From: Thermoactinomyces vulgaris
Lineage (GTDB): Bacteria > Bacillota > Bacilli > Thermoactinomycetales > Thermoactinomycetaceae
Direction: 5' to 3'
DNA: 64,000 nucleotides
Assembly: GCF_003688725.1 (NCBI RefSeq)
Contig: NZ_REFP01000008.1
Location: 496,001 to 560,000, forward strand
In this document: positions 1 through 64,000 of the stretch, in pieces
How positions within the stretch are numbered: position 1 is the stretch's first letter
Layout of the letters: each line of letters opens with the position of its first letter
Made by a program: the position numbers and the translations under genes
The notes under the pieces: model-generated
What the model was told of the DNA's origin: nothing
The model's database searches: none
The model's input: the letters and a program-made list of their open reading frames with translations, nothing else

Positions 1-15
1 TGATAATAAATATCA
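1..15 (+). promoter_or_regulatory. Fur-box-like palindrome upstream of the FhuF-like gene
   Basis: The first 15 bases form a 7-1-7 inverted repeat, TGATAAT-a-AATATCA, one step from the Fur half-site pair TGATAAT/ATTATCA. It ends 29 bases before the start of the FhuF-like gene, a usual place for an iron-dependent operator. The window begins exactly here, so the promoter itself cannot be seen. Regulation by Fur is inferred from the match and from the iron-related product. Confidence 0.55.
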
Positions 16-44
16 TTTTCAGCAAGCGGAAAGGGGTTTTCAAC

Positions 45-797
45 ATGCCCCCTGTCAGTTATGCAGTGGATATCTTACCGACGCAATTTCATATTGTCTT
101 TCCGGAAGAAAATGATTCCTCTTTCATGTTGCTTTCCGGGCGGGAACTGTTGAAACATGAAGTGTGCGTTCGTTTGTTGGAAGAGTGGTCGGAACGGATG
201 AAGGTGAATTCCTTGAGCGTTGTGGCTTCTCAATTTTCCAAACATTACAGTTTTACGGTTGTGGTTCCTGCTTTGTATGCGATGAGCGCATTAAATGAAC
301 GATTGGATTTTTCGCCGGACAATGTGCGGATTCAAACCACTTGGCAACATCAGCGTTTGAACATGCAATTGCAATTGCGCGATTGGAAAGCACAACCGAT
401 GAGGGAGAAAAACCGGAAGTTTTTGCGTGAGCAATTATTGACATCATTATTTACTCATCATATTGCTCCCCTTTGGCATCAATTGCACCGTCTGACCGGC
501 ATTCCTTTATCGATTTTGTGGGAAAACCTCGCCGGATATATTTATTGGTTATATGAATCCAAATTAAAAGAAGATGACCAGGTGAATCCGTCCTTGGCCC
601 AAGATGATTTTCATTATTTGCTTTCCGGGGCGGAGGCCGGCATGTTTCGCGAAAAAGTTCAACCCATTGGCCGTTACTATGCCGGTGCTCAGGCAAGAGT
701 CCGAAAAACTTGTTGTTTGTATTATCTGGCCAGTGAAGATCAGGTTTGTTGCCAAAATTGTCCGCGCTTACAACAACGCGGCCCGGCAAATGGATGA
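45..797 (+). CDS. FhuF-like ferric siderophore reductase ([2Fe-2S] protein)
   Basis: A 250-residue protein whose C-terminus carries a cysteine cluster: Cys-Cys at 223-224, Cys-Cys at 235-236 and Cys 239 followed by Pro-Arg. This is the CC-x10/11-C-x2-C signature by which FhuF-family reductases bind a [2Fe-2S] cluster to reduce ferric siderophores in the cytoplasm. The rest of the protein has no membrane segment. An AAAGGGG ribosome binding site sits about 9 bases before the ATG, and a Fur-box-like palindrome lies upstream. A terminator follows, so it is probably the last gene of an iron-uptake or siderophore unit lying left of the window. The family call rests mainly on the cysteine motif; substrate unknown. 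Confidence 0.7.
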   Translation: MPPVSYAVDILPTQFHIVFPEENDSSFMLLSGRELLKHEVCVRLLEEWSERMKVNSLSVVASQFSKHYSFTVVVPALYAMSALNERLDFSPDNVRIQTTWQHQRLNMQLQLRDWKAQPMREKNRKFLREQLLTSLFTHHIAPLWHQLHRLTGIPLSILWENLAGYIYWLYESKLKEDDQVNPSLAQDDFHYLLSGAEAGMFREKVQPIGRYYAGAQARVRKTCCLYYLASEDQVCCQNCPRLQQRGPANG

Positions 798-817
798 AAC
801 AAGGACGATATTTCAGG

Positions 818-853
818 AAAAGCCGCTTCGACATTTACCGGGAGGCGGCTTTT
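818..853 (+). terminator. Intrinsic terminator after the FhuF-like gene
   Basis: AAAAGCCGC (818-826) pairs with GCGGCTTTT (845-853) and is followed by a run of T. It separates the iron gene from csaA. Confidence 0.85.
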
Positions 854-920
854 TTTTAGAGGAAATAGCGGTTAAACCGGAAAATCAAGTAATAAGCGGT
901 CTGAAAGGAGAGGAAGGATC

Positions 921-1257
921 ATGGATTTTTGTTCGTATCAGGACTTTCAAAAAGTGGAACTGAGGATCGGGCAAATTGTCAAAGTTGCTCCTTTTCCCAA
1001 AGCCAAAAAACCCGCCTACCAATTGTGGATCGATTTTGGCGAAAAGCTGGGAGTGAAAAAAAGCAGTGCCCAAGTGACAAAACGGTATCAGCCGAAAGAG
1101 CTGGAGGGCCGGAAAGTGGTCGGTCACCAATTTGCCGCCCAAGCAGATCGCCGATTTTCAATCGGAAGTGTTGGTGCTCGGAGTTGATTCGGTCCAAGGC
1201 GGGGTGACACTCTTGGACATCGATCATGAAGCTCCTTTGGGAAGCCGGGTTTATTGA
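921..1257 (+). pseudogene. csaA: Frameshifted csaA (tRNA-binding-domain chaperone)
   Basis: The reading frame opened by the ATG at 921 encodes the N-terminal part of a CsaA-type tRNA-binding-domain protein (DFCSYQDF, VELRIGQIV, SSAQVTKRY) up to about residue 68. The C-terminal half (NLPPKQIADF, SEVLVLGV, PLGSRVY) continues without stops in another frame from about 1128 to the TGA at 1255-1257. Inserting two bases after the Gly codon at 1122-1124 restores a normal-length CsaA of about 112 residues, so the lesion looks like loss of one 'GT' unit from GGTGTCACC. CsaA is a dimeric chaperone/tRNA-binding protein implicated in protein export. Either the gene is broken or this is a sequencing error. 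A good ribosome binding site (AAAGGAGAGGAAGG) precedes it. Confidence 0.85.
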
Positions 1258-1316
1258 CAGACGGATGTTGATGAATCTGTGATCAATATGAAAAAAATCA
1301 ATCCCGCCCGTTTTTT

Positions 1317-1327
1317 TGTGCTAAAAT
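1317..1327 (+). promoter_or_regulatory. Possible extended -10 promoter for smc
   Basis: TGTGCTAAAAT contains a TGn-extended -10 hexamer (TAAAAT, 1322-1327). No convincing -35 box is seen, as is allowed for extended -10 promoters. The same TGTGCTAAAAT string occurs on the minus strand before ilvA (14243-14253). Confidence 0.4.
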
Positions 1328-1356
1328 ATATCAGTTCATACACTTTGTAAGGGTTG

Positions 1357-1395
1357 TGCTCTTTCTTTACAGACATGAGAAGAGCATTATTTTTT
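1357..1395 (+). terminator. Terminator-like hairpin in the smc leader
   Basis: TGCTCTT (1357-1363) can pair with AAGAGCA (1380-1386), and TTATTTTTT follows directly. It lies between the possible smc promoter and the smc ribosome binding site. It could terminate csaA transcripts or act as an attenuator for smc. Confidence 0.55.
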
Positions 1396-1414
1396 GGGGA
1401 GAGGAGGGCTGTTT

Positions 1415-4400
1415 GTGTATTTAAAACGACTGGAGATGAATGGTTTTAAATCCTTTGCCGACCGGACGGAATTGGAGTTTGTTCCCGGGATCACCGCCGT
1501 GGTCGGGCCGAACGGCAGCGGAAAAAGCAATGTGACCGACAGCATCCGCTGGGTACTGGGGGAACAAAGCGCCAAATCCCTGCGCGGCAATAAAATGCAG
1601 GATGTGATTTTTGCCGGCAGTGACACCCGGAAACCAGTCGGTTTTTGTGAAGTCTCGATGACGTTTGATAATTCGGATCACCGCCTGCCCCTGGATTATT
1701 CCGAAGTGACTATCACCCGGAGGGTTTACCGTTCAGGGGAAAGCGAGTATCTCTTGAATAAACAACCCTGCCGGTTGAGAGACATTCATGAGCTGTTCAT
1801 GGACACCGGAATCGGGAAAGATGCCTACTCCATGATTGGGCAAGGCAAGATTGATGAAATTTTAAGCTCAAAATCCGAAGACCGCCGCATTATTTTTGAA
1901 GAGGCGGCCGGGATTGTCAAATACAAAACGAGGAAAAAAGAAGCCGAAAAAAAACTGGAGGACACCGAACAAAACCTGGCGCGCATCCATGATCTGATCC
2001 ATGAAATTGAAAGCCAGGTGGAGCCTTTAAAAGAACAGGCCGATAAAGCCCAAAGATTTAAAGAATTGAAAGAAACCTTGAAAAATGTGGAGATCGGCTT
2101 ATATATACATAAAATTGAATCGTTGCACGATGAATGGGAAAAAGTGACGACGCAAGCGAAAAAATTGAAAAATACACAGGTTTCACTGGCGGCCGAAATC
2201 ACAAAAAAAGAAACCGCTTTGGAAGAATTAAAACAAACACTGCACGAAGTGGAGACCCAATGGGAACAGGTCCAAACCCGTTTGATCACCATCAGCGAAG
2301 AGCTGGAAAAAGCGGAAGGACAAAAAGAAGTGCAATTGGAGCGGGTGAAAAACCGCAAAGAAAACAGACAACAATTAATTGAACGGATTTCCCTGTTGAA
2401 GGAAGAATTAAAGCGGTTGAAAAGCGAAGAAGAGCAGGCAGCCGGGGAACTGGAGCGGAAAAAACAAGAATTAAAGGAAAAGGAAAAAGAGCTTGCGGTA
2501 TTTAAATTGCGACTGACGGGAGTCACCGGTGATGAGGGCGAGCAGCTGCAATCATTAAATGAGAAGTGGCAGGCCCATGAGAAAAAATTGGTGGCTCTTT
2601 CCAGTGAAAAGCAATATACGAAAGATCACCTCAAACAGTTAAAAGAACGGGCCCGGTCGCTCGGTGAGACGAAAAAGCAATTGGAGAAAGAGGAAGAAGA
2701 ACACGAAAAGCAATCGGAACAATTGGCCGCTTCAATCCATGAAGTGGAGCAGGCATTGAAACAGGCGGCGGATGAAGTGCGCACCCTTGCGGAAGAACGC
2801 GAACGGTTGGAAGAAGAAGAGAAAAAATGGACGGGGGAATTGCGCCAAGCCGAGCAGGTGTTTAACCGCCTCCGCTCCCAGTTGGAATGGATGAGGGAAG
2901 TGGAAGCGGAGCATCAAGGGTTTATGCAAGGAGTGAAAGAAGTTTTGCGTGCCCGTGACCGGGGCGTTCCTTCTTTGAAGGGGGTTCACGGGGCGGTGGC
3001 CGAACTCCTTCAGGTGCCGGAAGAATATGAGGCGGCGCTGGAAACCGCTTTGGGAAGTGCATTGCAACATATCGTCGTGGAAGATGAAGCCACCGGACGC
3101 GGCGGAATCCGGTATTTAAAAGAAAGAAGATTGGGACGGGCCACTTTTTTGCCGCTTTCTGTCATCAAGCCACGGAACATGGAGTCATGGGAATTGGACA
3201 GTTGCCGCCGGGTGGACGGTTTTGTGGGCGTCGGGTCCGACTTGATTCAGTATGATCCGCGTTACCAAGCATTGTTTTCTTATTTGTTGGGCAGAGTGGT
3301 TGTGACACGGACCCTGGAACAGGCCAATCAACTGGCGCGGATTTTATCTTACCGCTACCGGGTGGTGACCCTGGATGGAGACGTTGTCAATCCCGGGGGA
3401 TCGATGACGGGAGGAAGCCGCAAACAAAGCAAAACCAATCTTCTGGGCCGAAACCGCCAATTGGAAGAATTGGAAACCCGGTTGAAAGATGCCGAAACAA
3501 AGGTGCGCCAAGTACAGCAGACCTTGGATGAGATCAACCGCCGCAAGCAGGAATTGGAAGACAAGTGGGAACAGGTCCGCAAACAAGGAGAAGAGCGGAG
3601 GCTGAGAGAACAGGAGCTGCGCAGCCGAGAACGCGAATGGTCTTTGGCCCGGCAAAATGTGGTGCAGAAAAAAGAAGAAATCCTGGCAGAGATCGGGCAG
3701 GTGCAAAAGCAAAAAGAAGCTTACCGTGCGCAGTTGGAAAACATCGACCGGGAAATCGCCGCGTTGCAAAAAGAGCAGGAAGCTCTTGAACAACTGCTGA
3801 AAGAGTCGCAGGAAAAAGCAAAAGAGCAGGCCCACACCCGGGAGGAAGTCAGCGAAAAAATTACGGAATTGCGCATTCAAGTGGCCCAAGTCAGCCAGGA
3901 GATCACAAACTTGGAACAAAACTTGCATCGCACGCGGAAAGAAATCAAGCGGGTCACCGGTCAAAAAGAAGCGGCCGCCGGGGAACTGGAGGCGCTCGAA
4001 GACCATCAGGAGAATAACCAGGTTCAAATGGACCGGTTGGAAGAAACCATCCGGCATCTCAAAGAAAACAAAGAGCAAGTCCAGATGCAATTGAATGAAA
4101 TCCGCAAGCGGCGTGAACAGATGTTGCTCATGCGGGAGAGCCAGGAAAAAGAAGTCAGACAGATGCAACAGTCGCACCGGCAACAGGAGCAAGATTTGCA
4201 TGAATTGGAAGTGCGCGGCAACCGCCTGGATGTGGAATTGAATCACCTGTTGAACAAGTTGGCGGAAGAATATGAGATCAGTTTCGAACGGGCCAAGCAA
4301 CAGTATCCCGTCCCGGAAGAACCCAAACAGGCGGAAAAGGAAGTCCGTTCACTGAAAGGAAAAATCGCCGCCCTCGGCGATGTCAACCTGGGAGCGATTG

Positions 4401-5005
4401 AAGAGTATGAACGGTTGAAAGAACGTTACGACTTTCTGAAATCGCAAGAAACCGACTTGCTGGAAGCCAAAGAAAAACTTTTTGAGATTATCCATCAATT
4501 GGTTGAAGAAATGGGCCGGCGGTTTGAAGAAAGTTTTGAACTGATCCGCATCGAGTTTCAAGATGTGTTTGTGAAAATGTTTGGCGGCGGCCGGGCCGAT
4601 TTGAAACTCAGCGAGCCGGACAATCTCTTGGAGACCGGCATTGACATTATTGCACAGCCACCCGGAAAAAAATTGCAAAACCTGAATCTGCTCTCCGGCG
4701 GGGAAAGAGCCCTTGCGGCGTTGGCACTTTTGTTTGCGGTGCTCCGGATCAAGCCGGTTCCGTTTTGTGTGCTGGATGAGGTGGACGCGGCTTTGGATGA
4801 AGCCAATCTGACGAGATACACGCAATATATGCAGGAATTTTCGGGGGAAACGCAGTTTATTATTATCACCCATCGTAAACATACCATGGAAGGTGCCGAT
4901 GTGTTGTATGGAATTACCATGCAGGAATCGGGCGTATCCAAACTGGTATCGGTGAAGCTGGAAGAGTATGATGATAAAGTGGAAGTTGCCGCCACAAAGG
5001 AATAA
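1415..5005 (+). CDS. smc: Chromosome partition protein SMC
   Basis: A 1196-residue SMC ATPase that with ScpA and ScpB forms the condensin-like complex organising newly replicated origins. Seen: the N-terminal motif LKRLEMNGFKSFADR, Walker A GPNGSGKS at 31-38, a first coiled coil to about 500, the hinge at roughly 520-680 with glycine-rich GGSMTGGSR at its end, a second coiled coil, the ABC signature LLSGGERALAALALLF near 1090 and Walker B PFCVLDEVDAALDEAN near 1115. Length is typical. The GTG start at 1415 is chosen because GAGAGGAGGG ends 6 bases before it and the protein then begins as other SMCs do. ftsY follows 22 bases downstream. Unlike in Bacillus subtilis, rnc and acpP do not precede it. 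Confidence 0.98.
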   Translation: MYLKRLEMNGFKSFADRTELEFVPGITAVVGPNGSGKSNVTDSIRWVLGEQSAKSLRGNKMQDVIFAGSDTRKPVGFCEVSMTFDNSDHRLPLDYSEVTITRRVYRSGESEYLLNKQPCRLRDIHELFMDTGIGKDAYSMIGQGKIDEILSSKSEDRRIIFEEAAGIVKYKTRKKEAEKKLEDTEQNLARIHDLIHEIESQVEPLKEQADKAQRFKELKETLKNVEIGLYIHKIESLHDEWEKVTTQAKKLKNTQVSLAAEITKKETALEELKQTLHEVETQWEQVQTRLITISEELEKAEGQKEVQLERVKNRKENRQQLIERISLLKEELKRLKSEEEQAAGELERKKQELKEKEKELAVFKLRLTGVTGDEGEQLQSLNEKWQAHEKKLVALSSEKQYTKDHLKQLKERARSLGETKKQLEKEEEEHEKQSEQLAASIHEVEQALKQAADEVRTLAEERERLEEEEKKWTGELRQAEQVFNRLRSQLEWMREVEAEHQGFMQGVKEVLRARDRGVPSLKGVHGAVAELLQVPEEYEAALETALGSALQHIVVEDEATGRGGIRYLKERRLGRATFLPLSVIKPRNMESWELDSCRRVDGFVGVGSDLIQYDPRYQALFSYLLGRVVVTRTLEQANQLARILSYRYRVVTLDGDVVNPGGSMTGGSRKQSKTNLLGRNRQLEELETRLKDAETKVRQVQQTLDEINRRKQELEDKWEQVRKQGEERRLREQELRSREREWSLARQNVVQKKEEILAEIGQVQKQKEAYRAQLENIDREIAALQKEQEALEQLLKESQEKAKEQAHTREEVSEKITELRIQVAQVSQEITNLEQNLHRTRKEIKRVTGQKEAAAGELEALEDHQENNQVQMDRLEETIRHLKENKEQVQMQLNEIRKRREQMLLMRESQEKEVRQMQQSHRQQEQDLHELEVRGNRLDVELNHLLNKLAEEYEISFERAKQQYPVPEEPKQAEKEVRSLKGKIAALGDVNLGAIEEYERLKERYDFLKSQETDLLEAKEKLFEIIHQLVEEMGRRFEESFELIRIEFQDVFVKMFGGGRADLKLSEPDNLLETGIDIIAQPPGKKLQNLNLLSGGERALAALALLFAVLRIKPVPFCVLDEVDAALDEANLTRYTQYMQEFSGETQFIIITHRKHTMEGADVLYGITMQESGVSKLVSVKLEEYDDKVEVAATKE

Positions 5006-5027
5006 TGCAAGAGATGGGAGGAACAAC

Positions 5028-6020
5028 ATGAGTTTTTTCCGGAAATTAAAGGATCGCGTGTCCAAAAAAACGGAGACGGTCACCCAGAAGTTTGTGACCG
5101 GATTGAGCACGAGCAGGGATCAATTTGTCGGGGCCATCTCCAACCTGTTCAGCGGACGCAGCAAAATTGACGAGGATTTGTATGAAGAATTGGAGGAAAT
5201 TCTCATTGGCGCCGATGTGGGGGTCCAAACCACGATGTACTTGGTGGAGCGTCTGCGCGATGAGGTGAAAGAGCGGAAAATCAAAGACCCCGTGGAATTA
5301 AAACCGCTGTTGTCGGAATTGATCGCCGAGATTCTCACGAAGGATGAAGAGGAACAGGGATTGCGGTTTAATGAAGACGGCCTGACGGTCTTTTTGTTCG
5401 TGGGAGTCAACGGTGTCGGAAAAACCACCACGATCGGAAAACTGGCACACCGGCTTAAGAATGAAGGGAAGAAAGTGGTGTTGGCCGCGGGAGACACCTT
5501 TCGCGCCGGGGCCATTGAACAACTGGAAACCTGGGGCCGACGTGCCGGGGTGGATGTGATCAAACATCAAGCCGGTTCCGATCCGGCGGCGGTCATTTAT
5601 GACGGCATTCAGGCGGCCAAGTCCCGCAAAGCGGATGTATTGCTTTGTGATACGGCCGGCCGGCTGCAAAACAAAGTGAATTTGATGGAAGAGTTGAAAA
5701 AAGTTCACCGCGTGGTGACCCGGGAGGTGCCCGGAGCGCCGCATGAGGTTTTATTGGTGCTGGATGCCACCACCGGACAAAATGCATTGGTACAAGCGAA
5801 ACAATTCCGGCAAGCCGTCAATGTTTCCGGAATCGTCCTGACCAAACTGGACGGCACGGCCAAAGGCGGAATCGTGATTGCCATTGACCATGAGCTGGGA
5901 TTGCCCGTGAAATTGGTCGGGCTGGGGGAACAGGCGGATGACTTGCAGGAATTTGATTCTGAACAATTTTTGCACGCCTTGCTGCAGGACATGATGGAAG
6001 AGGAAGCTTCCGAAGGCTGA
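5028..6020 (+). CDS. ftsY: Signal recognition particle receptor FtsY
   Basis: A 330-residue SRP GTPase that docks Ffh-ribosome complexes at the membrane for co-translational insertion. After a short basic N-terminus (MSFFRKLKDRVSKK) comes the NG domain: helical N domain to about 110, P-loop GVNGVGKTT near 126, DTAGR, and TKLDGTAKGG. The long acidic A domain of Escherichia coli FtsY is missing, as in other Bacilli. The ATG at 5028 follows GGGAGGAAC; a longer frame opening inside smc is not needed. It lies directly after smc and before ylxM-ffh, so the SRP genes are grouped. Confidence 0.97.
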   Translation: MSFFRKLKDRVSKKTETVTQKFVTGLSTSRDQFVGAISNLFSGRSKIDEDLYEELEEILIGADVGVQTTMYLVERLRDEVKERKIKDPVELKPLLSELIAEILTKDEEEQGLRFNEDGLTVFLFVGVNGVGKTTTIGKLAHRLKNEGKKVVLAAGDTFRAGAIEQLETWGRRAGVDVIKHQAGSDPAAVIYDGIQAAKSRKADVLLCDTAGRLQNKVNLMEELKKVHRVVTREVPGAPHEVLLVLDATTGQNALVQAKQFRQAVNVSGIVLTKLDGTAKGGIVIAIDHELGLPVKLVGLGEQADDLQEFDSEQFLHALLQDMMEEEASEG

Positions 6021-6034
6021 AAAATTTTCTCTTG

Positions 6035-6076
6035 CAAGGAAAAATCCTTGACATCGCTTTGGGTCTCCGATATATT
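6035..6076 (+). promoter_or_regulatory. Sigma-A promoter of ylxM-ffh with a hairpin across the -35
   Basis: TTGACA (6048-6053), a 17-base spacer and TATATT (6071-6076) form a near-consensus sigma-A promoter. A perfect 6-bp inverted repeat, CAAGGA (6035-6040) and TCCTTG (6045-6050) with an AAAA loop, overlaps the -35 box and could be an operator or a weak end-of-ftsY hairpin. Confidence 0.75.
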
Positions 6077-6126
6077 ATACAACCGTAAAGGTTATTGCCT
6101 TGACGGCGTTTGGGGGGATCACTCCC

Positions 6127-6459
6127 GTGTTGGATCAAACTACCCAAATGAATTTGCTTTATGATTTTTACGGCACGTTGTTGACGGAAAAACAACGTTC
6201 GTTGCTTGAACTATATTATGTGGAAGACTGGTCATTGGGTGAAATCGCTGAGCATCAGGGAGTCTCCCGACAGGCAGTCTATGAGGCGATTAAGCGAGCC
6301 CAATCCACCATGCTTGATTTGGAAAAAAGTTTGGGATTGGTGAAAAGTCACCTGAAACGGCAACAATTGATCGAAACGATCAAGAGCCGGTTAGATCAAA
6401 TGCCAGAAGCAGCCAAAGCAATCGGGCCGTTGATCCGGGAGTTGGAGAAGCTCGATTAA
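6127..6459 (+). CDS. ylxM: SRP-associated helix-turn-helix protein YlxM
   Basis: A 110-residue sigma-70 region-4-like helix-turn-helix protein of the YlxM/p13 family, encoded next to ffh in nearly all Firmicutes and reported to modulate the SRP GTPase cycle. Seen: LLTEKQRSLLELYYVEDWSLGE followed by the recognition helix GVSRQAVYEAIKRA, then a coiled C-terminal tail. The GTG at 6127 is chosen because GGGGGGATC precedes it at proper distance; TTG at 6130 is possible. It has its own promoter and lies 25 bases before ffh. Confidence 0.93.
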   Translation: MLDQTTQMNLLYDFYGTLLTEKQRSLLELYYVEDWSLGEIAEHQGVSRQAVYEAIKRAQSTMLDLEKSLGLVKSHLKRQQLIETIKSRLDQMPEAAKAIGPLIRELEKLD

Positions 6460-6484
6460 TCAGCCATGTGAGGAGGGGGCCATC

Positions 6485-7834
6485 ATGGCGTTTGAAGGTT
6501 TATCGGAAAGACTGCAATCCGTCATGCGGAAGTTGCGTGGCAAGGGGAAAGTGACTGAAGCGGATGTAAAAGAAGCGATGCGGGAAGTCCGCTTGGCATT
6601 GCTCGAAGCGGATGTGAACTTCAAAGTCGTGAAACAGTTCATCGACCGTGTGAAAGAGCGGGCGGTCGGACAAGAAGTGATGAAAAGTTTAACCCCCGGC
6701 CAGCAAGTGATCAAAGTGGTGAATGAAGAGTTGACCCGGCTGATGGGGGGAGAACAAAGCAAACTGCATCAAGCCCAGAAGTCACCGACGATCATCATGA
6801 TGGTTGGATTGCAGGGTGCCGGTAAAACGACCACTTCTGGCAAATTGGCCCGCTATCTCAAAAAGCAGAATCGCCGTGCCCTCTTGGTGGCGGGAGACGT
6901 TTACCGGCCGGCGGCGATCAGACAATTGGAAGTGTTGGGGGAAAGTTTGGACACGCCCGTTTTCTCCATGGGAGATCAAGAAAGCCCCGTGGTGATCGCG
7001 GAGAAAGGCGTCCAAAAGGCCAAAGAAGAAGGCTTTGATTATGTCATCATCGATACGGCGGGGCGCCTGCACATCGATGATGAGATGATGGACGAGTTGA
7101 GGCAGATCCGCGAAAAAATTTCGCCGCATGAAATCCTGCTTGTGGTGGATGCGATGACCGGGCAGGATGCGGTCAATGTGGCAGAACACTTTCATCAGCA
7201 ACTGGGGCTGACGGGTGTGGTTCTGACGAAGCTGGATGGCGACACCCGCGGAGGAGCGGCTTTATCCGTCAAAGCGGTGACCGATTGCCCGATCAAATTT
7301 GTCGGAACGGGGGAAAAAACGGATTCGCTTGAACCGTTCTTCCCGGACCGGATGGCATCCCGCATTTTGGGAATGGGCGACGTGCTGACGTTGATCGAAA
7401 AAGCCCAGTCTGCGGTGGATGAGGAAAAAGCCAAAGAGATGGAACGGAAAATGCGCACCTTGTCTTTTACTTTTGATGATTTTTTGGATCAATTGCAACA
7501 AGTGCGCAAGATGGGCCCGCTCGAGGACATGCTTTCCATGTTGCCGGGAGCGGGGGCGATGAAAGGTTTGAAAAACGTTCAAGTGGATGAAAAACAGCTG
7601 GTGAAAGTCGAAGCGATCATCCGTTCCATGACGCCACAGGAAAAATCCCATCCGGAAATCATCAATGCCAGCCGGCGCAAAAGGATTGCACAAGGCAGCG
7701 GTACCACGGTGCAAGATGTGAATCGCCTGTTGAAGCAATTTAATGACATGAAGAAAATGATGAAGCAATTCTCCCAAATGGCAAAAGGCGGGAAGAAGAG
7801 AAAACGCAGAGGTTTTCCTTTCCCCTTTATGTGA
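6485..7834 (+). CDS. ffh: Signal recognition particle protein Ffh
   Basis: A 449-residue GTPase that binds signal sequences and 4.5S/6S RNA. Seen: the N domain, P-loop GLQGAGKTTT near 110, DTAGRLHID, TKLDGDTRGG, and the methionine-rich M domain from about 300 (KMGPLEDMLSMLPG) containing the RNA-binding segment KRIAQGSGT. The tail is basic and ends KKRKRRGFPFPFM. Length matches the family. AGGAGGGGG lies 6 bases before the ATG. The 4.5S RNA gene was not seen in the window. Confidence 0.98.
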   Translation: MAFEGLSERLQSVMRKLRGKGKVTEADVKEAMREVRLALLEADVNFKVVKQFIDRVKERAVGQEVMKSLTPGQQVIKVVNEELTRLMGGEQSKLHQAQKSPTIIMMVGLQGAGKTTTSGKLARYLKKQNRRALLVAGDVYRPAAIRQLEVLGESLDTPVFSMGDQESPVVIAEKGVQKAKEEGFDYVIIDTAGRLHIDDEMMDELRQIREKISPHEILLVVDAMTGQDAVNVAEHFHQQLGLTGVVLTKLDGDTRGGAALSVKAVTDCPIKFVGTGEKTDSLEPFFPDRMASRILGMGDVLTLIEKAQSAVDEEKAKEMERKMRTLSFTFDDFLDQLQQVRKMGPLEDMLSMLPGAGAMKGLKNVQVDEKQLVKVEAIIRSMTPQEKSHPEIINASRRKRIAQGSGTTVQDVNRLLKQFNDMKKMMKQFSQMAKGGKKRKRRGFPFPFM

Positions 7835-7873
7835 TAAACATCATTCTTGACTTTGATGAGGAGGTGAAAAGTG

Positions 7874-8146
7874 ATGGCAGTGAAAATTCGTTTGAGAAGA
7901 ATGGGAGCCAAAAAAGCACCATTTTATCGTGTGGTCGTGGCTGATTCCCGCGCTCCCCGTGACGGACGTTCCATTGACGAAATCGGATACTACAATCCGA
8001 TCACGGAACCGGCCACAGTGAAAATCGACGAAGAAAAAGCCCTCTCTTGGTTGGCCAAAGGTGCGCAACCTTCCGACACGGTTCGCAACCTGTTCAAAAG
8101 AGAAGGGATTCTGAAAAAAGTTCACGAACAAAAACATGGCAAATAA
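7874..8146 (+). CDS. rpsP: 30S ribosomal protein S16
   Basis: A 90-residue S16, an early-assembly 30S protein. It begins [20 protein letters not shown] and contains the conserved [12 protein letters not shown] segment. The ATG at 7874 is preferred to the adjoining GTG at 7871 because S16 proteins begin MAVKIR; GAGGAGGTG lies 5 or more bases upstream. The order rpsP-khpA-rimM-trmD-rplS is the standard one. Confidence 0.97.
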
Positions 8147-8178
8147 TGAAATGGTCTTGATCCGACAGGAGGACCAAG

Positions 8179-8421
8179 ATGAAAGAACTGAAAGAACTGA
8201 TTGAATACATGGCGGCGCCACTGGTCGACCATCCGGAAGAAATCCGGGTGGATGAAGTGGAGAAAGATGATGTCATCATCTACCGATTGTCCGTCACCAA
8301 AGAGGATTTGGGAAAGGTTATCGGCAAACAGGGACGGGTTGTGCAGGCGATCCGTTCCGTGGCCAAAGCTGCTGCCTGGAAGGAGAAGAAACGGGTATGG
8401 GTGGAAATCATGAATACTTAA
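8179..8421 (+). CDS. khpA: KH-domain RNA-binding protein KhpA (YlqC)
   Basis: An 80-residue protein consisting of one KH domain with the RNA-binding GxxG loop in GKVIGKQGRVVQAIR. KhpA pairs with KhpB and affects cell-division and envelope transcripts in Firmicutes. ACAGGAGGACC lies before the ATG. The C-terminal 25 bases overlap the start of rimM, suggesting coupled translation. Confidence 0.93.
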   Translation: MKELKELIEYMAAPLVDHPEEIRVDEVEKDDVIIYRLSVTKEDLGKVIGKQGRVVQAIRSVAKAAAWKEKKRVWVEIMNT

Positions 8422-8930
8422 ATGTGGGCCGGATTGTCGGAACACATGGCATTCGCGGGGAAGTTCGTGTCCAATCCAACACGGATTTTCCAGAAGTCCG
8501 TTTTGCACCCGGCAGCCGGCTGATCCTCCTTCCTCCGCAAGAAGAGGAACCGATGGTGCTGACGGTGGAAAAAAACCGCATCCATCAATCCGTCTATTTG
8601 GTCAAGTTCCGCGAATGGGACAATATCAACCAAGCCGAACCTTTCAAAGGAGGACGATTGGTGGTCCATAAAGAAGATCAGGTGCCTGTCGATGAAGAAA
8701 GTGGAGAATATTATTTCCACCAGATTGTCGGCCTGACGGCTGTCACGACCGATGGACAAGAACTGGGCCGGGTCAAAGAAATCTTGCCGCTTCCGGCCAA
8801 TGATGTTTGGGTGATTCAGCCGGCCGATCAGAAAAAAGACATTTTGATTCCTTATATTTCCGAGATTGTCAAAGATGTCGATCTCAAGGAAAAACGCATC
8901 ACGATTGAGTGGATGGAAGGACTGGCGTAA
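8397..8930 (+). CDS. rimM: Ribosome maturation factor RimM
   Basis: A 177-residue 16S rRNA maturation factor that binds S19 on the 30S head. The N-terminal domain ([18 protein letters not shown]) is followed by a PRC-barrel domain ([37 protein letters not shown]). The ATG at 8397 lies inside khpA and is preceded by AAGGAGAAG; the overlap of 25 bases implies coupling. Length is usual for the family. Confidence 0.95.
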
Positions 8931-8932
8931 CC

Positions 8933-9667
8933 TTGGCACACATTCATTTCGATGTTCTCACCCTTTTTCCCGAGATGTTTGAAGGCTTTATGCAAACCAG
9001 CATGATTGCTAGGGCTCGTGAAAAAGGTTTGATCTCAGCGAATCTGGTCAATTTTCGTGAATATGCAACAGACCGGCATCGTACGGTGGATGACACGCCG
9101 TATGGTGGCGGCGGCGGCATGGTCTTAAAACCGGAACCGCTGTTTCGTGCCGTCGATGATCTGACACAAGGCTCACCACGTCCCCCCATCCTGTTGATGT
9201 CACCGCAAGGTGAAACCTACACGCAAAAAAAGGCCGAGGAATTGGCACAGCACTCCCGGTTGATTATCCTTTGCGGTCACTATGAAGGATTTGACGAGCG
9301 AATCCGGGAGCATCTGGCCACCAAGGAAATTTCCATCGGCGATTATGTTCTGACCGGCGGAGAATTACCGGCGATGATTTTAATTGACAGCATCAGTCGT
9401 CTGGTTCCCGGAGTACTGGGGAATGAAACTTCAGCGGTGACCGATTCTTTTTCCACCGGGTTGCTGGAGTATCCCCAATACACGAGGCCGGCGGATTTCC
9501 GCGGTCTCAAAGTGCCTGAGGTGCTGTTGTCCGGGCATCATGCCAAGATTGAAAAATGGCGGCGTGAGCAGTCATTGCTTCGGACTTGGCAAAGAAGGCC
9601 CGATCTTCTGGAAAAAGTCCCATTAACCGAAGAGGATCGCCGCTTTTTAAAAAAGCTGTCGGATTAG
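8933..9667 (+). CDS. trmD: tRNA (guanine37-N1)-methyltransferase TrmD
   Basis: A 244-residue SPOUT methyltransferase that makes m1G37 in tRNAs reading CNN codons and prevents +1 frameshifting. Seen: [14 protein letters not shown] at the N-terminus, [25 protein letters not shown] and the knotted SAM-binding stretch [14 protein letters not shown], then the tRNA-binding C-terminus. The TTG at 8933, two bases after the rimM stop, gives the usual N-terminal length; the in-frame ATG at 8909 inside rimM has no ribosome binding site of its own. Confidence 0.95.
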
Positions 9668-9677
9668 GATGGCGAAA

Positions 9678-9706
9678 TTGTATTCAATTAGTGGCTGTGG
9701 TAAAAT
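9678..9706 (+). promoter_or_regulatory. Promoter of rplS
   Basis: TTGTAT (9678-9683), 17-base spacer, TAAAAT (9701-9706) preceded by TGG, an extended -10. It would let rplS be transcribed independently of the trmD operon. Confidence 0.65.
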
Positions 9707-9769
9707 ATCCCCGTTCTGGTCGTTCGACGGCATTGGACGGAGAGACTGATGAAAGGAGGTTTGGATGAG

Positions 9770-10120
9770 ATGCGTCCAATCATTCGTGAAATTACCGAAG
9801 AACAACTTCGTAAAGATATTCCTCAATTCCGTGCAGGGGACACCCTCCGTGTTCACGTGCGCGTTAAAGAAGGACAACGGGAACGGATTCAGGTGTTTGA
9901 AGGCGTTGTGATTCAACGTCGCGGCGGAGGCATTTCCGAAACATTCACCGTTCGCAAAATTTCTTACGGGATCGGTGTGGAACGTACCTTCCCGTTACAT
10001 TCACCGCGCATTGAAAAAATCGAAGTGGTTCGCCGTGGTAAAGTTCGTCGCGCCAAATTGTTCTACTTGCGTGAACGCCGCGGAAAAGCCGCTCGTATTA
10101 AAGAACTTCATCAAAAATAA
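9770..10120 (+). CDS. rplS: 50S ribosomal protein L19
   Basis: A 116-residue L19, located at the 30S-50S interface. Seen: [36 protein letters not shown] and the conserved tail [20 protein letters not shown]. The ATG at 9770 follows AAAGGAGGT at 9752-9760 with ideal spacing; an ATG at 9749 lies upstream of the ribosome binding site and is rejected. It has its own promoter and ends at a strong terminator. Confidence 0.97.
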
Positions 10121-10132
10121 TAAGACAGAAGA

Positions 10133-10159
10133 AAAAGGGCTTGAGGATCAAGCCCTTTT
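10133..10159 (+). terminator. Intrinsic terminator after rplS
   Basis: A perfect 12-bp stem: AAAAGGGCTTGA (10133-10144), GGA loop, TCAAGCCCTTTT (10148-10159). Confidence 0.92.
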
Positions 10160-10191
10160 CTCACATTGACGAGCCAATTGGGGGAAATCCA

Positions 10192-10740
10192 ATGACCTCA
10201 TATGTCCCTCGTACAGAGAAAAACAATCAGGAATACGGGAAAGGCGGAAAAGTGCTGGATTGGGTTCGTGCATTTCTGATCGCCGTTCTTTTGGCGGTGT
10301 TGATTCGTATCTTTGTTTTTGAACCTTTTGCCGTATCCGGTCCGTCGATGGAAGAAACGATGTATACCGGAGATCTGGTTTTGGTCAATAAGTTGATTTA
10401 CAAAATGAGAGAGCCTGAACGAGGAGAAATCGTTGTTTTTCACGAAAGTAAAGACAAAGATTTCATCAAACGGGTAATCGCCTTGCCGGGGGAGACGGTC
10501 GAAGCCAAAAACAATAAAATTCTGATCAACGGGAAGATCGTGGATGAACCTTATCTTTCCGACCATATGCGCACCATGGATTTTGATGAGGTGCAAGTGC
10601 CGCAAGGCAAGGTTTTTGTTCTGGGGGATAACCGGTTGAACAGCACGGACAGCCGGGTGATCGGAGCGGTTTCGATGTCTCAACTGGTGGGAAGGGCGGA
10701 ATTTATTTATTGGCCCGTTTTTGAAATGAAATGGTTGTGA
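10192..10740 (+). CDS. lepB: Type I signal peptidase
   Basis: A 182-residue membrane-anchored Ser/Lys signal peptidase that removes signal peptides of Sec/Tat substrates outside the membrane. One transmembrane helix at about 22-43, catalytic Ser52 in SGPSMEETM, catalytic Lys93 in DFIKRVIALPGE, and the conserved GDNRLNSTDSR near the end. Size and single anchor are those of Sip-type enzymes of Bacilli. The ATG at 10192 follows GGGGGAAATCC; an earlier in-frame ATG lies within the rplS terminator. It sits between rplS and rbgA, a common arrangement in Bacilli. Confidence 0.95.
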   Translation: MTSYVPRTEKNNQEYGKGGKVLDWVRAFLIAVLLAVLIRIFVFEPFAVSGPSMEETMYTGDLVLVNKLIYKMREPERGEIVVFHESKDKDFIKRVIALPGETVEAKNNKILINGKIVDEPYLSDHMRTMDFDEVQVPQGKVFVLGDNRLNSTDSRVIGAVSMSQLVGRAEFIYWPVFEMKWL

Positions 10741-10752
10741 TTTTTTCAATTG

Positions 10753-10776
10753 AAGGAGCCTTTTTGAAAGCTCCTT
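10753..10776 (+). terminator. Probable terminator after lepB
   Basis: AAGGAGC (10753-10759) pairs with GCTCCTT (10770-10776), ending in a short T run. A second small inverted repeat, CCTGTT/AACAGG at 10806-10820, lies just before the rbgA ribosome binding site. Confidence 0.6.
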
Positions 10777-10842
10777 TTCCATTTGACACCGATTGGAAAA
10801 ATCCCCCTGTTGGCAACAGGATAGAAGAGGTGTGACGTACAT

Positions 10843-11739
10843 ATGACCATTCAGTGGTTCCCGGGACATATGGCAAAGGCGCGCCGGCAGGTTGAAGAGA
10901 AACTGAAGTTGGTCGACATCGTGTTTGAATTGTTGGATGCGCGTTTGCCGTTATCCAGTCGAAATCCCATGATGGATGAAATTCTGAAAGACAAGCCCCG
11001 TCTCATTTTATTGACCAAATGCGATTTGGCGGATGAACAGGCGAATCAGGCTTGGATGAAATATTTTCAAGCCCGTCGGATGCCGGTGCTTCCGGTTGAT
11101 GCACAAACAGGGAAAGGGGTCCAACAGATTATTCCGGCGTGTGAAAAAGTCCTGGCCCCGCTGTTCCAACAAAGAGAGAAAAAAGGGATTCAGTCCCGCA
11201 AATTTCGAGCCATGGTGACCGGAATTCCCAATGTGGGAAAATCTTCGTTGATCAACCGCCTGGCCAAACGTTCCGTTGCCGAAACCGGTGACCGGCCCGG
11301 GGTGACCAAAGCACAGCAGTGGATCCGGGTCGGAAAAACCATGGAACTGTTGGACACCCCCGGGATTTTGTGGCCCAAATTTGACGATCCCGTCACCGGC
11401 TTGCGTCTGGCGGCAAGCGGCGCCATCAAAGAAACGATTTTGCCGATCGATGAAGTGGCTTTGTATGTATTAAATTATTTAAAAGACCGGTATCCGGATC
11501 GTTTGAAAAAACGGTACAAACTGGAGCAAACGGAACAAGACGGAGTCACGTTGATGGAGGAGATTGGGAAAAAACGGGGGTGTTTGTTGCGGGGCGGAGA
11601 GATTGATTATGAAAAAGTGGCTGAGCTTTTGTTGCATGAGTTGAGAGTCGGTCGTTTGGGGCGGATTTCTTTTGAATTTCCGGAGGATTGGATCGGAAAA
11701 GAGGAGATGGGAAATGCAGGGGACGATCGCGGAAATTAA
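10843..11739 (+). CDS. rbgA: Ribosome biogenesis GTPase RbgA (YlqF)
   Basis: A 298-residue circularly permuted GTPase required for late 50S assembly. The permuted order is seen: G4 TKCD at 58-61, G5, then G1 GIPNVGKSS near 127-135, G2, and G3 DTPG. It opens [16 protein letters not shown], the family hallmark, and closes with an ANTAR-like helical C-terminus. GAAGAGGTG precedes the ATG. Its last 26 bases overlap rnhB. Confidence 0.96.
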
Positions 11740-12520
11740 GAAATGGTTGGAGAAGAAAGAGAGGCTGAGCCCGCAGGAATTGGCGGAACTTCAAAACGAT
11801 TCGCGGGCGGGTGTGCAAAAATTGGCGGCCCAATATATCAGAAAACAGGAACGAAGAAAAAAAGAAGAAGAACGCTTGGAACAAATGTGGCATTACGAAA
11901 AGAAATATCGCCAACAAGGAATCCGGATGATTGCGGGGGTGGATGAAGCCGGACGGGGGCCTTTGGCCGGTCCCGTGGTGGCGGCGGCGGTGATCCTGCC
12001 GGAATCGTTTCCCGTGGAGGGGTTAAATGATTCCAAACAAATGACACCGCAAAACCGGCAACGCCTGAAGGAGCGCATTGAGTCCGAAGCGATTGCCATT
12101 GGTGTGGGAATGGCGGATGAGCTTTATATTGACCGGCACAATATTTTGCAAGCCACGTACCATGCGATGCGAAAAGCCATCGAACAATTGCCGGTGAAAC
12201 CGGACATGGTGTTGGCTGACGCGGTGACCATTCCGGATCTCGGCATCCCGCAACAAGCGATCATCAAAGGAGATGCCAAAAGCCATTCGATTGCTGCTGC
12301 ATCCGTCATTGCCAAAACGGTTCGTGATGAGTGGATGATGCAAATGGCCGAAAAGTATCCAGAATACGGGTTTGACCATCATATGGGATATGGAACGCCG
12401 GAACATCTCAAGGCGCTTGAAGCGTTCGGCCCTTCACCCATTCACCGGAAAAGCTTTGCGCCGGTCCGCTCGTGTATGAAAAACACCGCCCGTCTTTTGT
12501 TGCAAGGAGAATCACGATGA
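11714..12520 (+). CDS. rnhB: Ribonuclease HII
   Basis: A 268-residue RNase HII that cleaves the RNA strand of RNA-DNA hybrids and initiates ribonucleotide excision. A helical N-terminal extension of about 70 residues, also found in Bacillus enzymes, precedes the catalytic domain [13 protein letters not shown] (catalytic Asp-Glu), [15 protein letters not shown] and [17 protein letters not shown]. The ATG at 11714 follows GAGGAG and lies inside the end of rbgA; the stop overlaps the ATG of yraN. Confidence 0.96.
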
Positions 12521-12876
12521 GAAAAGACAAAAGAAAACAGGTCGGCCGGCTTGGGGAAGAGCTGGCGGCCCGGTTTCTGTCGGAAAAAGGGTATATCATC
12601 TGGGACCGGAATTGGGCAACCCGGATGGGAGAACTGGATATCATTGCGATGAAAGACGGGCAACTGGTGATTGTGGAAGTCCGGACGACCCGGAGTGCCA
12701 AATTTGGTTACGGTCTTGAGTCGGTCGGTTTCCGAAAACAACAAAAACTGCGACGTTTGGCGGTGCTGTATGTGAGCCGGCACCGTCTGCACCATTTGCC
12801 GCTTCGTTTCGATGTCATTTCCGTATTGTGGGATGAAGAAAATCCGCAACTGAATCATATCGAAGGCGCTTTTTAA
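12517..12876 (+). CDS. UPF0102 nuclease-fold protein YraN
   Basis: A 119-residue UPF0102 protein with a restriction-endonuclease-like fold. Seen: QVGRLGEELAARFLSEKGY and the catalytic-type core GELDIIAMKDGQLVIVEVR (the E-x-D...E-x-K-like pattern has R in place of K). Function in the cell is unsettled; the family is linked with DNA uptake and repair genes. The ATG overlaps the rnhB stop (ATGA), with AAGGAG before it. The order rnhB-yraN followed by comM is widely conserved, but here ilvA and a Cys-rich gene intervene. Confidence 0.9.
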   Translation: MRKDKRKQVGRLGEELAARFLSEKGYIIWDRNWATRMGELDIIAMKDGQLVIVEVRTTRSAKFGYGLESVGFRKQQKLRRLAVLYVSRHRLHHLPLRFDVISVLWDEENPQLNHIEGAF

Positions 12877-12882
12877 ATAATG

Positions 12883-12918
12883 AAAACCACCACTTTTCAC
12901 GGTGAAAGCGGTGGTTTT
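12883..12918. terminator. Bidirectional terminator between yraN and ilvA
   Basis: AAAACCACC (12883-12891) pairs with GGTGGTTTT (12910-12918), with further pairing inside. It serves two convergent genes. Confidence 0.85.
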
Positions 12919-12932
12919 TGTCAAACAAAGAG

Positions 12933-14204
12933 TCAGATTAACAGATGGAACAGGCGCGGATCGTTGTTGATTTCGATAAACGGGAACCCTTTCTTTTTCA
13001 TCCGCTCAATGAGTGAAGGATAATCCTCCCGGTATTTCAGTTCGATTCCCACCAGTGCCGGCCCGTTGTCTTTGTTGTTTTTCTTGGTATATTCAAAGCG
13101 GGTGATATCATCATTTTCGCCGAGGACATCATCCAAAAACTCGCGCAAAGCGCCGGCCCGTTGGGGGAAGTTGATAATGAAATAATGTTTTAACCCCTCG
13201 TAAATGAGAGAACGTTCCTTGATTTCTTGCATCCGGTCGATATCATTATTGCCGCCGCTCATGATGCAGACGACATTTTTTCCGCGAATGGCTTCCCGGT
13301 AAAAATCCAGGGCGGATATGGCCAATGCCCCGGCCGGTTCCGCAATGATGGCATTCTGATTGTATAAGTTCAAGATGGTGGTGCAAATTTTTCCTTCCGG
13401 AACCAAAACCACCTCATCGATATTTTCCCGGCAAATTTGAAAAGTGAGCTCGCCGACATGTTTCACTGCCGCTCCGTCCACAAAAGGGTCGATTTCTTTT
13501 AATTCAGTAACTTTTCCGTTCTCAAAAGACGTTTTCATCCCCGGGGCCCCGGCAGGTTCCACACCGATCACCTTGGTTTGGGGATAAACGCTTTTTATGT
13601 AAGAACTGATCCCGGCAGCCAGTCCTCCGCCGCCGATGGCGACAAAAACATAATCCGGGGGTTGGTTCAGGTCATTCAGGATTTCGATCCCGATGGTTCC
13701 CTGCCCGACAATGGTGCGGTAATCGTCAAACGGATGGATAAAAGACATGTGATGTTTTTTGGCATAAGCCACGGCTTGATGATAAGCGTCATCAAAGGTG
13801 TCCCCGGTCAAAACCACTTCTACAAATTTGCCACCGTAATGTTTGACTTGATTGATCTTTTGCCTCGGTGTGGTGGTCGGCATGAAAATTTTGCCGGGAA
13901 TTTTTAAATGATTGCATGAATAGGAAACCCCCTGGGCATGGTTTCCTGCACTCGCGCAAACCACCCCTTGTTGCCGTTCTTCCTCCGGGAGGCTGATGAT
14001 GGTGTGATAAGCCCCGCGGATTTTAAAGGAACGGACCACTTGCAAATCTTCCCGTTTCAAATGGATTTGACAGCCGTATTTGTCGGACAAAAGGGGATTG
14101 TGCTCCAAAGGAGTATGCCTGCAAACTTCTTTGAGCCGCTGATTGGCAATGAGGATGTCCTCCACTTTGACCCGTTCGGTTCTCAGATCCAACACTTTGC
14201 TCAT
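12933..14204 (-). CDS. ilvA: Threonine ammonia-lyase, biosynthetic (IlvA)
   Basis: A 423-residue PLP enzyme converting threonine to 2-oxobutanoate, the first step of isoleucine synthesis. PLP lysine K61 in VRSFKIRGAYH, phosphate loop GGGGLAAG, SGGNND, and a C-terminal ACT-like regulatory domain from about 330 (HYFIINFPQRAGALREF). The single ACT-like domain and length match Bacillus IlvA rather than the longer Escherichia coli enzyme. It stands alone, without other ilv/leu genes and without a visible T-box. AAAGGATGAG precedes the ATG. Confidence 0.96.
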   Translation of the reverse strand: MSKVLDLRTERVKVEDILIANQRLKEVCRHTPLEHNPLLSDKYGCQIHLKREDLQVVRSFKIRGAYHTIISLPEEERQQGVVCASAGNHAQGVSYSCNHLKIPGKIFMPTTTPRQKINQVKHYGGKFVEVVLTGDTFDDAYHQAVAYAKKHHMSFIHPFDDYRTIVGQGTIGIEILNDLNQPPDYVFVAIGGGGLAAGISSYIKSVYPQTKVIGVEPAGAPGMKTSFENGKVTELKEIDPFVDGAAVKHVGELTFQICRENIDEVVLVPEGKICTTILNLYNQNAIIAEPAGALAISALDFYREAIRGKNVVCIMSGGNNDIDRMQEIKERSLIYEGLKHYFIINFPQRAGALREFLDDVLGENDDITRFEYTKKNNKDNGPALVGIELKYREDYPSLIERMKKKGFPFIEINNDPRLFHLLI

Positions 14205-14242
14205 CTCAACTCATCCTTTGGCTAAGAAGTATTTAATGAAGT

Positions 14243-14253
14243 ATTTTAGCACA
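14243..14253 (-). promoter_or_regulatory. Possible extended -10 promoter of ilvA
   Basis: On the minus strand TGTGCTAAAAT gives an extended -10, about 39 bases before the ilvA start. No clear -35 box. Confidence 0.4.
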
Positions 14254-14312
14254 ATCCTCTCATTTTTGGGAATATTAAATGAAAATTTTAAAGAGGAGGA
14301 CAGAAAAAAGAA

Positions 14313-14336
14313 AAAGCGCCGATGATGCGGCGCTTT
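14313..14336 (-). terminator. Terminator of the Cys/His-rich gene
   Basis: AAAGCGCCG and CGGCGCTTT form a 9-bp stem with a 6-base loop; on the minus strand it is followed by TTCTTTTTTC. Confidence 0.88.
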
Positions 14337-14343
14337 CCACCGG

Positions 14344-14637
14344 TTAACAATGTTTGCAACGAAGCAGAACGGCTTCACCCGGTTTCAGACAAAGACGGTG
14401 GACTTTCCGGCATCGATCCGGGTGCCCGCAGGTGACCACCGCTTTGCTGTGTCCACAATGAACTTTGACGGCTTCTCCCCGTTCCAAAACACAAGTTTTG
14501 GTATGGTGTGCATGGTGGCAGCATTTGATCAGGACGGATTGCCCGCGTCTTAAATGGACAAATTTTCTTTTTCTTTTCTCCGGATCCAGTACAACCCGCC
14601 TTCTCCGGTGATGGCATGAACATGAATGGCTCATCAT
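14344..14637 (-). CDS. Cys/His/Arg-rich internal-repeat protein, function unknown
   Basis: I do not recognise this 97-residue protein. It is very rich in Cys, His and Arg, starts MMSHSCSCHHRRRRVVLD, and contains three related units of the form [R/K]-x-G-[Q/E]-x-V-x-[I/V/L]-x-C: RRGQSVLIKC, ERGEAVKVHC and KPGEAVLLRC, each followed by Cys/His. This suggests three small metal-binding or cross-linkable beta-strand units. There is no signal peptide or membrane helix. AAGGAGGAAGAG precedes the ATG and a terminator follows, so it is a single-gene unit divergent from comM. The Cys-Arg-rich head resembles the small proteins at 44.7-46.1 kb, so a spore-coat role is possible but unproved. Confidence 0.7.
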   Translation of the reverse strand: MMSHSCSCHHRRRRVVLDPEKRKRKFVHLRRGQSVLIKCCHHAHHTKTCVLERGEAVKVHCGHSKAVVTCGHPDRCRKVHRLCLKPGEAVLLRCKHC

Positions 14638-14820
14638 CTCTTCCTCCTTGTTGGAATTTGGATCCTTCGGATCCTCTATTAAGTTATGAAAAAACAGAAA
14701 AATTCGTTTGTATTCTTGTGGAGAAAGACGAAAGAAAGCGATGGATTGTCAAAATATAGTAAAATATGAAAAAATAGAGTTGGTTTGTCGCAAAGTGAGA
14801 AACAGGGCGGGGGTGAAAAA

Positions 14821-16347
14821 ATGTACAGCAAATTATACAGTGCCAGTTTGATGGGCATCGACGGGTTGATTGTCGAAGTGGAAGTGGATATCAGCAACGG
14901 GCTTCCTGTCTTTGATATTGTCGGGTTGCCGGATTCTTCCGTTCGCGAGTCCAAAGAACGTGTCCGGGCTGCGTTAAAAAACAGCGGGGTTTCGTTTCCG
15001 CTGCAGCGGATCACCACCAACCTGGCCCCGGCTGACGTGAAAAAGGAAGGGGCCGGATTTGACCTGGCGATTGCCATTGGTGTGTTGGCGGCCAGCGGTC
15101 AATTGGAAGGGAAGCAACTGGATCGCTTGTTATTGATCGGCGAGTTGTCATTGGAAGGAGGGCTTCGCCCTTTGAGTGGGGTGTTGCCGATGGTTATGGC
15201 AGCCAAAAAAGCGGGTTTTACGGAAGTGATTCTGCCAAGCCGGAATGCGGGGGAAGGGGCACTGGTGGACGGGATGAAAATCGTGCCGGTGGATTCCTTG
15301 AAGCAGGCGATCGGTTATTTGCGCCAAGAATGGAGCCCTCCGGAAGTGTCCGGCGAAACAGAAGAAGAACCGGAACATTTTTTGGCTGACTTTTCGGATG
15401 TCCAAGGGCAGGCCCATGTGAAAAGGGCCATGGAAGTGGCCGCTGCCGGAGGGCATAACCTGATGTTGATCGGTCCGCCCGGTTCAGGCAAAACCATGCT
15501 GGCCAAAAGAATTCCCACCATTCTGCCGCCGATGGATTTGGAAGAGTCCTTGGAAGTGACGAAAATATACAGCATTGCCGGATATATCAAGGAAAAGGGA
15601 AGATTGATCCGCTTTCGCCCGTTCCGGTCTCCCCACCATACGATTTCCAGCGCCGGTTTGATCGGTGGCGGAGCCGTTCCCAGGCCGGGAGAGATCAGCT
15701 TGTCGCACCAGGGTGTTCTTTTCCTGGATGAATTGCCGGAGTTTTCCAAAACGGTGCTGGAAGTGCTCAGGCAGCCCTTGGAAGACGGGACCGTCACCTT
15801 GGGAAGGGCAAGAGCGGTTTACACTTATCCGGCGGAATTTATGCTGGTCGCTTCCATGAACCCGTGTCCATGCGGTTTTTTTGGTTATGAAGAGGATCGC
15901 AGTTGCACCTGCACCCCGCACCAAGTGCAGCGATACCGGTCCAAAATTTCCGGTCCCTTGCTGGATCGGATCGACATTCACATCGAGGTACCGAAGGTGG
16001 ATTTTCAAACATTGAGCAAAGGGGAAAGCGGAGAATCCTCCGCTTCCATCCGAAAACGGGTAAACCAGGCGCGAAAAAGACAGCAGGAACGTTTCCGGGG
16101 AAGCGAAACGAAAACCAACAGCACCATGAGCACAGCCGATATCCGCAAATACTGCAAGTTGGATCCGGCGTCGCTCCGGCTGATGAAGCAGGCTTTTGAA
16201 ACCCTCGGTTTGAGTGCCCGGGCACATGACCGTATCCTCAAGGTGGCCCGCACCATTGCCGACTTGGCAGGAGAAGAAAACATCGGGCCTGCCCATATTG
16301 CCGAAGCGATCCAGTACCGGAGCCTGGACCGGAAGTTTTGGGAGTGA
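14821..16347 (+). CDS. comM: ComM/YifB family Mg-chelatase-like AAA+ ATPase
   Basis: A 508-residue protein of the ComM family, a hexameric helicase that promotes branch migration during integration of transforming DNA. Seen: the N-terminal LonC-like domain (ASLMGIDGLIVEVEVDISNG, FDIVGLPDSSVRESKERV), Walker A GPPGSGKT near 218, LFLDELPEFS (Walker B), SMNPCPCGFFG with paired cysteines, and the C-terminal helical domain. The ATG at 14821 follows GGGGGTG; a longer frame lacks support. The family normally sits between yraN and dprA; here dprA is 33 kb away. Confidence 0.95.
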   Translation: MYSKLYSASLMGIDGLIVEVEVDISNGLPVFDIVGLPDSSVRESKERVRAALKNSGVSFPLQRITTNLAPADVKKEGAGFDLAIAIGVLAASGQLEGKQLDRLLLIGELSLEGGLRPLSGVLPMVMAAKKAGFTEVILPSRNAGEGALVDGMKIVPVDSLKQAIGYLRQEWSPPEVSGETEEEPEHFLADFSDVQGQAHVKRAMEVAAAGGHNLMLIGPPGSGKTMLAKRIPTILPPMDLEESLEVTKIYSIAGYIKEKGRLIRFRPFRSPHHTISSAGLIGGGAVPRPGEISLSHQGVLFLDELPEFSKTVLEVLRQPLEDGTVTLGRARAVYTYPAEFMLVASMNPCPCGFFGYEEDRSCTCTPHQVQRYRSKISGPLLDRIDIHIEVPKVDFQTLSKGESGESSASIRKRVNQARKRQQERFRGSETKTNSTMSTADIRKYCKLDPASLRLMKQAFETLGLSARAHDRILKVARTIADLAGEENIGPAHIAEAIQYRSLDRKFWE

Positions 16348-16704
16348 TTTATCTTAGACAAAGGGATTATGCGAAAAAAAAGGCTTATCGCGTGTCCGGG
16401 GATTATCAGTGAACAACGAATGACGGCGGGCTTCCCAAGCCGAATTCTCAAAAACTCGTGTGCCTCAGTTCGATGAACGTCGGATGGAGAGCGGAGTTGG
16501 GTGTCTGTTTTGACACACTCTCCGCTTGTTAATCAAAGCGGCTCCATATCAAAGCAAACTCACAAGCAATTCAAGCCGGCTGGGGTGCCACCTCATGTTG
16601 CAACATCATAAAAATCCTGCTCTACCATCCAGGAGCACAAAAGTGGTTTGATGGATTTGGCCAATATAAATATGGAATGGAAATAAAGCAGAGAGGAATG
16701 AATC
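16348..16704 (+). other. Gene-free remnant region with a large hairpin
   Basis: No intact gene is visible. An interrupted hairpin joins AGCGGAG (16490-16496) to CTCCGCT (16520-16526), with GTGTC/GACAC paired inside. From about 16600 an open stretch reads YHPGAQKWFDGFGQYKYG and runs in another frame into the next pseudogene; it may be the end of a lost toxin-type gene. The region begins the accessory segment after comM. Confidence 0.4.
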
Positions 16705-17133
16705 ATGCAGATACCACCAGAAATGCAATTGGCACCGGAGATCAGGGCAGCATTGGAGAAGATTGATTTTATTAACAGGTACAAAAATATGTCTGCGAAA
16801 TATGACTTTGACGAAGAATTTGATTATGATAATGAATTGGGTTATCCGGCCCGTAACGATAAAAGGGAAAATTTCTTTCAAATTGTGGAGGAATACCCTC
16901 CTTTTCAATTTAAATTCAATATTTCTCTCAGCTATGCTCTTTTGGATTTTATCCGGTGGTCCGAATGGATGGGGAGTTGCTGATTGGTGATCCATGGGAC
17001 TAGGTTAAAGCAGTTATTGGATGGTACAGACGAACGTTTCAGAGCAGCCGGATTCCGCAATTAAGATGATTTAAGGGAAATATTGAAAGAAGCATTTGAG
17101 ATGGATGAGGATTTCAAACGGACTTTAATGTAA
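16705..17133 (+). pseudogene. Decayed small acidic gene with two in-frame stops
   Basis: A ribosome binding site (AGAGAGGA) and an ATG at 16705 open a frame of 143 codons ending at a TAA at 17131-17133, but it is interrupted by TGA at 16981-16983 and TAA at 17062-17064. All three parts lie in the same frame and read like protein: IRAALEKIDFINRYKNM, then RLKQLLDGTDERFRAAGF, then DDLREILKEAFEMDEDFKR. I take it as a recently decayed gene of about 142 residues. The C-terminal style (acidic, helical) and the neighbouring Imm22 gene suggest an immunity-type protein, but no family could be named. Stop-codon recoding is unlikely because both TGA and TAA occur. Confidence 0.6.
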
Positions 17134-17273
17134 ATGCTCTGATCCGGAAAGAGGATTTTGTTGGGCGATAAAGAGCTATATCGCCCTTTTTTGGTTCTTT
17201 TATATCTTGGCGTTTGGATTTCACAAACCCATCATCTTCAGCGGGAAAGATAAAAATTGAGGAGGAAAATTTT

Positions 17274-17648
17274 TTGGAGAAAAAAGGATATGTATCCATG
17301 TTCATTGGTGACGTAAGTTCGTTTGAAGAGCTGGAAAGCTATGTGATGCAAAGTTATACAGAGGACGGGGATTGGGTTAATTCGCAATTTGAAAAGGATT
17401 TTAGCATTGAATATTACGATGAAGATTTTTTAGAAGTGGAGTTTTACAATGAACCATCAAATGATTTGAGAGTTATTCTTAAGGGGTTTTCATATGATGA
17501 AAAGATAATTCCTGGATTTATCGGGATTTGCGGTGAGTATCTGGATCAAGAAGTGAATTCAGTTATTTTACTTTATAACTTTGCCTATGATGGAACCGTA
17601 AAAGAAACAAATCGGTTTCGGTTTTTGGGGGCGTTACCATATATGTAA
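17274..17648 (+). CDS. Imm22-type immunity protein
   Basis: A 124-residue acidic protein resembling the Imm22 family of immunity proteins that protect against polymorphic toxins delivered by kin or neighbours. Seen: KKGYVSMFIGDVSSFEELE near the start, YTEDGDWVNSQFEKDFSIEYYDEDFLEVEF in the middle (split here into YTEDGDWVNSQFEKDF and YYDEDFLEVEF), and a conserved hydrophobic strand VILLYNFAYDG. The TTG at 17274 is chosen because GAGGAGG lies 8 bases before it. No cognate toxin is present nearby, only decayed fragments, so it may be an orphan that protects against non-self toxins. Family call is from memory of the motif pattern. Confidence 0.65.
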   Translation: MEKKGYVSMFIGDVSSFEELESYVMQSYTEDGDWVNSQFEKDFSIEYYDEDFLEVEFYNEPSNDLRVILKGFSYDEKIIPGFIGICGEYLDQEVNSVILLYNFAYDGTVKETNRFRFLGALPYM

Positions 17649-17656
17649 ATGAATAA

Positions 17657-17914
17657 TGTTCCCATTTAAAGCATTGTGATTCCGTTTACAGGGACAACCC
17701 CAACACCATGGATCACTTCACATGGAAAGGAATTCAAAAGGCGTTAACCTTGGATGTGAAATAACAATTTTCCTGGCGGGTAAGATATGCCACGAAGTTG
17801 CTGAAATATGGTCTTTCGGGTAACGATTTGGGATCAGAAGGAGTAAGAGACTTGGATGAAGAGGATCCCACTGAAAAGTGGATTAAAGAAGTTTGTGATT
17901 TGACTGTTCATTGA
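17657..17914 (+). pseudogene. Gene remnant with one in-frame stop
   Basis: One frame reads YRDNPNTMDHFTWKGIQ up to a TAA at 17762-17764 and then, in the same frame, VRYATKLLKYGLSGNDLG and DEEDPTEKWIKEVCDL to a TGA at 17912-17914. No start codon with a ribosome binding site remains. It looks like a decayed small acidic protein gene. No family recognised. Confidence 0.45.
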
Positions 17915-17951
17915 AACCCATAATCAACTTTTACCCTTTTGCAATGGTTAG

Positions 17952-18117
17952 AACTTAAAAGGCTTAGAGGATTATTGGGAATTATTAGAAGAAGATGTCT
18001 TTCAGGATATCACCATCGATTTATGGTTATGAAGAATTAGTTGTTGTGTCGTTTGGTATAGAAGAGTCAAATTACGCAATCCGGTACCTCAAGCCTCTTA
18101 TTGACTGGTACCATTAG
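17952..18117 (+). pseudogene. Gene remnant split by a frameshift
   Basis: LEDYWELLEEDVFQDIT in one frame (from about 17964) passes into YGYEELVVVSFGIEESNYAI and YLKPLIDWYH in another frame, ending with TAG at 18115-18117. The two pieces join sensibly if a frameshift lies near 18012. Probably the C-terminus of another immunity-like or hypothetical protein. Confidence 0.45.
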
Positions 18118-18190
18118 CTCTGGGGTTGATCGACCTGTTAGATTATAGAAAATTTTTTCAATTCGCTTTCGGGGCCGCTTTGGGGAGGTG

Positions 18191-18780
18191 TCGGTCGGGT
18201 TTATTGCCGCTTGGTTAGGCATTCCCTCCTTTTCCTATCCGGTTGTGTTGGCGGGACCATGCTTTTTTGTCTGCGGGGGTGGTCCTGCTGGGGGTCATCA
18301 GCGGTTTGATCACCAGTATGTTGACCCCTTTTTTGCCGGTGATCATTAAAAACAGCGGATTCTCCATTACCAGTGTCGGGGTCCTCATGGCGGTGATCAC
18401 GTTGGTTTGGGTGATCGTCTCTCTTTTTATTAGTGGAGAAAAAATCCATCACAGAAAAGTCCTGTTGTTTACCGGATCCCAAATTTTGACCGGTGTGGTG
18501 GTTTTGCTTTTGATGGTGAAATTCCCGCCCCTTGTGGTCATTGCCATTTTGGTTTTACGATCCGTTTTTTTATCCGTCTCAATCCGCTTTTTTCGTCGGA
18601 GATGCACTCGGGGGATCGGTGGGAGGATGGCTGTACAGTTATCACATGAATGTTGCCATTCTCGTTTGCGGGGGGCTGACTTTGCTGAATGCGCTGTTGG
18701 TGCCTTTGTTGTTTGCAATCGTCAAAGCCAAAGAAAAACACCGGCTGGTTCATGATCAGTCTTTTCATAAGAATGTGTGA
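18191..18780 (+). pseudogene. MFS transporter remnant with internal deletion
   Basis: Three pieces in three frames: SVGFIAAWLGIPSFSYPVV (18191 on), then a stretch with about three membrane helices (GVVLLGVISGLITSML, SITSVGVLMAVITLVWVIV, LTGVVVLLLMVK) in the frame of 18243, then DALGGSVGGWLYSYHMNVAI and GLTLLNALLVPLLFAIVKAK in the frame of 18532. The end is that of a major facilitator protein, but the central five to seven helices are missing. It is therefore a frameshifted and internally deleted pseudogene. Confidence 0.8.
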
Positions 18781-18845
18781 ACTCCATGAAACCGCACAAA
18801 TGTTGCGGGAGCCGGGTGCACCTTCAGACGTGAAAAACATATGAT

Positions 18846-18876
18846 AAAAAGAGACACCAGCACGGTGTCTCTTTTT
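18846..18876. terminator. Strong bidirectional terminator
   Basis: A perfect 13-bp stem: AAAAAGAGACACC (18846-18858), 5-base loop, GGTGTCTCTTTTT (18864-18876). It follows the MFS remnant and also faces the minus-strand zinc-ribbon gene. Confidence 0.92.
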
Positions 18877-19058
18877 GAGAGAAGAAAAAAGGGTGTTGAG
18901 AATGTGATCTATGTGAGTTGTCCGTCCATACAGAGATGGTTGTCTTCGATGTTCAGAATGGATCTCTTATGTGATGTTGCTGAAAACGGTACTTTGCAAG
19001 TGCCGCTGCGATATTTCCACAGCGATGGCAGCAATCAATATCTGTCCGTATTTCAGAA

Positions 19059-19193
19059 TCAGTAAGAGAGATCGGCAGTGGACCAGGTTTTGCATTTGGG
19101 GCAGCGGACCATGCTGCCGGGAAGTGCTTTGCACACTTCGGTTTTACATTTGTGGCAAATCACTGTGACGAGCTGGTCTTTTTTTGAGTGCAT
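19059..19193 (-). CDS. Small zinc-ribbon-like protein
   Basis: A 44-residue protein not recognised as a named family. It reads MHSKKDQLVTVICHKCKTEV in its first half and carries two CxxC knuckles, CHKC at 13-16 and CPKC at 31-34, spaced as in a zinc ribbon. GGGGGGAAG precedes the ATG, and a promoter with TTTACA, a 16-base spacer and TACAAT lies directly upstream on the same strand. These features make it a real gene despite its size. Role unknown; small zinc ribbons often bind nucleic acid or partner proteins. Confidence 0.65.
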   Translation of the reverse strand: MHSKKDQLVTVICHKCKTEVCKALPGSMVRCPKCKTWSTADLSY

Positions 19194-19232
19194 GCTGCTT
19201 CCCCCCAATCGGGAACGTGACTCCTAACATCG

Positions 19233-19260
19233 ATTGTACATATTTTTATCAATTTGTAAA
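19233..19260 (-). promoter_or_regulatory. Promoter of the zinc-ribbon gene
   Basis: Read on the minus strand: TTTACA (19260-19255), 16-base spacer, TG-extended TACAAT (19238-19233). Confidence 0.55.
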
Positions 19261-19402
19261 TAATATTATAATTTTTCAGTAACCTGGTGGGGGGTTCGTA
19301 ATTGGGTTTTACATTCGGTAAAATAAAACAGGCAATTTGATTTTAAAAGAAAAACAAATAGGCTGTCCAAAACGGCCGGCCCATTTAAGGAGGGGTGATG
19401 AA

Positions 19403-19708
19403 ATGGATGAGAAGTTGATCCGGGTGTTGCTTCATGCGAGCATCTGGTTTGCTCCGATTTTGGTGCCGTTGATTGTGTTTTTGTTTGGAAGTGACCGGGA
19501 ATTAAAAAGATTGGCTTTGCAAGCGGTGGTTTTTCATGGTTCCGTTTTGTCGCTGTTATGGATTTCTACAAATTTATTGTGGATTCTGATCGGGTTCCCG
19601 TTCATCGTGGTTTTCGGACTGGCGGCTTTGTTTGTCCCGTTGACGGGCATTATTCGTGCGTTGCAAAATCGTCCGTTTCAATATCCGATCATTAAGAAGT
19701 GGATTTAA
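19403..19708 (+). CDS. DUF4870-type membrane protein
   Basis: A 101-residue membrane protein with three predicted helices (about 7-27, 38-60, 66-90). Seen: HASIWFAPILVPLIVFLFG and RLALQAVVFHGSVLSLLW, the arrangement of the Tic20/DUF4870 family, small membrane proteins of unknown role. AAGGAGGGG lies before the ATG at 19403. It stands alone before the nuclease gene. Length is usual for the family. Confidence 0.7.
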   Translation: MDEKLIRVLLHASIWFAPILVPLIVFLFGSDRELKRLALQAVVFHGSVLSLLWISTNLLWILIGFPFIVVFGLAALFVPLTGIIRALQNRPFQYPIIKKWI

Positions 19709-19809
19709 ATTTTCTTTACCGAATTTGATTTTTAATCGGGAGTGTGGTAATTTAGAAAAGAAGTACAAATGGAAATATATACAGTTGGATCATGAAAAAA
19801 GGAGTAGGA

Positions 19810-20535
19810 ATGGTGAGGAGTTTCAAAAAGCTGTCGATTTTGGGTTTGTTGGTTGCGTTGCTCATGGCTGCCGGCTGTGGAAATGATGAGAAAGTGGAAG
19901 TGCCGAAAAAATCCGTCACCGTGATTGACGGGGACACGATTAAAATCAAGTTGAAAAATAAAGAGGAGACCGTCCGGTTGCTGTTGGTGGACACGCCGGA
20001 AACCAATCATCCTCAGCTGGGAAAACAACCGCTCGGAGAGGAAGCCACAGCATTTACCAAGCAATTGATCGAAAAAGCCAATCAAATTGAATTGGAAAAG
20101 GAAGAGAACAAAAGAGACAAGTACGGGCGTTTCCTTGCCTATGTCCATGTGGACGGCAAACTGTTGCAGGAAGAGTTGGTGAAAAACGGTTTTGCCCGGG
20201 TGGCCTATGTGGATGATCCAAAAGCCAAGTATCTGGAAGACCTGAACCAGGCCCAAAAAGAGGCGGAACGTAAGAAAGCCGGCATTTGGCAATGGGATTC
20301 GTATGTCCAGAAAAACGGATTTAAAGTTGAATCTTTACAAGATGAAACCAATATTTTTGTTGCAAGCAAAAACAGCGATGTTTATCACCCGATCGGATGT
20401 GAAGCGGTGAAAGACATCAAACCGGACAATATCATTTATTATTATTCCGAGCAGGATGCAATGAAAGACAAGCGCAAACGCAGTCAGGTGAAAGAATGCT
20501 GGGATCGGTATCATGAATTGATGATGGGAAGGTGA
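19810..20535 (+). CDS. Thermonuclease-family (SNase) lipoprotein
   Basis: A 241-residue secreted nuclease. A lipoprotein signal peptide ends MAAGCGN with Cys23 as the lipidated residue. The staphylococcal-nuclease domain follows: IDGDTIKI, VRLLLVDTPETNHP (catalytic Arg), DKYGRFLAYVHVDG (catalytic Glu/Arg region), and GIWQWDSY. A C-terminal extension of about 70 residues has HPIGCEAVKDI and SQVKEC, possibly a disulfide or metal site. The ATG at 19810 is preferred over 19792 because AAAGGAG lies between them with correct spacing. Surface nucleases of this kind degrade external DNA for nutrients or competence. spo0M follows 6 bases later. Confidence 0.85.
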   Translation: MVRSFKKLSILGLLVALLMAAGCGNDEKVEVPKKSVTVIDGDTIKIKLKNKEETVRLLLVDTPETNHPQLGKQPLGEEATAFTKQLIEKANQIELEKEENKRDKYGRFLAYVHVDGKLLQEELVKNGFARVAYVDDPKAKYLEDLNQAQKEAERKKAGIWQWDSYVQKNGFKVESLQDETNIFVASKNSDVYHPIGCEAVKDIKPDNIIYYYSEQDAMKDKRKRSQVKECWDRYHELMMGR

Positions 20536-20541
20536 TAAAAA

Positions 20542-21489
20542 GTGTTGAAAGATCTGATGGCCCGGTTTGGCAAAGGGGCTGCAAAGGTGGATTTGGTGCT
20601 GGATGAGAGCCGGTTCCAATTGGGGGACACAGTGGAAGGAAAATTGCTCATTCATGGTGGCGAGGTTGAACAAAAGATCAACAAGATTGATGTGAAGCTG
20701 GAAGTCATCATCCGGCACGGGGATACGGATCATGTTCATACCATCACATCGATTCCTTTTTATGAATCATTTACCATCCGCCCCGGCGAAACCAGGGAAT
20801 TTCCGTTTGCATATCAATTGCCTTATGACCTTTTGATTTCAGGAAACTACGTCACCTATTATTTTCACACTGATTTGGATATTGCCGGCGGGGTGGATCA
20901 AAAGGATCGCGATTACATAGAAATCCTTTGTCCCGCGCCATTGCAAAAAGTGCTCGACGCTTTGGGCCAATTGGGTTTCAGGGAAAAGCATGACTCCCGG
21001 GAGTTTAACGGACGGGTGCAGGAATTTGAACTTTTCCCGACCGGTTTCTTGCAGGGGCAAGCGGAAGAATTGGAGTTTGTCGCCGCCGTTCAGCCGGACG
21101 GAATCAGGTTGTTGCTGGAACTGGAACTTTACTCTTCTTTTGGAGGCAAACAAGAGATCAAGCGGGAAGTTTTCATTTCCAATGAAGAATTGGAGCCTGA
21201 GTCTGAGTTGGTCGGGCGGTTGCAGCAAATTTTGAGCGAAATGGCGGAGGCCCAAGGTGGATATCATGGAAGCTTTTCTCATGAACCGGTTTACCATGAA
21301 CACAGTCACGGTCACAGCCACAGTCAAGGTTCTTCCGGGTTGGCCGGAGCCATTGGCGGCTTTGCTGCCGGCATGATCGGCGGGATGATCATGAATGAAG
21401 TGATTGATGGATTGATGGATGATGACGATGATGACGACGATGATGAAGCATTGGAAGCATTGGAAGATTTCTTTGAAGATGAAGATTAA
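20542..21489 (+). CDS. Sporulation-control protein Spo0M with His/Gly/Asp-rich tail
   Basis: A 315-residue SpoOM-family protein with an arrestin-like fold. The family part (VDLVLDESRFQLGDTVEG, IPFYESFTIRPGETREFPF, GNYVTYYFHTDLDIAGGVDQ) covers about 1-240. Bacillus subtilis Spo0M ends near 258 residues; here an extra tail has a His-rich patch (HEHSHGHSHSQ), a glycine-rich segment (GLAGAIGGFAAGMIGGMI) and nine aspartates in a row followed by an acidic end. Spo0M influences early sporulation and cytoskeletal functions; the mechanism is unclear. The start is GTG at 20542 after GGAAGGTG (TTG at 20545 also possible). A terminator follows. Confidence 0.85.
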   Translation: MLKDLMARFGKGAAKVDLVLDESRFQLGDTVEGKLLIHGGEVEQKINKIDVKLEVIIRHGDTDHVHTITSIPFYESFTIRPGETREFPFAYQLPYDLLISGNYVTYYFHTDLDIAGGVDQKDRDYIEILCPAPLQKVLDALGQLGFREKHDSREFNGRVQEFELFPTGFLQGQAEELEFVAAVQPDGIRLLLELELYSSFGGKQEIKREVFISNEELEPESELVGRLQQILSEMAEAQGGYHGSFSHEPVYHEHSHGHSHSQGSSGLAGAIGGFAAGMIGGMIMNEVIDGLMDDDDDDDDDEALEALEDFFEDED

Positions 21490-21492
21490 TCC

Positions 21493-21532
21493 AAAAAGTG
21501 GTGAATGACCCGATGGTTATTCATCACTTTTT
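21493..21532 (+). terminator. Terminator after spo0M
   Basis: AAAAAGTGGTGAAT pairs with ATTCATCACTTTTT (one G-T pair), followed by TTATTTTC. Confidence 0.85.
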
Positions 21533-21721
21533 TTATTTTCGGGCGGTTCACAGTGGAAGAAATCGAAAGAAAGAATATTATAAAATGATAATGGTAGAAT
21601 TTAAGATTAACAGATTCCAATTGGAGTAGAAGGGTTTATTTTTTGTTATGAAGAATTAATTCTAATGGAGAATGAATTATCTGAATATTGTGGTTGTCAA
21701 TCTGTTTCAGGGGGAATGTCG

Positions 21722-22423
21722 ATGAGCGTGTATGTTGTGATAGACCCGGGGCACGGCGGGAAAGACCCGGGAGCAAGTGCTCATGGATTGGCGGAAAAAG
21801 ACGTGGTTCTTCAAATTTCCAAAAAAATGAATGATTATTTTGGGGAGTATAAAGGGGTTACTGTTTCCCTGACCCGTTGGGATGACCGTTATCTGGATTT
21901 GAATGAGCGGTCCGATTTTGCCAATGCAAGAAACTGTGATCTCTTTTTATCAATTCATATCAATTCGGCCAGCTCTTCGCAAGCAGAGGGATTCGAAACG
22001 TATATTCACCCCAATGCCGCTTCCAAAACCAAGAATTATCAAAATCAACTGCATTCGACCATCACCAATTATTTATCCCAATACCAAATAAAGGACCGGG
22101 GAAAAAAGCAAGCAGACTTTGCGGTGCTTCGCAATACAAAGATGGCGGCCATATTGATTGAAAATCTCTTTGTCACCAATGAAAGGGAAAATCAATTATT
22201 AAAAGACGGCAAGTTTATTGATGGTTTGGCCCAATCCATTGTGGAAGGGGTTGCCCGTATTTACGGATTGGAAAAGAAAAAAACGGAACCGAAACCAATG
22301 TACCGCATTACGGTGAATGGAAAAGTGGTCTATGACACAGCGTATGAGTCTAAAATCACGGAAGCCATTCTCGAGGCGGTAAGAAAAGGAGCCGATGAAA
22401 TCCAATTGAACAAATTGAATTAA
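21722..22423 (+). CDS. N-acetylmuramoyl-L-alanine amidase (Amidase_3, CwlC-like)
   Basis: A 233-residue zinc amidase that cuts the bond between N-acetylmuramic acid and L-alanine in peptidoglycan. Zinc ligands appear as VVIDPGHGGKDPG (His), LNERSDFANA (Glu) and LSIHINSASS (His), with the catalytic Glu in ILIENLFVTN. There is no signal peptide, as in Bacillus CwlC, which acts in mother-cell lysis after sporulation; a similar job is inferred. The C-terminal 50 residues (YRITVNGKVVYDTAYES) are not SPOR repeats. ATG 21722 is chosen since CAGGGGGA lies too close to the ATG at 21716. Confidence 0.85.
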   Translation: MSVYVVIDPGHGGKDPGASAHGLAEKDVVLQISKKMNDYFGEYKGVTVSLTRWDDRYLDLNERSDFANARNCDLFLSIHINSASSSQAEGFETYIHPNAASKTKNYQNQLHSTITNYLSQYQIKDRGKKQADFAVLRNTKMAAILIENLFVTNERENQLLKDGKFIDGLAQSIVEGVARIYGLEKKKTEPKPMYRITVNGKVVYDTAYESKITEAILEAVRKGADEIQLNKLN

Positions 22424-22430
22424 AGAAAGG

Positions 22431-22453
22431 GAAGGAGGATGTATTCCTCCTTC
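22431..22453 (+). terminator. Terminator after the amidase gene
   Basis: GAAGGAGGA and TCCTCCTTC form a perfect 9-bp stem with a 5-base loop, followed by TTATATTTTATT. Confidence 0.88.
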
Positions 22454-22638
22454 TTATATTTTATTCACCATATCCAAGCGGTATTCTGAATAAAAATAAC
22501 TATATTTATTTTGCATATATAAGATCTTTTATAATAAAATATTTTAAAATATTGAAAGAGAAAAGAGATCCATTGGACAAGGCTTCGGATGAAGGATGGA
22601 GCAATTGTTCAGACAGGGGGGTAGTGGAGGTGTACCGG

Positions 22639-23880
22639 ATGAAGAAATTGTTGAAAAATATGACTTTTCAAGTTCTGTCAGCCATTTTTATCGGGATCTT
22701 GCTGGGAGTCTTTGTTCCGGATGTAGCCAAAATGATGAAACCATTGGGAGAAATGTTTATCAACATGGTAAAAATGGTGATTGCACCGTTAATATTTTTT
22801 ACCATCGTGCTTGGCATTGCCAAAATGGGAGACATGAAAAAAGTGGGCAGGGTCGGGGGAAAAGCGCTGATCTATTTTGAAATCGTTACCACTTTTGCTT
22901 TGGTTATCGGACTGATTGTTGCCAATTTGGTGGAACCCGGTGAAGGAGTGAACCTTCAAGCAACCCAAGCCGAAAGCGACCAAGTGAGTGAATACGCCCA
23001 AGAAGGGGAAAAAATGAAGCTGTCCGATTTCATCATTCATATCATTCCGTCCAATGCAGTGGAAGCTTTCGCGAAGGGGGATATTTTGCAAGTTGTTTTC
23101 TTTGCGGTTTTGTTCGGGTTTGCCCTGGTTTCGCTGGGAGAGACGGGAAAGCCTGTGATTGATCTGTTTGACCGGATTTCCAATGTATTCTTTAAAATCG
23201 TCAACATCGTGATGAAAGCGGCTCCGGCGGGGGCATTCGGGGCGATGGCTTTTACCATCGGAAATTATGGTTTGGCGACGTTGGTTCCGCTTGGTAAATT
23301 GATGTTGTCGGTTTATGCAACCATGTTTTTGTTTGTGTTCGTGATCCTGAACCTGATTTGCAAAATGTACGGTTTCAGTCTCCTGAAATATTTAAAATTT
23401 ATTAAGGAAGAATTGTTGATTGTGCTCGGCACTTCTTCGTCGGAATCGGTCCTGCCGCAAATGATGAAAAAAATGGAGAAGGCAGGGTGTTCCAAATCGG
23501 TGGTCGGCTTGGTCATGCCGACCGGCTATTCCTTTAATTTGGACGGAACCAGCATTTATTTGACCATGGCGGTTGTGTTTTTGGCACAGGTCAGCGGAGT
23601 GGATTTGACCCTGACCCAAGAGCTGACCATCCTGGCCATTTTGATGTTGACGTCCAAAGGTGCCGCCACCGTAACCGGGGGAGGATTCATTGTTTTGGCT
23701 TCCACCCTGAGTGCCATGCAAGTGATTCCCATGGAAGGGTTGGCGCTGTTGTTGGGAGTGGACCGGTTCATGTCTGAAGCACGGGCCATCGTCAATATGA
23801 TCGGAAACGGGATTGCCACCTTGGTGGTGGCCAAAAGTGAAAAAGAGTATCATCCGGACGGAGAATATAATTTGGAATGA
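22639..23880 (+). CDS. Dicarboxylate/amino acid:cation symporter (DAACS family)
   Basis: A 413-residue transporter of the GltP/DctA family taking up C4-dicarboxylates or glutamate/aspartate with Na+ or H+. The N-terminal helices (FQVLSAIFIGILLGVFVP), the serine-rich re-entrant loop GTSSSESVLPQM, the motif MPTGYSFNLDGTSIYLT and the second hairpin loop GGFIVLASTLSAM are all present. The MPTGYSFNLDG form is shared by DctA and Bacillus GltT, so the substrate is not settled. ATG 22639 follows GGAGGTG. It is a single-gene unit ending at a terminator. Confidence 0.92.
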   Translation: MKKLLKNMTFQVLSAIFIGILLGVFVPDVAKMMKPLGEMFINMVKMVIAPLIFFTIVLGIAKMGDMKKVGRVGGKALIYFEIVTTFALVIGLIVANLVEPGEGVNLQATQAESDQVSEYAQEGEKMKLSDFIIHIIPSNAVEAFAKGDILQVVFFAVLFGFALVSLGETGKPVIDLFDRISNVFFKIVNIVMKAAPAGAFGAMAFTIGNYGLATLVPLGKLMLSVYATMFLFVFVILNLICKMYGFSLLKYLKFIKEELLIVLGTSSSESVLPQMMKKMEKAGCSKSVVGLVMPTGYSFNLDGTSIYLTMAVVFLAQVSGVDLTLTQELTILAILMLTSKGAATVTGGGFIVLASTLSAMQVIPMEGLALLLGVDRFMSEARAIVNMIGNGIATLVVAKSEKEYHPDGEYNLE

Positions 23881-23884
23881 CAGA

Positions 23885-23913
23885 AAAACCACACCTTTAA
23901 AAGGTGTGGTTTT
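23885..23913. terminator. Bidirectional terminator between the symporter and R2lox
   Basis: AAAACCACACCTT pairs perfectly with AAGGTGTGGTTTT, with T runs on both strands. Confidence 0.92.
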
Positions 23914-23916
23914 TTA

Positions 23917-24807
23917 TTAAAACCCGTCAGAAGAGAGGGAATCAGGGGATGTCGGATCGAATGTGCCGTTTTTGGCCCGGGACAATATCTCGATGCGGAC
24001 GTTAATTTGTTTTTCGGCAAAGCGCCGGAGTTTTTTCATATCCACTCCCAGCGGGCTGACACCTTCCTGGTATCGGGATACGATTTCCAAACCGTATGGC
24101 GCCAGTTCTTCCATTTTTTTGACGAACTGGTCAAACAGGGAAGGTTTTTCGTGAATCAACCGCTGCAAGAGATAGGTTCCATAGCTGATGTGGCGCGATT
24201 CGTCCAATTTCAAATAACCGATTCCTTCCATCAATCCCGGCATCAAACCGGATTTGTCCAGCCCTTCATGGAAACTGGTATAACCGGTTTCCGCCAACAC
24301 GCCTTCCACAAACATGTTGTAAATGGTGGCGGCATCCACAATCGCTTCGGGCGAAGCATCATGCAACAAGCGGTTCAAGGATTCCGGAAGCATTTCGTTG
24401 AAAATTTTGCGGTATGCGGGGGAATGGTATCGGGAAAGATCGCCGGTTTCCCCGATAGCATTGAGAAACAGTCGGAAAAATTCGGTATGTTTGGCTTCAT
24501 CGAATAAAAATGTCGTCAGATACAATTCCTCTTCCAAACGCCCTTCTTTGGCGATGACCATGATCAGAGGCAGCAAATCAATGGTGACCGCTTCTTCTCC
24601 GGCCAAAAAACTGGACGACCGTGCCCGGATTTCTTCTTTTTGTTGTTCGGTCATCTGTTCCCAATCTTTTTTGTCTTTTGAAAAATCGATGGATTCCGGG
24701 TTCCATGTTCCTGCACGTTTGGCTTTTTGATAAAGCTGATATGGAAATGAATCAAACCGGAGACCTCCCGGACGGGTTGACTGAAATTCTTTGCGCATGT
24801 GTTGCAT
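23917..24807 (-). CDS. R2-like ligand-binding oxidase (R2lox)
   Basis: A 296-residue ferritin-like protein of the R2lox group, which uses a Mn/Fe cofactor, binds a long-chain fatty-acid-like ligand and forms a Val-Tyr ether cross-link; its physiological reaction is unknown. Every key residue is present: E71, E104/H107 (DEAKH), E168, E203/H206 (DESRH) as metal ligands, and V74 with Y163 as the cross-link pair (GEEAVT; IYNMFVEG). This pattern separates it from true ribonucleotide reductase R2. No NrdA-type large subunit is nearby. It follows an Fe-ADH gene by 15 bases, as the second gene of a minus-strand operon; GGAGGAGGCG precedes the ATG (an ATG three codons later is also possible). Confidence 0.92.
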   Translation of the reverse strand: MQHMRKEFQSTRPGGLRFDSFPYQLYQKAKRAGTWNPESIDFSKDKKDWEQMTEQQKEEIRARSSSFLAGEEAVTIDLLPLIMVIAKEGRLEEELYLTTFLFDEAKHTEFFRLFLNAIGETGDLSRYHSPAYRKIFNEMLPESLNRLLHDASPEAIVDAATIYNMFVEGVLAETGYTSFHEGLDKSGLMPGLMEGIGYLKLDESRHISYGTYLLQRLIHEKPSLFDQFVKKMEELAPYGLEIVSRYQEGVSPLGVDMKKLRRFAEKQINVRIEILSRAKNGTFDPTSPDSLSSDGF

Positions 24808-24822
24808 CGCCTCCTCCGCATT

Positions 24823-26001
24823 TCAAGTGTTGATGGATTGGTCAAAAACTTCACGAACGATCCTTAAGATGGTCTCATCAGGAATCGGATAAATTCCTGC
24901 CGGATCCTGTTTCACCAGCGAGACCAATTCCTGCTCGAGTTCAGGGGTGAAATGCCAATCAGCAAATGTATCCGGCAATCCCACGTTTTTTCGGAATTCT
25001 CTCAGGAACCCGGTGACTGCATCGATCGCCGGTGGAATTCCGATGATTTTGGAAAATGACTCGATTCGCGGCTGATAGAATGAGGGCAGGCCTTCCATGA
25101 CAGTGGGCAACAAGACCGCATTGGCCAGCCCGTGCGGAATCCCGAACCGGGCGCCGAGGGCGTGGGACAAATTGTGAACGGGGACGGCCGTCAACGAGAA
25201 ACAAAAAGCAATAATGGCCATTGAACTGGCAATCAGCATTTGTTCACGGGCTTCGAGATTGTTTCCATCTTCCACCGCCACAGGAAGGTGTTTTAAGATC
25301 ATTTGCATGGCTTGGATGGCAAAAGCATCCGTATACGGATGAGCGGTCGGTGAAAAAAAGGCTTCCACTGCATGGGTGAGTGCATCCATTCCGGTTGCAG
25401 CTGTCATTTCAGGCGGCAGACTGACGGTCAGCTCCGGATCGAGAATCGCAATATCGGCAGCGATATAGGGATGAAACAGATTGGCTTTTTTCTGATATTT
25501 CTCATGAAAGATGACAGCCACCGGAGAAACTTCGGATCCCGTGCCGGCCGTGGTCGGGATGGCGATATGCGGAATCGGAATGGGTTTTGCTTCCGGCAGG
25601 GTTATTTGTTCAACCGGTTTAAGGGATTCGTGAATATCTTGTTTTCCCAAATGCAAAAGCCATTTGACCCCTTTGACGGTATCCAGGACACTCCCGCCTC
25701 CCAAAGCGATGAGTGCATCAGCTTGGCGGTCACGGAAAAATTGGGCCGCACGATTGATTTTTTCTCCCTTGGCGTCTTGCTCGATTTCATCGAATATTCC
25801 GACCAATTGCACCGGTTTGACCGTCTGGTCCAGGAGCTTTTTGATTTTTTCCGTGATGCCGGCTTGGGTTAAACCTTTGTCAGTGAAAAGGACCACCCGT
25901 TTTCCTCCCAGTCCGTGCACGAATTCAGCCAAACGGGAACAAGTCCCTGAACCGCTGTGGACTTGGGAATGGAGAAAAAATTGGAAGGAAGAAAAAGTCA
26001 T
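24823..26001 (-). CDS. Iron-containing alcohol dehydrogenase
   Basis: A 392-residue group III (iron-dependent) alcohol dehydrogenase. NAD(P) site GGGSVLDTVKG, IPTTAGTGSEVSP, and the metal-binding residues in ADIAILDPEL (Asp), MDALTHAVEAFF (His), PVHNLSHALGARF (His) and GIPHGLANAVLLP (His) are seen. It would oxidise an alcohol or reduce an aldehyde in the cytoplasm; substrate unknown. AGGGGTGAAAAA precedes the ATG. Being transcribed with R2lox suggests the two enzymes act on the same lipid-like or aldehyde substrate, but that is inference. Confidence 0.9.
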   Translation of the reverse strand: MTFSSFQFFLHSQVHSGSGTCSRLAEFVHGLGGKRVVLFTDKGLTQAGITEKIKKLLDQTVKPVQLVGIFDEIEQDAKGEKINRAAQFFRDRQADALIALGGGSVLDTVKGVKWLLHLGKQDIHESLKPVEQITLPEAKPIPIPHIAIPTTAGTGSEVSPVAVIFHEKYQKKANLFHPYIAADIAILDPELTVSLPPEMTAATGMDALTHAVEAFFSPTAHPYTDAFAIQAMQMILKHLPVAVEDGNNLEAREQMLIASSMAIIAFCFSLTAVPVHNLSHALGARFGIPHGLANAVLLPTVMEGLPSFYQPRIESFSKIIGIPPAIDAVTGFLREFRKNVGLPDTFADWHFTPELEQELVSLVKQDPAGIYPIPDETILRIVREVFDQSINT

Positions 26002-26173
26002 TTTTTCACCCCTGTATATGTTATATTGATAAAAACAAATGAATATTTACAAGGATCGGTCGGCCTGTGGCTTATAAAAGCAACCTCCCTATTTTATTAT
26101 ACAATGTTTTCTTTTTTGAAAGCGATTAATATTAATAAGATTCTAATTGTCTTACATTAATATTTGTGAGATA

Positions 26174-26202
26174 TTTAGAAATATATTTGTTTAGATTATA
26201 AT
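26174..26202 (+). promoter_or_regulatory. Promoter of pyc
   Basis: TTTAGA (26174-26179), 17-base spacer, TATAAT (26197-26202), 48 bases before the pyc start. The surrounding 26002-26173 is AT-rich and otherwise empty. Confidence 0.65.
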
Positions 26203-26249
26203 GTTTGTAATGGAGAGGTTAGACTTTTTTTCGCGAAAGGAGTACAGGT

Positions 26250-29200
26250 ATGAAGCATTTTTCGAAAGTTTTAGTAGCCAATCGTGGCGAAATTGCTACC
26301 CGGATTTTTCGCGCTTGCACCGAACTGGGGATTCGCACGGTCGCTGTCTACACCGAGCAGGACAGCTTATCCCTCCATCGTTACAAAGCGGATGAAGCTT
26401 ATCTGATCGGCGAGGGAAAAGGCCCGATTGAAGCGTATTTGGATATTGATGCCATTTTGGAAGTAGCAAAACGCCATGATGTGGATGCTATTCATCCCGG
26501 TTACGGCTTTTTGGCGGAAAATACCGAATTTGCCAAACGGTGCGAAGAAGAGGGGATTGTATTTATCGGTCCGTCCCCGGAGCATATCAAAATGTTTGGC
26601 GATAAGGTGGAAGCCCGTGACATGGCTGTTAAAGCCGGGATTCCGGTCATTCCTGGTACCCCTGATCCGATTCAGTCACTAAAAGAAGCGCAAGAGTTTA
26701 CAGAAAAGCACGGATTTCCGGTCATCATCAAAGCAGCTTCCGGTGGAGGCGGCCGCGGGATGCGGATTGTCCGCAAGGCGGAAGAATTGAAAGACGCGGT
26801 CGAACGTGCCCGGTCCGAAGCGAAATCCGCTTTTGGAAATGCCGCGGTTTATATCGAGAAATATTTGGAAAATCCGAAACATATCGAAGTGCAAATTTTG
26901 GCAGACTCTTACGGGAATGTCATTCATCTTTATGACCGGGATTGTTCCATCCAACGCCGCCATCAAAAAGTGATTGAAGTGGCGCCGAGTGTGTCGTTGG
27001 ATGAGAATTTGCGCGAACAGATTTGCGAAGCGGCTTTGAACCTGATGAAAAAAGCCGGTTACATCAATGCCGGAACGGTTGAATTTTTGGTCACCGGCGA
27101 TCAAAAGTTTTACTTTATCGAGGTGAATCCGCGGGTGCAGGTGGAGCACACCATTACGGAATTAATCACCGGTGTGGACATCGTGCAATCCCAAATCCGG
27201 ATTGCGGAAGGATATGCTTTAACCGATCCGGAAGTGGGCGTGCCGGCGCAGTCGGAAATCACCACCCGCGGGTATGCGATTCAATGCCGTGTGACCACCG
27301 AGGATCCGGAGCGCGATTTCCTGCCGGAAACGGGAAAATTGCTTGCGTACCGGTCCGGAGGCGGATTTGGCATTCGTTTGGATTCCGGTAACGCGTATCC
27401 CGGGGCTGTCATAACACCGCACTATGATTCCTTGCTGGTGAAAGTTTCTTCTTGGGCGATGACTTATGAACAAGCAGCCCAAAAAATGTTGCGCACGTTG
27501 AGGGAATTCCGGGTTCGCGGAGTGAAAACCAATATTCCGTTTATGGAAAATGTGGTGCAACATCCGGTGTTTTTAAGTGGGAAATATGATACTTCGTTCA
27601 TTGACACAACACCGGAATTGTTTGAGTTTCCAAAGCGGAGAGACCGTGGAACCAAATTATTGAATTATATCGGTCAGACGGTTGTCAACGGGTATCCGGG
27701 ATTGCCCAAAGACAAAAAGCCCAATTTTCCCGAACCACGTGTGCCCGTTGTTCCTTATGACCGGGAATATCCGTGCGGAACGAAACAAATTTTGGACGAG
27801 CAGGGAGCCGAAGGACTGATTGACTGGATTAAAAACAGCGAGCGCCTTTTAGTGACGGATACGACCTTTCGCGATGCCCATCAGTCTTTGTTTGCAACCA
27901 GAATGCGCACCTATGATTTGTTAAAAATCGCTGAAGCGACGGGAAAACTGGCTCCGGGATTATTCTCGCTGGAGATGTGGGGAGGAGCCACTTTTGATAC
28001 GGCAATGCGCTTTTTAAATGAAGATCCTTGGGAAAGGTTGCACTTACTTCGTGAACGGATTCCCAATATTTTATTTCAAATGCTGTTCAGAGGCGCCAAT
28101 GCGGTGGGTTACACCAACTATCCCGATAATGTGATCCGGAAGTTTGTGCAACTGGCTGCAAAGAGCGGCATTGACGTTTTCCGGATTTTTGACAGCTTAA
28201 ACTGGATTGAAGGCATGAGGGTGGCAATCGATGCCGTGCGTGAAACCGGGAAAGTTGCCGAAGCGACCATATGTTACACCGGGGATATCACGGATCCGTC
28301 CCGCAACAAATACTCGCTGAAATATTATGTGGATCTGGCCAAAGAGTTGGAAAAAGCGGGGGCGCAAATCCTGGCGATCAAAGATATGGCCGGATTGTTG
28401 AAACCATTTGCGGCATATCAGCTGGTCAAAGCATTAAAAGAAGAGATCGGCATTCCGATTCATTTGCATACGCATGATACCAGCGGGGTGCAGATGTCGA
28501 CGCTGATCAAGGCTTATGAAGCCGGGGTGGACATTGTGGATACCGCCATCAGTTCCATGTCCGGATTCACTTCACAGCCCAGCCTGAATGGTTTGGTTGC
28601 CGCATTGCGCGGTGATAAGAGAGAAACCGGATTGGATTTGCAGGAGATCCAAAAGCTCTCGGATTACTGGGAAGATGTGCGGGCTTATTATGCCGGTTTT
28701 GAAAGTGACATCAAATCGCCGACCGCCGAGGTGTATGTTCATGAAATGCCGGGCGGACAATATTCCAACTTGCGCCAGCAGGCGAATGCGGTCGGTCTGG
28801 GCGATCGCTGGGAAGAAGTGAAAAAAGCTTATGCCACGGTAAACAAAATGTTTGGAGACATTGTCAAAGTCACTCCTTCTTCCAAAGTGGTCGGGGACAT
28901 GGCCCTGTTTATGGTGCAAAACAACCTGTCGGAACAGGATGTTTATGAAAAAGGCCACCGTTATGACTTCCCGGAATCGGTCATTCAGTTTTTCCAAGGA
29001 TATTTGGGACAACCGCCGGGGGGATTCCCGGAAAAGTTGCGGGATATTATCTTAAAAGGCCGCGAATATTTCACTTGCCGGCCGGGCGAATTGTTGGAGC
29101 CGGTTGATTTCGGGGAAGTCCAAAAAGAGCTGGAAGAAAAAACCGGCCGGACGGTCAATGAGTACGATGTGATGAGTTACATCATGTATCCGAAAGTGTT

Positions 29201-29687
29201 CTTGGACAAAGAAAAGAAAACCAAGGAATTCGGGGATCTCTCCGTGTTGGATACACCCACGTTTTTCTACGGGCTCCGTTACGGGGAAGAGATCAAAGTG
29301 GAGATCGAAACGGGTAAAACCTTGATCGTCAAATTGATTACAGTCGGGCCGTTGGCTCCGGACGGGACACGGACGGTGTATTATGAATTAAACGGACAAC
29401 CGCGTGAAGTGAACATTCGCGATTTGTCAGCCAAAGCAACGGTCGATTCGCGCCGCAAAGCGGATCCGGATGTGGAAGGCCATGTGGGAGCCACGATGCC
29501 GGGGCATGTGGTGAAAATCCTGGTTGAGAAAGGGGACAAGGTGAAGAAAGGAGAACACCTTGTCGTCACCGAGGCCATGAAGATGGAAACGACGATCCAG
29601 GCGCCGTTTGACGGTGTGGTCAAGGAAATTCATGTGAAAAATGGAGATGCCATCGAGACCGGGGACTTATTGATTGAAATGGAGTAG
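26250..29687 (+). CDS. pyc: Pyruvate carboxylase
   Basis: A 1145-residue biotin enzyme making oxaloacetate from pyruvate, ATP and bicarbonate. In order: biotin carboxylase domain (KVLVANRGEIATRIFRAC; ATP-grasp loop SGGGGRGMRIV; EVNPRVQVEHTITE) to about 450, carboxyltransferase domain from about 530 (TDTTFRDAHQSL, LFSLEMWGGATFDTAMRF, IHLHTHDTSG), PC allosteric region, and the biotinyl domain with EAMKMET, biotin lysine K1111. Length is normal for the single-chain enzyme. GAAAGGAG precedes the ATG. It feeds the TCA cycle; sucCD are also in this window but far away. Confidence 0.98.
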   Translation: MKHFSKVLVANRGEIATRIFRACTELGIRTVAVYTEQDSLSLHRYKADEAYLIGEGKGPIEAYLDIDAILEVAKRHDVDAIHPGYGFLAENTEFAKRCEEEGIVFIGPSPEHIKMFGDKVEARDMAVKAGIPVIPGTPDPIQSLKEAQEFTEKHGFPVIIKAASGGGGRGMRIVRKAEELKDAVERARSEAKSAFGNAAVYIEKYLENPKHIEVQILADSYGNVIHLYDRDCSIQRRHQKVIEVAPSVSLDENLREQICEAALNLMKKAGYINAGTVEFLVTGDQKFYFIEVNPRVQVEHTITELITGVDIVQSQIRIAEGYALTDPEVGVPAQSEITTRGYAIQCRVTTEDPERDFLPETGKLLAYRSGGGFGIRLDSGNAYPGAVITPHYDSLLVKVSSWAMTYEQAAQKMLRTLREFRVRGVKTNIPFMENVVQHPVFLSGKYDTSFIDTTPELFEFPKRRDRGTKLLNYIGQTVVNGYPGLPKDKKPNFPEPRVPVVPYDREYPCGTKQILDEQGAEGLIDWIKNSERLLVTDTTFRDAHQSLFATRMRTYDLLKIAEATGKLAPGLFSLEMWGGATFDTAMRFLNEDPWERLHLLRERIPNILFQMLFRGANAVGYTNYPDNVIRKFVQLAAKSGIDVFRIFDSLNWIEGMRVAIDAVRETGKVAEATICYTGDITDPSRNKYSLKYYVDLAKELEKAGAQILAIKDMAGLLKPFAAYQLVKALKEEIGIPIHLHTHDTSGVQMSTLIKAYEAGVDIVDTAISSMSGFTSQPSLNGLVAALRGDKRETGLDLQEIQKLSDYWEDVRAYYAGFESDIKSPTAEVYVHEMPGGQYSNLRQQANAVGLGDRWEEVKKAYATVNKMFGDIVKVTPSSKVVGDMALFMVQNNLSEQDVYEKGHRYDFPESVIQFFQGYLGQPPGGFPEKLRDIILKGREYFTCRPGELLEPVDFGEVQKELEEKTGRTVNEYDVMSYIMYPKVFLDKEKKTKEFGDLSVLDTPTFFYGLRYGEEIKVEIETGKTLIVKLITVGPLAPDGTRTVYYELNGQPREVNIRDLSAKATVDSRRKADPDVEGHVGATMPGHVVKILVEKGDKVKKGEHLVVTEAMKMETTIQAPFDGVVKEIHVKNGDAIETGDLLIEME

Positions 29688-29690
29688 AGA

Positions 29691-29720
29691 TTGACAAACC
29701 GGCCGGATGTCATGTATATA
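29691..29720 (+). promoter_or_regulatory. Promoter of the proBA T-box leader
   Basis: TTGACA (29691-29696), an 18-base spacer and TATATA (29715-29720), just after the pyc stop codon. Confidence 0.7.
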
Positions 29721-29739
29721 AATGTATAAAACTTGCATA

Positions 29740-29983
29740 TCAAAGTGCGATGACAGAGTGAATCAATCCGGAGCGATGCACAGAGAGCGGGTTTCGCGGC
29801 TGGAAAAACCCGTCATTTAACCGGATTGTCCCGCCTCTGGAGCGATCCGTGAAAAGCGGATTCGGTGGCATGGCCGTTATCCAGTAAAGGGGATGCGTCT
29901 TACGGTGGATGTGGGACGCATCAATGAAGGTGGTACCGCGAAAAAGCCTTTCGTCCTTCAGGGATGAAAGGCTTTTTTTGTTT
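29740..29983 (+). promoter_or_regulatory. T-box riboswitch controlling proBA (proline type)
   Basis: The leader holds the T-box sequence GAAGGTGGTACCGCG (29926-29940), whose complement to uncharged tRNA forms the antiterminator, then a terminator, AAAAAGCCTTTC pairing with GAAAGGCTTTTT (29941-29978). Stem I features: CAATCCGG pairs with CCGGATTG at 29820-29827, AGAGAG and CGGGTTT/AAACCCG form the distal arm, and the stretch before CCTCTGGAG, where the specifier codon lies in T-boxes, reads GTCCCG and so contains the proline codons CCC and CCG. A further hairpin GATGCGTC/GACGCATC precedes the T-box. Low charged tRNA-Pro should switch on proBA. Confidence 0.9.
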
Positions 29984-29999
29984 AGAGGGAGGAAGAAGC

Positions 30000-31109
30000 A
30001 TGGGAAAAAAGCGTGTTGTGGTGAAAGTCGGCTCCAGCAGCCTGACGGAAGCAGGCGGCGTCCTGTCAGAGAAAAAAATCAATCCATTGGTCGGGCAAAT
30101 CGCCGCCCTGATCCGGCAAGGAATGGAAGTGATCCTTGTGTCGTCCGGTGCGGTTGCCGCCGGGATCGGACGGTTGGGATGGACCCCGGCTTCGATTACC
30201 ATTCCGGAAAAGCAGGCGGCTGCCGCTGTGGGCCAAAGCGCACTCATGGATACGTACCAGAAATACTTTCAACAACATGGTCTTCCGGTGGCCCAATTGT
30301 TGCTCACACGCTTGGATTTGGAAGACCGGAAACGGTTTATTCACATTCGCAATACCATCGAAACGTTGTTGAAAAAGGGGATTGTACCCATTGTTAATGA
30401 AAATGACACGGTGGCCGTTGATGAAATTCGCGTGGGGGATAACGATACTTTGAGCAGTCTGGTGGCCATTGTGGCCCAAGCAGACCTTTTGGTGATGCTG
30501 ACAGACATTGACGGTTTGTATACCAAAGATCCCCGAAAAGATCCCGAGGCCGAAAAAATTGAGGAAGTGCATGTCATCACCAAGGAATTGGAAGAGATTG
30601 CCGGGGGTTCCGGAAGCATCGTGGGAACCGGCGGAATGCGGACCAAAATGACCGCGGCCAAAATCGCGGTCCAATCCGGAATGAAGGTGGTGATTGCGTC
30701 CGGCAAAGAACCGGATGTATTAAGAAAAATTGTGCAAGGGGAAAAAGTGGGAACCTGTTTCCATCCGCACAGCCGCTTGCCGAGCAAAAAATCATGGTTG
30801 GCGTTCAGTACCCGTGTCAAGGGGAAAATCACGGTGGATTCCGGTGCGAAAGAGGCGCTGGTCCGGTTTAACAAAAGCCTTCTGTTGGGCGGAGTGATCC
30901 GTGTCAGCGGAACTTTTTTGGAAGGAGCCGTCGTGGAAATTTGCGATCCGTCCGGCCGCTCTATCGGCAAAGGGATCTCCAGCTTTTCCAGTGCCGACCT
31001 CAATCTCTTGCTGGAACGGAAAGCTTGGAATCAGGGGAATGAACGGATTCATGAAGTGGTTCACCGGGATATGATGGTGATTTTGAAGGAGGAGGAGCTA
31101 GTCTTATGA
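30000..31109 (+). CDS. proB: Glutamate 5-kinase
   Basis: A 369-residue enzyme for the first step of proline synthesis. The kinase domain (KRVVVKVGSSSLT, VSSGAVAAGI, VNENDTVAVDEIRVGDNDTL, GTGGMRTKMTAAKIA) is followed by a C-terminal PUA domain (GKITVDSGAKEAL, SFSSADL). The ATG at 30000 follows GAGGGAGGAAG; a longer frame would run into the T-box terminator. It is controlled by the T-box upstream and overlaps proA by four bases. Confidence 0.97.
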   Translation: MGKKRVVVKVGSSSLTEAGGVLSEKKINPLVGQIAALIRQGMEVILVSSGAVAAGIGRLGWTPASITIPEKQAAAAVGQSALMDTYQKYFQQHGLPVAQLLLTRLDLEDRKRFIHIRNTIETLLKKGIVPIVNENDTVAVDEIRVGDNDTLSSLVAIVAQADLLVMLTDIDGLYTKDPRKDPEAEKIEEVHVITKELEEIAGGSGSIVGTGGMRTKMTAAKIAVQSGMKVVIASGKEPDVLRKIVQGEKVGTCFHPHSRLPSKKSWLAFSTRVKGKITVDSGAKEALVRFNKSLLLGGVIRVSGTFLEGAVVEICDPSGRSIGKGISSFSSADLNLLLERKAWNQGNERIHEVVHRDMMVILKEEELVL

Positions 31110-32386
31110 TGACGGTTGATTTGCAAGACATGGTGAAAAAGAAAACATGCAAAGCCAAACAGGCTTCACGGAAGTTGACGATGGTTTCCGCCCGGGAAAA
31201 AAACGAAGCATTGATGCGCATGGGCGAGAAATTGTGGCAGATGCGGGAACGGATTTTTGAAGCCAATCAAAAAGATTTGGATGCCGCCATCCAAAACGGA
31301 TTGTCCAAAGCGAAACAGGACCGGCTGCTGTTGAATGAGAAACGCCTTGCCGACATGATTGAGGGGCTGAACGTATTGGTCCAAAGCAGCGATCCGGTCG
31401 GCGAAGTGATGGAAACCCATTGCCGCCCGAACGGATTGAAAGTGGATAAAGTGCGCGTTCCGTTCGGGGTGATTGCCATCATTTACGAATCACGTCCCAA
31501 TGTCACCGTGGATGCCGCCGGTCTGGCATTGAAAGCCGGCAATGCCATTGTCCTTCGCGGGGGGAAAGAAGCAATCTTCTCCAATCAGGCACTGGTTCGG
31601 GTCATGTGTGAAGGGCTGGCGGAAACACAGATTCCGGTTGATTCCATTCAATTGATTGAGCGGACCGAGCGGGACACGATTGATTATTTGATCCGGGACA
31701 AAGAATCGGTCGACTTGGTGATTCCGCGCGGGGGAGCCGGATTGATTCAACGGGTCGTGCAAAATGCCCATGTGCCGGTCATTGAAACCGGTGTGGGAAA
31801 TTGCCACATCTATGTGCATGCTTCCGCGGATTTAAAGATGGCCCGGTCGGTGGTGGTCAATGCCAAAACCCAACGGCCTTCGGTTTGCAATGCCATGGAA
31901 ACCCTATTGGTCGATCAGGGCATTGCGGAGGAATTTTTGCCTTTTTTGGCCCGGGAGTTGGCGGCCCGGGGGGTGCAGGTGAAAGGATGTGAACAAACCT
32001 GCCGCATTTTGCAAAATGAATCTTCGCTGAAAATCGAACCGGCCGCAGAAGAAGATTACGACACCGAGTTTTTGGATTTGATCCTGGCTGTGAAAGTGGT
32101 TCGGGGAACCGGGGAAGCGCTCCGGCACATTGAACGGTTTGGGACGGGCCATTCCGAAGCCATCATTGCCGAAGATCAAAAAGCGGCGGATGCCTTTTTG
32201 ACACAAGTGGATGCGGCGGCCGTGTATCATAATGCTTCCACCCGTTTTACCGACGGGGCTGAGTTTGGATTCGGCGCCGAAATGGGGATTTCCACCCAGA
32301 AGTTGCATGCACGGGGCCCCATGGGATTGAAAGAGCTTACCAGTTACAAGTATGTGATCCGGGGAACCGGCCAGGTCCGGGAATAA
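31106..32386 (+). CDS. proA: Gamma-glutamyl phosphate reductase
   Basis: A 426-residue aldehyde-dehydrogenase-fold enzyme reducing gamma-glutamyl phosphate to the semialdehyde. Seen: GVIAIIYESRPNVTVDAAGL, LRGGKEA, catalytic Cys in QRPSVCNAMETLL, and the C-terminal EFGFGAEMGISTQKLHARGP. AAGGAGGAGGAG lies before the ATG at 31106, which overlaps the proB stop (a second ATG follows at once). proC is not in the window. A terminator closes the operon. Confidence 0.97.
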   Translation: MMTVDLQDMVKKKTCKAKQASRKLTMVSAREKNEALMRMGEKLWQMRERIFEANQKDLDAAIQNGLSKAKQDRLLLNEKRLADMIEGLNVLVQSSDPVGEVMETHCRPNGLKVDKVRVPFGVIAIIYESRPNVTVDAAGLALKAGNAIVLRGGKEAIFSNQALVRVMCEGLAETQIPVDSIQLIERTERDTIDYLIRDKESVDLVIPRGGAGLIQRVVQNAHVPVIETGVGNCHIYVHASADLKMARSVVVNAKTQRPSVCNAMETLLVDQGIAEEFLPFLARELAARGVQVKGCEQTCRILQNESSLKIEPAAEEDYDTEFLDLILAVKVVRGTGEALRHIERFGTGHSEAIIAEDQKAADAFLTQVDAAAVYHNASTRFTDGAEFGFGAEMGISTQKLHARGPMGLKELTSYKYVIRGTGQVRE

Positions 32387-32393
32387 ATAAAGA

Positions 32394-32430
32394 AAGGGAA
32401 TGGCAAGCGTTGCCGCTTTGCCATTCCCTT
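32394..32430. terminator. Terminator between proA and the MFS gene
   Basis: AAGGGAATGGCAAGCG pairs with CGCTTTGCCATTCCCTT around a TTGC loop (one extra T). Convergent genes flank it. Confidence 0.85.
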
Positions 32431-32435
32431 CTTGA

Positions 32436-33818
32436 TTACATACTAGGTAGCATCCAGTGATGGAGAAAACTCAGCTTTTCCCCATACTGTTGTGTCGCCC
32501 AAAACAAAAGTCCGGTCAGAATCGAGATGATCGGAATGATTTTAAACGAGAATTTGAGGATGGGCGTTAATTTTAAGTCGTTGAGCACTTTGTATATGAT
32601 CAACATGACGCCGATGCCCTGTTTTTTCATGTATTTGCGATAGCCGACGGCATAGAACCAAATAATATGTAAGGCAATCAACGCAATGATCCACCACATC
32701 ACCGGCGCCCCGACTTGATTGTACAGCCAGCTGCCCACCAACGGCCCCCAACTCAATCCGATCTGGGCCAGATTGGCGGCTCCGTAATAGGCACCGCGAA
32801 ACCGGTCATTGCTCAACTGGTCAATCATTTGGCTGCTTACCGGGAAAATGAAAATCTCCCCGATGGTGAATAAAATGGTTCCGCTGATAAAGATCAATTC
32901 CCGGTCTCCCAGCGAAAGCGAGGCATATCCCGCGGAAAACAGCAGGACCCCCAGCAAAATACTGCTCAACGGGTTTCTCTGTTCCGCCCAGTTGGTGATA
33001 AAGGGCTGGAACAAGATGACAATGGCTGCATTGATCATTAACAAGAAGGAATAGATTCGTTCCCCGTTCACGATTTCGTTGGTCAGAAACATCGGCAAGC
33101 TTGTTTCCAATTGTGCATAAATGCCGTAAAAGATCATACTGCCTATGATGTAGTATCCCAATGTTTGGTCTTTTCTCATGAGATGCAAGCATTCGGACAA
33201 CTGAACCTTGCCTTCATCCCTGGAATGTCGGATTTTCTCCTTGTACTTGAGCAAAAACCCGATTTGCATTAGGGAGTAAAGAGCATATAACAAACCGGTA
33301 AGGACAAAGGTGTAAGGACCGATCGACTGGAACAAAAAAGTCCCCAGCAAAGGACCGATCACCATGCCGATATTGATGGCCATATAACGGTAACTGAATA
33401 CTTTCAGTCGTTTTCTTTGTACGGTTAAGTCCGCCATTAACGCTTGGGAAGTGGGTTCAAAAAAAGCGCGCCACAAGCCGTGGAAAAAGCTCAACAGGAT
33501 AAACGTGACATACCCCTGTGCCAATACGAACCCGAAAAAACAAAAGGTCCAGGCAACCAAAGAAATGACGATAATAAACCCGCGACCAAACAAGTCAGAC
33601 AGATAACCGCCAACAAATCCCCCTAATGCCGCACCCAATCCCATCACTCCGAGGATGATCCCGACCTGCATCGGGGTAAACTGGATGTGATGGGTTAAAT
33701 AAAACACCAAAAATGGCAGGCTCATAAAAGAGGCAGTTCTGGTAAAACCGGTTCCAAAAAGAAGAAACAGAACCATTGGATGCATTCGTTCTTGTTGATG
33801 CCGTTCTCTTCTCGACAT
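32436..33818 (-). CDS. Major facilitator superfamily transporter
   Basis: A 460-residue MFS efflux-type protein with about 12 membrane helices and an additional hydrophobic segment near the C-terminus (KIIPIISILTGLLFWAT), ending HHWMLPSM. The loop 2-3 motif GGFVGGYLSDLFGRG and, later, GIILGVMGLGAALGG are typical of drug or peptide proton antiporters. The substrate cannot be told. The ATG at 33818 is preceded in frame by TTG; neither has a good ribosome binding site at usual distance, while AGAGGTGGTG occurs about 35 bases upstream, so the true start is uncertain. Confidence 0.85.
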   Translation of the reverse strand: MSRRERHQQERMHPMVLFLLFGTGFTRTASFMSLPFLVFYLTHHIQFTPMQVGIILGVMGLGAALGGFVGGYLSDLFGRGFIIVISLVAWTFCFFGFVLAQGYVTFILLSFFHGLWRAFFEPTSQALMADLTVQRKRLKVFSYRYMAINIGMVIGPLLGTFLFQSIGPYTFVLTGLLYALYSLMQIGFLLKYKEKIRHSRDEGKVQLSECLHLMRKDQTLGYYIIGSMIFYGIYAQLETSLPMFLTNEIVNGERIYSFLLMINAAIVILFQPFITNWAEQRNPLSSILLGVLLFSAGYASLSLGDRELIFISGTILFTIGEIFIFPVSSQMIDQLSNDRFRGAYYGAANLAQIGLSWGPLVGSWLYNQVGAPVMWWIIALIALHIIWFYAVGYRKYMKKQGIGVMLIIYKVLNDLKLTPILKFSFKIIPIISILTGLLFWATQQYGEKLSFLHHWMLPSM

Positions 33819-34237
33819 CAAAACGGGTTGATGGTTTGTAATGAGACACCACCTCTTTGACGGGGATCAATCGTTCAACAAAATGATGCTCATGCTACAC
33901 TAGTAAAAACAAAAACAGGAAGAAAACATCCCATCTCCATCTTAACGGTTATTTTGAAAATTACAATATATAAATTTTGAAGTTCCTTTTAAATAGCTCG
34001 CCGATTTTTCTATTAACACCCTGTTTTGAAATAATTTAGGTGATTAGACTATAAAATATATAATATTATTATATAAAAACAATTTATTAATAAAATAGAA
34101 TATTTTCAAACATAATTTCGCGGGAATTTGGCGGTTTCGGATTTGGTTGAGTTTGTATTCATTTTTTATTAGAATTTATTCATACAGTTTTTGAATTGTT
34201 GAGTTGATCAAAGAAGAGACAGGTGGTTGAGGAGAGT
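33819..34237. promoter_or_regulatory. AT-rich divergent intergenic region with a promoter for the permease
   Basis: No gene is seen in this stretch. TTGAAA (34026-34031), an 18-base spacer and TATAAA (34050-34055) make a plausible plus-strand promoter, giving a 5' leader of about 180 bases without clear structure. The part from 34050 to 34110 is almost pure A+T. Confidence 0.5.
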
Positions 34238-35581
34238 ATGAGCAGAGAACCAGTCGGAGCGAAGGAAGATGTGTTGCAGAGAGAGTTGACGCCCGGGCAG
34301 TTGACGATGATCGGCCTGGGAAGCGCCATCGGCACCGGACTGTTTATCGGTTCCAGTTTGGCCATTCATTATGCCGGACCTGGTGTCATTGTGAGTTATG
34401 CTCTTATTTCTGTAATCGTGTTTATGATGGTGTTTTGTCTTGCAAAATTGTCCATGGAACATCCGACGACGGGATCATTCGGGATTCATGCCGAGAAATA
34501 TCTCCATCCGTGGTTGGGTTATCTGGTCCGGTATACGTATTGGGCGGCCAATGCCATTGCCATCGGAGGCGAAGCGACGGCTGTCGGGATTTACATGCAG
34601 TATTGGTTTCCCGAAGTGCCCCGGTGGATCTTTGTGGTTGCTTTTTCACTGATGATTATTTTGATCAATGCCTTGTCCGTCAAAAATTTCGGCATGTTTG
34701 AATTCGGGTTTTCCACGGTCAAGGTGACCGCATTGTCGGTCTTTATTGTTTTGGGGTTGCTACTCATTTTTGCTGAACCGGCTGAAAGCATGAACCGGCT
34801 GGCCGGTGACGGACAATTTGCTCCTCAGGGATGGTTTGGGATTTGGATGGGAATGGTGATGGCCTCCTTCAGTTTCATGGGAACAGAAATTGTTGCCGTC
34901 ACGGCTGGAGAAGCCAAAGAACCCCGTCGGGCCTTGTCCAAAACCATGAAATGGATGGCACTTCGATTGATTCTTTTTTATTTGCTGTCCATGGCCGTGA
35001 TGCTGGCTTTGATTCCCTGGCAACAAATTGGCGGGGAACAGTTGGAACAAAGCCCGTTTGTTAAGATGTTGCAGCTTTTGAACATTCCCTATGCCGCCGG
35101 CTTGATGAATTTTATTGTGTTGACGGCCGCTTTGTCGACCATGAATGCCAATTTGTATGCTTGTACGCGGATGATGTTTTCGTTGGCCAAAAGTGAGTTT
35201 GCGCCCGAAAAGTTGGGGAAGGTCACCCGAAAAGGAGTGCCGGTCCCGGCATTGATCATTTCGTCCTTTGGACTGATGATTGCCATCTTGCTCAATGTGA
35301 CGGACGCGAAAGCCTATCAAACGTTGTTTGGCATCGCGATTTTCGGCGGGATCTTCACTTGGATGATCATCTTTTTAACCTATTTCCGCTATCAATGGTT
35401 AAAAACGGCACGTTTTTCACCGGTTGCCACCATTGGGTTTGTCGTGCTGCTTTTGGTATTCATCACCATGTTTTTGCATCCGGCGTGGAAATACGCGATT
35501 TATATCGGGGTGTTTTGGGTGATGATTTTAAGCGTCTTTTACGGGCTTCAGAGATGGCGGAAAGCGAAAAAACAGGAATAA
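34238..35581 (+). CDS. Amino acid permease (APC superfamily, AAT type)
   Basis: A 447-residue permease with about 12 membrane helices. The first-helix motif GLGSAIGTGLFIGSSLAIHYAGP (seen as GLGSAIGTGLFIG) and the loop EHPTTGSFGIHAEKYL identify the AAT amino acid transporter group (relatives import GABA, proline, lysine or aromatic amino acids). GTEIVAVTAGEAKEPRRA is also conserved. The exact amino acid is unknown. ATG 34238 is chosen with GAGGAG just upstream; GTG at 34223 is an alternative. It is a single-gene unit ending at a terminator. Confidence 0.9.
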   Translation: MSREPVGAKEDVLQRELTPGQLTMIGLGSAIGTGLFIGSSLAIHYAGPGVIVSYALISVIVFMMVFCLAKLSMEHPTTGSFGIHAEKYLHPWLGYLVRYTYWAANAIAIGGEATAVGIYMQYWFPEVPRWIFVVAFSLMIILINALSVKNFGMFEFGFSTVKVTALSVFIVLGLLLIFAEPAESMNRLAGDGQFAPQGWFGIWMGMVMASFSFMGTEIVAVTAGEAKEPRRALSKTMKWMALRLILFYLLSMAVMLALIPWQQIGGEQLEQSPFVKMLQLLNIPYAAGLMNFIVLTAALSTMNANLYACTRMMFSLAKSEFAPEKLGKVTRKGVPVPALIISSFGLMIAILLNVTDAKAYQTLFGIAIFGGIFTWMIIFLTYFRYQWLKTARFSPVATIGFVVLLLVFITMFLHPAWKYAIYIGVFWVMILSVFYGLQRWRKAKKQE

Positions 35582-35606
35582 GCGGAATCAGACTTTCATA
35601 ATTTAT

Positions 35607-35645
35607 AGCGGGTGATGCCGAATTTTGGCATGACCTGCTCTTTTT
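35607..35645 (+). terminator. Terminator after the permease gene
   Basis: AGCGGGT pairs with ACCTGCT (one G-T pair) and ATGCC with GGCAT inside, followed by CTTTTTG. Confidence 0.75.
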
Positions 35646-35728
35646 GTTTGAAGCGGAAAGATAGGATCCGGAAGAACCGGTGGAGAATGGAATAAAAAGG
35701 GAAACGAACAAAGATGGAGGTGAACCGA

Positions 35729-38077
35729 TTGCCTGAGCCCCGAGTAATTCAGAAATCATCTGAAAATTGCTATCATTTGGAGGATTTCCCCCGCCTTCCC
35801 GATGAAACCGATGATATCGGGAGATTTCGGCGGGCCATTCATGCAATGCCTTCCGGATCCCGGCTCATGGTTCCGCCCGGCCGTTATTTTTTGGAGGAGA
35901 TTTGCATTCGCAAACCGATTTCCATCTGTTTTGACAAAAAGGCGGTCGTGGAACCTGTGCACGTCAATGCCCCTTATATTTTGAAATGGGAGGGCGGGAC
36001 GGGTTACCATGATTATTGCCTCGCCCATGACCTGAAAAGAGGGGACCGGAGTTTTTGGATTTTGCAAACCCCGTGGGATATCAAAGCCGGAGACATGATT
36101 GCATTGACAGATGATTCCACGAGATGGTCGGACGGTCAAAAAAATGTGAATGTGGAAATCCATGAAATCAAAAGCATTCATCCGTCAGAACAAGAATTGC
36201 TCCAGGACGGCCTGAATGAAAAAAGTTGGGCCGGTCCGGTTTGGAATCACCAAAGCACGTTGGGCAGGAATGCTTCTTTTGCCTGGGATCCCGGGGAATC
36301 TGCTTTAAAAATGGAATTAAAACCGGTGACGGAACCGGGATATGTTTCCTTCGAACAGAAGGTTTTCGGGATCCAGGAAGGCGAACGGTATAATTTGCAG
36401 TTGATTTGCCGGGTGAAGACAAGCCGGTCGGTCACGGGAAGCTGTTATGTTGCTTGGTATGACAGACGGGATCAATTTCTTTCCCGCTCAAAAGTGAAGG
36501 AATTTGACCCGTTACATTGGCAGAGAATCGTGAACGGGAATCTGAAGGCGCCTTCCGGTGCGGCAGCGGCGCGGGTGATTGTTTCCGTCCATGCGTTAAA
36601 GCCGGGGGATTGCGGTACGCTTTGGGTAAAAGGGGTATCCTTTAAAAGCGCAGTGACCCGGATGGTCTTGAAAGACCGGGTCCGCCTCCCCAAGCGTGCT
36701 TCCGGCCAAAAAAATGTTTACAAGATCAACCCGCTCCGGTCCGTCTGCGTGGAAAATTTTTGTTATCGCTTAAAAGAAGGTTCCAGTAAAGGGTTTGGTA
36801 TTTTGGCCTTCAATATGCATGGGTTTTTCGTCCGGGGATTGAAAGGGGAAAGAGGGGCGGAATCGGCCATTCAAGTGCAGCGCAGCATGGATGTGACCGT
36901 GGAGGATTTTGATTTGAGGGATCCGCAGGTGGTGGGATCCGGTCAAGGTTACGGGATCCAATTCTACGGCGGAAACCGGAAGATTGTGGTCCGGAACGGA
37001 TATACCCGGCGGATGCGCCACAGTGTGGATTTAGAAGGGACTTTTGATGCATGGGTGGAGAATGTGGTGGACGAAAAAGGAAAAGGGGCTTCATTCATGA
37101 TCTCGCATAACGGCTGGTGTTCGGATATCACGTTTATCCACTGTCGGTCCGTCGACTCCGGTTCGTCGGGATTTGTTGCGGAAGCCCAAGGGGTGAAAGA
37201 TCCTTTCTCTTTGAAGCATCACAATATCCGGATTCTCCATTGCGAATGGCAACGCACACGCCGTCTCGCCGATCCCGTTTGCTATGGATTCGGCATTTGG
37301 CTGAAAGCGCCGGCGACCGGGAAAATCATGCATTTTAAGGCGATGTGCGGAAATGGCGAAAACCCCACGGCTCTTCAGGACAACGGGGCGATTCGGTTAC
37401 TCCCTGTCGGCAATGACCTTTTGGTCAAGCACGTGACAGGCGAAGGATTGAGGCGGGGGGTGTTGATCGCCTTCCCGTCGGCCGTTCCGGAGCAGGAATA
37501 CCCGGGGAAAATGGTGTTTCGCGACATCTGTTTGCGAAATTGCCGTACCGGCTTTTTGATCAATGACGGTGAGGGAAAAAGGGTGTTTCTTTATGATTTG
37601 AAGTTGGATCAAATCGATTCCTGGTTGTTTGAAGGAAACGGGCGGGGCAGTTACGAACAATTTGTGTTGGACGGATTGAAGGTGGTGCGTTCCGGCAAAG
37701 CCGGATTGATGCAGTCCAGGCCGCAGCCGGTCCAAGGTTCGGTGCTGCAGGGAAAGATTGCCCGCATTGTGTCGGATCAAAGGGGGGCGTTTTGTTCGCT
37801 GAAAAAAAATTGGGCGCTGTCTTTAACCGACTGTTTGTTAAAAGGAGACGGGGAGACCATTTGGTTTTCAGGAAAAATCAAAAACTCCTGCGCCCGGGGG
37901 ATTCCGGACGGGATTGTGGAGGGGCAGCGGTTAAAATTGGTTTCGTCCTCTCCGGATACGTTTACGGTGTTTTCGGACAACATTGCGGGGGGCAAGGGGC
38001 GCGGCATCACCCTGTCTCCCGACAAGCCGTCCGTTCTGTTGGTCTGGCAGGAGAAAAAGTGGATTCCTGTTCAATAA
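35729..38077 (+). CDS. Right-handed parallel beta-helix protein (pectate-lyase-3 type) with embedded carbohydrate-binding-like domain
   Basis: A 782-residue protein. Residues 20-80 read like the entry of pectate-lyase-3/polygalacturonase-like helices (DDIGRFRRAIHAMPSGS, VPPGRYFLEEICI). About 155-310 look like a jelly-roll carbohydrate-binding module inserted in the helix (ESALKMELKPVTEPGYVSF, CYVAWYDRRDQFLSRSK, GTLWVKGVSF). From 330 on come repeated beta-helix coils (GFFVRGLKGERG, RHSVDLEGTFDAWVEN, FIHCRSVDSGSSGF). No signal peptide is seen, which is odd for a sugar-active enzyme and allows a spore-surface or intracellular role. TTG 35729 is chosen because GGAGGTG lies 6 bases before it; ATG 35714 contains that site. 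Substrate unknown. Confidence 0.8.
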   Translation: MPEPRVIQKSSENCYHLEDFPRLPDETDDIGRFRRAIHAMPSGSRLMVPPGRYFLEEICIRKPISICFDKKAVVEPVHVNAPYILKWEGGTGYHDYCLAHDLKRGDRSFWILQTPWDIKAGDMIALTDDSTRWSDGQKNVNVEIHEIKSIHPSEQELLQDGLNEKSWAGPVWNHQSTLGRNASFAWDPGESALKMELKPVTEPGYVSFEQKVFGIQEGERYNLQLICRVKTSRSVTGSCYVAWYDRRDQFLSRSKVKEFDPLHWQRIVNGNLKAPSGAAAARVIVSVHALKPGDCGTLWVKGVSFKSAVTRMVLKDRVRLPKRASGQKNVYKINPLRSVCVENFCYRLKEGSSKGFGILAFNMHGFFVRGLKGERGAESAIQVQRSMDVTVEDFDLRDPQVVGSGQGYGIQFYGGNRKIVVRNGYTRRMRHSVDLEGTFDAWVENVVDEKGKGASFMISHNGWCSDITFIHCRSVDSGSSGFVAEAQGVKDPFSLKHHNIRILHCEWQRTRRLADPVCYGFGIWLKAPATGKIMHFKAMCGNGENPTALQDNGAIRLLPVGNDLLVKHVTGEGLRRGVLIAFPSAVPEQEYPGKMVFRDICLRNCRTGFLINDGEGKRVFLYDLKLDQIDSWLFEGNGRGSYEQFVLDGLKVVRSGKAGLMQSRPQPVQGSVLQGKIARIVSDQRGAFCSLKKNWALSLTDCLLKGDGETIWFSGKIKNSCARGIPDGIVEGQRLKLVSSSPDTFTVFSDNIAGGKGRGITLSPDKPSVLLVWQEKKWIPVQ

Positions 38078-38154
38078 AATTGAGAAAAAATATGTTAATA
38101 TTTTATGGTGTCTGTTTGGGGTATGGATCAAAGAATCAGAATTAGAAAGTGTGA

Positions 38155-38373
38155 GTGAAAATCAAAACAAAGCAAAAAACCGTAGATTTGGACAAATTGG
38201 AAGAGACGAGCAAGAATCCCATGGTGAAGGAGTACGGCGTGACTTGGACGTTATACAAATGTGAGACATGTAAATATTTAGAAGCGCATGGTAAAAGTTT
38301 TCGTTGCAGTCACCGCAAAGGACGCCACTATCCCAGTTGGGATGCTTGCGGCTTATATCGTCCGCGCTCTTAA
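38155..38373 (+). CDS. Small four-cysteine protein, function unknown
   Basis: A 72-residue protein starting at GTG 38155, not recognised. Cysteines at 36, 39, 51 and 65 (YKCETCKYLE, FRCSHRKG, WDACGLYRP) could hold zinc or an iron-sulfur cluster. Basic N-terminus, no signal peptide. The ribosome binding site is weak (GAAAGTGTGA). Its stop codon is part of the terminator that follows. Confidence 0.55.
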   Translation: MKIKTKQKTVDLDKLEETSKNPMVKEYGVTWTLYKCETCKYLEAHGKSFRCSHRKGRHYPSWDACGLYRPRS

Positions 38374-38398
38374 AACTCTCGCAAAAAGCGAGAGTTTT
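38372..38398. terminator. Bidirectional terminator
   Basis: AAAACTCTCGC (38372-38382), AAAAA loop, GCGAGAGTTTT (38388-38398). It serves the small Cys protein and the convergent glycosyltransferase gene. Confidence 0.92.
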
Positions 38399-38401
38399 TC
38401 C

Positions 38402-39517
38402 TTATAAGTAATCCATGACAATTTGTGCGCCATGGATGGCGGAGCCGGGTTTTCCGACAAGGGTTGCATTGGTCTGCATTTCTTGGAGGGGATCCGGGTG
38501 TTCGATCAAATAGGTGAGTTGTTTGGGTAAATGTTGCGGTTGGTCTTCCCGGATAGCCACTTGCTTGTTCAGCAAAAAACGGCTGTTTTTTTCTTCCTGG
38601 CCGGGGATCGGTTTGCAGATGACCATGGGGAGTCCGGTGGCCAAGGCTTCTGAACTCGTCATTCCGCCTGGTTTGGTGACGATGAAATCCGATGCGCACA
38701 TAAAATCAACCATGTTATGCACAAACGGGAAGAGATGGACATGGGAGAGGTTTTTCAGTTCCCGGGATAATTCCTTATATAACGGTTGATTGTTTCCGGT
38801 GATGATGAGCAATTGATAATCTTGTCTCAAAGCCATGTTTTTTAATGCGTCCAGACAAGAGTAAAACGGCCCGATTCCGCTTCCGCCGCCCATCAGCAAG
38901 ATCGTAAAGCGGTCGGGAGAAACGCCGATCTGTTTTCGCGCTTCCTTTTTCTCTTTTTGTTCCGTGAAAAAAGCCGGGTTGATGGGAATGCCTGTGCTGT
39001 AGAGATCGGCCTGGCTTCCTTTTTTTCGGATCTTCAGCCCGATTTCTTCATGTGCGGTAATATAAAAATCAACTGCGGGATGAATCCAGAAGCTGTGAAC
39101 ATCAAAGTCGGTCACCACGCCACCCAACCGAAAGCGGCTGCAGGAAGTATGGCTTTTCAAGTAGGCGCAGGCGCTCAAGCAAAAGGCATGCGTACAGATG
39201 ATCACCTGTGGTTTTAATCCCTCGATGAGAGTCCGGAGTTTATGAGCCACAAATTTTCCCATCGGGTCCCGAAACAGTTTGCTGAACCGGGAATCCCATT
39301 GATAGCAAGCGCCCCAGAGGTTCGGGGCATAGCGCAACGTCTGCAAATAGCTTTTTTTGATCAATGATTTCAACTGCTTGCTGATCATTGGCAGGATGGA
39401 AACGATTTGAACTTCACTGCTTGGATATTCAAGTTCAATCCCTTTCTTTAATGAGCTGGCGGCGCTGTAGTGACCATAACCGGCAACGGTTTCGGTTAAA
39501 ATGAGGATTTTGTCCAT
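38402..39517 (-). CDS. UgtP-like diacylglycerol/MGDG-type glycosyltransferase
   Basis: A 371-residue GT28-type glycosyltransferase with the N-terminal MGDG-synthase domain (ILILTETVAGYGHYSAASSL; YAPNLWGACYQWDSRF) and the C-terminal sugar-nucleotide domain (ILLMGGGSGIGPF, FIVTKPGGMTSSEALA, PIPGQEEKNSRFL). Such enzymes glucosylate diacylglycerol at the inner leaflet to make glycolipids and the lipoteichoic acid anchor. It has no membrane helix. GGAGAGTG precedes the ATG by about 9 bases. A GC-rich leader that looks like a transcription attenuator lies upstream. Donor sugar and acceptor are inferred from the family. Confidence 0.88.
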   Translation of the reverse strand: MDKILILTETVAGYGHYSAASSLKKGIELEYPSSEVQIVSILPMISKQLKSLIKKSYLQTLRYAPNLWGACYQWDSRFSKLFRDPMGKFVAHKLRTLIEGLKPQVIICTHAFCLSACAYLKSHTSCSRFRLGGVVTDFDVHSFWIHPAVDFYITAHEEIGLKIRKKGSQADLYSTGIPINPAFFTEQKEKKEARKQIGVSPDRFTILLMGGGSGIGPFYSCLDALKNMALRQDYQLLIITGNNQPLYKELSRELKNLSHVHLFPFVHNMVDFMCASDFIVTKPGGMTSSEALATGLPMVICKPIPGQEEKNSRFLLNKQVAIREDQPQHLPKQLTYLIEHPDPLQEMQTNATLVGKPGSAIHGAQIVMDYL

Positions 39518-39596
39518 GGCTCAGTCACTCTCCAAATCCGTTTTAATCCTTCTTTCAACATTAATACCCGCTGAGCAAGCAAAGTCCTTTCCGTCT

Positions 39597-39723
39597 GAAA
39601 AAAATTATCCGGACCGGCAGGCGGCATCCGGGTCCGAATCCGCGTATATAAAACGGTCGGATCCCGGAAGGGGCGGGGCGACGCCCGTTGCAGAGATCTT
39701 TCCGACGGGGTGGTCCGGACCCG
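39597..39723 (-). promoter_or_regulatory. Apparent transcription attenuator in the leader of the glycosyltransferase gene
   Basis: On the minus strand three segments can pair in two exclusive ways. ATTCGGACC (39639-39631) pairs with GGTCCGGAT (39615-39607) and is followed by AATTTTTTT, an intrinsic terminator about 80 bases before the start codon. Alternatively CGGGTCCG (39723-39716) pairs with CGGACCCG (39636-39629), which would break the terminator. The stretch between holds another small stem (GGGC/GCCC). The segment is GC-rich, has no convincing gene, and stands out from its AT-rich surroundings. The sensed signal is unknown; I could not match it to a known riboswitch class. Confidence 0.6.
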
Positions 39724-39879
39724 AAATATGTTATTACCTTTATCTGTATTGATTAAACCCGTGCATCATTGGGTATTGGGCAAAAGCGGCCGGGGATGTG
39801 ACGATGAACGCAATCATGTGTTCTATTTTCTCTTTAACATAGAAAATTATTCAAATAGAAAGAAAGCCGGGGCATAAAA

Positions 39880-39916
39880 AAAGAACCCTGCATGGTTCAT
39901 GGATGCAGGGTTCTTT
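39880..39916 (-). terminator. Terminator of the TolB-like gene
   Basis: AAAGAACCCTGCAT and ATGCAGGGTTCTTT form a perfect 14-bp stem; on the minus strand T7 follows. Confidence 0.92.
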
Positions 39917-39924
39917 GCGGGCTT

Positions 39925-40878
39925 TTAATCCAACAAAAAGTTTTTGACTTTTTTCAAAAATCCTTCTTCCTGTTCACTCACGTTGAGTGTTTTCCATTCG
40001 GAAGGGGTGGCATATTTGACCTGCATTTGGAGCATCTTTTTGTTGGAGCCGTCTTTATTCATGATGTAAAAAGAGCTGGAGTCTTTCTCTTTTTCATTTT
40101 CTTCGTTGATGGTGAACAAAATTTGTTTCCCGTCTTCCGACCAAACGGCCCCGGAAGCGGCTTTGTCAAGATCCGCCGTGATGTTTCGGGCCTGTTTGGT
40201 GGCCAGATTCATGACATAAATGTCGGTTTGTCCGTTTTGGCTTTTTTCAAACAAAACCGATTTTCCATCGGGTGAAAAATGCGGGGAATACTCAGAGGAT
40301 TCCTGATCATTTTGGCCGGTTAAAGGCGAAATCTGGCTGCCGTCGGCGTTCATGATGAAAAGGCCGGTATTCCCGTCTTTATCCGTGGAATGGAAAACGA
40401 TTTTTTTCCCATCCGGAGACCAGTCCGGGCTGGAATGAAAGACTCCGTCTTCGGCTTCGGTAAGCTGTGTCACTTTTTTGGCTTCCAACTCGATGGTGTA
40501 TAAGTTTCCGTCGCTCCTTGCAAAGACAATTTTTTCCCCGTCGGGAGAAAAGCGTGGGGAAGAATCGAAATGGGGAAATTTGCTGCGGGTGAGACGGACT
40601 GCGTTTTTCCCGCTGCTGTCGGCAACATAGACGCTGTCATGCTTAATATAAGTAATCATGTCACCGGAAGGAGAGACATCGACGGAATTTCCCGAAGTGA
40701 TCCGTTTGGTTTGCAAAGTTTCAGGGTTGAATTGATAAATGCTCTGCGTATGTAAACCGCCACTGAACAAAATGGTGCCGGGTTGTGTTTCTTGATTGGC
40801 ATAAACCGGCAGAGCAAGAGAGGTGGAAAGAATGAGTGCCCCCATCACCCCTGTTACTTTTTTGGAAATTTTTTTCAT
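39925..40878 (-). CDS. Secreted TolB-like beta-propeller protein
   Basis: A 317-residue protein with a Sec signal peptide (MKKISKKVTGVMGALILS, cleavage probably after PVYA). It is built of TolB/PD40 repeats: FDSSPRFSPDGEKIVFARS, HSSPDWSPDGKKIVFHSTD, YSPHFSPDGKSVLFEKS and AVWSEDGKQILF are four of them. Such propellers bind proteins or peptides outside the membrane. There is no Pal or tol cluster here, as expected for a Firmicute. AGAAAGGAGAG precedes the ATG; a TATAAT at 40914-40919 (minus strand) may be the -10 box. Confidence 0.85.
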   Translation of the reverse strand: MKKISKKVTGVMGALILSTSLALPVYANQETQPGTILFSGGLHTQSIYQFNPETLQTKRITSGNSVDVSPSGDMITYIKHDSVYVADSSGKNAVRLTRSKFPHFDSSPRFSPDGEKIVFARSDGNLYTIELEAKKVTQLTEAEDGVFHSSPDWSPDGKKIVFHSTDKDGNTGLFIMNADGSQISPLTGQNDQESSEYSPHFSPDGKSVLFEKSQNGQTDIYVMNLATKQARNITADLDKAASGAVWSEDGKQILFTINEENEKEKDSSSFYIMNKDGSNKKMLQMQVKYATPSEWKTLNVSEQEEGFLKKVKNFLLD

Positions 40879-41011
40879 GGATTCTCTCCTTTCTGGTACC
40901 GCATTTAAAAATTATTATAAAGGATTTTTTTATGTTTGCGGATGTTTGTTGCAAAATTTACAAATATTTTTTCTCATATTTTCATTTTGTTTTCATAGAG
41001 AAAAATTTTGT

Positions 41012-41040
41012 TTGATTTCTGTCTATGCATTCGCTAGACT
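41012..41040 (+). promoter_or_regulatory. Promoter of hemZ
   Basis: TTGATT (41012-41017), 17-base spacer, TAGACT (41035-41040). Confidence 0.55.
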
Positions 41041-41071
41041 GTGTAAAGAAATTGGAAAGAAAAAGGAGGAT

Positions 41072-41098
41072 ATGCATCGGAAACCGGATGCAGGATGA
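41072..41098 (+). CDS. Eight-residue leader peptide overlapping hemZ
   Basis: AAAAGGAGGAT, the only strong ribosome binding site in front of hemZ, is placed for the ATG at 41072, not for hemZ. That ATG opens a frame MHRKPDAG whose TGA (41096-41098) overlaps the hemZ ATG (41095) as ATGA. The geometry suggests hemZ is translated by coupling to this mini-gene. No property of the peptide itself suggests a function. Confidence 0.4.
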   Translation: MHRKPDAG

Positions 41099-42615
41099 AC
41101 ATGAAAACGTTCGTGATTTCAGGTCTCAAACCGGAATTTTTTCGGGATATTGAACTGATTGCTCAATTGTTTTTTGAAAAAGTCCGTGTCATCGACAGGG
41201 ACGAAGAACAAAACGGTGATTATTTTCTGGCTTTTTCCATCCATGAAGGAAAGCCGGTGGAAGTAAACATCCGGCTCGAAGATTTAAAGAGCCGCCAATG
41301 CCATGAATCTTTTCACCAACGCGAAGTGGAAGCGGAAGTGGAAGGAAAGGAATATGTGAAACGGGTCCGGCAAGCGGTGAAATATGTGTTTTTGGAAGTC
41401 ATGGAAAAAGCGACCGGAATTGATCAGCCTTGGGGGATCCTGACGGGCATCCGTCCGGTCAAATTGTTCCATTCATTTTTGCAACAAGGCTTTTCCGAAG
41501 AAGAAGCGGCGCAAAAATTGCAAAAAGATTATTTGCTGCATCCGGAAAAGACGGAGATTCTGGCGGAAATTGCCCGGCGCCAAAAAAGCGTTTTGCCCGA
41601 TTTATATGATCTGGACCGGGAAGTCAGCATATATATCGGCATCCCGTTTTGTCCGACCAAATGCGCGTATTGCACATTTCCCGCTTATGCCATTCAAGGG
41701 AGAAACGGAACCGTCGAAGATTTTTTGGCAGGTCTTCATGAAGAAATCAAAGCGGTTGGCAAGTGGTTGGAAGAAAAACAGTTGAAGGTAACCACCATTT
41801 ACTTTGGCGGGGGGACGCCGACGTCCATATCCGTCCCGCAAATGGATGGTCTCTTCCGGCTGTTGAAAAAGCACATCCCGCATTATGAAAACGTGCGTGA
41901 GTTGAATGTGGAAGCCGGGCGGCCGGACACGTTGGATGAAGCGATGCTGGATCTTTTGAAATCTTGGAACGTGGACCGGATCAGCATTAACCCGCAAAGT
42001 TTCAAAGAGGAAACCTTGAAATGGATCGGCCGGCACCATACAGTGAAAGAAACCTTGGACAAATACCGGCTCGCACGGGAGAAAGGATTTACAAACATCA
42101 ATATGGATTTGATCATCGGGCTCCCGGGAGAAGATATACAAACGTTCCGGGAAACCCTGAAGACCATGGGGGAATTGAAACCGGAATCGGTGACCGTTCA
42201 CACCCTTTCCTTCAAAAGAGGTTCGGTGATGACGCAAAACAAAGACAAATATCAAGTGGCCGGGCGCGAAGAAACGAGAACCATGGTGAAGTTGGCGCGG
42301 GAGTGGGCCAAAGCCTCCGGATATGTTCCGTACTATTTGTACAGGCAAAAAAATATCCTGGGAAACCAGGAAAATGTCGGGTATGCATTGCCCGGGCAGG
42401 AAAATATGTACAACATTATCATTATGGAAGAACGGCAAACGATCATCGGATTGGGATGCGGGGCCGTCAGCAAAATCGTTTCTCCGCATACGGGACGGAT
42501 CACGCGTTTTTCCAATCCCAAAGAACCCAAGGCCTATATTGATTCCTTTGCCCGCTATCTGGATCAAAAGATCCGTCACTTGGATGAAATCTACGGTCAA
42601 ACCGGTTCCCTTTAA
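41095..42615 (+). CDS. hemZ: Oxygen-independent coproporphyrinogen III dehydrogenase-like radical SAM protein HemZ
   Basis: A 506-residue radical SAM protein of the HemZ type, involved in anaerobic heme synthesis in Bacillus. An N-terminal domain of about 170 residues (specific to HemZ; contains GILTGIRPVKLFHSF) precedes the radical SAM core with the [4Fe-4S] motif CPTKCAYC near 186-193, then YFGGGTPTSI, VEAGRPDTL, INMDLIIGLPGED and a HemN-like C-terminus. Length is that of HemZ, longer than HemN. Start ATG 41095 (ATG 41101 possible) overlaps a mini-frame. It is monocistronic, with a hairpin (AAGAGGG/CCCTCTT, 42627-42647) after it. Confidence 0.9.
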   Translation: MNMKTFVISGLKPEFFRDIELIAQLFFEKVRVIDRDEEQNGDYFLAFSIHEGKPVEVNIRLEDLKSRQCHESFHQREVEAEVEGKEYVKRVRQAVKYVFLEVMEKATGIDQPWGILTGIRPVKLFHSFLQQGFSEEEAAQKLQKDYLLHPEKTEILAEIARRQKSVLPDLYDLDREVSIYIGIPFCPTKCAYCTFPAYAIQGRNGTVEDFLAGLHEEIKAVGKWLEEKQLKVTTIYFGGGTPTSISVPQMDGLFRLLKKHIPHYENVRELNVEAGRPDTLDEAMLDLLKSWNVDRISINPQSFKEETLKWIGRHHTVKETLDKYRLAREKGFTNINMDLIIGLPGEDIQTFRETLKTMGELKPESVTVHTLSFKRGSVMTQNKDKYQVAGREETRTMVKLAREWAKASGYVPYYLYRQKNILGNQENVGYALPGQENMYNIIIMEERQTIIGLGCGAVSKIVSPHTGRITRFSNPKEPKAYIDSFARYLDQKIRHLDEIYGQTGSL

Positions 42616-42659
42616 TGGCGGAGGCGAAGAGGGTGTCCCGCCCTCTTTGGCCTTCTGAA

Positions 42660-43007
42660 TCATTCGCAGATCAAACAGGAAAGCCAACGATAAACCCCTT
42701 GGCAGTCGGTACCCCGTTTAAATTCCAATTCATAGGTTTTCCCTTTGGTCCTGATTTCCAAGACATGTGCGCGGTTCCAGAACCCTTTGACATACAGCCC
42801 GATGCTGTCGATGCGTGAATACGGGATGGAAAGAATCCCTTTTTCCCTTCCGAAGAGGGTCCGGTCGATCAAGACGATCCGCCGGGTGGTCAGGACAACC
42901 ATATCGAGCAGCAACCCGTAAGTATATATGGTTTCTTCACCCTCATACAGCCATTTTTGTATTTGTTCCCAATGCTTTGCGGAATTTTCAACACGGTTTT
43001 TTTCCAT
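42660..43007 (-). CDS. PH-domain-like protein
   Basis: A 115-residue cytoplasmic protein with the bacterial pleckstrin-homology-type pattern: GEETIYTYGLLLDMVVLTTR, RIVLIDRTLFGREKG, ILSIPYSRIDSIGL and LEIRTKGKTYELEF. Such small PH proteins are widespread in Firmicutes and their role is mostly unknown; some respond to envelope stress. ATG 43007 is preferred since GGGGAGG lies upstream of it and inside the longer frame that begins at 43037. The C-terminus ends WLSCLICE. Confidence 0.7.
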   Translation of the reverse strand: MEKNRVENSAKHWEQIQKWLYEGEETIYTYGLLLDMVVLTTRRIVLIDRTLFGREKGILSIPYSRIDSIGLYVKGFWNRAHVLEIRTKGKTYELEFKRGTDCQGVYRWLSCLICE

Positions 43008-43083
43008 CTTTCCAGCATCCTCCCCTTCATTCATCATAGCCGGAATTTTTCCATTTCAACCGGTACGACGCCTGATAAAAAAA

Positions 43084-43106
43084 GATCCACCTTTTTAAGA
43101 TGGATC
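43084..43106 (-). terminator. Terminator of nhaC
   Basis: On the minus strand GATCCA and TGGATC, with inner CTT/AAG pairing, are followed by T7. Confidence 0.8.
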
Positions 43107-43129
43107 GGACTCTTCGGGTTTTCCGCGAT

Positions 43130-44524
43130 TCATTCCTCTTTCCGGTTTAAACCGGCCACTTTGACACCCAGGACGGCCAACAGGATCCCGATGACGGGAA
43201 CTGTATAATTGAAAATCGCGTAGGGAGCATATTGAAAGGTGTTCACGCCCAAGGTGGAGGTGATGAAAACACCGCAAGTGTTCCATGGCACCAGTGCGGA
43301 TGTGACCGTGCCCCCGTCTTCCAGCGCACGGGACAGGTTTTTGGAATGAAGGTTTCTTTTTTTGTAAGCGCTTGCAAACATGCGGCTCGGAAGCAGAATG
43401 GAAATATATTGTTCCGCGGCGGTGACATTGGTGACAAAGCTTGAAAGAATGGTGGTTGGAATCAGGCTTTTTGCCGATTTGGCCAATTTCAGGATTTGAT
43501 TGACAAGGGCTTTTTGCATGCCGGTGGATTCCATGATTCCCCCGAATGTCATGGCCACAATGGTCAGGGAGACGGTATACATCATGCTCTCGATTCCGCC
43601 GCGGTTAAACAATTCATCGACCCATGCCTGTCCCGATTCAATGGTGTAGCCGTCATACATGGCCCGGATCGCATCGCCGGCCGGATCTCCCTGGACAAAG
43701 ACCTGGCAGATGAATCCCGACAAAACCCCCACCGCCAAAGCAGGCAACGCCGGAACTTTTTTGGCCACCAGAAAAATGACCAGCATGGGAACCAATAAGA
43801 GCCAGGGCGAAATGACAAAATGTTTTTCCAAAGTGGAAATCATGGTCTGGATATTTCCATCCTGGATGTTGTGGGCGCTGAACTGCATTCCTGCAAAAAA
43901 ATAGAAGGACAGCGCGATGACAAGTCCCGGAATGGTGGTGTAAAACATATGCCGGATATGTTCGAACAAATCGGTTTCCGTCACCCCCGAAGCCAAATTG
44001 GTTGTATCGGAAAGTGGGGACATTTTATCGCCGAAATAGGCTCCGGATATGATGGCTCCCGCCACGAAAGGGGCCGGAATGCCCATGCTGATCCCGATTC
44101 CCATGCCGGCGACGCCGATGGTCCCCATCGTGGACCAGGAACTGCCGATCGCAAGGGACACGACACAACAGATCAAACAGATGCTGACCAGAAAGAGGGA
44201 AGGGGTCATGATCTTCAGTCCGTAATAAATCAAAGAGGCGATAATTCCTCCGCCGATCCAAGTGGCGATGATCAGTCCGACCAGAATGATAATTAACATG
44301 GCGGGTAAAGCCAGGCGGATGCCTTGATACATCCCTTCCTCCATATTCTTCCATGAATGGCCGTGAAAGTGTGCGACCAGTCCGGCCGTGATGGTGCCGA
44401 CGATCAGCGGGATGTGGGGGGTTCCTTCAAACCGGATGATCGTAACGGCCATGGTGACGATCATCACCAGAAGCGGGAACAATGCCCAAAGAAACGGAAT
44501 ATCCTGTTGCTTGGAATGCTTCAT
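43130..44524 (-). CDS. nhaC: NhaC-family Na+/H+ antiporter
   Basis: A 464-residue membrane protein of the NhaC family (about 12 helices), exchanging Na+ for H+; the Bacillus relative MleN is a malate/lactate-coupled antiporter. Seen: MTPSLFLVSICLICCVVSLA followed by IGSSWSTMGTIGVAGMGIG, GAIISGAYFGDKMSPLSDTT (the family signature) and TFGGIMESTGMQKAL. The tail is short and charged (GLNRKEE). AAAGGAGGAAG precedes the ATG. Exact substrates cannot be decided from sequence alone. Confidence 0.9.
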   Translation of the reverse strand: MKHSKQQDIPFLWALFPLLVMIVTMAVTIIRFEGTPHIPLIVGTITAGLVAHFHGHSWKNMEEGMYQGIRLALPAMLIIILVGLIIATWIGGGIIASLIYYGLKIMTPSLFLVSICLICCVVSLAIGSSWSTMGTIGVAGMGIGISMGIPAPFVAGAIISGAYFGDKMSPLSDTTNLASGVTETDLFEHIRHMFYTTIPGLVIALSFYFFAGMQFSAHNIQDGNIQTMISTLEKHFVISPWLLLVPMLVIFLVAKKVPALPALAVGVLSGFICQVFVQGDPAGDAIRAMYDGYTIESGQAWVDELFNRGGIESMMYTVSLTIVAMTFGGIMESTGMQKALVNQILKLAKSAKSLIPTTILSSFVTNVTAAEQYISILLPSRMFASAYKKRNLHSKNLSRALEDGGTVTSALVPWNTCGVFITSTLGVNTFQYAPYAIFNYTVPVIGILLAVLGVKVAGLNRKEE

Positions 44525-44687
44525 AAACTTCCTCCTTTGTTTCGCCTTGGATAAATGTTGATTTTTGGGGAATATCTATTAGTTTATAATAAATTAATTC
44601 AGAAATAAAATTTAGTTACGATCATTTAGCCAAGTCTTTTTTTTGTGGAAACGAAAAATATTGCATCAAAATCCACGCGTAAAAAAA

Positions 44688-44705
44688 AGAGGGCGGTTGC
44701 CCTCT
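44688..44705 (-). terminator. Terminator of the five-gene small-protein cluster
   Basis: AGAGGGC and GCCCTCT with a 4-base loop; on the minus strand T8 follows. It closes the cluster at 44.7-46.3 kb. Confidence 0.9.
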
Positions 44706-44734
44706 CGTGTCGGATGGAAGCGCAGTTGCGCTGG

Positions 44735-44950
44735 TTATAAGAGGTTGCTGGTGGAGTTGCCGCTTCCACCGCAGATGGTTTGTGCATCTCCCAAGTTAAT
44801 CGGGATTTGCAGGTTCAAGTTGATGAGACCGGCACTTTGAGCTCCGGTGGTGGCTCCGTTATTCACCCGGGCTTGGCATCCGCCGCGGCGGCGTCTGCGA
44901 CGGTGTGGCACAACCACTACAACTTTCTTTCTTCTCGTGCAGCAGGACAT
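44735..44950 (-). CDS. Arg-rich small protein with chaplin-like beta motif, paralog 1
   Basis: A 71-residue protein, family not recognised. The head is basic and Cys-containing (MSCCTRRKKVVVVVPHRRRR), with five valines in a row between two basic blocks. The tail is a hydrophobic/amide stretch: VNNGATTGAQSAGLINLNL, then QIPINLGDAQ, ending GNSTSNLL. The tail repeats almost exactly in paralog 2 and partly in paralog 3. No signal peptide. GGGGGTG precedes the ATG. The alternating hydrophobic QIPINLG motif resembles the beta segments of Streptomyces chaplins; this is a resemblance, not proven homology. Last gene of the cluster, before the terminator. Confidence 0.65.
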   Translation of the reverse strand: MSCCTRRKKVVVVVPHRRRRRRGGCQARVNNGATTGAQSAGLINLNLQIPINLGDAQTICGGSGNSTSNLL

Positions 44951-45026
44951 ACCGCGTCACCCCCTTTCACAAGGATTGCCGGACAAAGACGGGTCGGGAG
45001 AAGTGGATGTCAAATCAGGAAGGGAA

Positions 45027-45045
45027 GGGGGAGATGAACTCCCCC
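45027..45045 (-). other. GC hairpin between paralogs 2 and 1
   Basis: GGGGGAG and CTCCCCC with a 5-base loop, between two genes of one apparent operon and without a T run. It may protect or process the mRNA so that the upstream genes are expressed more strongly. Confidence 0.5.
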
Positions 45046-45056
45046 GGCATCATTCA

Positions 45057-45269
45057 TCAGAGGAGATTGCTGGTCGAGTTACCTCTGCCGCCGCTGAAGG
45101 CCTGAGCATCTCCTAAGTTAATGGGTACTTGCACGTTCAGGTTGAGCAAGCCGGCACTTTGTGCACCGGTCCGGGGAGCGTTGTTGACGGATGCGCGTGC
45201 GCTGAAGGACCGGCGGCGTCTGCGGCGGGCTACAACGACCACGACTTTCTTTCTTGCATGGCAATGCAT
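45057..45269 (-). CDS. Arg-rich small protein with chaplin-like beta motif, paralog 2
   Basis: A 70-residue paralog of the protein at 44735-44950. The head reads MHCHARKKVVVVVARRRRRR, again a valine run inside basic residues, followed by SVNNAPRTGAQSAGLLNLNV, QVPINLGDAQ and GNSTSNLL. Identity to paralog 1 is very high from the VNN motif to the end. GAAAGGAGGTG lies 9 bases before the ATG. The conservation of the tail against a variable head suggests the tail is the working part, possibly an assembling beta unit. Confidence 0.65.
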   Translation of the reverse strand: MHCHARKKVVVVVARRRRRRSFSARASVNNAPRTGAQSAGLLNLNVQVPINLGDAQAFSGGRGNSTSNLL

Positions 45270-45315
45270 AAGCCTTGCACCTCCTTTCAGGGAAAATGAT
45301 CACATTGGATTCGGA

Positions 45316-45747
45316 TTACTCTTTCTTTTCAGAATCCGCAGCGGATTGCTTGGAGGAGAATTGTTGTTTGATTTGCTGTTCAATTTGCTTTTTTTGTTCT
45401 TCCGTCACCGGAACTTTTTTCGCGATGACATTGACCAGATTGGGAGCCAGGGATTGCATCAGGGATGCGCCGGTTGTCGTTCCTCCGTTTCCGTTGCCGA
45501 TGAGGATCGACATCAACAGGTTGACGAGTGCCGTGATGAAATCAATGAGGATGCCTGTTGCATTCGCTACGGCTACTCTGGCAGATCCGGTGAGGGCTCC
45601 GGGCAAAGTCAGGATATAATTGAGAAAATCAATCGCGGTTTGTTGCGCTTCCACTTGTTGGGATTGCGGGACATTTTCCCGGATGGCTTCGTCCAAAATG
45701 GCGCGGATTTGTTCCAACTCTTCGGGGGTAAAGGAGTTTTTACTCAT
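45316..45747 (-). CDS. Hypothetical protein with hydrophobic core, companion of the cluster
   Basis: A 143-residue protein not recognised. An acidic helical N-terminus (FTPEELEQIRAILDEAIREN) is followed by a hydrophobic centre (AIDFLNYILTLPGALTG, ATGILIDFITALVNLLMSIL), a glycine/asparagine linker (GNGNGGTTTG) and a Gln/Lys-rich helical end (EEQKKQIEQQIKQQF). It has no signal peptide. GAAAGGAGGTGAAACAGG precedes the ATG, the same type of site as paralog 2. Its place between the paralogs suggests a shared function, for instance a partner in assembly or a membrane/spore-surface adaptor. Confidence 0.6.
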   Translation of the reverse strand: MSKNSFTPEELEQIRAILDEAIRENVPQSQQVEAQQTAIDFLNYILTLPGALTGSARVAVANATGILIDFITALVNLLMSILIGNGNGGTTTGASLMQSLAPNLVNVIAKKVPVTEEQKKQIEQQIKQQFSSKQSAADSEKKE

Positions 45748-45782
45748 CCTGTTTCACCTCCTTTCAATGGGGTTCACAGAAC

Positions 45783-46064
45783 TTACACGGCATTGGATAC
45801 CGAGTTTTGGTCACTTTCATTCAACGATGTGGAATCACCTACATTGACGGGGATTTGGACGATGATATTAATCAGACCGCTGATCGCGCCATCGATGGTC
45901 GCGGCGTTGTTGACGGAGCTGTCTGCGGAGGAAGGGCGTGTCGGACGTCTTCGTTTTTTGCGGGGGGAAACGTTTTTTAGCAGAAGCAGTCTGCGGCAGT
46001 GCCTGCACAAAGTCGGTTTTTTCTTCCTTTTCCGGAGTTTCTTTCGCCGTCTATAACAGGTCAT
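45783..46064 (-). CDS. Arg-rich small protein with chaplin-like beta motif, paralog 3
   Basis: A 93-residue divergent paralog. The head is longer and more basic (MTCYRRRKKLRKRKKKPTL, CRHCRRLLLLKN, SPRKKRRRPTRP) and includes a CxxC pair. The tail keeps the pattern: SVNNAATIDGAISGLINIIV, QIPVNVGDS, then NSVSNAV. ATG 46064 is chosen because GAGGAGGCG lies 6 bases upstream and its first residues then match the paralog heads; it overlaps the upstream gene by 14 bases, implying coupled translation. Confidence 0.65.
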   Translation of the reverse strand: MTCYRRRKKLRKRKKKPTLCRHCRRLLLLKNVSPRKKRRRPTRPSSADSSVNNAATIDGAISGLINIIVQIPVNVGDSTSLNESDQNSVSNAV

Positions 46065-46311
46065 TGTTTGCGCCTCCTCTCGTCCGGGAGGGCGCCGATT
46101 TGTTTCGGTGCAAGACATCTTGTTGGATGAGTTGCTTTATCTTGTTTTTGGTCCCTGGTTGGAACACTTCTGCCAAATTGATTAAATTCTGCAGTTTTGG
46201 GGGGAGTTTTTCATCATCCAGACTTTTGATCAATAAGTTGTATATTTTCATTCTCATGATTTGTTCCATTTGTCCCGAAAGTTGATCGAGGTGTTTCCGG
46301 TTGCCATTCAA
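46051..46311 (-). CDS. Hypothetical helical protein, first gene of the cluster
   Basis: An 86-residue, mostly helical, soluble protein of unknown family (HLDQLSGQMEQIMRMKIYNL; LPPKLQNLINLAEVFQPGTK). The TTG at 46311 is chosen because a perfect AAGGAGGTG lies 6-7 bases before it; an ATG ten codons earlier lacks a site. Its end overlaps paralog 3. A sequence upstream, AC followed 16 bases later by AATATACTA, resembles the sigma-K pattern (AC-N16-CATANNNTA), a weak hint of mother-cell expression. Confidence 0.6.
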   Translation of the reverse strand: MNGNRKHLDQLSGQMEQIMRMKIYNLLIKSLDDEKLPPKLQNLINLAEVFQPGTKNKIKQLIQQDVLHRNKSAPSRTRGGANNDLL

Positions 46312-46425
46312 TGACGACACCTCCTTGTTTTCAACTGGCATTCTTTGAAGTTACTATAGTATATTATTTGCTCGCAAAAAGGTGATTATATATTTTATAA
46401 ATAGTTTAGTATCTTGGTAGAAAAT

Positions 46426-46455
46426 AAAGCCGCCTTCCATTCGGAAAGCGGCTTT
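46426..46455 (-). terminator. Terminator after the 46.5 kb hypothetical gene
   Basis: AAAGCCGC and GCGGCTTT, with further pairing inside; on the minus strand ATTTTC follows. Confidence 0.8.
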
Positions 46456-46458
46456 TCA

Positions 46459-46887
46459 TCAGCCGGGGGTTTCCGTGAAATATTCCGGAAATTCCCGCAT
46501 AAATGTTTGTACGACTTCCGGATATTCGTTTTCGGCGATTTCGAAGATTTCCTCCCCTGAATATTCAAAAAAGAACAGGGATTTGTCGGGATGATCCGGG
46601 TCATAATACATGGCCATGGTTCGCTGTTGATGGGTGAAAGTGGCGCCCAAAACCGCCAGGAATGTCCTTCCTTCCACTTCCAGCCGTTGGAAGAAAAGCG
46701 GTTCCAACTCTTGCAGAATCAAATCGCTGTAGGTTTCCCCCGGATAACGCAAGACCATTTCGTCTTCTTTTTCTTCTTCAATAATATAGATTTCTCTTTT
46801 TCGTTCTTTTTTCCACAACAGCAGCAAATGCTTGATTTCTTGATGGATGAAAACATATTGATAAGGCGTTTGAAAGCGGATGTTCAA
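46459..46887 (-). CDS. Hypothetical acidic protein
   Basis: A 142-residue protein, not recognised with confidence. A basic first third (LLLLWKKERKREIYIIEEEK) is followed by LEVEGRTFLAVLGATF, MAMYYDPDHPDKSLFFFEYSG and an acidic end. The middle resembles the DUF1292-type pattern of a beta domain accepting or presenting acidic strands, but the match is weak. It starts at TTG 46887 with AGGGGAG 7 bases before. A promoter on the same strand is possible: TTGTTT (46953-46948), 18-base spacer, TAATAT (46929-46924). Confidence 0.6.
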   Translation of the reverse strand: MNIRFQTPYQYVFIHQEIKHLLLLWKKERKREIYIIEEEKEDEMVLRYPGETYSDLILQELEPLFFQRLEVEGRTFLAVLGATFTHQQRTMAMYYDPDHPDKSLFFFEYSGEEIFEIAENEYPEVVQTFMREFPEYFTETPG

Positions 46888-46989
46888 TGATTTTCTCCCC
46901 TGTTTTAAAATCGTACTCTTTTTATATTAAAACACGGACGAGCCTTAAAACAATGGACTGGCTTGAAGAAAAGGCCTGCGGAAATGCGG

Positions 46990-47019
46990 TTGCTAGAATC
47001 CGGCAGGCAACAGTATAAT
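46990..47019 (+). promoter_or_regulatory. Promoter of the small membrane protein gene
   Basis: TTGCTA (46990-46995), 18-base spacer, TATAAT (47014-47019). GCCTGC and GCAGGC form an inverted repeat across this region. Confidence 0.5.
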
Positions 47020-47086
47020 ACCAACGTAAGGATTTATGAAAGGGACCATGATTGGGAAAAATGGAATGGGAGAAGGAGGGAAATCC

Positions 47087-47221
47087 ATGAACACGTCCGG
47101 CAAGGAAACGCCCCGTAACCAGGAAAATGATTTTATTGACGCCGTGAAAGGTGCATTGGGAGCCGCCGGGGTTTTCTTATTGATCTTTATTATTTTAACT
47201 GCGATTGACTTATTGCGGTAA
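47087..47221 (+). CDS. Small single-span membrane protein
   Basis: A 44-residue protein with a polar N-terminus (MNTSGKETPRNQENDFI) and one membrane helix (ALGAAGVFLLIFIILTAIDL). Not recognised. ATG 47087 is chosen because GAAGGAGGG lies 6 bases before it. It has its own promoter and terminator (AAAACGGGAGG pairing with CCTCTCGTTTT, 47230-47265). Confidence 0.55.
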   Translation: MNTSGKETPRNQENDFIDAVKGALGAAGVFLLIFIILTAIDLLR

Positions 47222-47229
47222 AATTTTTA

Positions 47230-47265
47230 AAAACGGGAGGGTCTGAGGCGGAATCCTCTCGTTTT
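47230..47265 (+). terminator. Terminator after the small membrane protein gene
   Basis: AAAACGGGAGG and CCTCTCGTTTT (one G-T pair), followed by T residues. Confidence 0.75.
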
Positions 47266-47301
47266 TTTGTCGGGAACCGGAAGTGCCCGGTTTGCTCCCG
47301 G

Positions 47302-47330
47302 TTGGCAAAAGCAAAACCGTGAGATATACT
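47302..47330 (+). promoter_or_regulatory. Promoter of sucCD
   Basis: TTGGCA (47302-47307), 17-base spacer, TATACT (47325-47330). About 145 bases of leader follow without obvious structure. Confidence 0.7.
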
Positions 47331-47478
47331 TCAGAATGTGGCCAAACATTAAAAAAAGATTTTCTGTCTGACTGGTACCCGGTTATGTAAGGGGATACAG
47401 AAGGATGGAATACATAAATCATGAACCAGGGTTTGGCGTGTTTTTTGTGGTTATGACCAAGGATTGGGGGATTGCGGA

Positions 47479-48639
47479 ATGAATGTTCATGAGTATCAAG
47501 GAAAGCAAATCCTGAAAAAATATGGCGTTCAGGTTCCGAACGGCTTTGTCGCGTTCACAGCCGATGAAGCGGTGGAAGCTGCGAAAAAGCTGGAAGGAGA
47601 CCTGTGGGTTGTCAAAGCGCAAATTCATGCCGGGGGCCGCGGAAAAGCCGGTGGCGTGAAATTGGCCAAAAGTTTGGAAGAAGTCCGTCAATATGCGGAT
47701 GAATTGCTCGGGAAGACGCTGGTGACCCATCAAACCGGTCCGGAAGGAAAAGAAGTCAAACGATTGTTAATTGAAGAAGGACTCCCAATTGAAAAAGAAT
47801 ATTATGTTGGAGTGGTGATTGACCGGGCCACCCAACGTGTCGTCATGATGGCTTCCGAAGAAGGAGGAACCGAGATCGAAGAAGTGGCCGCCAAAACTCC
47901 GGAGAAAATCTTTAAGGAAGTGATTGATCCGGCGGTTGGAATGATGCCGTTCCAAGCGCGCCGTTTGGCTTATTCGATCAACATCCCGCAAGAGAAAGTC
48001 AATAAAGCGGTAAAATTTATGTTGGGCCTTTATCAGGCGTTTGTCGACAATGATTGTTCCCTGGCGGAAATCAACCCGCTCATTACAACGAAAGACGGAC
48101 GTGTCATGGCATTGGACGCGAAATTGAATTTTGATTCGAATGCATTGTTCCGCCATCCTGATATTTTAGAAATGCGCGACTTGGATGAAGAAGATCCGAA
48201 AGAGGTTGAAGCTTCCAAATACGATCTGAACTATATTGCACTCGATGGAAATATCGGCTGCATGGTGAATGGAGCCGGCTTAGCCATGGCCACCATGGAC
48301 ATCATCAAACATTATAACGGAGAACCTGCCAACTTCCTGGATGTCGGGGGCGGCGCAACCGCGGACAAAGTGCGGGAAGCTTTTAAAATTATTTTGTCGG
48401 ATGAAAATGTCAAAGGAATCTTTGTCAATATTTTCGGCGGAATCATGAAATGTGACGTGATCGCCAGCGGAGTGGTGGAAGCGGCAAAACAAATCAAACT
48501 GGACCGGCCGTTGGTGGTTCGTCTGGAAGGCACCAACGTCGAACTCGGCAAGAAAATCCTGCAGGAATCCGGCCTGGAAATTGTAGCAGCCGATTCTTTG
48601 GCGGATGGCGCGCAAAAAATCGTGGAACTGGTGAAGTAA
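47479..48639 (+). CDS. sucC: Succinyl-CoA synthetase, beta subunit
   Basis: A 386-residue ATP-grasp subunit of the TCA-cycle enzyme that converts succinyl-CoA to succinate with ATP or GTP synthesis. Seen: [42 protein letters not shown], and [13 protein letters not shown]. Length is that of the bacterial enzyme. ATG 47479 gives the family N-terminus; GGGGGATTGCGG lies before it. sucD follows after 41 bases. Confidence 0.97.
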
Positions 48640-48680
48640 GATTTTGATGACAGATCGCCCGAGAAAGGTGGGAGTTTTAG

Positions 48681-49583
48681 ATGAGTATTTTTGTAAATAA
48701 GGATACAAAAGTGATCATCCAGGGAATTACAGGGTCAACCGGATTGTTTCATACCAAACAGGCGATTGAGTACGGGACACAAGTGGTCGGCGGTGTCACC
48801 CCGGGGAAAGGGGGACAGGAGATCGAAGGAGTTCCCGTTTTCAACACGGTGCAGGAAGCCGTGGAAGCGACCGGGGCCAATGCTTCTGCGATTTATGTGC
48901 CTCCGGCCTTTGCAGCCGATGCCATCATGGAAGCGGTGGATGCCGGATTGGAGTTGGTCGTGTGCATCACCGAAGGCATCCCGGTATTGGACATGGTGAA
49001 AGTAAGACGGTACATGGAGGGGAAAAAGACACGCCTGATCGGCCCGAACTGTCCGGGTGTCATCACTCCGGGCGAGTGCAAAATCGGAATTATGCCGGGA
49101 TACATTCATGTTCCCGGACATGTCGGGATCGTATCGCGGAGCGGAACGCTCACCTATGAAGCCGTCCATCAATTGAGCACACGCGGGATCGGCCAATCGA
49201 CGGCAGTCGGCATCGGGGGCGATCCGATCAACGGGACAAACTTCATTGATTGTTTGAAAGCTTTTGAAGAAGATCCGGACACCAAAGCGGTGATCATGAT
49301 CGGGGAAATCGGCGGTACGGCAGAAGAAGAAGCGGCCGAATGGATCAAAGCCCATATGACAAAACCGGTGGTCGGCTTTATCGGCGGACAAACCGCACCT
49401 CCCGGAAAACGCATGGGACACGCGGGTGCGATTATCTCCGGAGGAAAAGGAACCGCTGCCGAAAAAATTGCCACGTTGGAACGCTGTGGCGTAAAAGTGG
49501 CGGAAACACCGGCTGTCATCGGCGAAACCCTTGTGAAAGTCTTGGAGGAAAAAGGGTTGTTGGACGAAGTGACGGCAAAGTGA
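48681..49583 (+). CDS. sucD: Succinyl-CoA synthetase, alpha subunit
   Basis: A 300-residue CoA-binding subunit. Seen: [19 protein letters not shown] (CoA-binding Rossmann fold), [20 protein letters not shown], and the phosphorylated histidine in GHAGAII near 245. GAAAGGTGGGAG precedes the ATG. It forms an operon with sucC and is followed by a terminator. Confidence 0.97.
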
Positions 49584-49589
49584 TGAATG

Positions 49590-49612
49590 AAGGGAACCTT
49601 TTAGGTTCCCTT
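49590..49612 (+). terminator. Terminator after sucD
   Basis: AAGGGAACC and GGTTCCCTT with a 5-base loop, followed by a T run. Confidence 0.92.
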
Positions 49613-49782
49613 TTTTTATTGGGAAGGGCCGCGGCAGTGATGGTTTTTGGGGAAATCAGGATCCGGCGGAAGGAGAAATGGCGGGGAAATGGTACTTTGT
49701 AATATTGGAAAAAAGACCTGAACGCATCACAGGTGTCGACTTTAAGAAGATATTCATTTTCTTGCAAAAGAGGTGTTGGCCG

Positions 49783-50886
49783 TTGCATGCTTACTCTTGG
49801 CTGATCGCATTGGATCACATTCAGTCGGTGGGATGGCACACCATTCATTCATTGATTCAAGCGGGATGGAAACCGCAAGAGCCCGTGCCGGACGATTTAT
49901 TGAACCGGTTGACGCGGTCCCAGGTGAGGCAAATAGTGATCAGGAAGGTGAAAAGCGAATTAACTTCCGCGTTGGTTGAAAAAGTGATGCGAAACCTGGG
50001 AAAAATGCAGATTCAGACCGTGACGTTTTTTGATCCGGCCTATCCTTCTTTGTTGAAAGAGATTGCCCAACCGCCGTGGGTGTTATATATTCGTGGGGAT
50101 TCATCTTTGTTGGCGCAAAAATCGCTTGCCGTGGTTGGAACAAGAAAACCGACGCCTTACGGACTCCGGGCAACGCGGGAGCTGGTGACGCCGTTGGCGG
50201 AACGTGGGTGGACTATCGTCAGCGGGATGGCCAACGGAATCGACGGAGAGGCACACCGGTCCGCACTGCGGGTGGGAGGCAAAACCATTGCCGTTTTGGG
50301 GACGGGGGTGGATGTCATTTATCCCAAAAATCATCGCCGGCTTTATGAGCAGTTGGTGGAGCACGGGGCGGTAATTTCCGAAATGCCTCCCGGCACCCGG
50401 CCCCATCCCGGGGTCTTTCCCAGACGGAACCGGATTATCAGCGGCCTTTCGTACGGAACGCTGGTGGTGGAAGCTGCGGAAAAATCGGGGTCTTTGATCA
50501 CTGCCGGGTTCAGCATGGAGCAAGGAAGGGAAGTTTTTGCGGTTCCGGGGATGATGACTTCCGTCCAAAGCCAGGGAACATTAAAACTGATCCAGGACGG
50601 GGCAAAATGCGTGCGCCAGCCGTCAGATATCCTGGAAGAGCTGGAGGGACTCCCTTTGACCGGCACCCTTCCGGACGGTTTGCATAATTTGAGTCCGATT
50701 GACTTAAATGATATAGAAGAGCAAATCTACGGACAAATTCCGTTGGATGAACCAATCCACATCAATCAGTTGTTGGAGCGGTTTGATCAACAAAGGGCTC
50801 CGGGAGAAATCCATCAGGCACTGGTCACCTTGGAGATGAAGCAGGTGATTGCCTCCCTTCCCGGAGCCCGGTATATCCGCAAGTGA
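49783..50886 (+). CDS. dprA: DNA-processing protein DprA
   Basis: A 367-residue protein that loads RecA on single-stranded DNA in natural transformation. The Rossmann-like core is clear: LAVVGTRKPTPYGLRATREL, VSGMANGIDGEAHRSAL, AVLGTGVDVIYPKNHRRL, FPRRNRIISGLS and TAGFSMEQGREVFAVPG; a SAM-like N-terminus and a winged-helix C-terminus complete it. TTG 49783 is chosen with AAGAGGTG 7 bases before; a longer frame from 49678 adds 35 residues unlike the family. comM, its usual neighbour, is 33 kb upstream. Confidence 0.94.
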   Translation: MHAYSWLIALDHIQSVGWHTIHSLIQAGWKPQEPVPDDLLNRLTRSQVRQIVIRKVKSELTSALVEKVMRNLGKMQIQTVTFFDPAYPSLLKEIAQPPWVLYIRGDSSLLAQKSLAVVGTRKPTPYGLRATRELVTPLAERGWTIVSGMANGIDGEAHRSALRVGGKTIAVLGTGVDVIYPKNHRRLYEQLVEHGAVISEMPPGTRPHPGVFPRRNRIISGLSYGTLVVEAAEKSGSLITAGFSMEQGREVFAVPGMMTSVQSQGTLKLIQDGAKCVRQPSDILEELEGLPLTGTLPDGLHNLSPIDLNDIEEQIYGQIPLDEPIHINQLLERFDQQRAPGEIHQALVTLEMKQVIASLPGARYIRK

Positions 50887-50921
50887 TGCAACAAAGCATC
50901 TTCAAACCAAGTGTCCGGAAG

Positions 50922-50951
50922 TTGAACACTTTGGTCACAATTTGGTATTGT
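50922..50951 (+). promoter_or_regulatory. Promoter of topA
   Basis: TTGAAC (50922-50927), 18-base spacer, TG-extended TATTGT (50946-50951). Confidence 0.5.
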
Positions 50952-51004
50952 ATCAAATACGAGTGCAAATAAGAGAAGTGGCAAGAATGAGGGGAGGGCC
51001 ATAG

Positions 51005-53080
51005 ATGGCCGATTCACTAGTGATTGTTGAATCACCGGCTAAAGCCAAAACCATAAAAAAATATTTGGGAAGCAAATACATCGTGAAAGCTTCCATGGGA
51101 CATGTGCGGGATTTGCCCAAAAGCCAGATGGGCGTCAATGTGGAAAAACAGTTTGAACCCAAATATATCACCGTCCGCGGAAAAGGGGATATCTTAAAAG
51201 AATTGCGTGATGCCAAGAAAAAAGTGGAAAAGGTCTATCTGGCGGCGGACCCGGACCGGGAAGGTGAAGCGATTGCCTGGCATCTGGCACACAGTTTGAA
51301 TGTTCCGCTGGAGCAAAAATGCCGGGTCGTTTTCAATGAAATCACCAAACAAGCCGTCAAAGAAGCATTCAAGCATCCCCGGGAAATCAACATGGACTTG
51401 GTGAATGCCCAACAGGCGAGGCGGATTTTGGATCGGCTGGTGGGTTATAACATCAGCCCGCTGTTGTGGAAGAAGGTGAAAAAAGGCTTGAGTGCCGGAC
51501 GGGTCCAATCGGTGGCGGTCAAGTTGATCATCGACCGGGAAAATGAAATCCGGGAGTTCAAACCAGAAGAGTACTGGACCGTGACGGCCGTTCTGTTAAG
51601 CGGCGAAGAGCCTTTTGAAGCCAAATTTTACGGTTACGGAAAAAAGAAAACGAAGTTGGGTTCCAAAGAAGATGTGGATCAACTGCTTGAAGCAATCAAG
51701 GGAAAGCGCTTCGTTGTCGAAGAGGTGAAAACCAGCGAACGCAGACGAAATCCGGCCGGCCCGTTTATCACGAGCACGTTGCAGCAGGAAGCCGCCCGGA
51801 AGCTCGGTTTTCGCGCCCAGAAGACGATGGCGGTCGCCCAGCAGTTATATGAAGGGGTGGACATTGGCAAACAAGGAACGGTGGGGCTGATCACCTATAT
51901 GCGGACGGATTCCACCCGGATTTCGAAAACGGCCCAAAGCGAAGCGCGCGAATACATCACCGAAACATTTGGAGCGGAATACTTGCCGAAAACACCGCAC
52001 TCGCACAAACAGAAATCGGGCGCGCAAGATGCCCACGAAGCGATTCGTCCGACCTCTGTCTTCCGGGTTCCGTCAGAAATCAAAAGTTATTTGTCCCGGG
52101 ACCAATACCGGTTGTACAAATTGATTTGGGACCGTTTTGTGTCTTCTCAAATGGCGCCGGCCGTTTTTGATGCGGTTTCGGCAAATATTCGGGTCGGGGA
52201 AGCGTTGTTTAAGGCAAGCGGATCCAAAGTCAAGTTCCCGGGATTTATGAAAGTGTATGTGGAAGGCGAGGATCAGAAGAAAAAGGAAGAAGACAAGTTT
52301 TTGCCGGAGCTCGCCAAGGGGCAGGTGTTAAAGCGGAAGTCCGTTGAGCCCAAACAACATTTCACCCAACCTCCGCCCCGTTATACCGAAGCCAGCCTCG
52401 TCAAAGAGCTGGAAGATAAAGGGATTGGGCGCCCGAGTACTTACGCCCCGATTTTGGATACCATCCAGAAACGGGGATATGTCCTTCTGGAAGATAAACG
52501 TTTTGTTCCTTCCGAGCTGGGGGAAATTGTGATTGATTTAATGCAGCAGTTTTTCCCGGAAATCTTAAATGTGGAGTTTACGGCCAATCTGGAAGAAGAC
52601 CTGGACAAGGTGGAGGAAGGAAAAGCCGATTGGATTGAAATTTTGGACCGGTTTTATCATCCGTTTCAAAAACAGTTGTCCGTGGCGGAAAAAGAGATGG
52701 AAGAAGTGGAAATCCAAGACGAAGTGTCCGGGGAAGTCTGTGAAAAGTGTGGCAGCCCGATGGTATACAAGTTCGGCCGCTACGGGAAGTTTTTGGCTTG
52801 TTCCGCTTTTCCGGATTGCCGCAATACCAAACCGATTGTCAAATCGACCGGGGTCCCGTGCCCCAAATGCAAAGAAGGGGAAATCGTTGAACGGAAGAGC
52901 AAAAAATCCCGACTGTTTTACGGATGCAGCCGATACCCGGAATGCGATTTTGTTTCGTGGGACCGGCCGGTTCCCCGTCCATGCCCGAAGTGCGGGAACC
53001 TGATGGTGGAGAAAAAAGCAAAGAAAAAGCAGACCATGATTCGTTGTACCGTTTGTGATTATGAAGAAGAAAAAAATTGA
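51005..53080 (+). CDS. topA: DNA topoisomerase I
   Basis: A 691-residue type IA topoisomerase relaxing negative supercoils. Seen: TOPRIM domain ([32 protein letters not shown]), catalytic tyrosine in [30 protein letters not shown], and three C-terminal zinc-binding repeats (CEKCGSPMV...CSAFPDC; CPKCKEG...[16 protein letters not shown]...CTVC), the last ending EEEKN. GGGGAGGGCC precedes the ATG. trmFO follows 18 bases later. Confidence 0.98.
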
Positions 53081-53098
53081 CGGAGGGGACGTAAAAAG

Positions 53099-54412
53099 AT
53101 GACACAAGTGACTGTTGTGGGAGCGGGGTTGGCAGGAAGCGAAGCCGCTTGGCAAATCGCCGAGCGCGGAATCAAAGTGAAATTGTATGAAATGAGGCCC
53201 GTGAAAATGACACCCGCCCATCGCGGGGGGCAATTTGCCGAATTGGTGTGCAGCAACTCGTTGAGAAGCGCATCGTTGACCAATGCGGTGGGCGTGTTAA
53301 AAGAAGAAATGCGCCGCCTCCATTCCATTGTGATGAAAGCGGCAGACCGGCATGCGGTTCCGGCCGGCGGAGCGCTTGCCGTGGACCGGGAAAGTTTTTC
53401 GGAGGAAATCACCCAAACGCTTTCCCGCCATCCCAACATTGAAATTTATCATGAAGAAATCACCGAATTGCCCGAGGGGCCGACCGTGATCGCCACCGGT
53501 CCGCTCACATCCAAGACGCTGTCGGAAAAACTGAAGGCTTTGACCGGCGAGGAATATTTGTACTTTTATGATGCAGCGGCTCCCATTGTCGAAAAAGATT
53601 CAATCGATATGGAAAAAGTTTTTGTCCAGTCCCGTTATGATAAAGGGGAAGCCGCTTATATCAACTGTCCCATGACGGAAGAAGAGTTTGACCGTTTTTA
53701 TGAGGCGTTGATTCAAGCGGAGACAGCGCCCTTGAAGGATTTTGAAAAAGAAATTTTCTTTGAGGGATGCATGCCGGTTGAAGTGCTCGCCAAAAGAGGG
53801 AAAAAAACATTGTTGTTCGGTCCCATGAAGCCGGTCGGGTTAACCGATCCGCGGACCGGAAAACAGCCGTTTGCCGTCGTGCAACTGCGGCAGGACAACA
53901 GTGCCGGCACCCTTTACAATATTGTCGGCTTCCAAACCCATTTGAAATGGGGGCCGCAAAAAGAAGTCATCCGGATGATTCCCGGTTTGGAAAATGCCGA
54001 GATCGTCCGGTACGGGGTGATGCACCGGAACACATTTATCAATTCACCCAAACTTCTTCTTCCCACCTATCAATTCAGGAAAAATGACCAACTGTTCTTT
54101 GCCGGCCAAATGACCGGAGTGGAAGGTTATGTGGAGTCGGCGGCGTCCGGTCTCATTGCGGGCATCAATGCCGCCCGTCTGGTAAAGGGGGAAGAACTGA
54201 CGGTTCCGCCCCGGACGACAGCCATTGGAAGCCTGGCTCATTATATCACCCATACCGATCCGAAACATTTTCAGCCGATGAATGCAAACTTCGGATTATT
54301 TGAAGCTTTGCCCAAACGGATCCGCAACAAGAAAGAGCGGGCGGAAAAATACGCTGAACGCGCTTTGGAAAGTATTGAGGAATTTCGCAAACAAGTCCCC
54401 GTCTCTTCTTGA
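53099..54412 (+). CDS. trmFO: Methylenetetrahydrofolate-tRNA-(uracil54-C5)-methyltransferase TrmFO
   Basis: A 437-residue FAD- and folate-dependent enzyme making m5U54 in tRNA. Seen: FAD-binding [37 protein letters not shown] with the reactive cysteine, [16 protein letters not shown] and [25 protein letters not shown] lies before the ATG. In Bacillus subtilis xerC (codV) follows trmFO; here hslV does. Confidence 0.96.
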
Positions 54413-54484
54413 TGCGGCATTTTCAAACGATCATGCATGATTGACGGGAAATTTCGATTGGCCCGGAAAAAGGGGGAACCAAGA

Positions 54485-55027
54485 TTGGGAGATTTTCATG
54501 CAACGACCATCTTTGCCATACAGCATGAAGGAAAAGCGGCCATGGCCGGAGACGGTCAGGTGACTTTTGGCAATCAAATGATCATGAAACACGGCGCGAA
54601 AAAAGTGCGCCGCTTGTATCACGGAAAAGTGGTGGCCGGTTTTGCCGGATCCGTCGCGGATGCGATGACGCTGTTTGAGAAGTTTGAAAGGAAGCTGGAA
54701 GAATACCATGGGAACCTGGCGAGGGCAGCGGTGGAACTGGCCAAGGAATGGCGTTCCGATAAGGTTTTGCGGAAACTGGAAGCCATGATGATCGTGATGA
54801 ACGTGGAGAAATTGTTTTTGATCTCCGGTACCGGTGAAGTGATCGAGCCGGATGACGGGATGTTGGCGATCGGTTCGGGAGGAAGCTTTGCATTGTCTGC
54901 CGGCAGGGCGTTGAAACGGTATGCGCCCCATCTGTCCGCAAAAGAAATGGCTGAAGCCGCATTAACCATTGCCAGCGAAGTTTGCGTGTTTACCAACAAT
55001 CAAATTCTGGTTGAGGAGGTCTCATGA
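54485..55027 (+). CDS. hslV: ATP-dependent protease subunit HslV (ClpQ)
   Basis: A 180-residue peptidase subunit of the two-tier HslVU protease. Begins [20 protein letters not shown] and contains [15 protein letters not shown] and [19 protein letters not shown] 54485 is chosen because GGGGG lies 8 bases upstream; a frame from 54437 would add 16 residues unlike the family. The Bacillus enzyme begins MSSFHATT and has been reported to use an N-terminal serine; here Gly replaces it, so a processed threonine (TTIFA) may be the nucleophile. Overlaps hslU by four bases. Confidence 0.94.
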
Positions 55028-56439
55028 TGGCGCCCGTGTACAACCCTCGAGAAAAATGGACTCCCCGGCAAATTGTTGCAGAATTGGATAAGTACATCAT
55101 CGGGCAGAATGAAGCAAAACGCGCCGTTGCGATCGCTCTCCGGAACCGTTACCGCCGCACGCTGTTGCCGGATGAACTGAAAGATGAAGTGGTTCCCAAA
55201 AACATTTTGATGATTGGCCCGACAGGGGTGGGAAAAACCGAGATTGCCCGCAGGCTGGCGAAGTTGGTCGGTGCGCCTTTCGTCAAACTGGAAGCCACCA
55301 AATTCACCGAAGTGGGTTATGTCGGCCGGGATGTGGAATCCATGGTCCGCGATTTGGTGGAGACCGGGGTTCGCATGGTGAAAAAAGAAAAGTTGGAAAG
55401 TGTGAAGGATGAGGCGCGTGCCATGGCCAATGACCGGATTGTCGAAATTCTGGCCCCCGGCAAAAAGGCCGCGCCAACTTTTAAAAATCCGATTGAGTTT
55501 CTATTCCAACAAAATCAATCCTCCCCCCCGGCCAGTCAGACGCAACAGGATGAAAGCAAGCTGAAAGAAGACCGGCGGATCCTCAAGGAGAAGTTATTGC
55601 GCGGAGAACTGGAAGACCGCGTGATCGAAATCGAAGTGGAAGAGCAGGCTCCGGCCATGTTTGACATGTTTGCCGGAACCGGCGCGGAACAAATGGGAAT
55701 GAACATGCAGGAGATGCTCGGGCATTTGATGCCGAAGAAAACCAAAAAGCGGAGAGTCACGGTGAAAGAGGCCCGCGAAATATTAACCCAGCAGGAAGGG
55801 CAAAAATTAATCGACATGGACCAAGTTACCCAGGAAGCTTTGGAACGGGTGGAGCAATCGGGAATCATCTTTTTGGATGAAATTGATAAAGTGGCCGGGA
55901 AGGACGGACATGGCCCGGATGTCTCCCGTGAAGGCGTGCAGCGCGACATTTTGCCGATCGTGGAGGGTTCGACGGTGATGACCAAATACGGGCCGGTGAA
56001 AACCGATCACATTTTGTTTATCGCCGCAGGGGCGTTTCATGTGTCCAAACCGTCGGATCTGATTCCCGAACTTCAGGGCCGCTTCCCGATCCGTGTCGAA
56101 CTGAGCGATTTGACGGCCGATGATTTTGTAAGGATTTTAACCGAGCCCAAAAGCGCGCTGATCAAACAGTACACGGCGTTGTTGGAAACAGAGGGCATCC
56201 GGGTGACCTTCACCGATGAAGCCATCCGTGAGATTGCCCGCTTGTCGGCGGAAGTGAACAGCGCGACGGAAAATATCGGAGCCCGCCGTCTCCACACCGT
56301 TTTGGAGCGGTTGCTGGAGGAATTGTCCTTTGAGGCGCCTGAAATCGGAGCCGGCGAAATCAAGATCACACCGGAATATGTGAGAGAACGATTGCAAGAT
56401 ATAGTGAAAGACCGTGATTTGAGCCAGTATATATTATAA
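55024..56439 (+). CDS. hslU: ATP-dependent protease ATPase subunit HslU (ClpY)
   Basis: A 471-residue AAA+ unfoldase that feeds HslV. Seen: [20 protein letters not shown], Walker A GPTGVGKT near 64, the pore motif region [14 protein letters not shown], the I domain (about 110-240, rich in Lys/Glu and Gln), Walker [13 protein letters not shown] and the C-terminal DRDLSQYIL used to open HslV. ATG 55024 overlaps the hslV stop; a second ATG follows. codY, which comes next in Bacillus, is missing. Confidence 0.97.
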
Positions 56440-56465
56440 AGAAGGAAATTCGGCGTTTTTTTCGA

Positions 56466-56547
56466 ATTGACGTGTCACGGGAGTTTTTTTCTTGCGATGG
56501 CTTTGATGAATATGGTATATTCATCAATGGTGTAAAACACACGTCAA
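56466..56547 (+). promoter_or_regulatory. rpsB promoter within nested palindromes
   Basis: TTGCGA (56492-56497), 18-base spacer and TG-extended TATATT (56516-56521) form the promoter. The -10 box lies in a perfect 11-bp inverted repeat: TTGATGAATAT (56503-56513), GGT, ATATTCATCAA (56517-56527). An outer 9-bp repeat, TTGACGTGT (56466-56474) and ACACGTCAA (56539-56547), flanks the whole promoter. The arrangement looks like one or two operators; the regulator is unknown. Confidence 0.6.
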
Positions 56548-56633
56548 GGAAAGCAGGCAGTGGTGCCATGTGAAAGTGGTTTCTGCTTGCGATGACTTTG
56601 GCGGAGGAATAACCAATAAGGAGGATTTTTTAA

Positions 56634-57362
56634 ATGGCAGTTGTATCAATGAAACAATTATTGGAAGCTGGGGTTCATTTCGGTCATCAAACACGTCGTT
56701 GGAACCCGAAAATGAAAAAGTACATTTTCACGGAACGCAACGGCATTTATATCATTGATTTGCAAAAAACCGTGAAAATGATGGAGCAGGCTTACAATTT
56801 CGTTCGTGACCTGGCTGCAAATGACGGAAACATTTTGTTTGTTGGAACGAAAAAACAAGCACAAGAAGCTGTAAAAGAAGAAGCCACCCGTTCCAACATG
56901 TTTTATGTCAACCACCGTTGGTTGGGAGGAACCCTGACGAACTTCCAAACCATCCGCAAACGCATCGAACGCCTTCATGAATTGGAACGCATGGAAGAAG
57001 ACGGCACCTTTGATGTATTGCCGAAAAAAGAAGTGGTTCTGCTGAAAAAAGAGCAGGCAAAATTGGAAAAATTCCTCGGCGGGATCAAATACATGAAAAA
57101 ATTGCCGGATGCCATTTTTGTGATTGATCCGCGCAAAGAACGGATTGCGGTTGCTGAAGCCCGCAAGTTGAACATCCCGATCATTGCCATTGTGGATACC
57201 AACTGTGATCCGGATGAAATCGACTATGTCATTCCGGGGAACGACGATGCCATCCGTGCGGTTCGTCTTTTCACCGGAAAAATCGCCGATGCCATTCTGG
57301 AAGGAAAACAAGGGGAACAACAGCAACAACAGCAACCGAGCGAAACAACAACGGCTTCCTGA
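56634..57362 (+). CDS. rpsB: 30S ribosomal protein S2
   Basis: A 242-residue S2. Seen: [73 protein letters not shown], and a Gln-rich tail. AAGGAGG lies before the ATG. A leader of about 100 bases follows the promoter; in several bacteria S2 represses its own operon there, which could apply here. tsf follows after a terminator/attenuator. Confidence 0.98.
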
Positions 57363-57373
57363 CCGGAAAATGA

Positions 57374-57415
57374 AGAGGGTGGCATGACAGGGCTCATGCC
57401 GGCCCCCTCTTTTTA
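57374..57415 (+). terminator. Terminator or attenuator between rpsB and tsf
   Basis: AGAGGG (57374-57379) and CCCTCT (57405-57410), with GGCATG and CATGCC paired inside, then TTTTTAT. It would lower tsf transcription relative to rpsB. Confidence 0.8.
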
Positions 57416-57444
57416 TACGCTATACCAAAAAAGGAGGAGCATTC

Positions 57445-58949
<1,505 letters not shown>

Positions 58950-58953
58950 GCAT

Positions 58954-59508
58954 ATGGATGAAGTAAAAAAGCAAGCTCAGGAGAAGATGGAAAAGGCACT
59001 GCAAGTCTTAAAAAAAGATTTGGTTTCAATTCGTGCCGGACGGGCCAATCCTTCATTGTTGGATAAAGTGGTCGTGGAATATTACGGTTCGGAAATGCCC
59101 GTGAACCAAGTCGCCAATATTTCCACTCCGGATCCCCGCACCTTGCTGATCCAACCGTGGGACAAATCGGTATTGCCGGAAATTGAACGCGGGATTTTAA
59201 AATCCGAGCTTGGGTTGAACCCCAACAATGACGGTTCCGTGATCCGCATCACCATCCCGGCTTTGACAGAAGAACGGCGCAACGAATTGGTCAAACTGGT
59301 CCGTAAAACAGGCGAAGATGCCAAAGTGGCGATTCGCAACATCCGTCGTGATGCCAACGACACATTGAAAAAAATGGAGAAAAACGGGGAGATTCCGGAA
59401 GACACCCTGCGCCGTGGCCAAGATGAAGTCCAAAAACTGACGGATCAATATATTAAAAAAGTGGATGATGTGGTTGCGGACAAAGAGAAAGAAATTCTGG
59501 AAATCTGA
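58954..59508 (+). CDS. frr: Ribosome recycling factor
   Basis: A 184-residue L-shaped factor that with EF-G splits post-termination ribosomes. Seen: [40 protein letters not shown] and the helical end NLKK-like [23 protein letters not shown] 58954 is preferred over GTG 58942 for distance from AAAAGGGAG. A hairpin terminator (GAAAACCCC/GGGGTTTTC, 59527-59556) follows. Confidence 0.97.
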
Positions 59509-59526
59509 GGAATGATCTCATCGGGT

Positions 59527-59556
59527 GAAAACCCCTTCTTCACAGAGGGGGTTTTC
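59527..59556 (+). terminator. Terminator-like hairpin after frr
   Basis: GAAAACCCC and GGGGTTTTC form the stem. The T run is short, so readthrough into uppS is likely. Confidence 0.65.
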
Positions 59557-59638
59557 TGGCTAAATCAGGAAATTGTTGGAGGAAAAAGGTTGATTCGTAC
59601 CTAAGATATTTTGAGACCTATTTGCGGAGGAATGTTCT

Positions 59639-60421
59639 ATGATCAAATCCATGAAGCGTTTGATGGGATCCAAGGGGAATGAAACTTCATCCGCCGAAGA
59701 TTTGTTAGAAAAGATCAAAAAAGCGCCCATGCCCAAGCATGTGGCGATTATCACCGACGGAAACGGACGCTGGGCCAAAAAAAGGGGAATGCCGCGCACG
59801 GCCGGTCATGCCGCGGGAATGAAACGGATCCGCGAAATTATCCGGGCCGCCGATGATCTGGGGGTTGAAGTATTAACCTTTTACTCCTTCTCAACGGAAA
59901 ACTGGAAAAGACCCAAAGACGAAGTGGAGTATCTGATGAAGCTGCCCATGGAGTTTTTGAAAACCGATTTGCAAGAGTTGATGAAGCGAAACGTCAAGGT
60001 CCGGATTTTGGGCGGGATCAGCAAGACACCGGATTATACGCAAAAAGCGTTGATGGAGTTTGAGGAAAAAACCAAAGACAATACCGGGTTGATATTGAAT
60101 TTTGCCATTAACTACGGGGCAAGAAGCGAGATCATAGAGGCTGTTCACCGGATTATAGAAGACATTGAAAATGGTCATATTGATAAAGGAGAAGTCAATG
60201 AAGAATTGATGAGCGAGTATCTGTTGACCAAAGGATTGCCGGATCCCGATCTGGTTATCCGGACAAGTGGTGAAATCCGGGTGAGCAACTTCTTGTTATG
60301 GCAGCTTGCATACAGTGAGTTGTGGTTTACGGATGTGTTGTGGCCTGATTTCTCGTCGGAATGTTTTTACCAGGCGATCGAAGATTTCCAGCATCGTTCA
60401 AGACGCTTCGGGGCGGTGTAA
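59639..60421 (+). CDS. uppS: Undecaprenyl diphosphate synthase
   Basis: A 260-residue cis-prenyltransferase making the C55 lipid carrier for cell-wall synthesis. Seen: HVAIITDGNGRWAKKRG (catalytic Asp), GHAAGMKRIREIIRA, TFYSFSTENWKRP, LNFAINYGARSEII and the C-terminal DLVIRTSGEIRVSNFLLWQ. Most homologs have 'VMDGNGRWA'; Thr replaces Met before the Asp here. GGAGGAATG precedes the ATG. cdsA, dxr and rseP follow in one run. Confidence 0.97.
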   Translation: MIKSMKRLMGSKGNETSSAEDLLEKIKKAPMPKHVAIITDGNGRWAKKRGMPRTAGHAAGMKRIREIIRAADDLGVEVLTFYSFSTENWKRPKDEVEYLMKLPMEFLKTDLQELMKRNVKVRILGGISKTPDYTQKALMEFEEKTKDNTGLILNFAINYGARSEIIEAVHRIIEDIENGHIDKGEVNEELMSEYLLTKGLPDPDLVIRTSGEIRVSNFLLWQLAYSELWFTDVLWPDFSSECFYQAIEDFQHRSRRFGAV

Positions 60422-60440
60422 ATAGACAGGGGAAATAGCG

Positions 60441-61238
60441 ATGAAACAGAGAATTATTACAGGTACATTGGGCGCTGTGATTTTTCTGGGATTGATGAGC
60501 CAAGCCTGGTTATATACAATTTGCTTGCTTGTTTTAGGAATTGTGGCCTTTATTGAATATGCAAAAATGAAAAATATTTCGCCTCGCACCCCGCAAATTT
60601 TTATCGGGGTTGCTGTGATCTTGATGGTTTTTTTGAGTGTGCTTGCCAATCAACCCAACTTCTCCGGATTCGCTTTTTTGCAAGGAATCACACCGGTCAT
60701 CCTGGGGCTGATTCTGTATTTTTTGTGGATGGTCTTCAGCCGGAACCAATTTGATCTGTTTCAAATGGCTTATTTGTTTGTGGGTGCCATATACATAGGA
60801 TATGGATTTTCCTATATGATGGTGACGATTTGGCAAGAGAACGGTTTGGCTTGGTCCTTGTTGATCATTTTGGCCACTTGGGCAAATGATACCGGCGCTT
60901 ATTTTATCGGCAAGCGATGGGGAAAGCAGAAGCTGATGCCGGAAATCAGCCCGAATAAAACCATTGAAGGATCTCTTGGCGGAATTTTGTGCGGAACTCT
61001 TTTGAGCATCATCATCTTTTTCATTTTTCCCGATCTGGGCAATCTGTTGTTTGCCGTGGCCATTGGCGTATTGATCACCATCGTCGGTCAAATCGGGGAT
61101 CTCATCGAATCGGCATGGAAAAGAAGCACGGGTGTCAAAGACTCGGGTTCACTTTTGCCGGGGCATGGCGGATTTTTGGATCGTTTTGACAGTTTGCTGT
61201 TCACGTTTATCATTTTACACTTTGTTCAACTTCTGTGA
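60441..61238 (+). CDS. cdsA: Phosphatidate cytidylyltransferase
   Basis: A 265-residue membrane enzyme making CDP-diacylglycerol, with about seven helices. Seen: N-terminal helices (RIITGTLGAVIFLGLM), ATWANDTGAYFIGKRWGKQK, and the family signature near the C-terminus, SAWKRSTGVKDSGSLLPGHG followed by GFLDRFDSLLF. GGGGAAATAGCG lies before the ATG. Adjoins dxr. Confidence 0.96.
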   Translation: MKQRIITGTLGAVIFLGLMSQAWLYTICLLVLGIVAFIEYAKMKNISPRTPQIFIGVAVILMVFLSVLANQPNFSGFAFLQGITPVILGLILYFLWMVFSRNQFDLFQMAYLFVGAIYIGYGFSYMMVTIWQENGLAWSLLIILATWANDTGAYFIGKRWGKQKLMPEISPNKTIEGSLGGILCGTLLSIIIFFIFPDLGNLLFAVAIGVLITIVGQIGDLIESAWKRSTGVKDSGSLLPGHGGFLDRFDSLLFTFIILHFVQLL

Positions 61239-61258
61239 TGACTGAAAGGGGCTATGGA

Positions 61259-62416
61259 ATGTTAGAAAAGGTGGCTATTCTCGGTTCCACTGGGTCCATT
61301 GGAACAAGCACACTGGCGGTAATCAGAGAGCACCCTGAACAATTTGAAGTGGTCGCTTTGGCGGCCGGGAACAATGCAAATTTGATGATACAACAAGTGA
61401 AGGAATTTCAGCCCCGGTTGGTGTCCATGGCCACCCGGGAAGCGGCTGAAGCCGTGAAGCGGGAAGTGGGGGACGAGGTTCGTGTCATGTGGGGAGACGA
61501 AGGCTTGAAGGAGGTTGCAGCAAGTCCGGACTCCACCTATCTTGTCTCCGCTTTGGTCGGAAGCAAAGGCTTGGTCCCGACCCTGGAAGCCATTCGGGCA
61601 GGAAAAAAGATTGGATTGGCGAATAAAGAGACCCTGGTCACAGCCGGCCATATTGTGACAGCGGAAGCCAAAAAACATCAAGTGCCGTTGTTGCCGATCG
61701 ACAGCGAGCATTCTGCACTTTTTCAATGTCTTCATGGTGAGCGGATGGATGATGTGGAAAGGGTGATCATCACAGCGTCCGGGGGGGCGTTTCGTGATTG
61801 GAGCCGGGAAGAATTGGTTGATGCAACTGTGGAACAAGCGTTAAATCATCCGAACTGGGCAATGGGAAACAAGATCACCATTGACAGTGCCACGATGATG
61901 AACAAAGGATTTGAAGTGATTGAAGCGCACTGGTTATTTGATTTTCCTTATGAGAAAATAGATGTAGTCCTTCATCCGCAGAGTGTCATCCATTCGATGG
62001 TTGAATTTAAAGACGGTGCAGTGATGGCTCAATTGGGCACCCCGGACATGAGGGTTCCGATTCAATATGCTTTGTCTTACCCCAAACGGATGCAACTGAC
62101 GACAAAACGCTTGGATTTTGTTCAATTATCCCGGCTCGATTTCAAAGAAATGGATTTCAAACGGTATCCTTGTTTGAAAATGGCTTATGATGCCGGGAAA
62201 ACCGGGGGAACGGTGCCTGCTGTGTTAAATGCAGCGAATGAAGTGGCGGTGCAAACCTTTTTACAAGGAAAATGTACTTTTTTGGCCATTGAAGAGATTA
62301 TCGAGCGGACGCTGGATGCACATCAGGCGGTCAGCAATCCGTCGTTGGAAGAAATTGAAGAAGCAGACAGATGGGCCCGCCAATTTGCACAAGACGGTCT
62401 TGTTCCGTTGGCTTAG
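61259..62416 (+). CDS. dxr: 1-deoxy-D-xylulose 5-phosphate reductoisomerase
   Basis: A 385-residue enzyme of the MEP isoprenoid pathway. Seen: VAILGSTGSIGTSTLAVI (NADPH), GLANKETLVTAGH, PIDSEHSALFQCL (metal and substrate), ASGGAFRDWSREEL, and KITIDSATMMNKGFEVIEAH. ATG 61259 is chosen because AAAGGGG lies 7 bases upstream; a frame from 61235 lies upstream of that site. Organisms with dxr use the MEP pathway, as Bacillus does. Confidence 0.97.
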   Translation: MLEKVAILGSTGSIGTSTLAVIREHPEQFEVVALAAGNNANLMIQQVKEFQPRLVSMATREAAEAVKREVGDEVRVMWGDEGLKEVAASPDSTYLVSALVGSKGLVPTLEAIRAGKKIGLANKETLVTAGHIVTAEAKKHQVPLLPIDSEHSALFQCLHGERMDDVERVIITASGGAFRDWSREELVDATVEQALNHPNWAMGNKITIDSATMMNKGFEVIEAHWLFDFPYEKIDVVLHPQSVIHSMVEFKDGAVMAQLGTPDMRVPIQYALSYPKRMQLTTKRLDFVQLSRLDFKEMDFKRYPCLKMAYDAGKTGGTVPAVLNAANEVAVQTFLQGKCTFLAIEEIIERTLDAHQAVSNPSLEEIEEADRWARQFAQDGLVPLA

Positions 62417-62457
62417 ATTTAAGGCGTGTGATCAACCAGGGTGGTGATGAATAGTCC

Positions 62458-63723
62458 ATGCAAACCATAGTGATATTTGTGTTGGTCCTGAGTTTACTTG
62501 TCTTTGTACATGAACTGGGACATTTTATCTTTGCAAAACGTGCAGGGATTCTGGTGCGGGAATTTGCCATCGGTTTCGGGCCGAAACTTTTTGCAACCAA
62601 ACGAGGGGAAACGCTTTATTCCATCCGGATTTTGCCCTTGGGCGGTTATGTCCGCATGGCTGGTGAAGATGCGGAGATGGTTGAAATCAAAACGGGGACG
62701 ATGGTTTATGCGACCCAAACTCCGGAGGGGAAACTGAACCATTTGTACCTGTATGATCCGCAAGGGTTGGAAACAGAGTCTCTGATTGTCGGAAGGCTTG
62801 TGAAAGCGGATTTGGAAAGACAGCTGTATGTGGTGCTGGAAGATTCCGATGAAAATGAAGCAAAATATTTCCTGGATCCGCAAGCCAATATTCATTACAG
62901 TGAAAAAACGGAACTGCAAATTGCGCCGTATGACCGCCAGTTTGGCTCCAAAACTGCCGGACAAAAGGCGATGACCATTTTTGCCGGCCCGCTGTTTAAT
63001 ATTGCGTTGACCATTATTCTGTTTGCCATCTACACATTTGTAACCGGAATCGAAGATCGGTTGCCGGTTGATCAGGCCATTCCGGATTCACCGGCAGCCA
63101 AGGCCGGGATCCGGGAAAATGATTTGATTGTGGCCATTAACGGCAAAAAAGTGAATACCATGGATTCGTTGCGGTATGAGTTGTTGGAATCCAAAGGGGA
63201 AACGGTGACCATTACGGTGGACAGAAACGGACAAAAACTGGATTTTCCGGTGACACCGCAAAAAAGCGGGGAAGTCTACCAAATCGGGGTTTATTTTAAT
63301 GTCAATGAGATGAAAAGAGACGCCACCCTTTGGGAAGCAGCCATTGACGGGTTCAGGCAGACGTATGATTGGTCTGTCATGATCATGGACGGATTCGGGA
63401 AGTTGGTGACCGGACAGCTGGGTCTGAAAAGTTTGGGCGGGCCTGTCCAGATGGGTTCCATCACCGGTGAGGCGGCTAAGGCCGGATATGAATCACTCAT
63501 CCGTTGGACCGCTCTTTTGAGCCTGAATCTGGGGATTTTTAATCTGTTGCCGATCCCGGCTTTGGATGGAAGCCGTCTGGTTTTCATCGGGATCGAGGCG
63601 GTTCGCGGCCGTCCGATCAGTCCGAACAAGGAAAGTCTGGTTCACTTTATTGGGTTCGCTTTACTGATGATGTTGATGCTCGTGGTGACTTTTAATGACA
63701 TAAAAAAAGTGTTCTTCACTTGA
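62458..63723 (+). CDS. Site-2 intramembrane zinc protease RseP (RasP)
   Basis: A 421-residue membrane metalloprotease that cuts anti-sigma factors and signal-peptide remnants. Zinc motif HELGH near 19-23 within the first helix (SLLVFVHELGHFIFAKRAG), FAIGFGP, a PDZ domain around 195-280 (VDQAIPDSPAAKAGIREN), and NLLPIPALDGSRL with the third zinc ligand. An extra domain of about 90 residues sits between the first helices and the PDZ domain. It lies between dxr and proS, as in Bacillus (rasP). Ends at a terminator. Confidence 0.96.
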   Translation: MQTIVIFVLVLSLLVFVHELGHFIFAKRAGILVREFAIGFGPKLFATKRGETLYSIRILPLGGYVRMAGEDAEMVEIKTGTMVYATQTPEGKLNHLYLYDPQGLETESLIVGRLVKADLERQLYVVLEDSDENEAKYFLDPQANIHYSEKTELQIAPYDRQFGSKTAGQKAMTIFAGPLFNIALTIILFAIYTFVTGIEDRLPVDQAIPDSPAAKAGIRENDLIVAINGKKVNTMDSLRYELLESKGETVTITVDRNGQKLDFPVTPQKSGEVYQIGVYFNVNEMKRDATLWEAAIDGFRQTYDWSVMIMDGFGKLVTGQLGLKSLGGPVQMGSITGEAAKAGYESLIRWTALLSLNLGIFNLLPIPALDGSRLVFIGIEAVRGRPISPNKESLVHFIGFALLMMLMLVVTFNDIKKVFFT

Positions 63724-63729
63724 TAAAGC

Positions 63730-63769
63730 GGAAACCCGGCTCTGATCGATGGGCCGGTTTTCCTTTTTT
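63730..63769 (+). terminator. Terminator after rseP
   Basis: GGAAACCCGGC (63730-63740) pairs with GCCGGTTTTCC (63753-63763), with one mismatch, followed by TTTTTTG. Confidence 0.85.
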
Positions 63770-63814
63770 GTGGCGGATGGATCTTTTTTATTTCAATGGT
63801 TTTATGTATGATAA

Positions 63815-64000
<186 letters not shown>

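Follow-up and report, generated by a model that had tools for sequence, protein, structure and literature searches.

Five small genes, ordered A-B1-C-B2-B3, lie on the minus strand between two intrinsic terminators in the window, that is, the whole 64,000-nucleotide stretch of DNA that was analysed. The window falls within a single contig of its host, a Thermoactinomyces species with a 2.56-Mb genome that shares its GTDB genus with T. mirandus; the preliminary description had rightly supposed a thermoactinomycete. It had also grouped two companions of 86 and 143 residues (A and C) with three paralogous genes, and all five are present on this strand. The features are as follows.

46426..46455, minus strand: upstream intrinsic terminator, a 13-pair stem with a T-rich tail, which ends the upstream gene (46887..46459) and sets it apart from the cluster
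46355..46384, minus strand: putative sigma-K-type promoter, CACC-N15-AATATACTA, with the alternative reading CACC-N17-TATACTATA; conserved 5' of gene A
46051..46311, minus strand: gene A, 86 aa, TTG start with a GGAGGTG ribosome site; first in every cluster, with orthologs in other loci
45783..46064, minus strand: gene B1, 93 aa, a long Arg/Lys/Cys head and the conserved tail (tail profile E 3.7e-22)
45316..45747, minus strand: gene C, 143 aa, hydrophobic, between B1 and B2, with orthologs in the loci of named genomes and of a metagenome-assembled genome (MAG)
45057..45269, minus strand: gene B2, 70 aa, an RKK-VVVVV-ARRRRRR head and the conserved tail (tail profile E 2.9e-24)
44735..44950, minus strand: gene B3, 71 aa, an RRKK-VVVVV-PHRRRRRR head and the conserved tail (tail profile E 1.9e-23)
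44687..44706, minus strand: downstream intrinsic terminator, a GC-rich 8-pair stem with a T run, which closes the cluster

The 111-aa open reading frame of B1 is over-extended; its true start is an internal ATG at 46064, which follows a strong GAGGAGG ribosome site and aligns with that of T. mirandus. In comparison with T. mirandus, the five minus-strand frames all have dN/dS values of about 0.11-0.23 (about 0.23 for gene A), with dS near saturation, and by this measure the cluster genes are under purifying selection. Because selection acts on the minus-strand frames, an open reading frame of 311 aa on the plus strand (45121-46056), antisense to the cluster, is most likely spurious. The neighbours of the cluster are NhaC and one protein without a name.

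Between B2 and B3, a GC-rich hairpin lies at 45023-45045, read by eye on the minus strand as GGGGGAG-TTCA-TCTCCCCC. No clear T run follows it, and it is therefore perhaps an RNA-stability or attenuation element.

The B proteins, their relatives and their distribution

B1, B2 and B3 are paralogs, each with a basic Arg/Cys head and a 43-residue tail of the common form AxVNNxARTGxxSGLINIxVQVPINLGDAxxxNxSxxNSVSNxL. A profile of the tail finds exactly three places in the whole host genome, namely B1, B2 and B3 (E 3e-24 to 4e-22). B2 and B3 are 71% identical over 68 residues, and B2 is 79% identical to its T. mirandus ortholog. The paralogy that had been proposed from tails aligned by eye is thus borne out, and the five valines noted inside two of the basic heads are those of B2 and B3.

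Conservation in the B family resides in the tail, and the head is the variable part. Counting K, R, D and E only, the heads of B1, B2 and B3 have net charges of about +21, +10 and +11, respectively. Across the family the heads vary yet are always strongly basic, with Arg runs, His/Asp/Arg repeats (T. daqus) or His runs (Hazenella). In the tail strand, hydrophobic and polar residues alternate at 170-180 degrees (p 0.002-0.006), which fits a surface beta strand; the tails as such are near neutral to moderately hydrophobic, and none of their columns in the alignment holds a conserved cysteine. As read from the sequence, the Arg-rich heads contain no hydrophobic run longer than about 5 residues and no obvious N-terminal secretion signal, in agreement with the preliminary description. 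A tree of the tails is weakly resolved and places 7 of the 8 B1 copies together. AlphaFold2 gave no confident structure or fold for a B2 monomer (mean pLDDT 53), a result that does not count in favour of amyloid, and an all-helical model at low confidence for C (mean pLDDT 60.7).

Copies of the tail occur in 14 of the 23 genomes from the same GTDB family, Thermoactinomycetaceae; the named ones are Laceyella, Seinonella, T. daqus, T. mirandus and Hazenella. Beyond this family, three others of the order Thermoactinomycetales contribute six clear cases, while samples of the class (n=400) and the phylum (n=399) gave no convincing match outside the order. Weak matches in G427, G500, G520, G530, G617 and G681, all outside the order, were set aside as chance, their E-values being marginal and most having internal stops or short frames. 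Judging from these searches, the cluster is specific to the order Thermoactinomycetales, whose described members, to our knowledge, form endospores.

The order A-B-C-B(-B) recurs in T. mirandus, Laceyella, Seinonella, T. daqus, Hazenella, a Thermoactinomycetaceae MAG and one further genome, with partly different flanking genes. Diverged clusters in the three additional GTDB families have an A-like gene adjacent to up to five B genes. This order-specific cluster is real and was previously without a name.

Several of these loci have features of their own. In T. daqus (L017:6956-8887) B genes alternate with two C genes, and HHHDR repeats make up the head of one B protein. Next to the cluster in L095, a gene at L095:6196-6768 (minus strand) encodes a 190-aa protein in which the tail motif (NxAxVxxIxGxGNIVIQxP) occurs four times, as a tandem version of the B tail. 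The 1355-aa repeat protein at L014:8281-12348, directly downstream of the Laceyella sacchari cluster, has a WIAG-tail domain at its end (NF012201, E 1.2e-12); it is possibly another surface protein.

Searches of A, B and C against Pfam, NCBIfam and the PDB gave no family match beyond chance, and the named spore coat and crust families of Pfam and NCBIfam gave no significant profile match to any of them. Matches at chance level were to a dynamin-like helical domain, DUF6987 and minor ampullate spidroin; one C member matched a collagen-like repeat preface domain at only E 0.056, which was also taken as chance.

The preliminary description had likened the tails to the chaplins of Streptomyces (ChpA-H, PF03777). 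Both groups comprise small proteins whose amphipathic strand is hydrophobic and contains Q-V-P-V and P-V-N motifs, and both have several paralogs per genome. As homology, however, the resemblance did not hold up. The PF03777 model matched none of 29 tails even at E 10, although a chaplin consensus used as a positive control scored 92.5 bits. The same model found nothing in the 23 Thermoactinomycetaceae genomes, with control genomes likewise giving no match, and a chaplin search of plasmid records gave no match. In hhalign, the tail aligned to the chaplin with a probability of 2.8% and to the reversed chaplin sequence with a higher one, 8.3%; the similarity seen by eye is therefore no more than composition would produce. 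Chaplins carry signal peptides and, with the exception of ChpE, conserved cysteines (PMC3079736). The B proteins, in contrast, lack a signal peptide, a conserved pair of tail cysteines and any Pfam match, and they differ further in their very basic head and endospore-type promoter. On these comparisons, the cluster proteins are not relatives of Streptomyces chaplins.

A putative sigma-K-type promoter and the timing of expression

In B. subtilis, sigma-K promoters consist of a 5-nt -35 element and a 10-nt -10 element separated by a gap of 14-16 nt; what tells them apart from sigma-E promoters is the C in the fourth position of the -35 element (PMC517825). Upstream of gene A, 9 of 13 loci carry CACC-N15-18-nATAnnnTA, where dinucleotide shuffles would give 0.03, and 9 of 13 carry the B. 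subtilis-type MACM-N15-17-nATAnnnTA, with the first -10 base left free, where 0.28 would be expected; the motif had been recognised in those same 13 loci, gerE and the order-level set being independent of them. At five of the six independent loci from other families, CACC or CACA-N18-TATAnnnTA (the looser MACM-N15-18 form) was found, in most cases at a comparable distance; the sixth, L093, departs by a single base. The -10 element begins with A or T, compared with C for B. subtilis sigma-K, and the strict CATANNNTA form of this element occurs at none of the 13 loci.

The gerE gene of B. subtilis is sigma-K-dependent. In the host, gerE, whose product matches PDB 1fse (E 5.5e-31), is preceded by CACC-N16-CATAATATA, with a canonical CATA -10, 60 nt upstream of the start. 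The sporulation protease gene yabG could not be used as a further sigma-K control, because YabG (PF05582) was not found in any of the 23 Thermoactinomycetaceae genomes (the B. subtilis control matched). Taken alone, CACC-N16-18-TATANNNTA is unspecific genome-wide, with 3 matches compared with 18 for the backward control, and neither of the two matches other than that of the cluster precedes a convincing spore gene. The minus strand of the cluster showed no sigma-70-like site, and no good match stood out to a sigma-G-type promoter, the type of forespore DNA-binding proteins.

Late mother-cell timing of cluster expression is fairly well supported. Deposition on the spore from the mother cell, as earlier suggested, gains independent support from this conserved sigma-K-type promoter, whose form is shared with host gerE. 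The link to aerial hyphae, on the other hand, is unsupported because the promoter points to the endospore programme instead.

Two further sites of this type may be mentioned. A sigma-K-like CACC-N16-CATACACTA in the host genome (L101; G000:C2:287606-287634, minus strand) lies 25 nt before what may be another late-sporulation gene, whose 130-aa Pro-rich product has no NCBIfam match. In a genome of family f6, a second sigma-K-like site, AACC-N18-TATAGTATA (L091:5630-5660), precedes B1, which suggests an internal promoter where the B genes were amplified (five copies).

Possible functions of the cluster

The cluster most likely encodes proteins of an outer spore layer. More specifically, we consider it probable that it is a sigma-K-expressed operon whose products are structural components of an outer endospore layer (outer coat, crust or spore sheath); the heads of the B proteins would serve as anchors and the tails would form beta layers. 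Under this scenario, the mother cell would transcribe A, B and C late in sporulation via a sigma-K-type RNA polymerase. As they have no export signal, the leaderless products would remain in the mother-cell cytoplasm, as coat proteins do, and from there would condense onto the forespore. Anionic coat or polysaccharide components would be bound by the basic Arg/Lys/Cys heads of the B proteins, whose cysteines may cross-link. The amphipathic tail strands (GLINIxVQVPINLGD) would pack side by side into beta layers, with A and C possibly acting as scaffold or partners. As no copy of the tail was detected in 9 of the 23 family genomes, the proposed layer would not be essential for sporulation. This patchy presence tells against the scenario, as do the A or T that opens the -10 element, the lack of a confident B2 model and the failure to match any known coat family.

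There are precedents among known spore proteins for parts of this scenario. Self-assembling coat proteins have been described (PMC4950064), and Arg/Ser/Lys-rich disordered regions occur in coats, as in CotB and CotG (PMC7821199). The B proteins would share with the Arg/Ser/Lys-rich outer coat proteins CotG and CotB of B. subtilis the proposed coat-type role and have, like them, a long basic low-complexity region. However, no sequence relation was detected, the cluster has no CotH-like kinase gene, and the B tail is not known in CotG or CotB. The small cluster proteins would resemble the crust proteins CotV, CotW, CotX, CotY and CotZ of B. subtilis in the proposed layer, in self-assembly and in late mother-cell expression, but no B or C has a Pfam match to these and the gene order is different. 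CotB1 of B. cereus, which functions in biosilicification, is also a spore coat protein with a cationic Arg-rich segment; this segment is C-terminal in CotB1 and N-terminal in the B proteins, and no homology was detected.

Other roles have to be weighed against an outer spore layer of this kind. A water-repellent amyloid coat on aerial hyphae and spores, arisen in convergence with that of the chaplins, could account for the alternating hydrophobic/polar strand with its Q-[VI]-P-[VI]-N, for the near neutral to moderately hydrophobic tails and for the four tail-motif copies of the 190-aa L095 protein, as would be expected of stackable repeats. We regard it as unlikely, though worth keeping in mind, given that no chaplin homology was detected, that the B proteins have no signal peptide, which chaplins do (PMC3079736), and that the promoter is of the late mother-cell type and not one of hyphal growth. 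The Arg9, His6 and Arg-rich CotB1p peptides bind silica (PMC11818168), and the heads in T. daqus and Hazenella are rich in His and Arg, so a mineral- or metal-binding spore layer, in which such heads nucleate silica or bind anions like the cationic C-terminus of CotB1, could also be envisaged. This too is doubtful, as conservation lies in the tail and the heads are variable.

The net positive charge of the heads (+10 to +21) would similarly suit proteins whose task is to package DNA or RNA, whether in the forespore or in the mother cell. The constraint on the tail instead of the head, the mother-cell type of the promoter without a good sigma-G-type match, and the lack of any match to a DNA-binding family make nucleic-acid binding very improbable. 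Least credible are secreted or antimicrobial peptides of a bacteriocin-like kind, with Cys/Arg heads and companion immunity or transport genes. Although the B proteins are small, basic and Cys-containing, and several paralogs are encoded in one operon, the unit has no recognisable gene for processing, transport or immunity, its gene make-up is conserved, and its neighbours are NhaC and the protein without a name.

Thermoactinomyces spores are very heat-resistant, airborne and linked to farmer's lung. Endospore surfaces are built from lineage-specific proteins. As no cluster protein matches a named family, the cluster is a candidate for a structural layer of these spores. Assembly of the tail into beta layers, if it occurs, would mean that these proteins and the chaplins had evolved convergently. 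In its boldest form, which we put forward as speculative and rather unlikely, the Thermoactinomycetales would have evolved their own beta-stacked, amyloid-like endospore surface from leaderless proteins, each combining a basic anchor with a short amphipathic strand, with chaplin-convergent chemistry delivered by the mother cell. The four-repeat relative at L095 would then be a pre-stacked form of the B tail.
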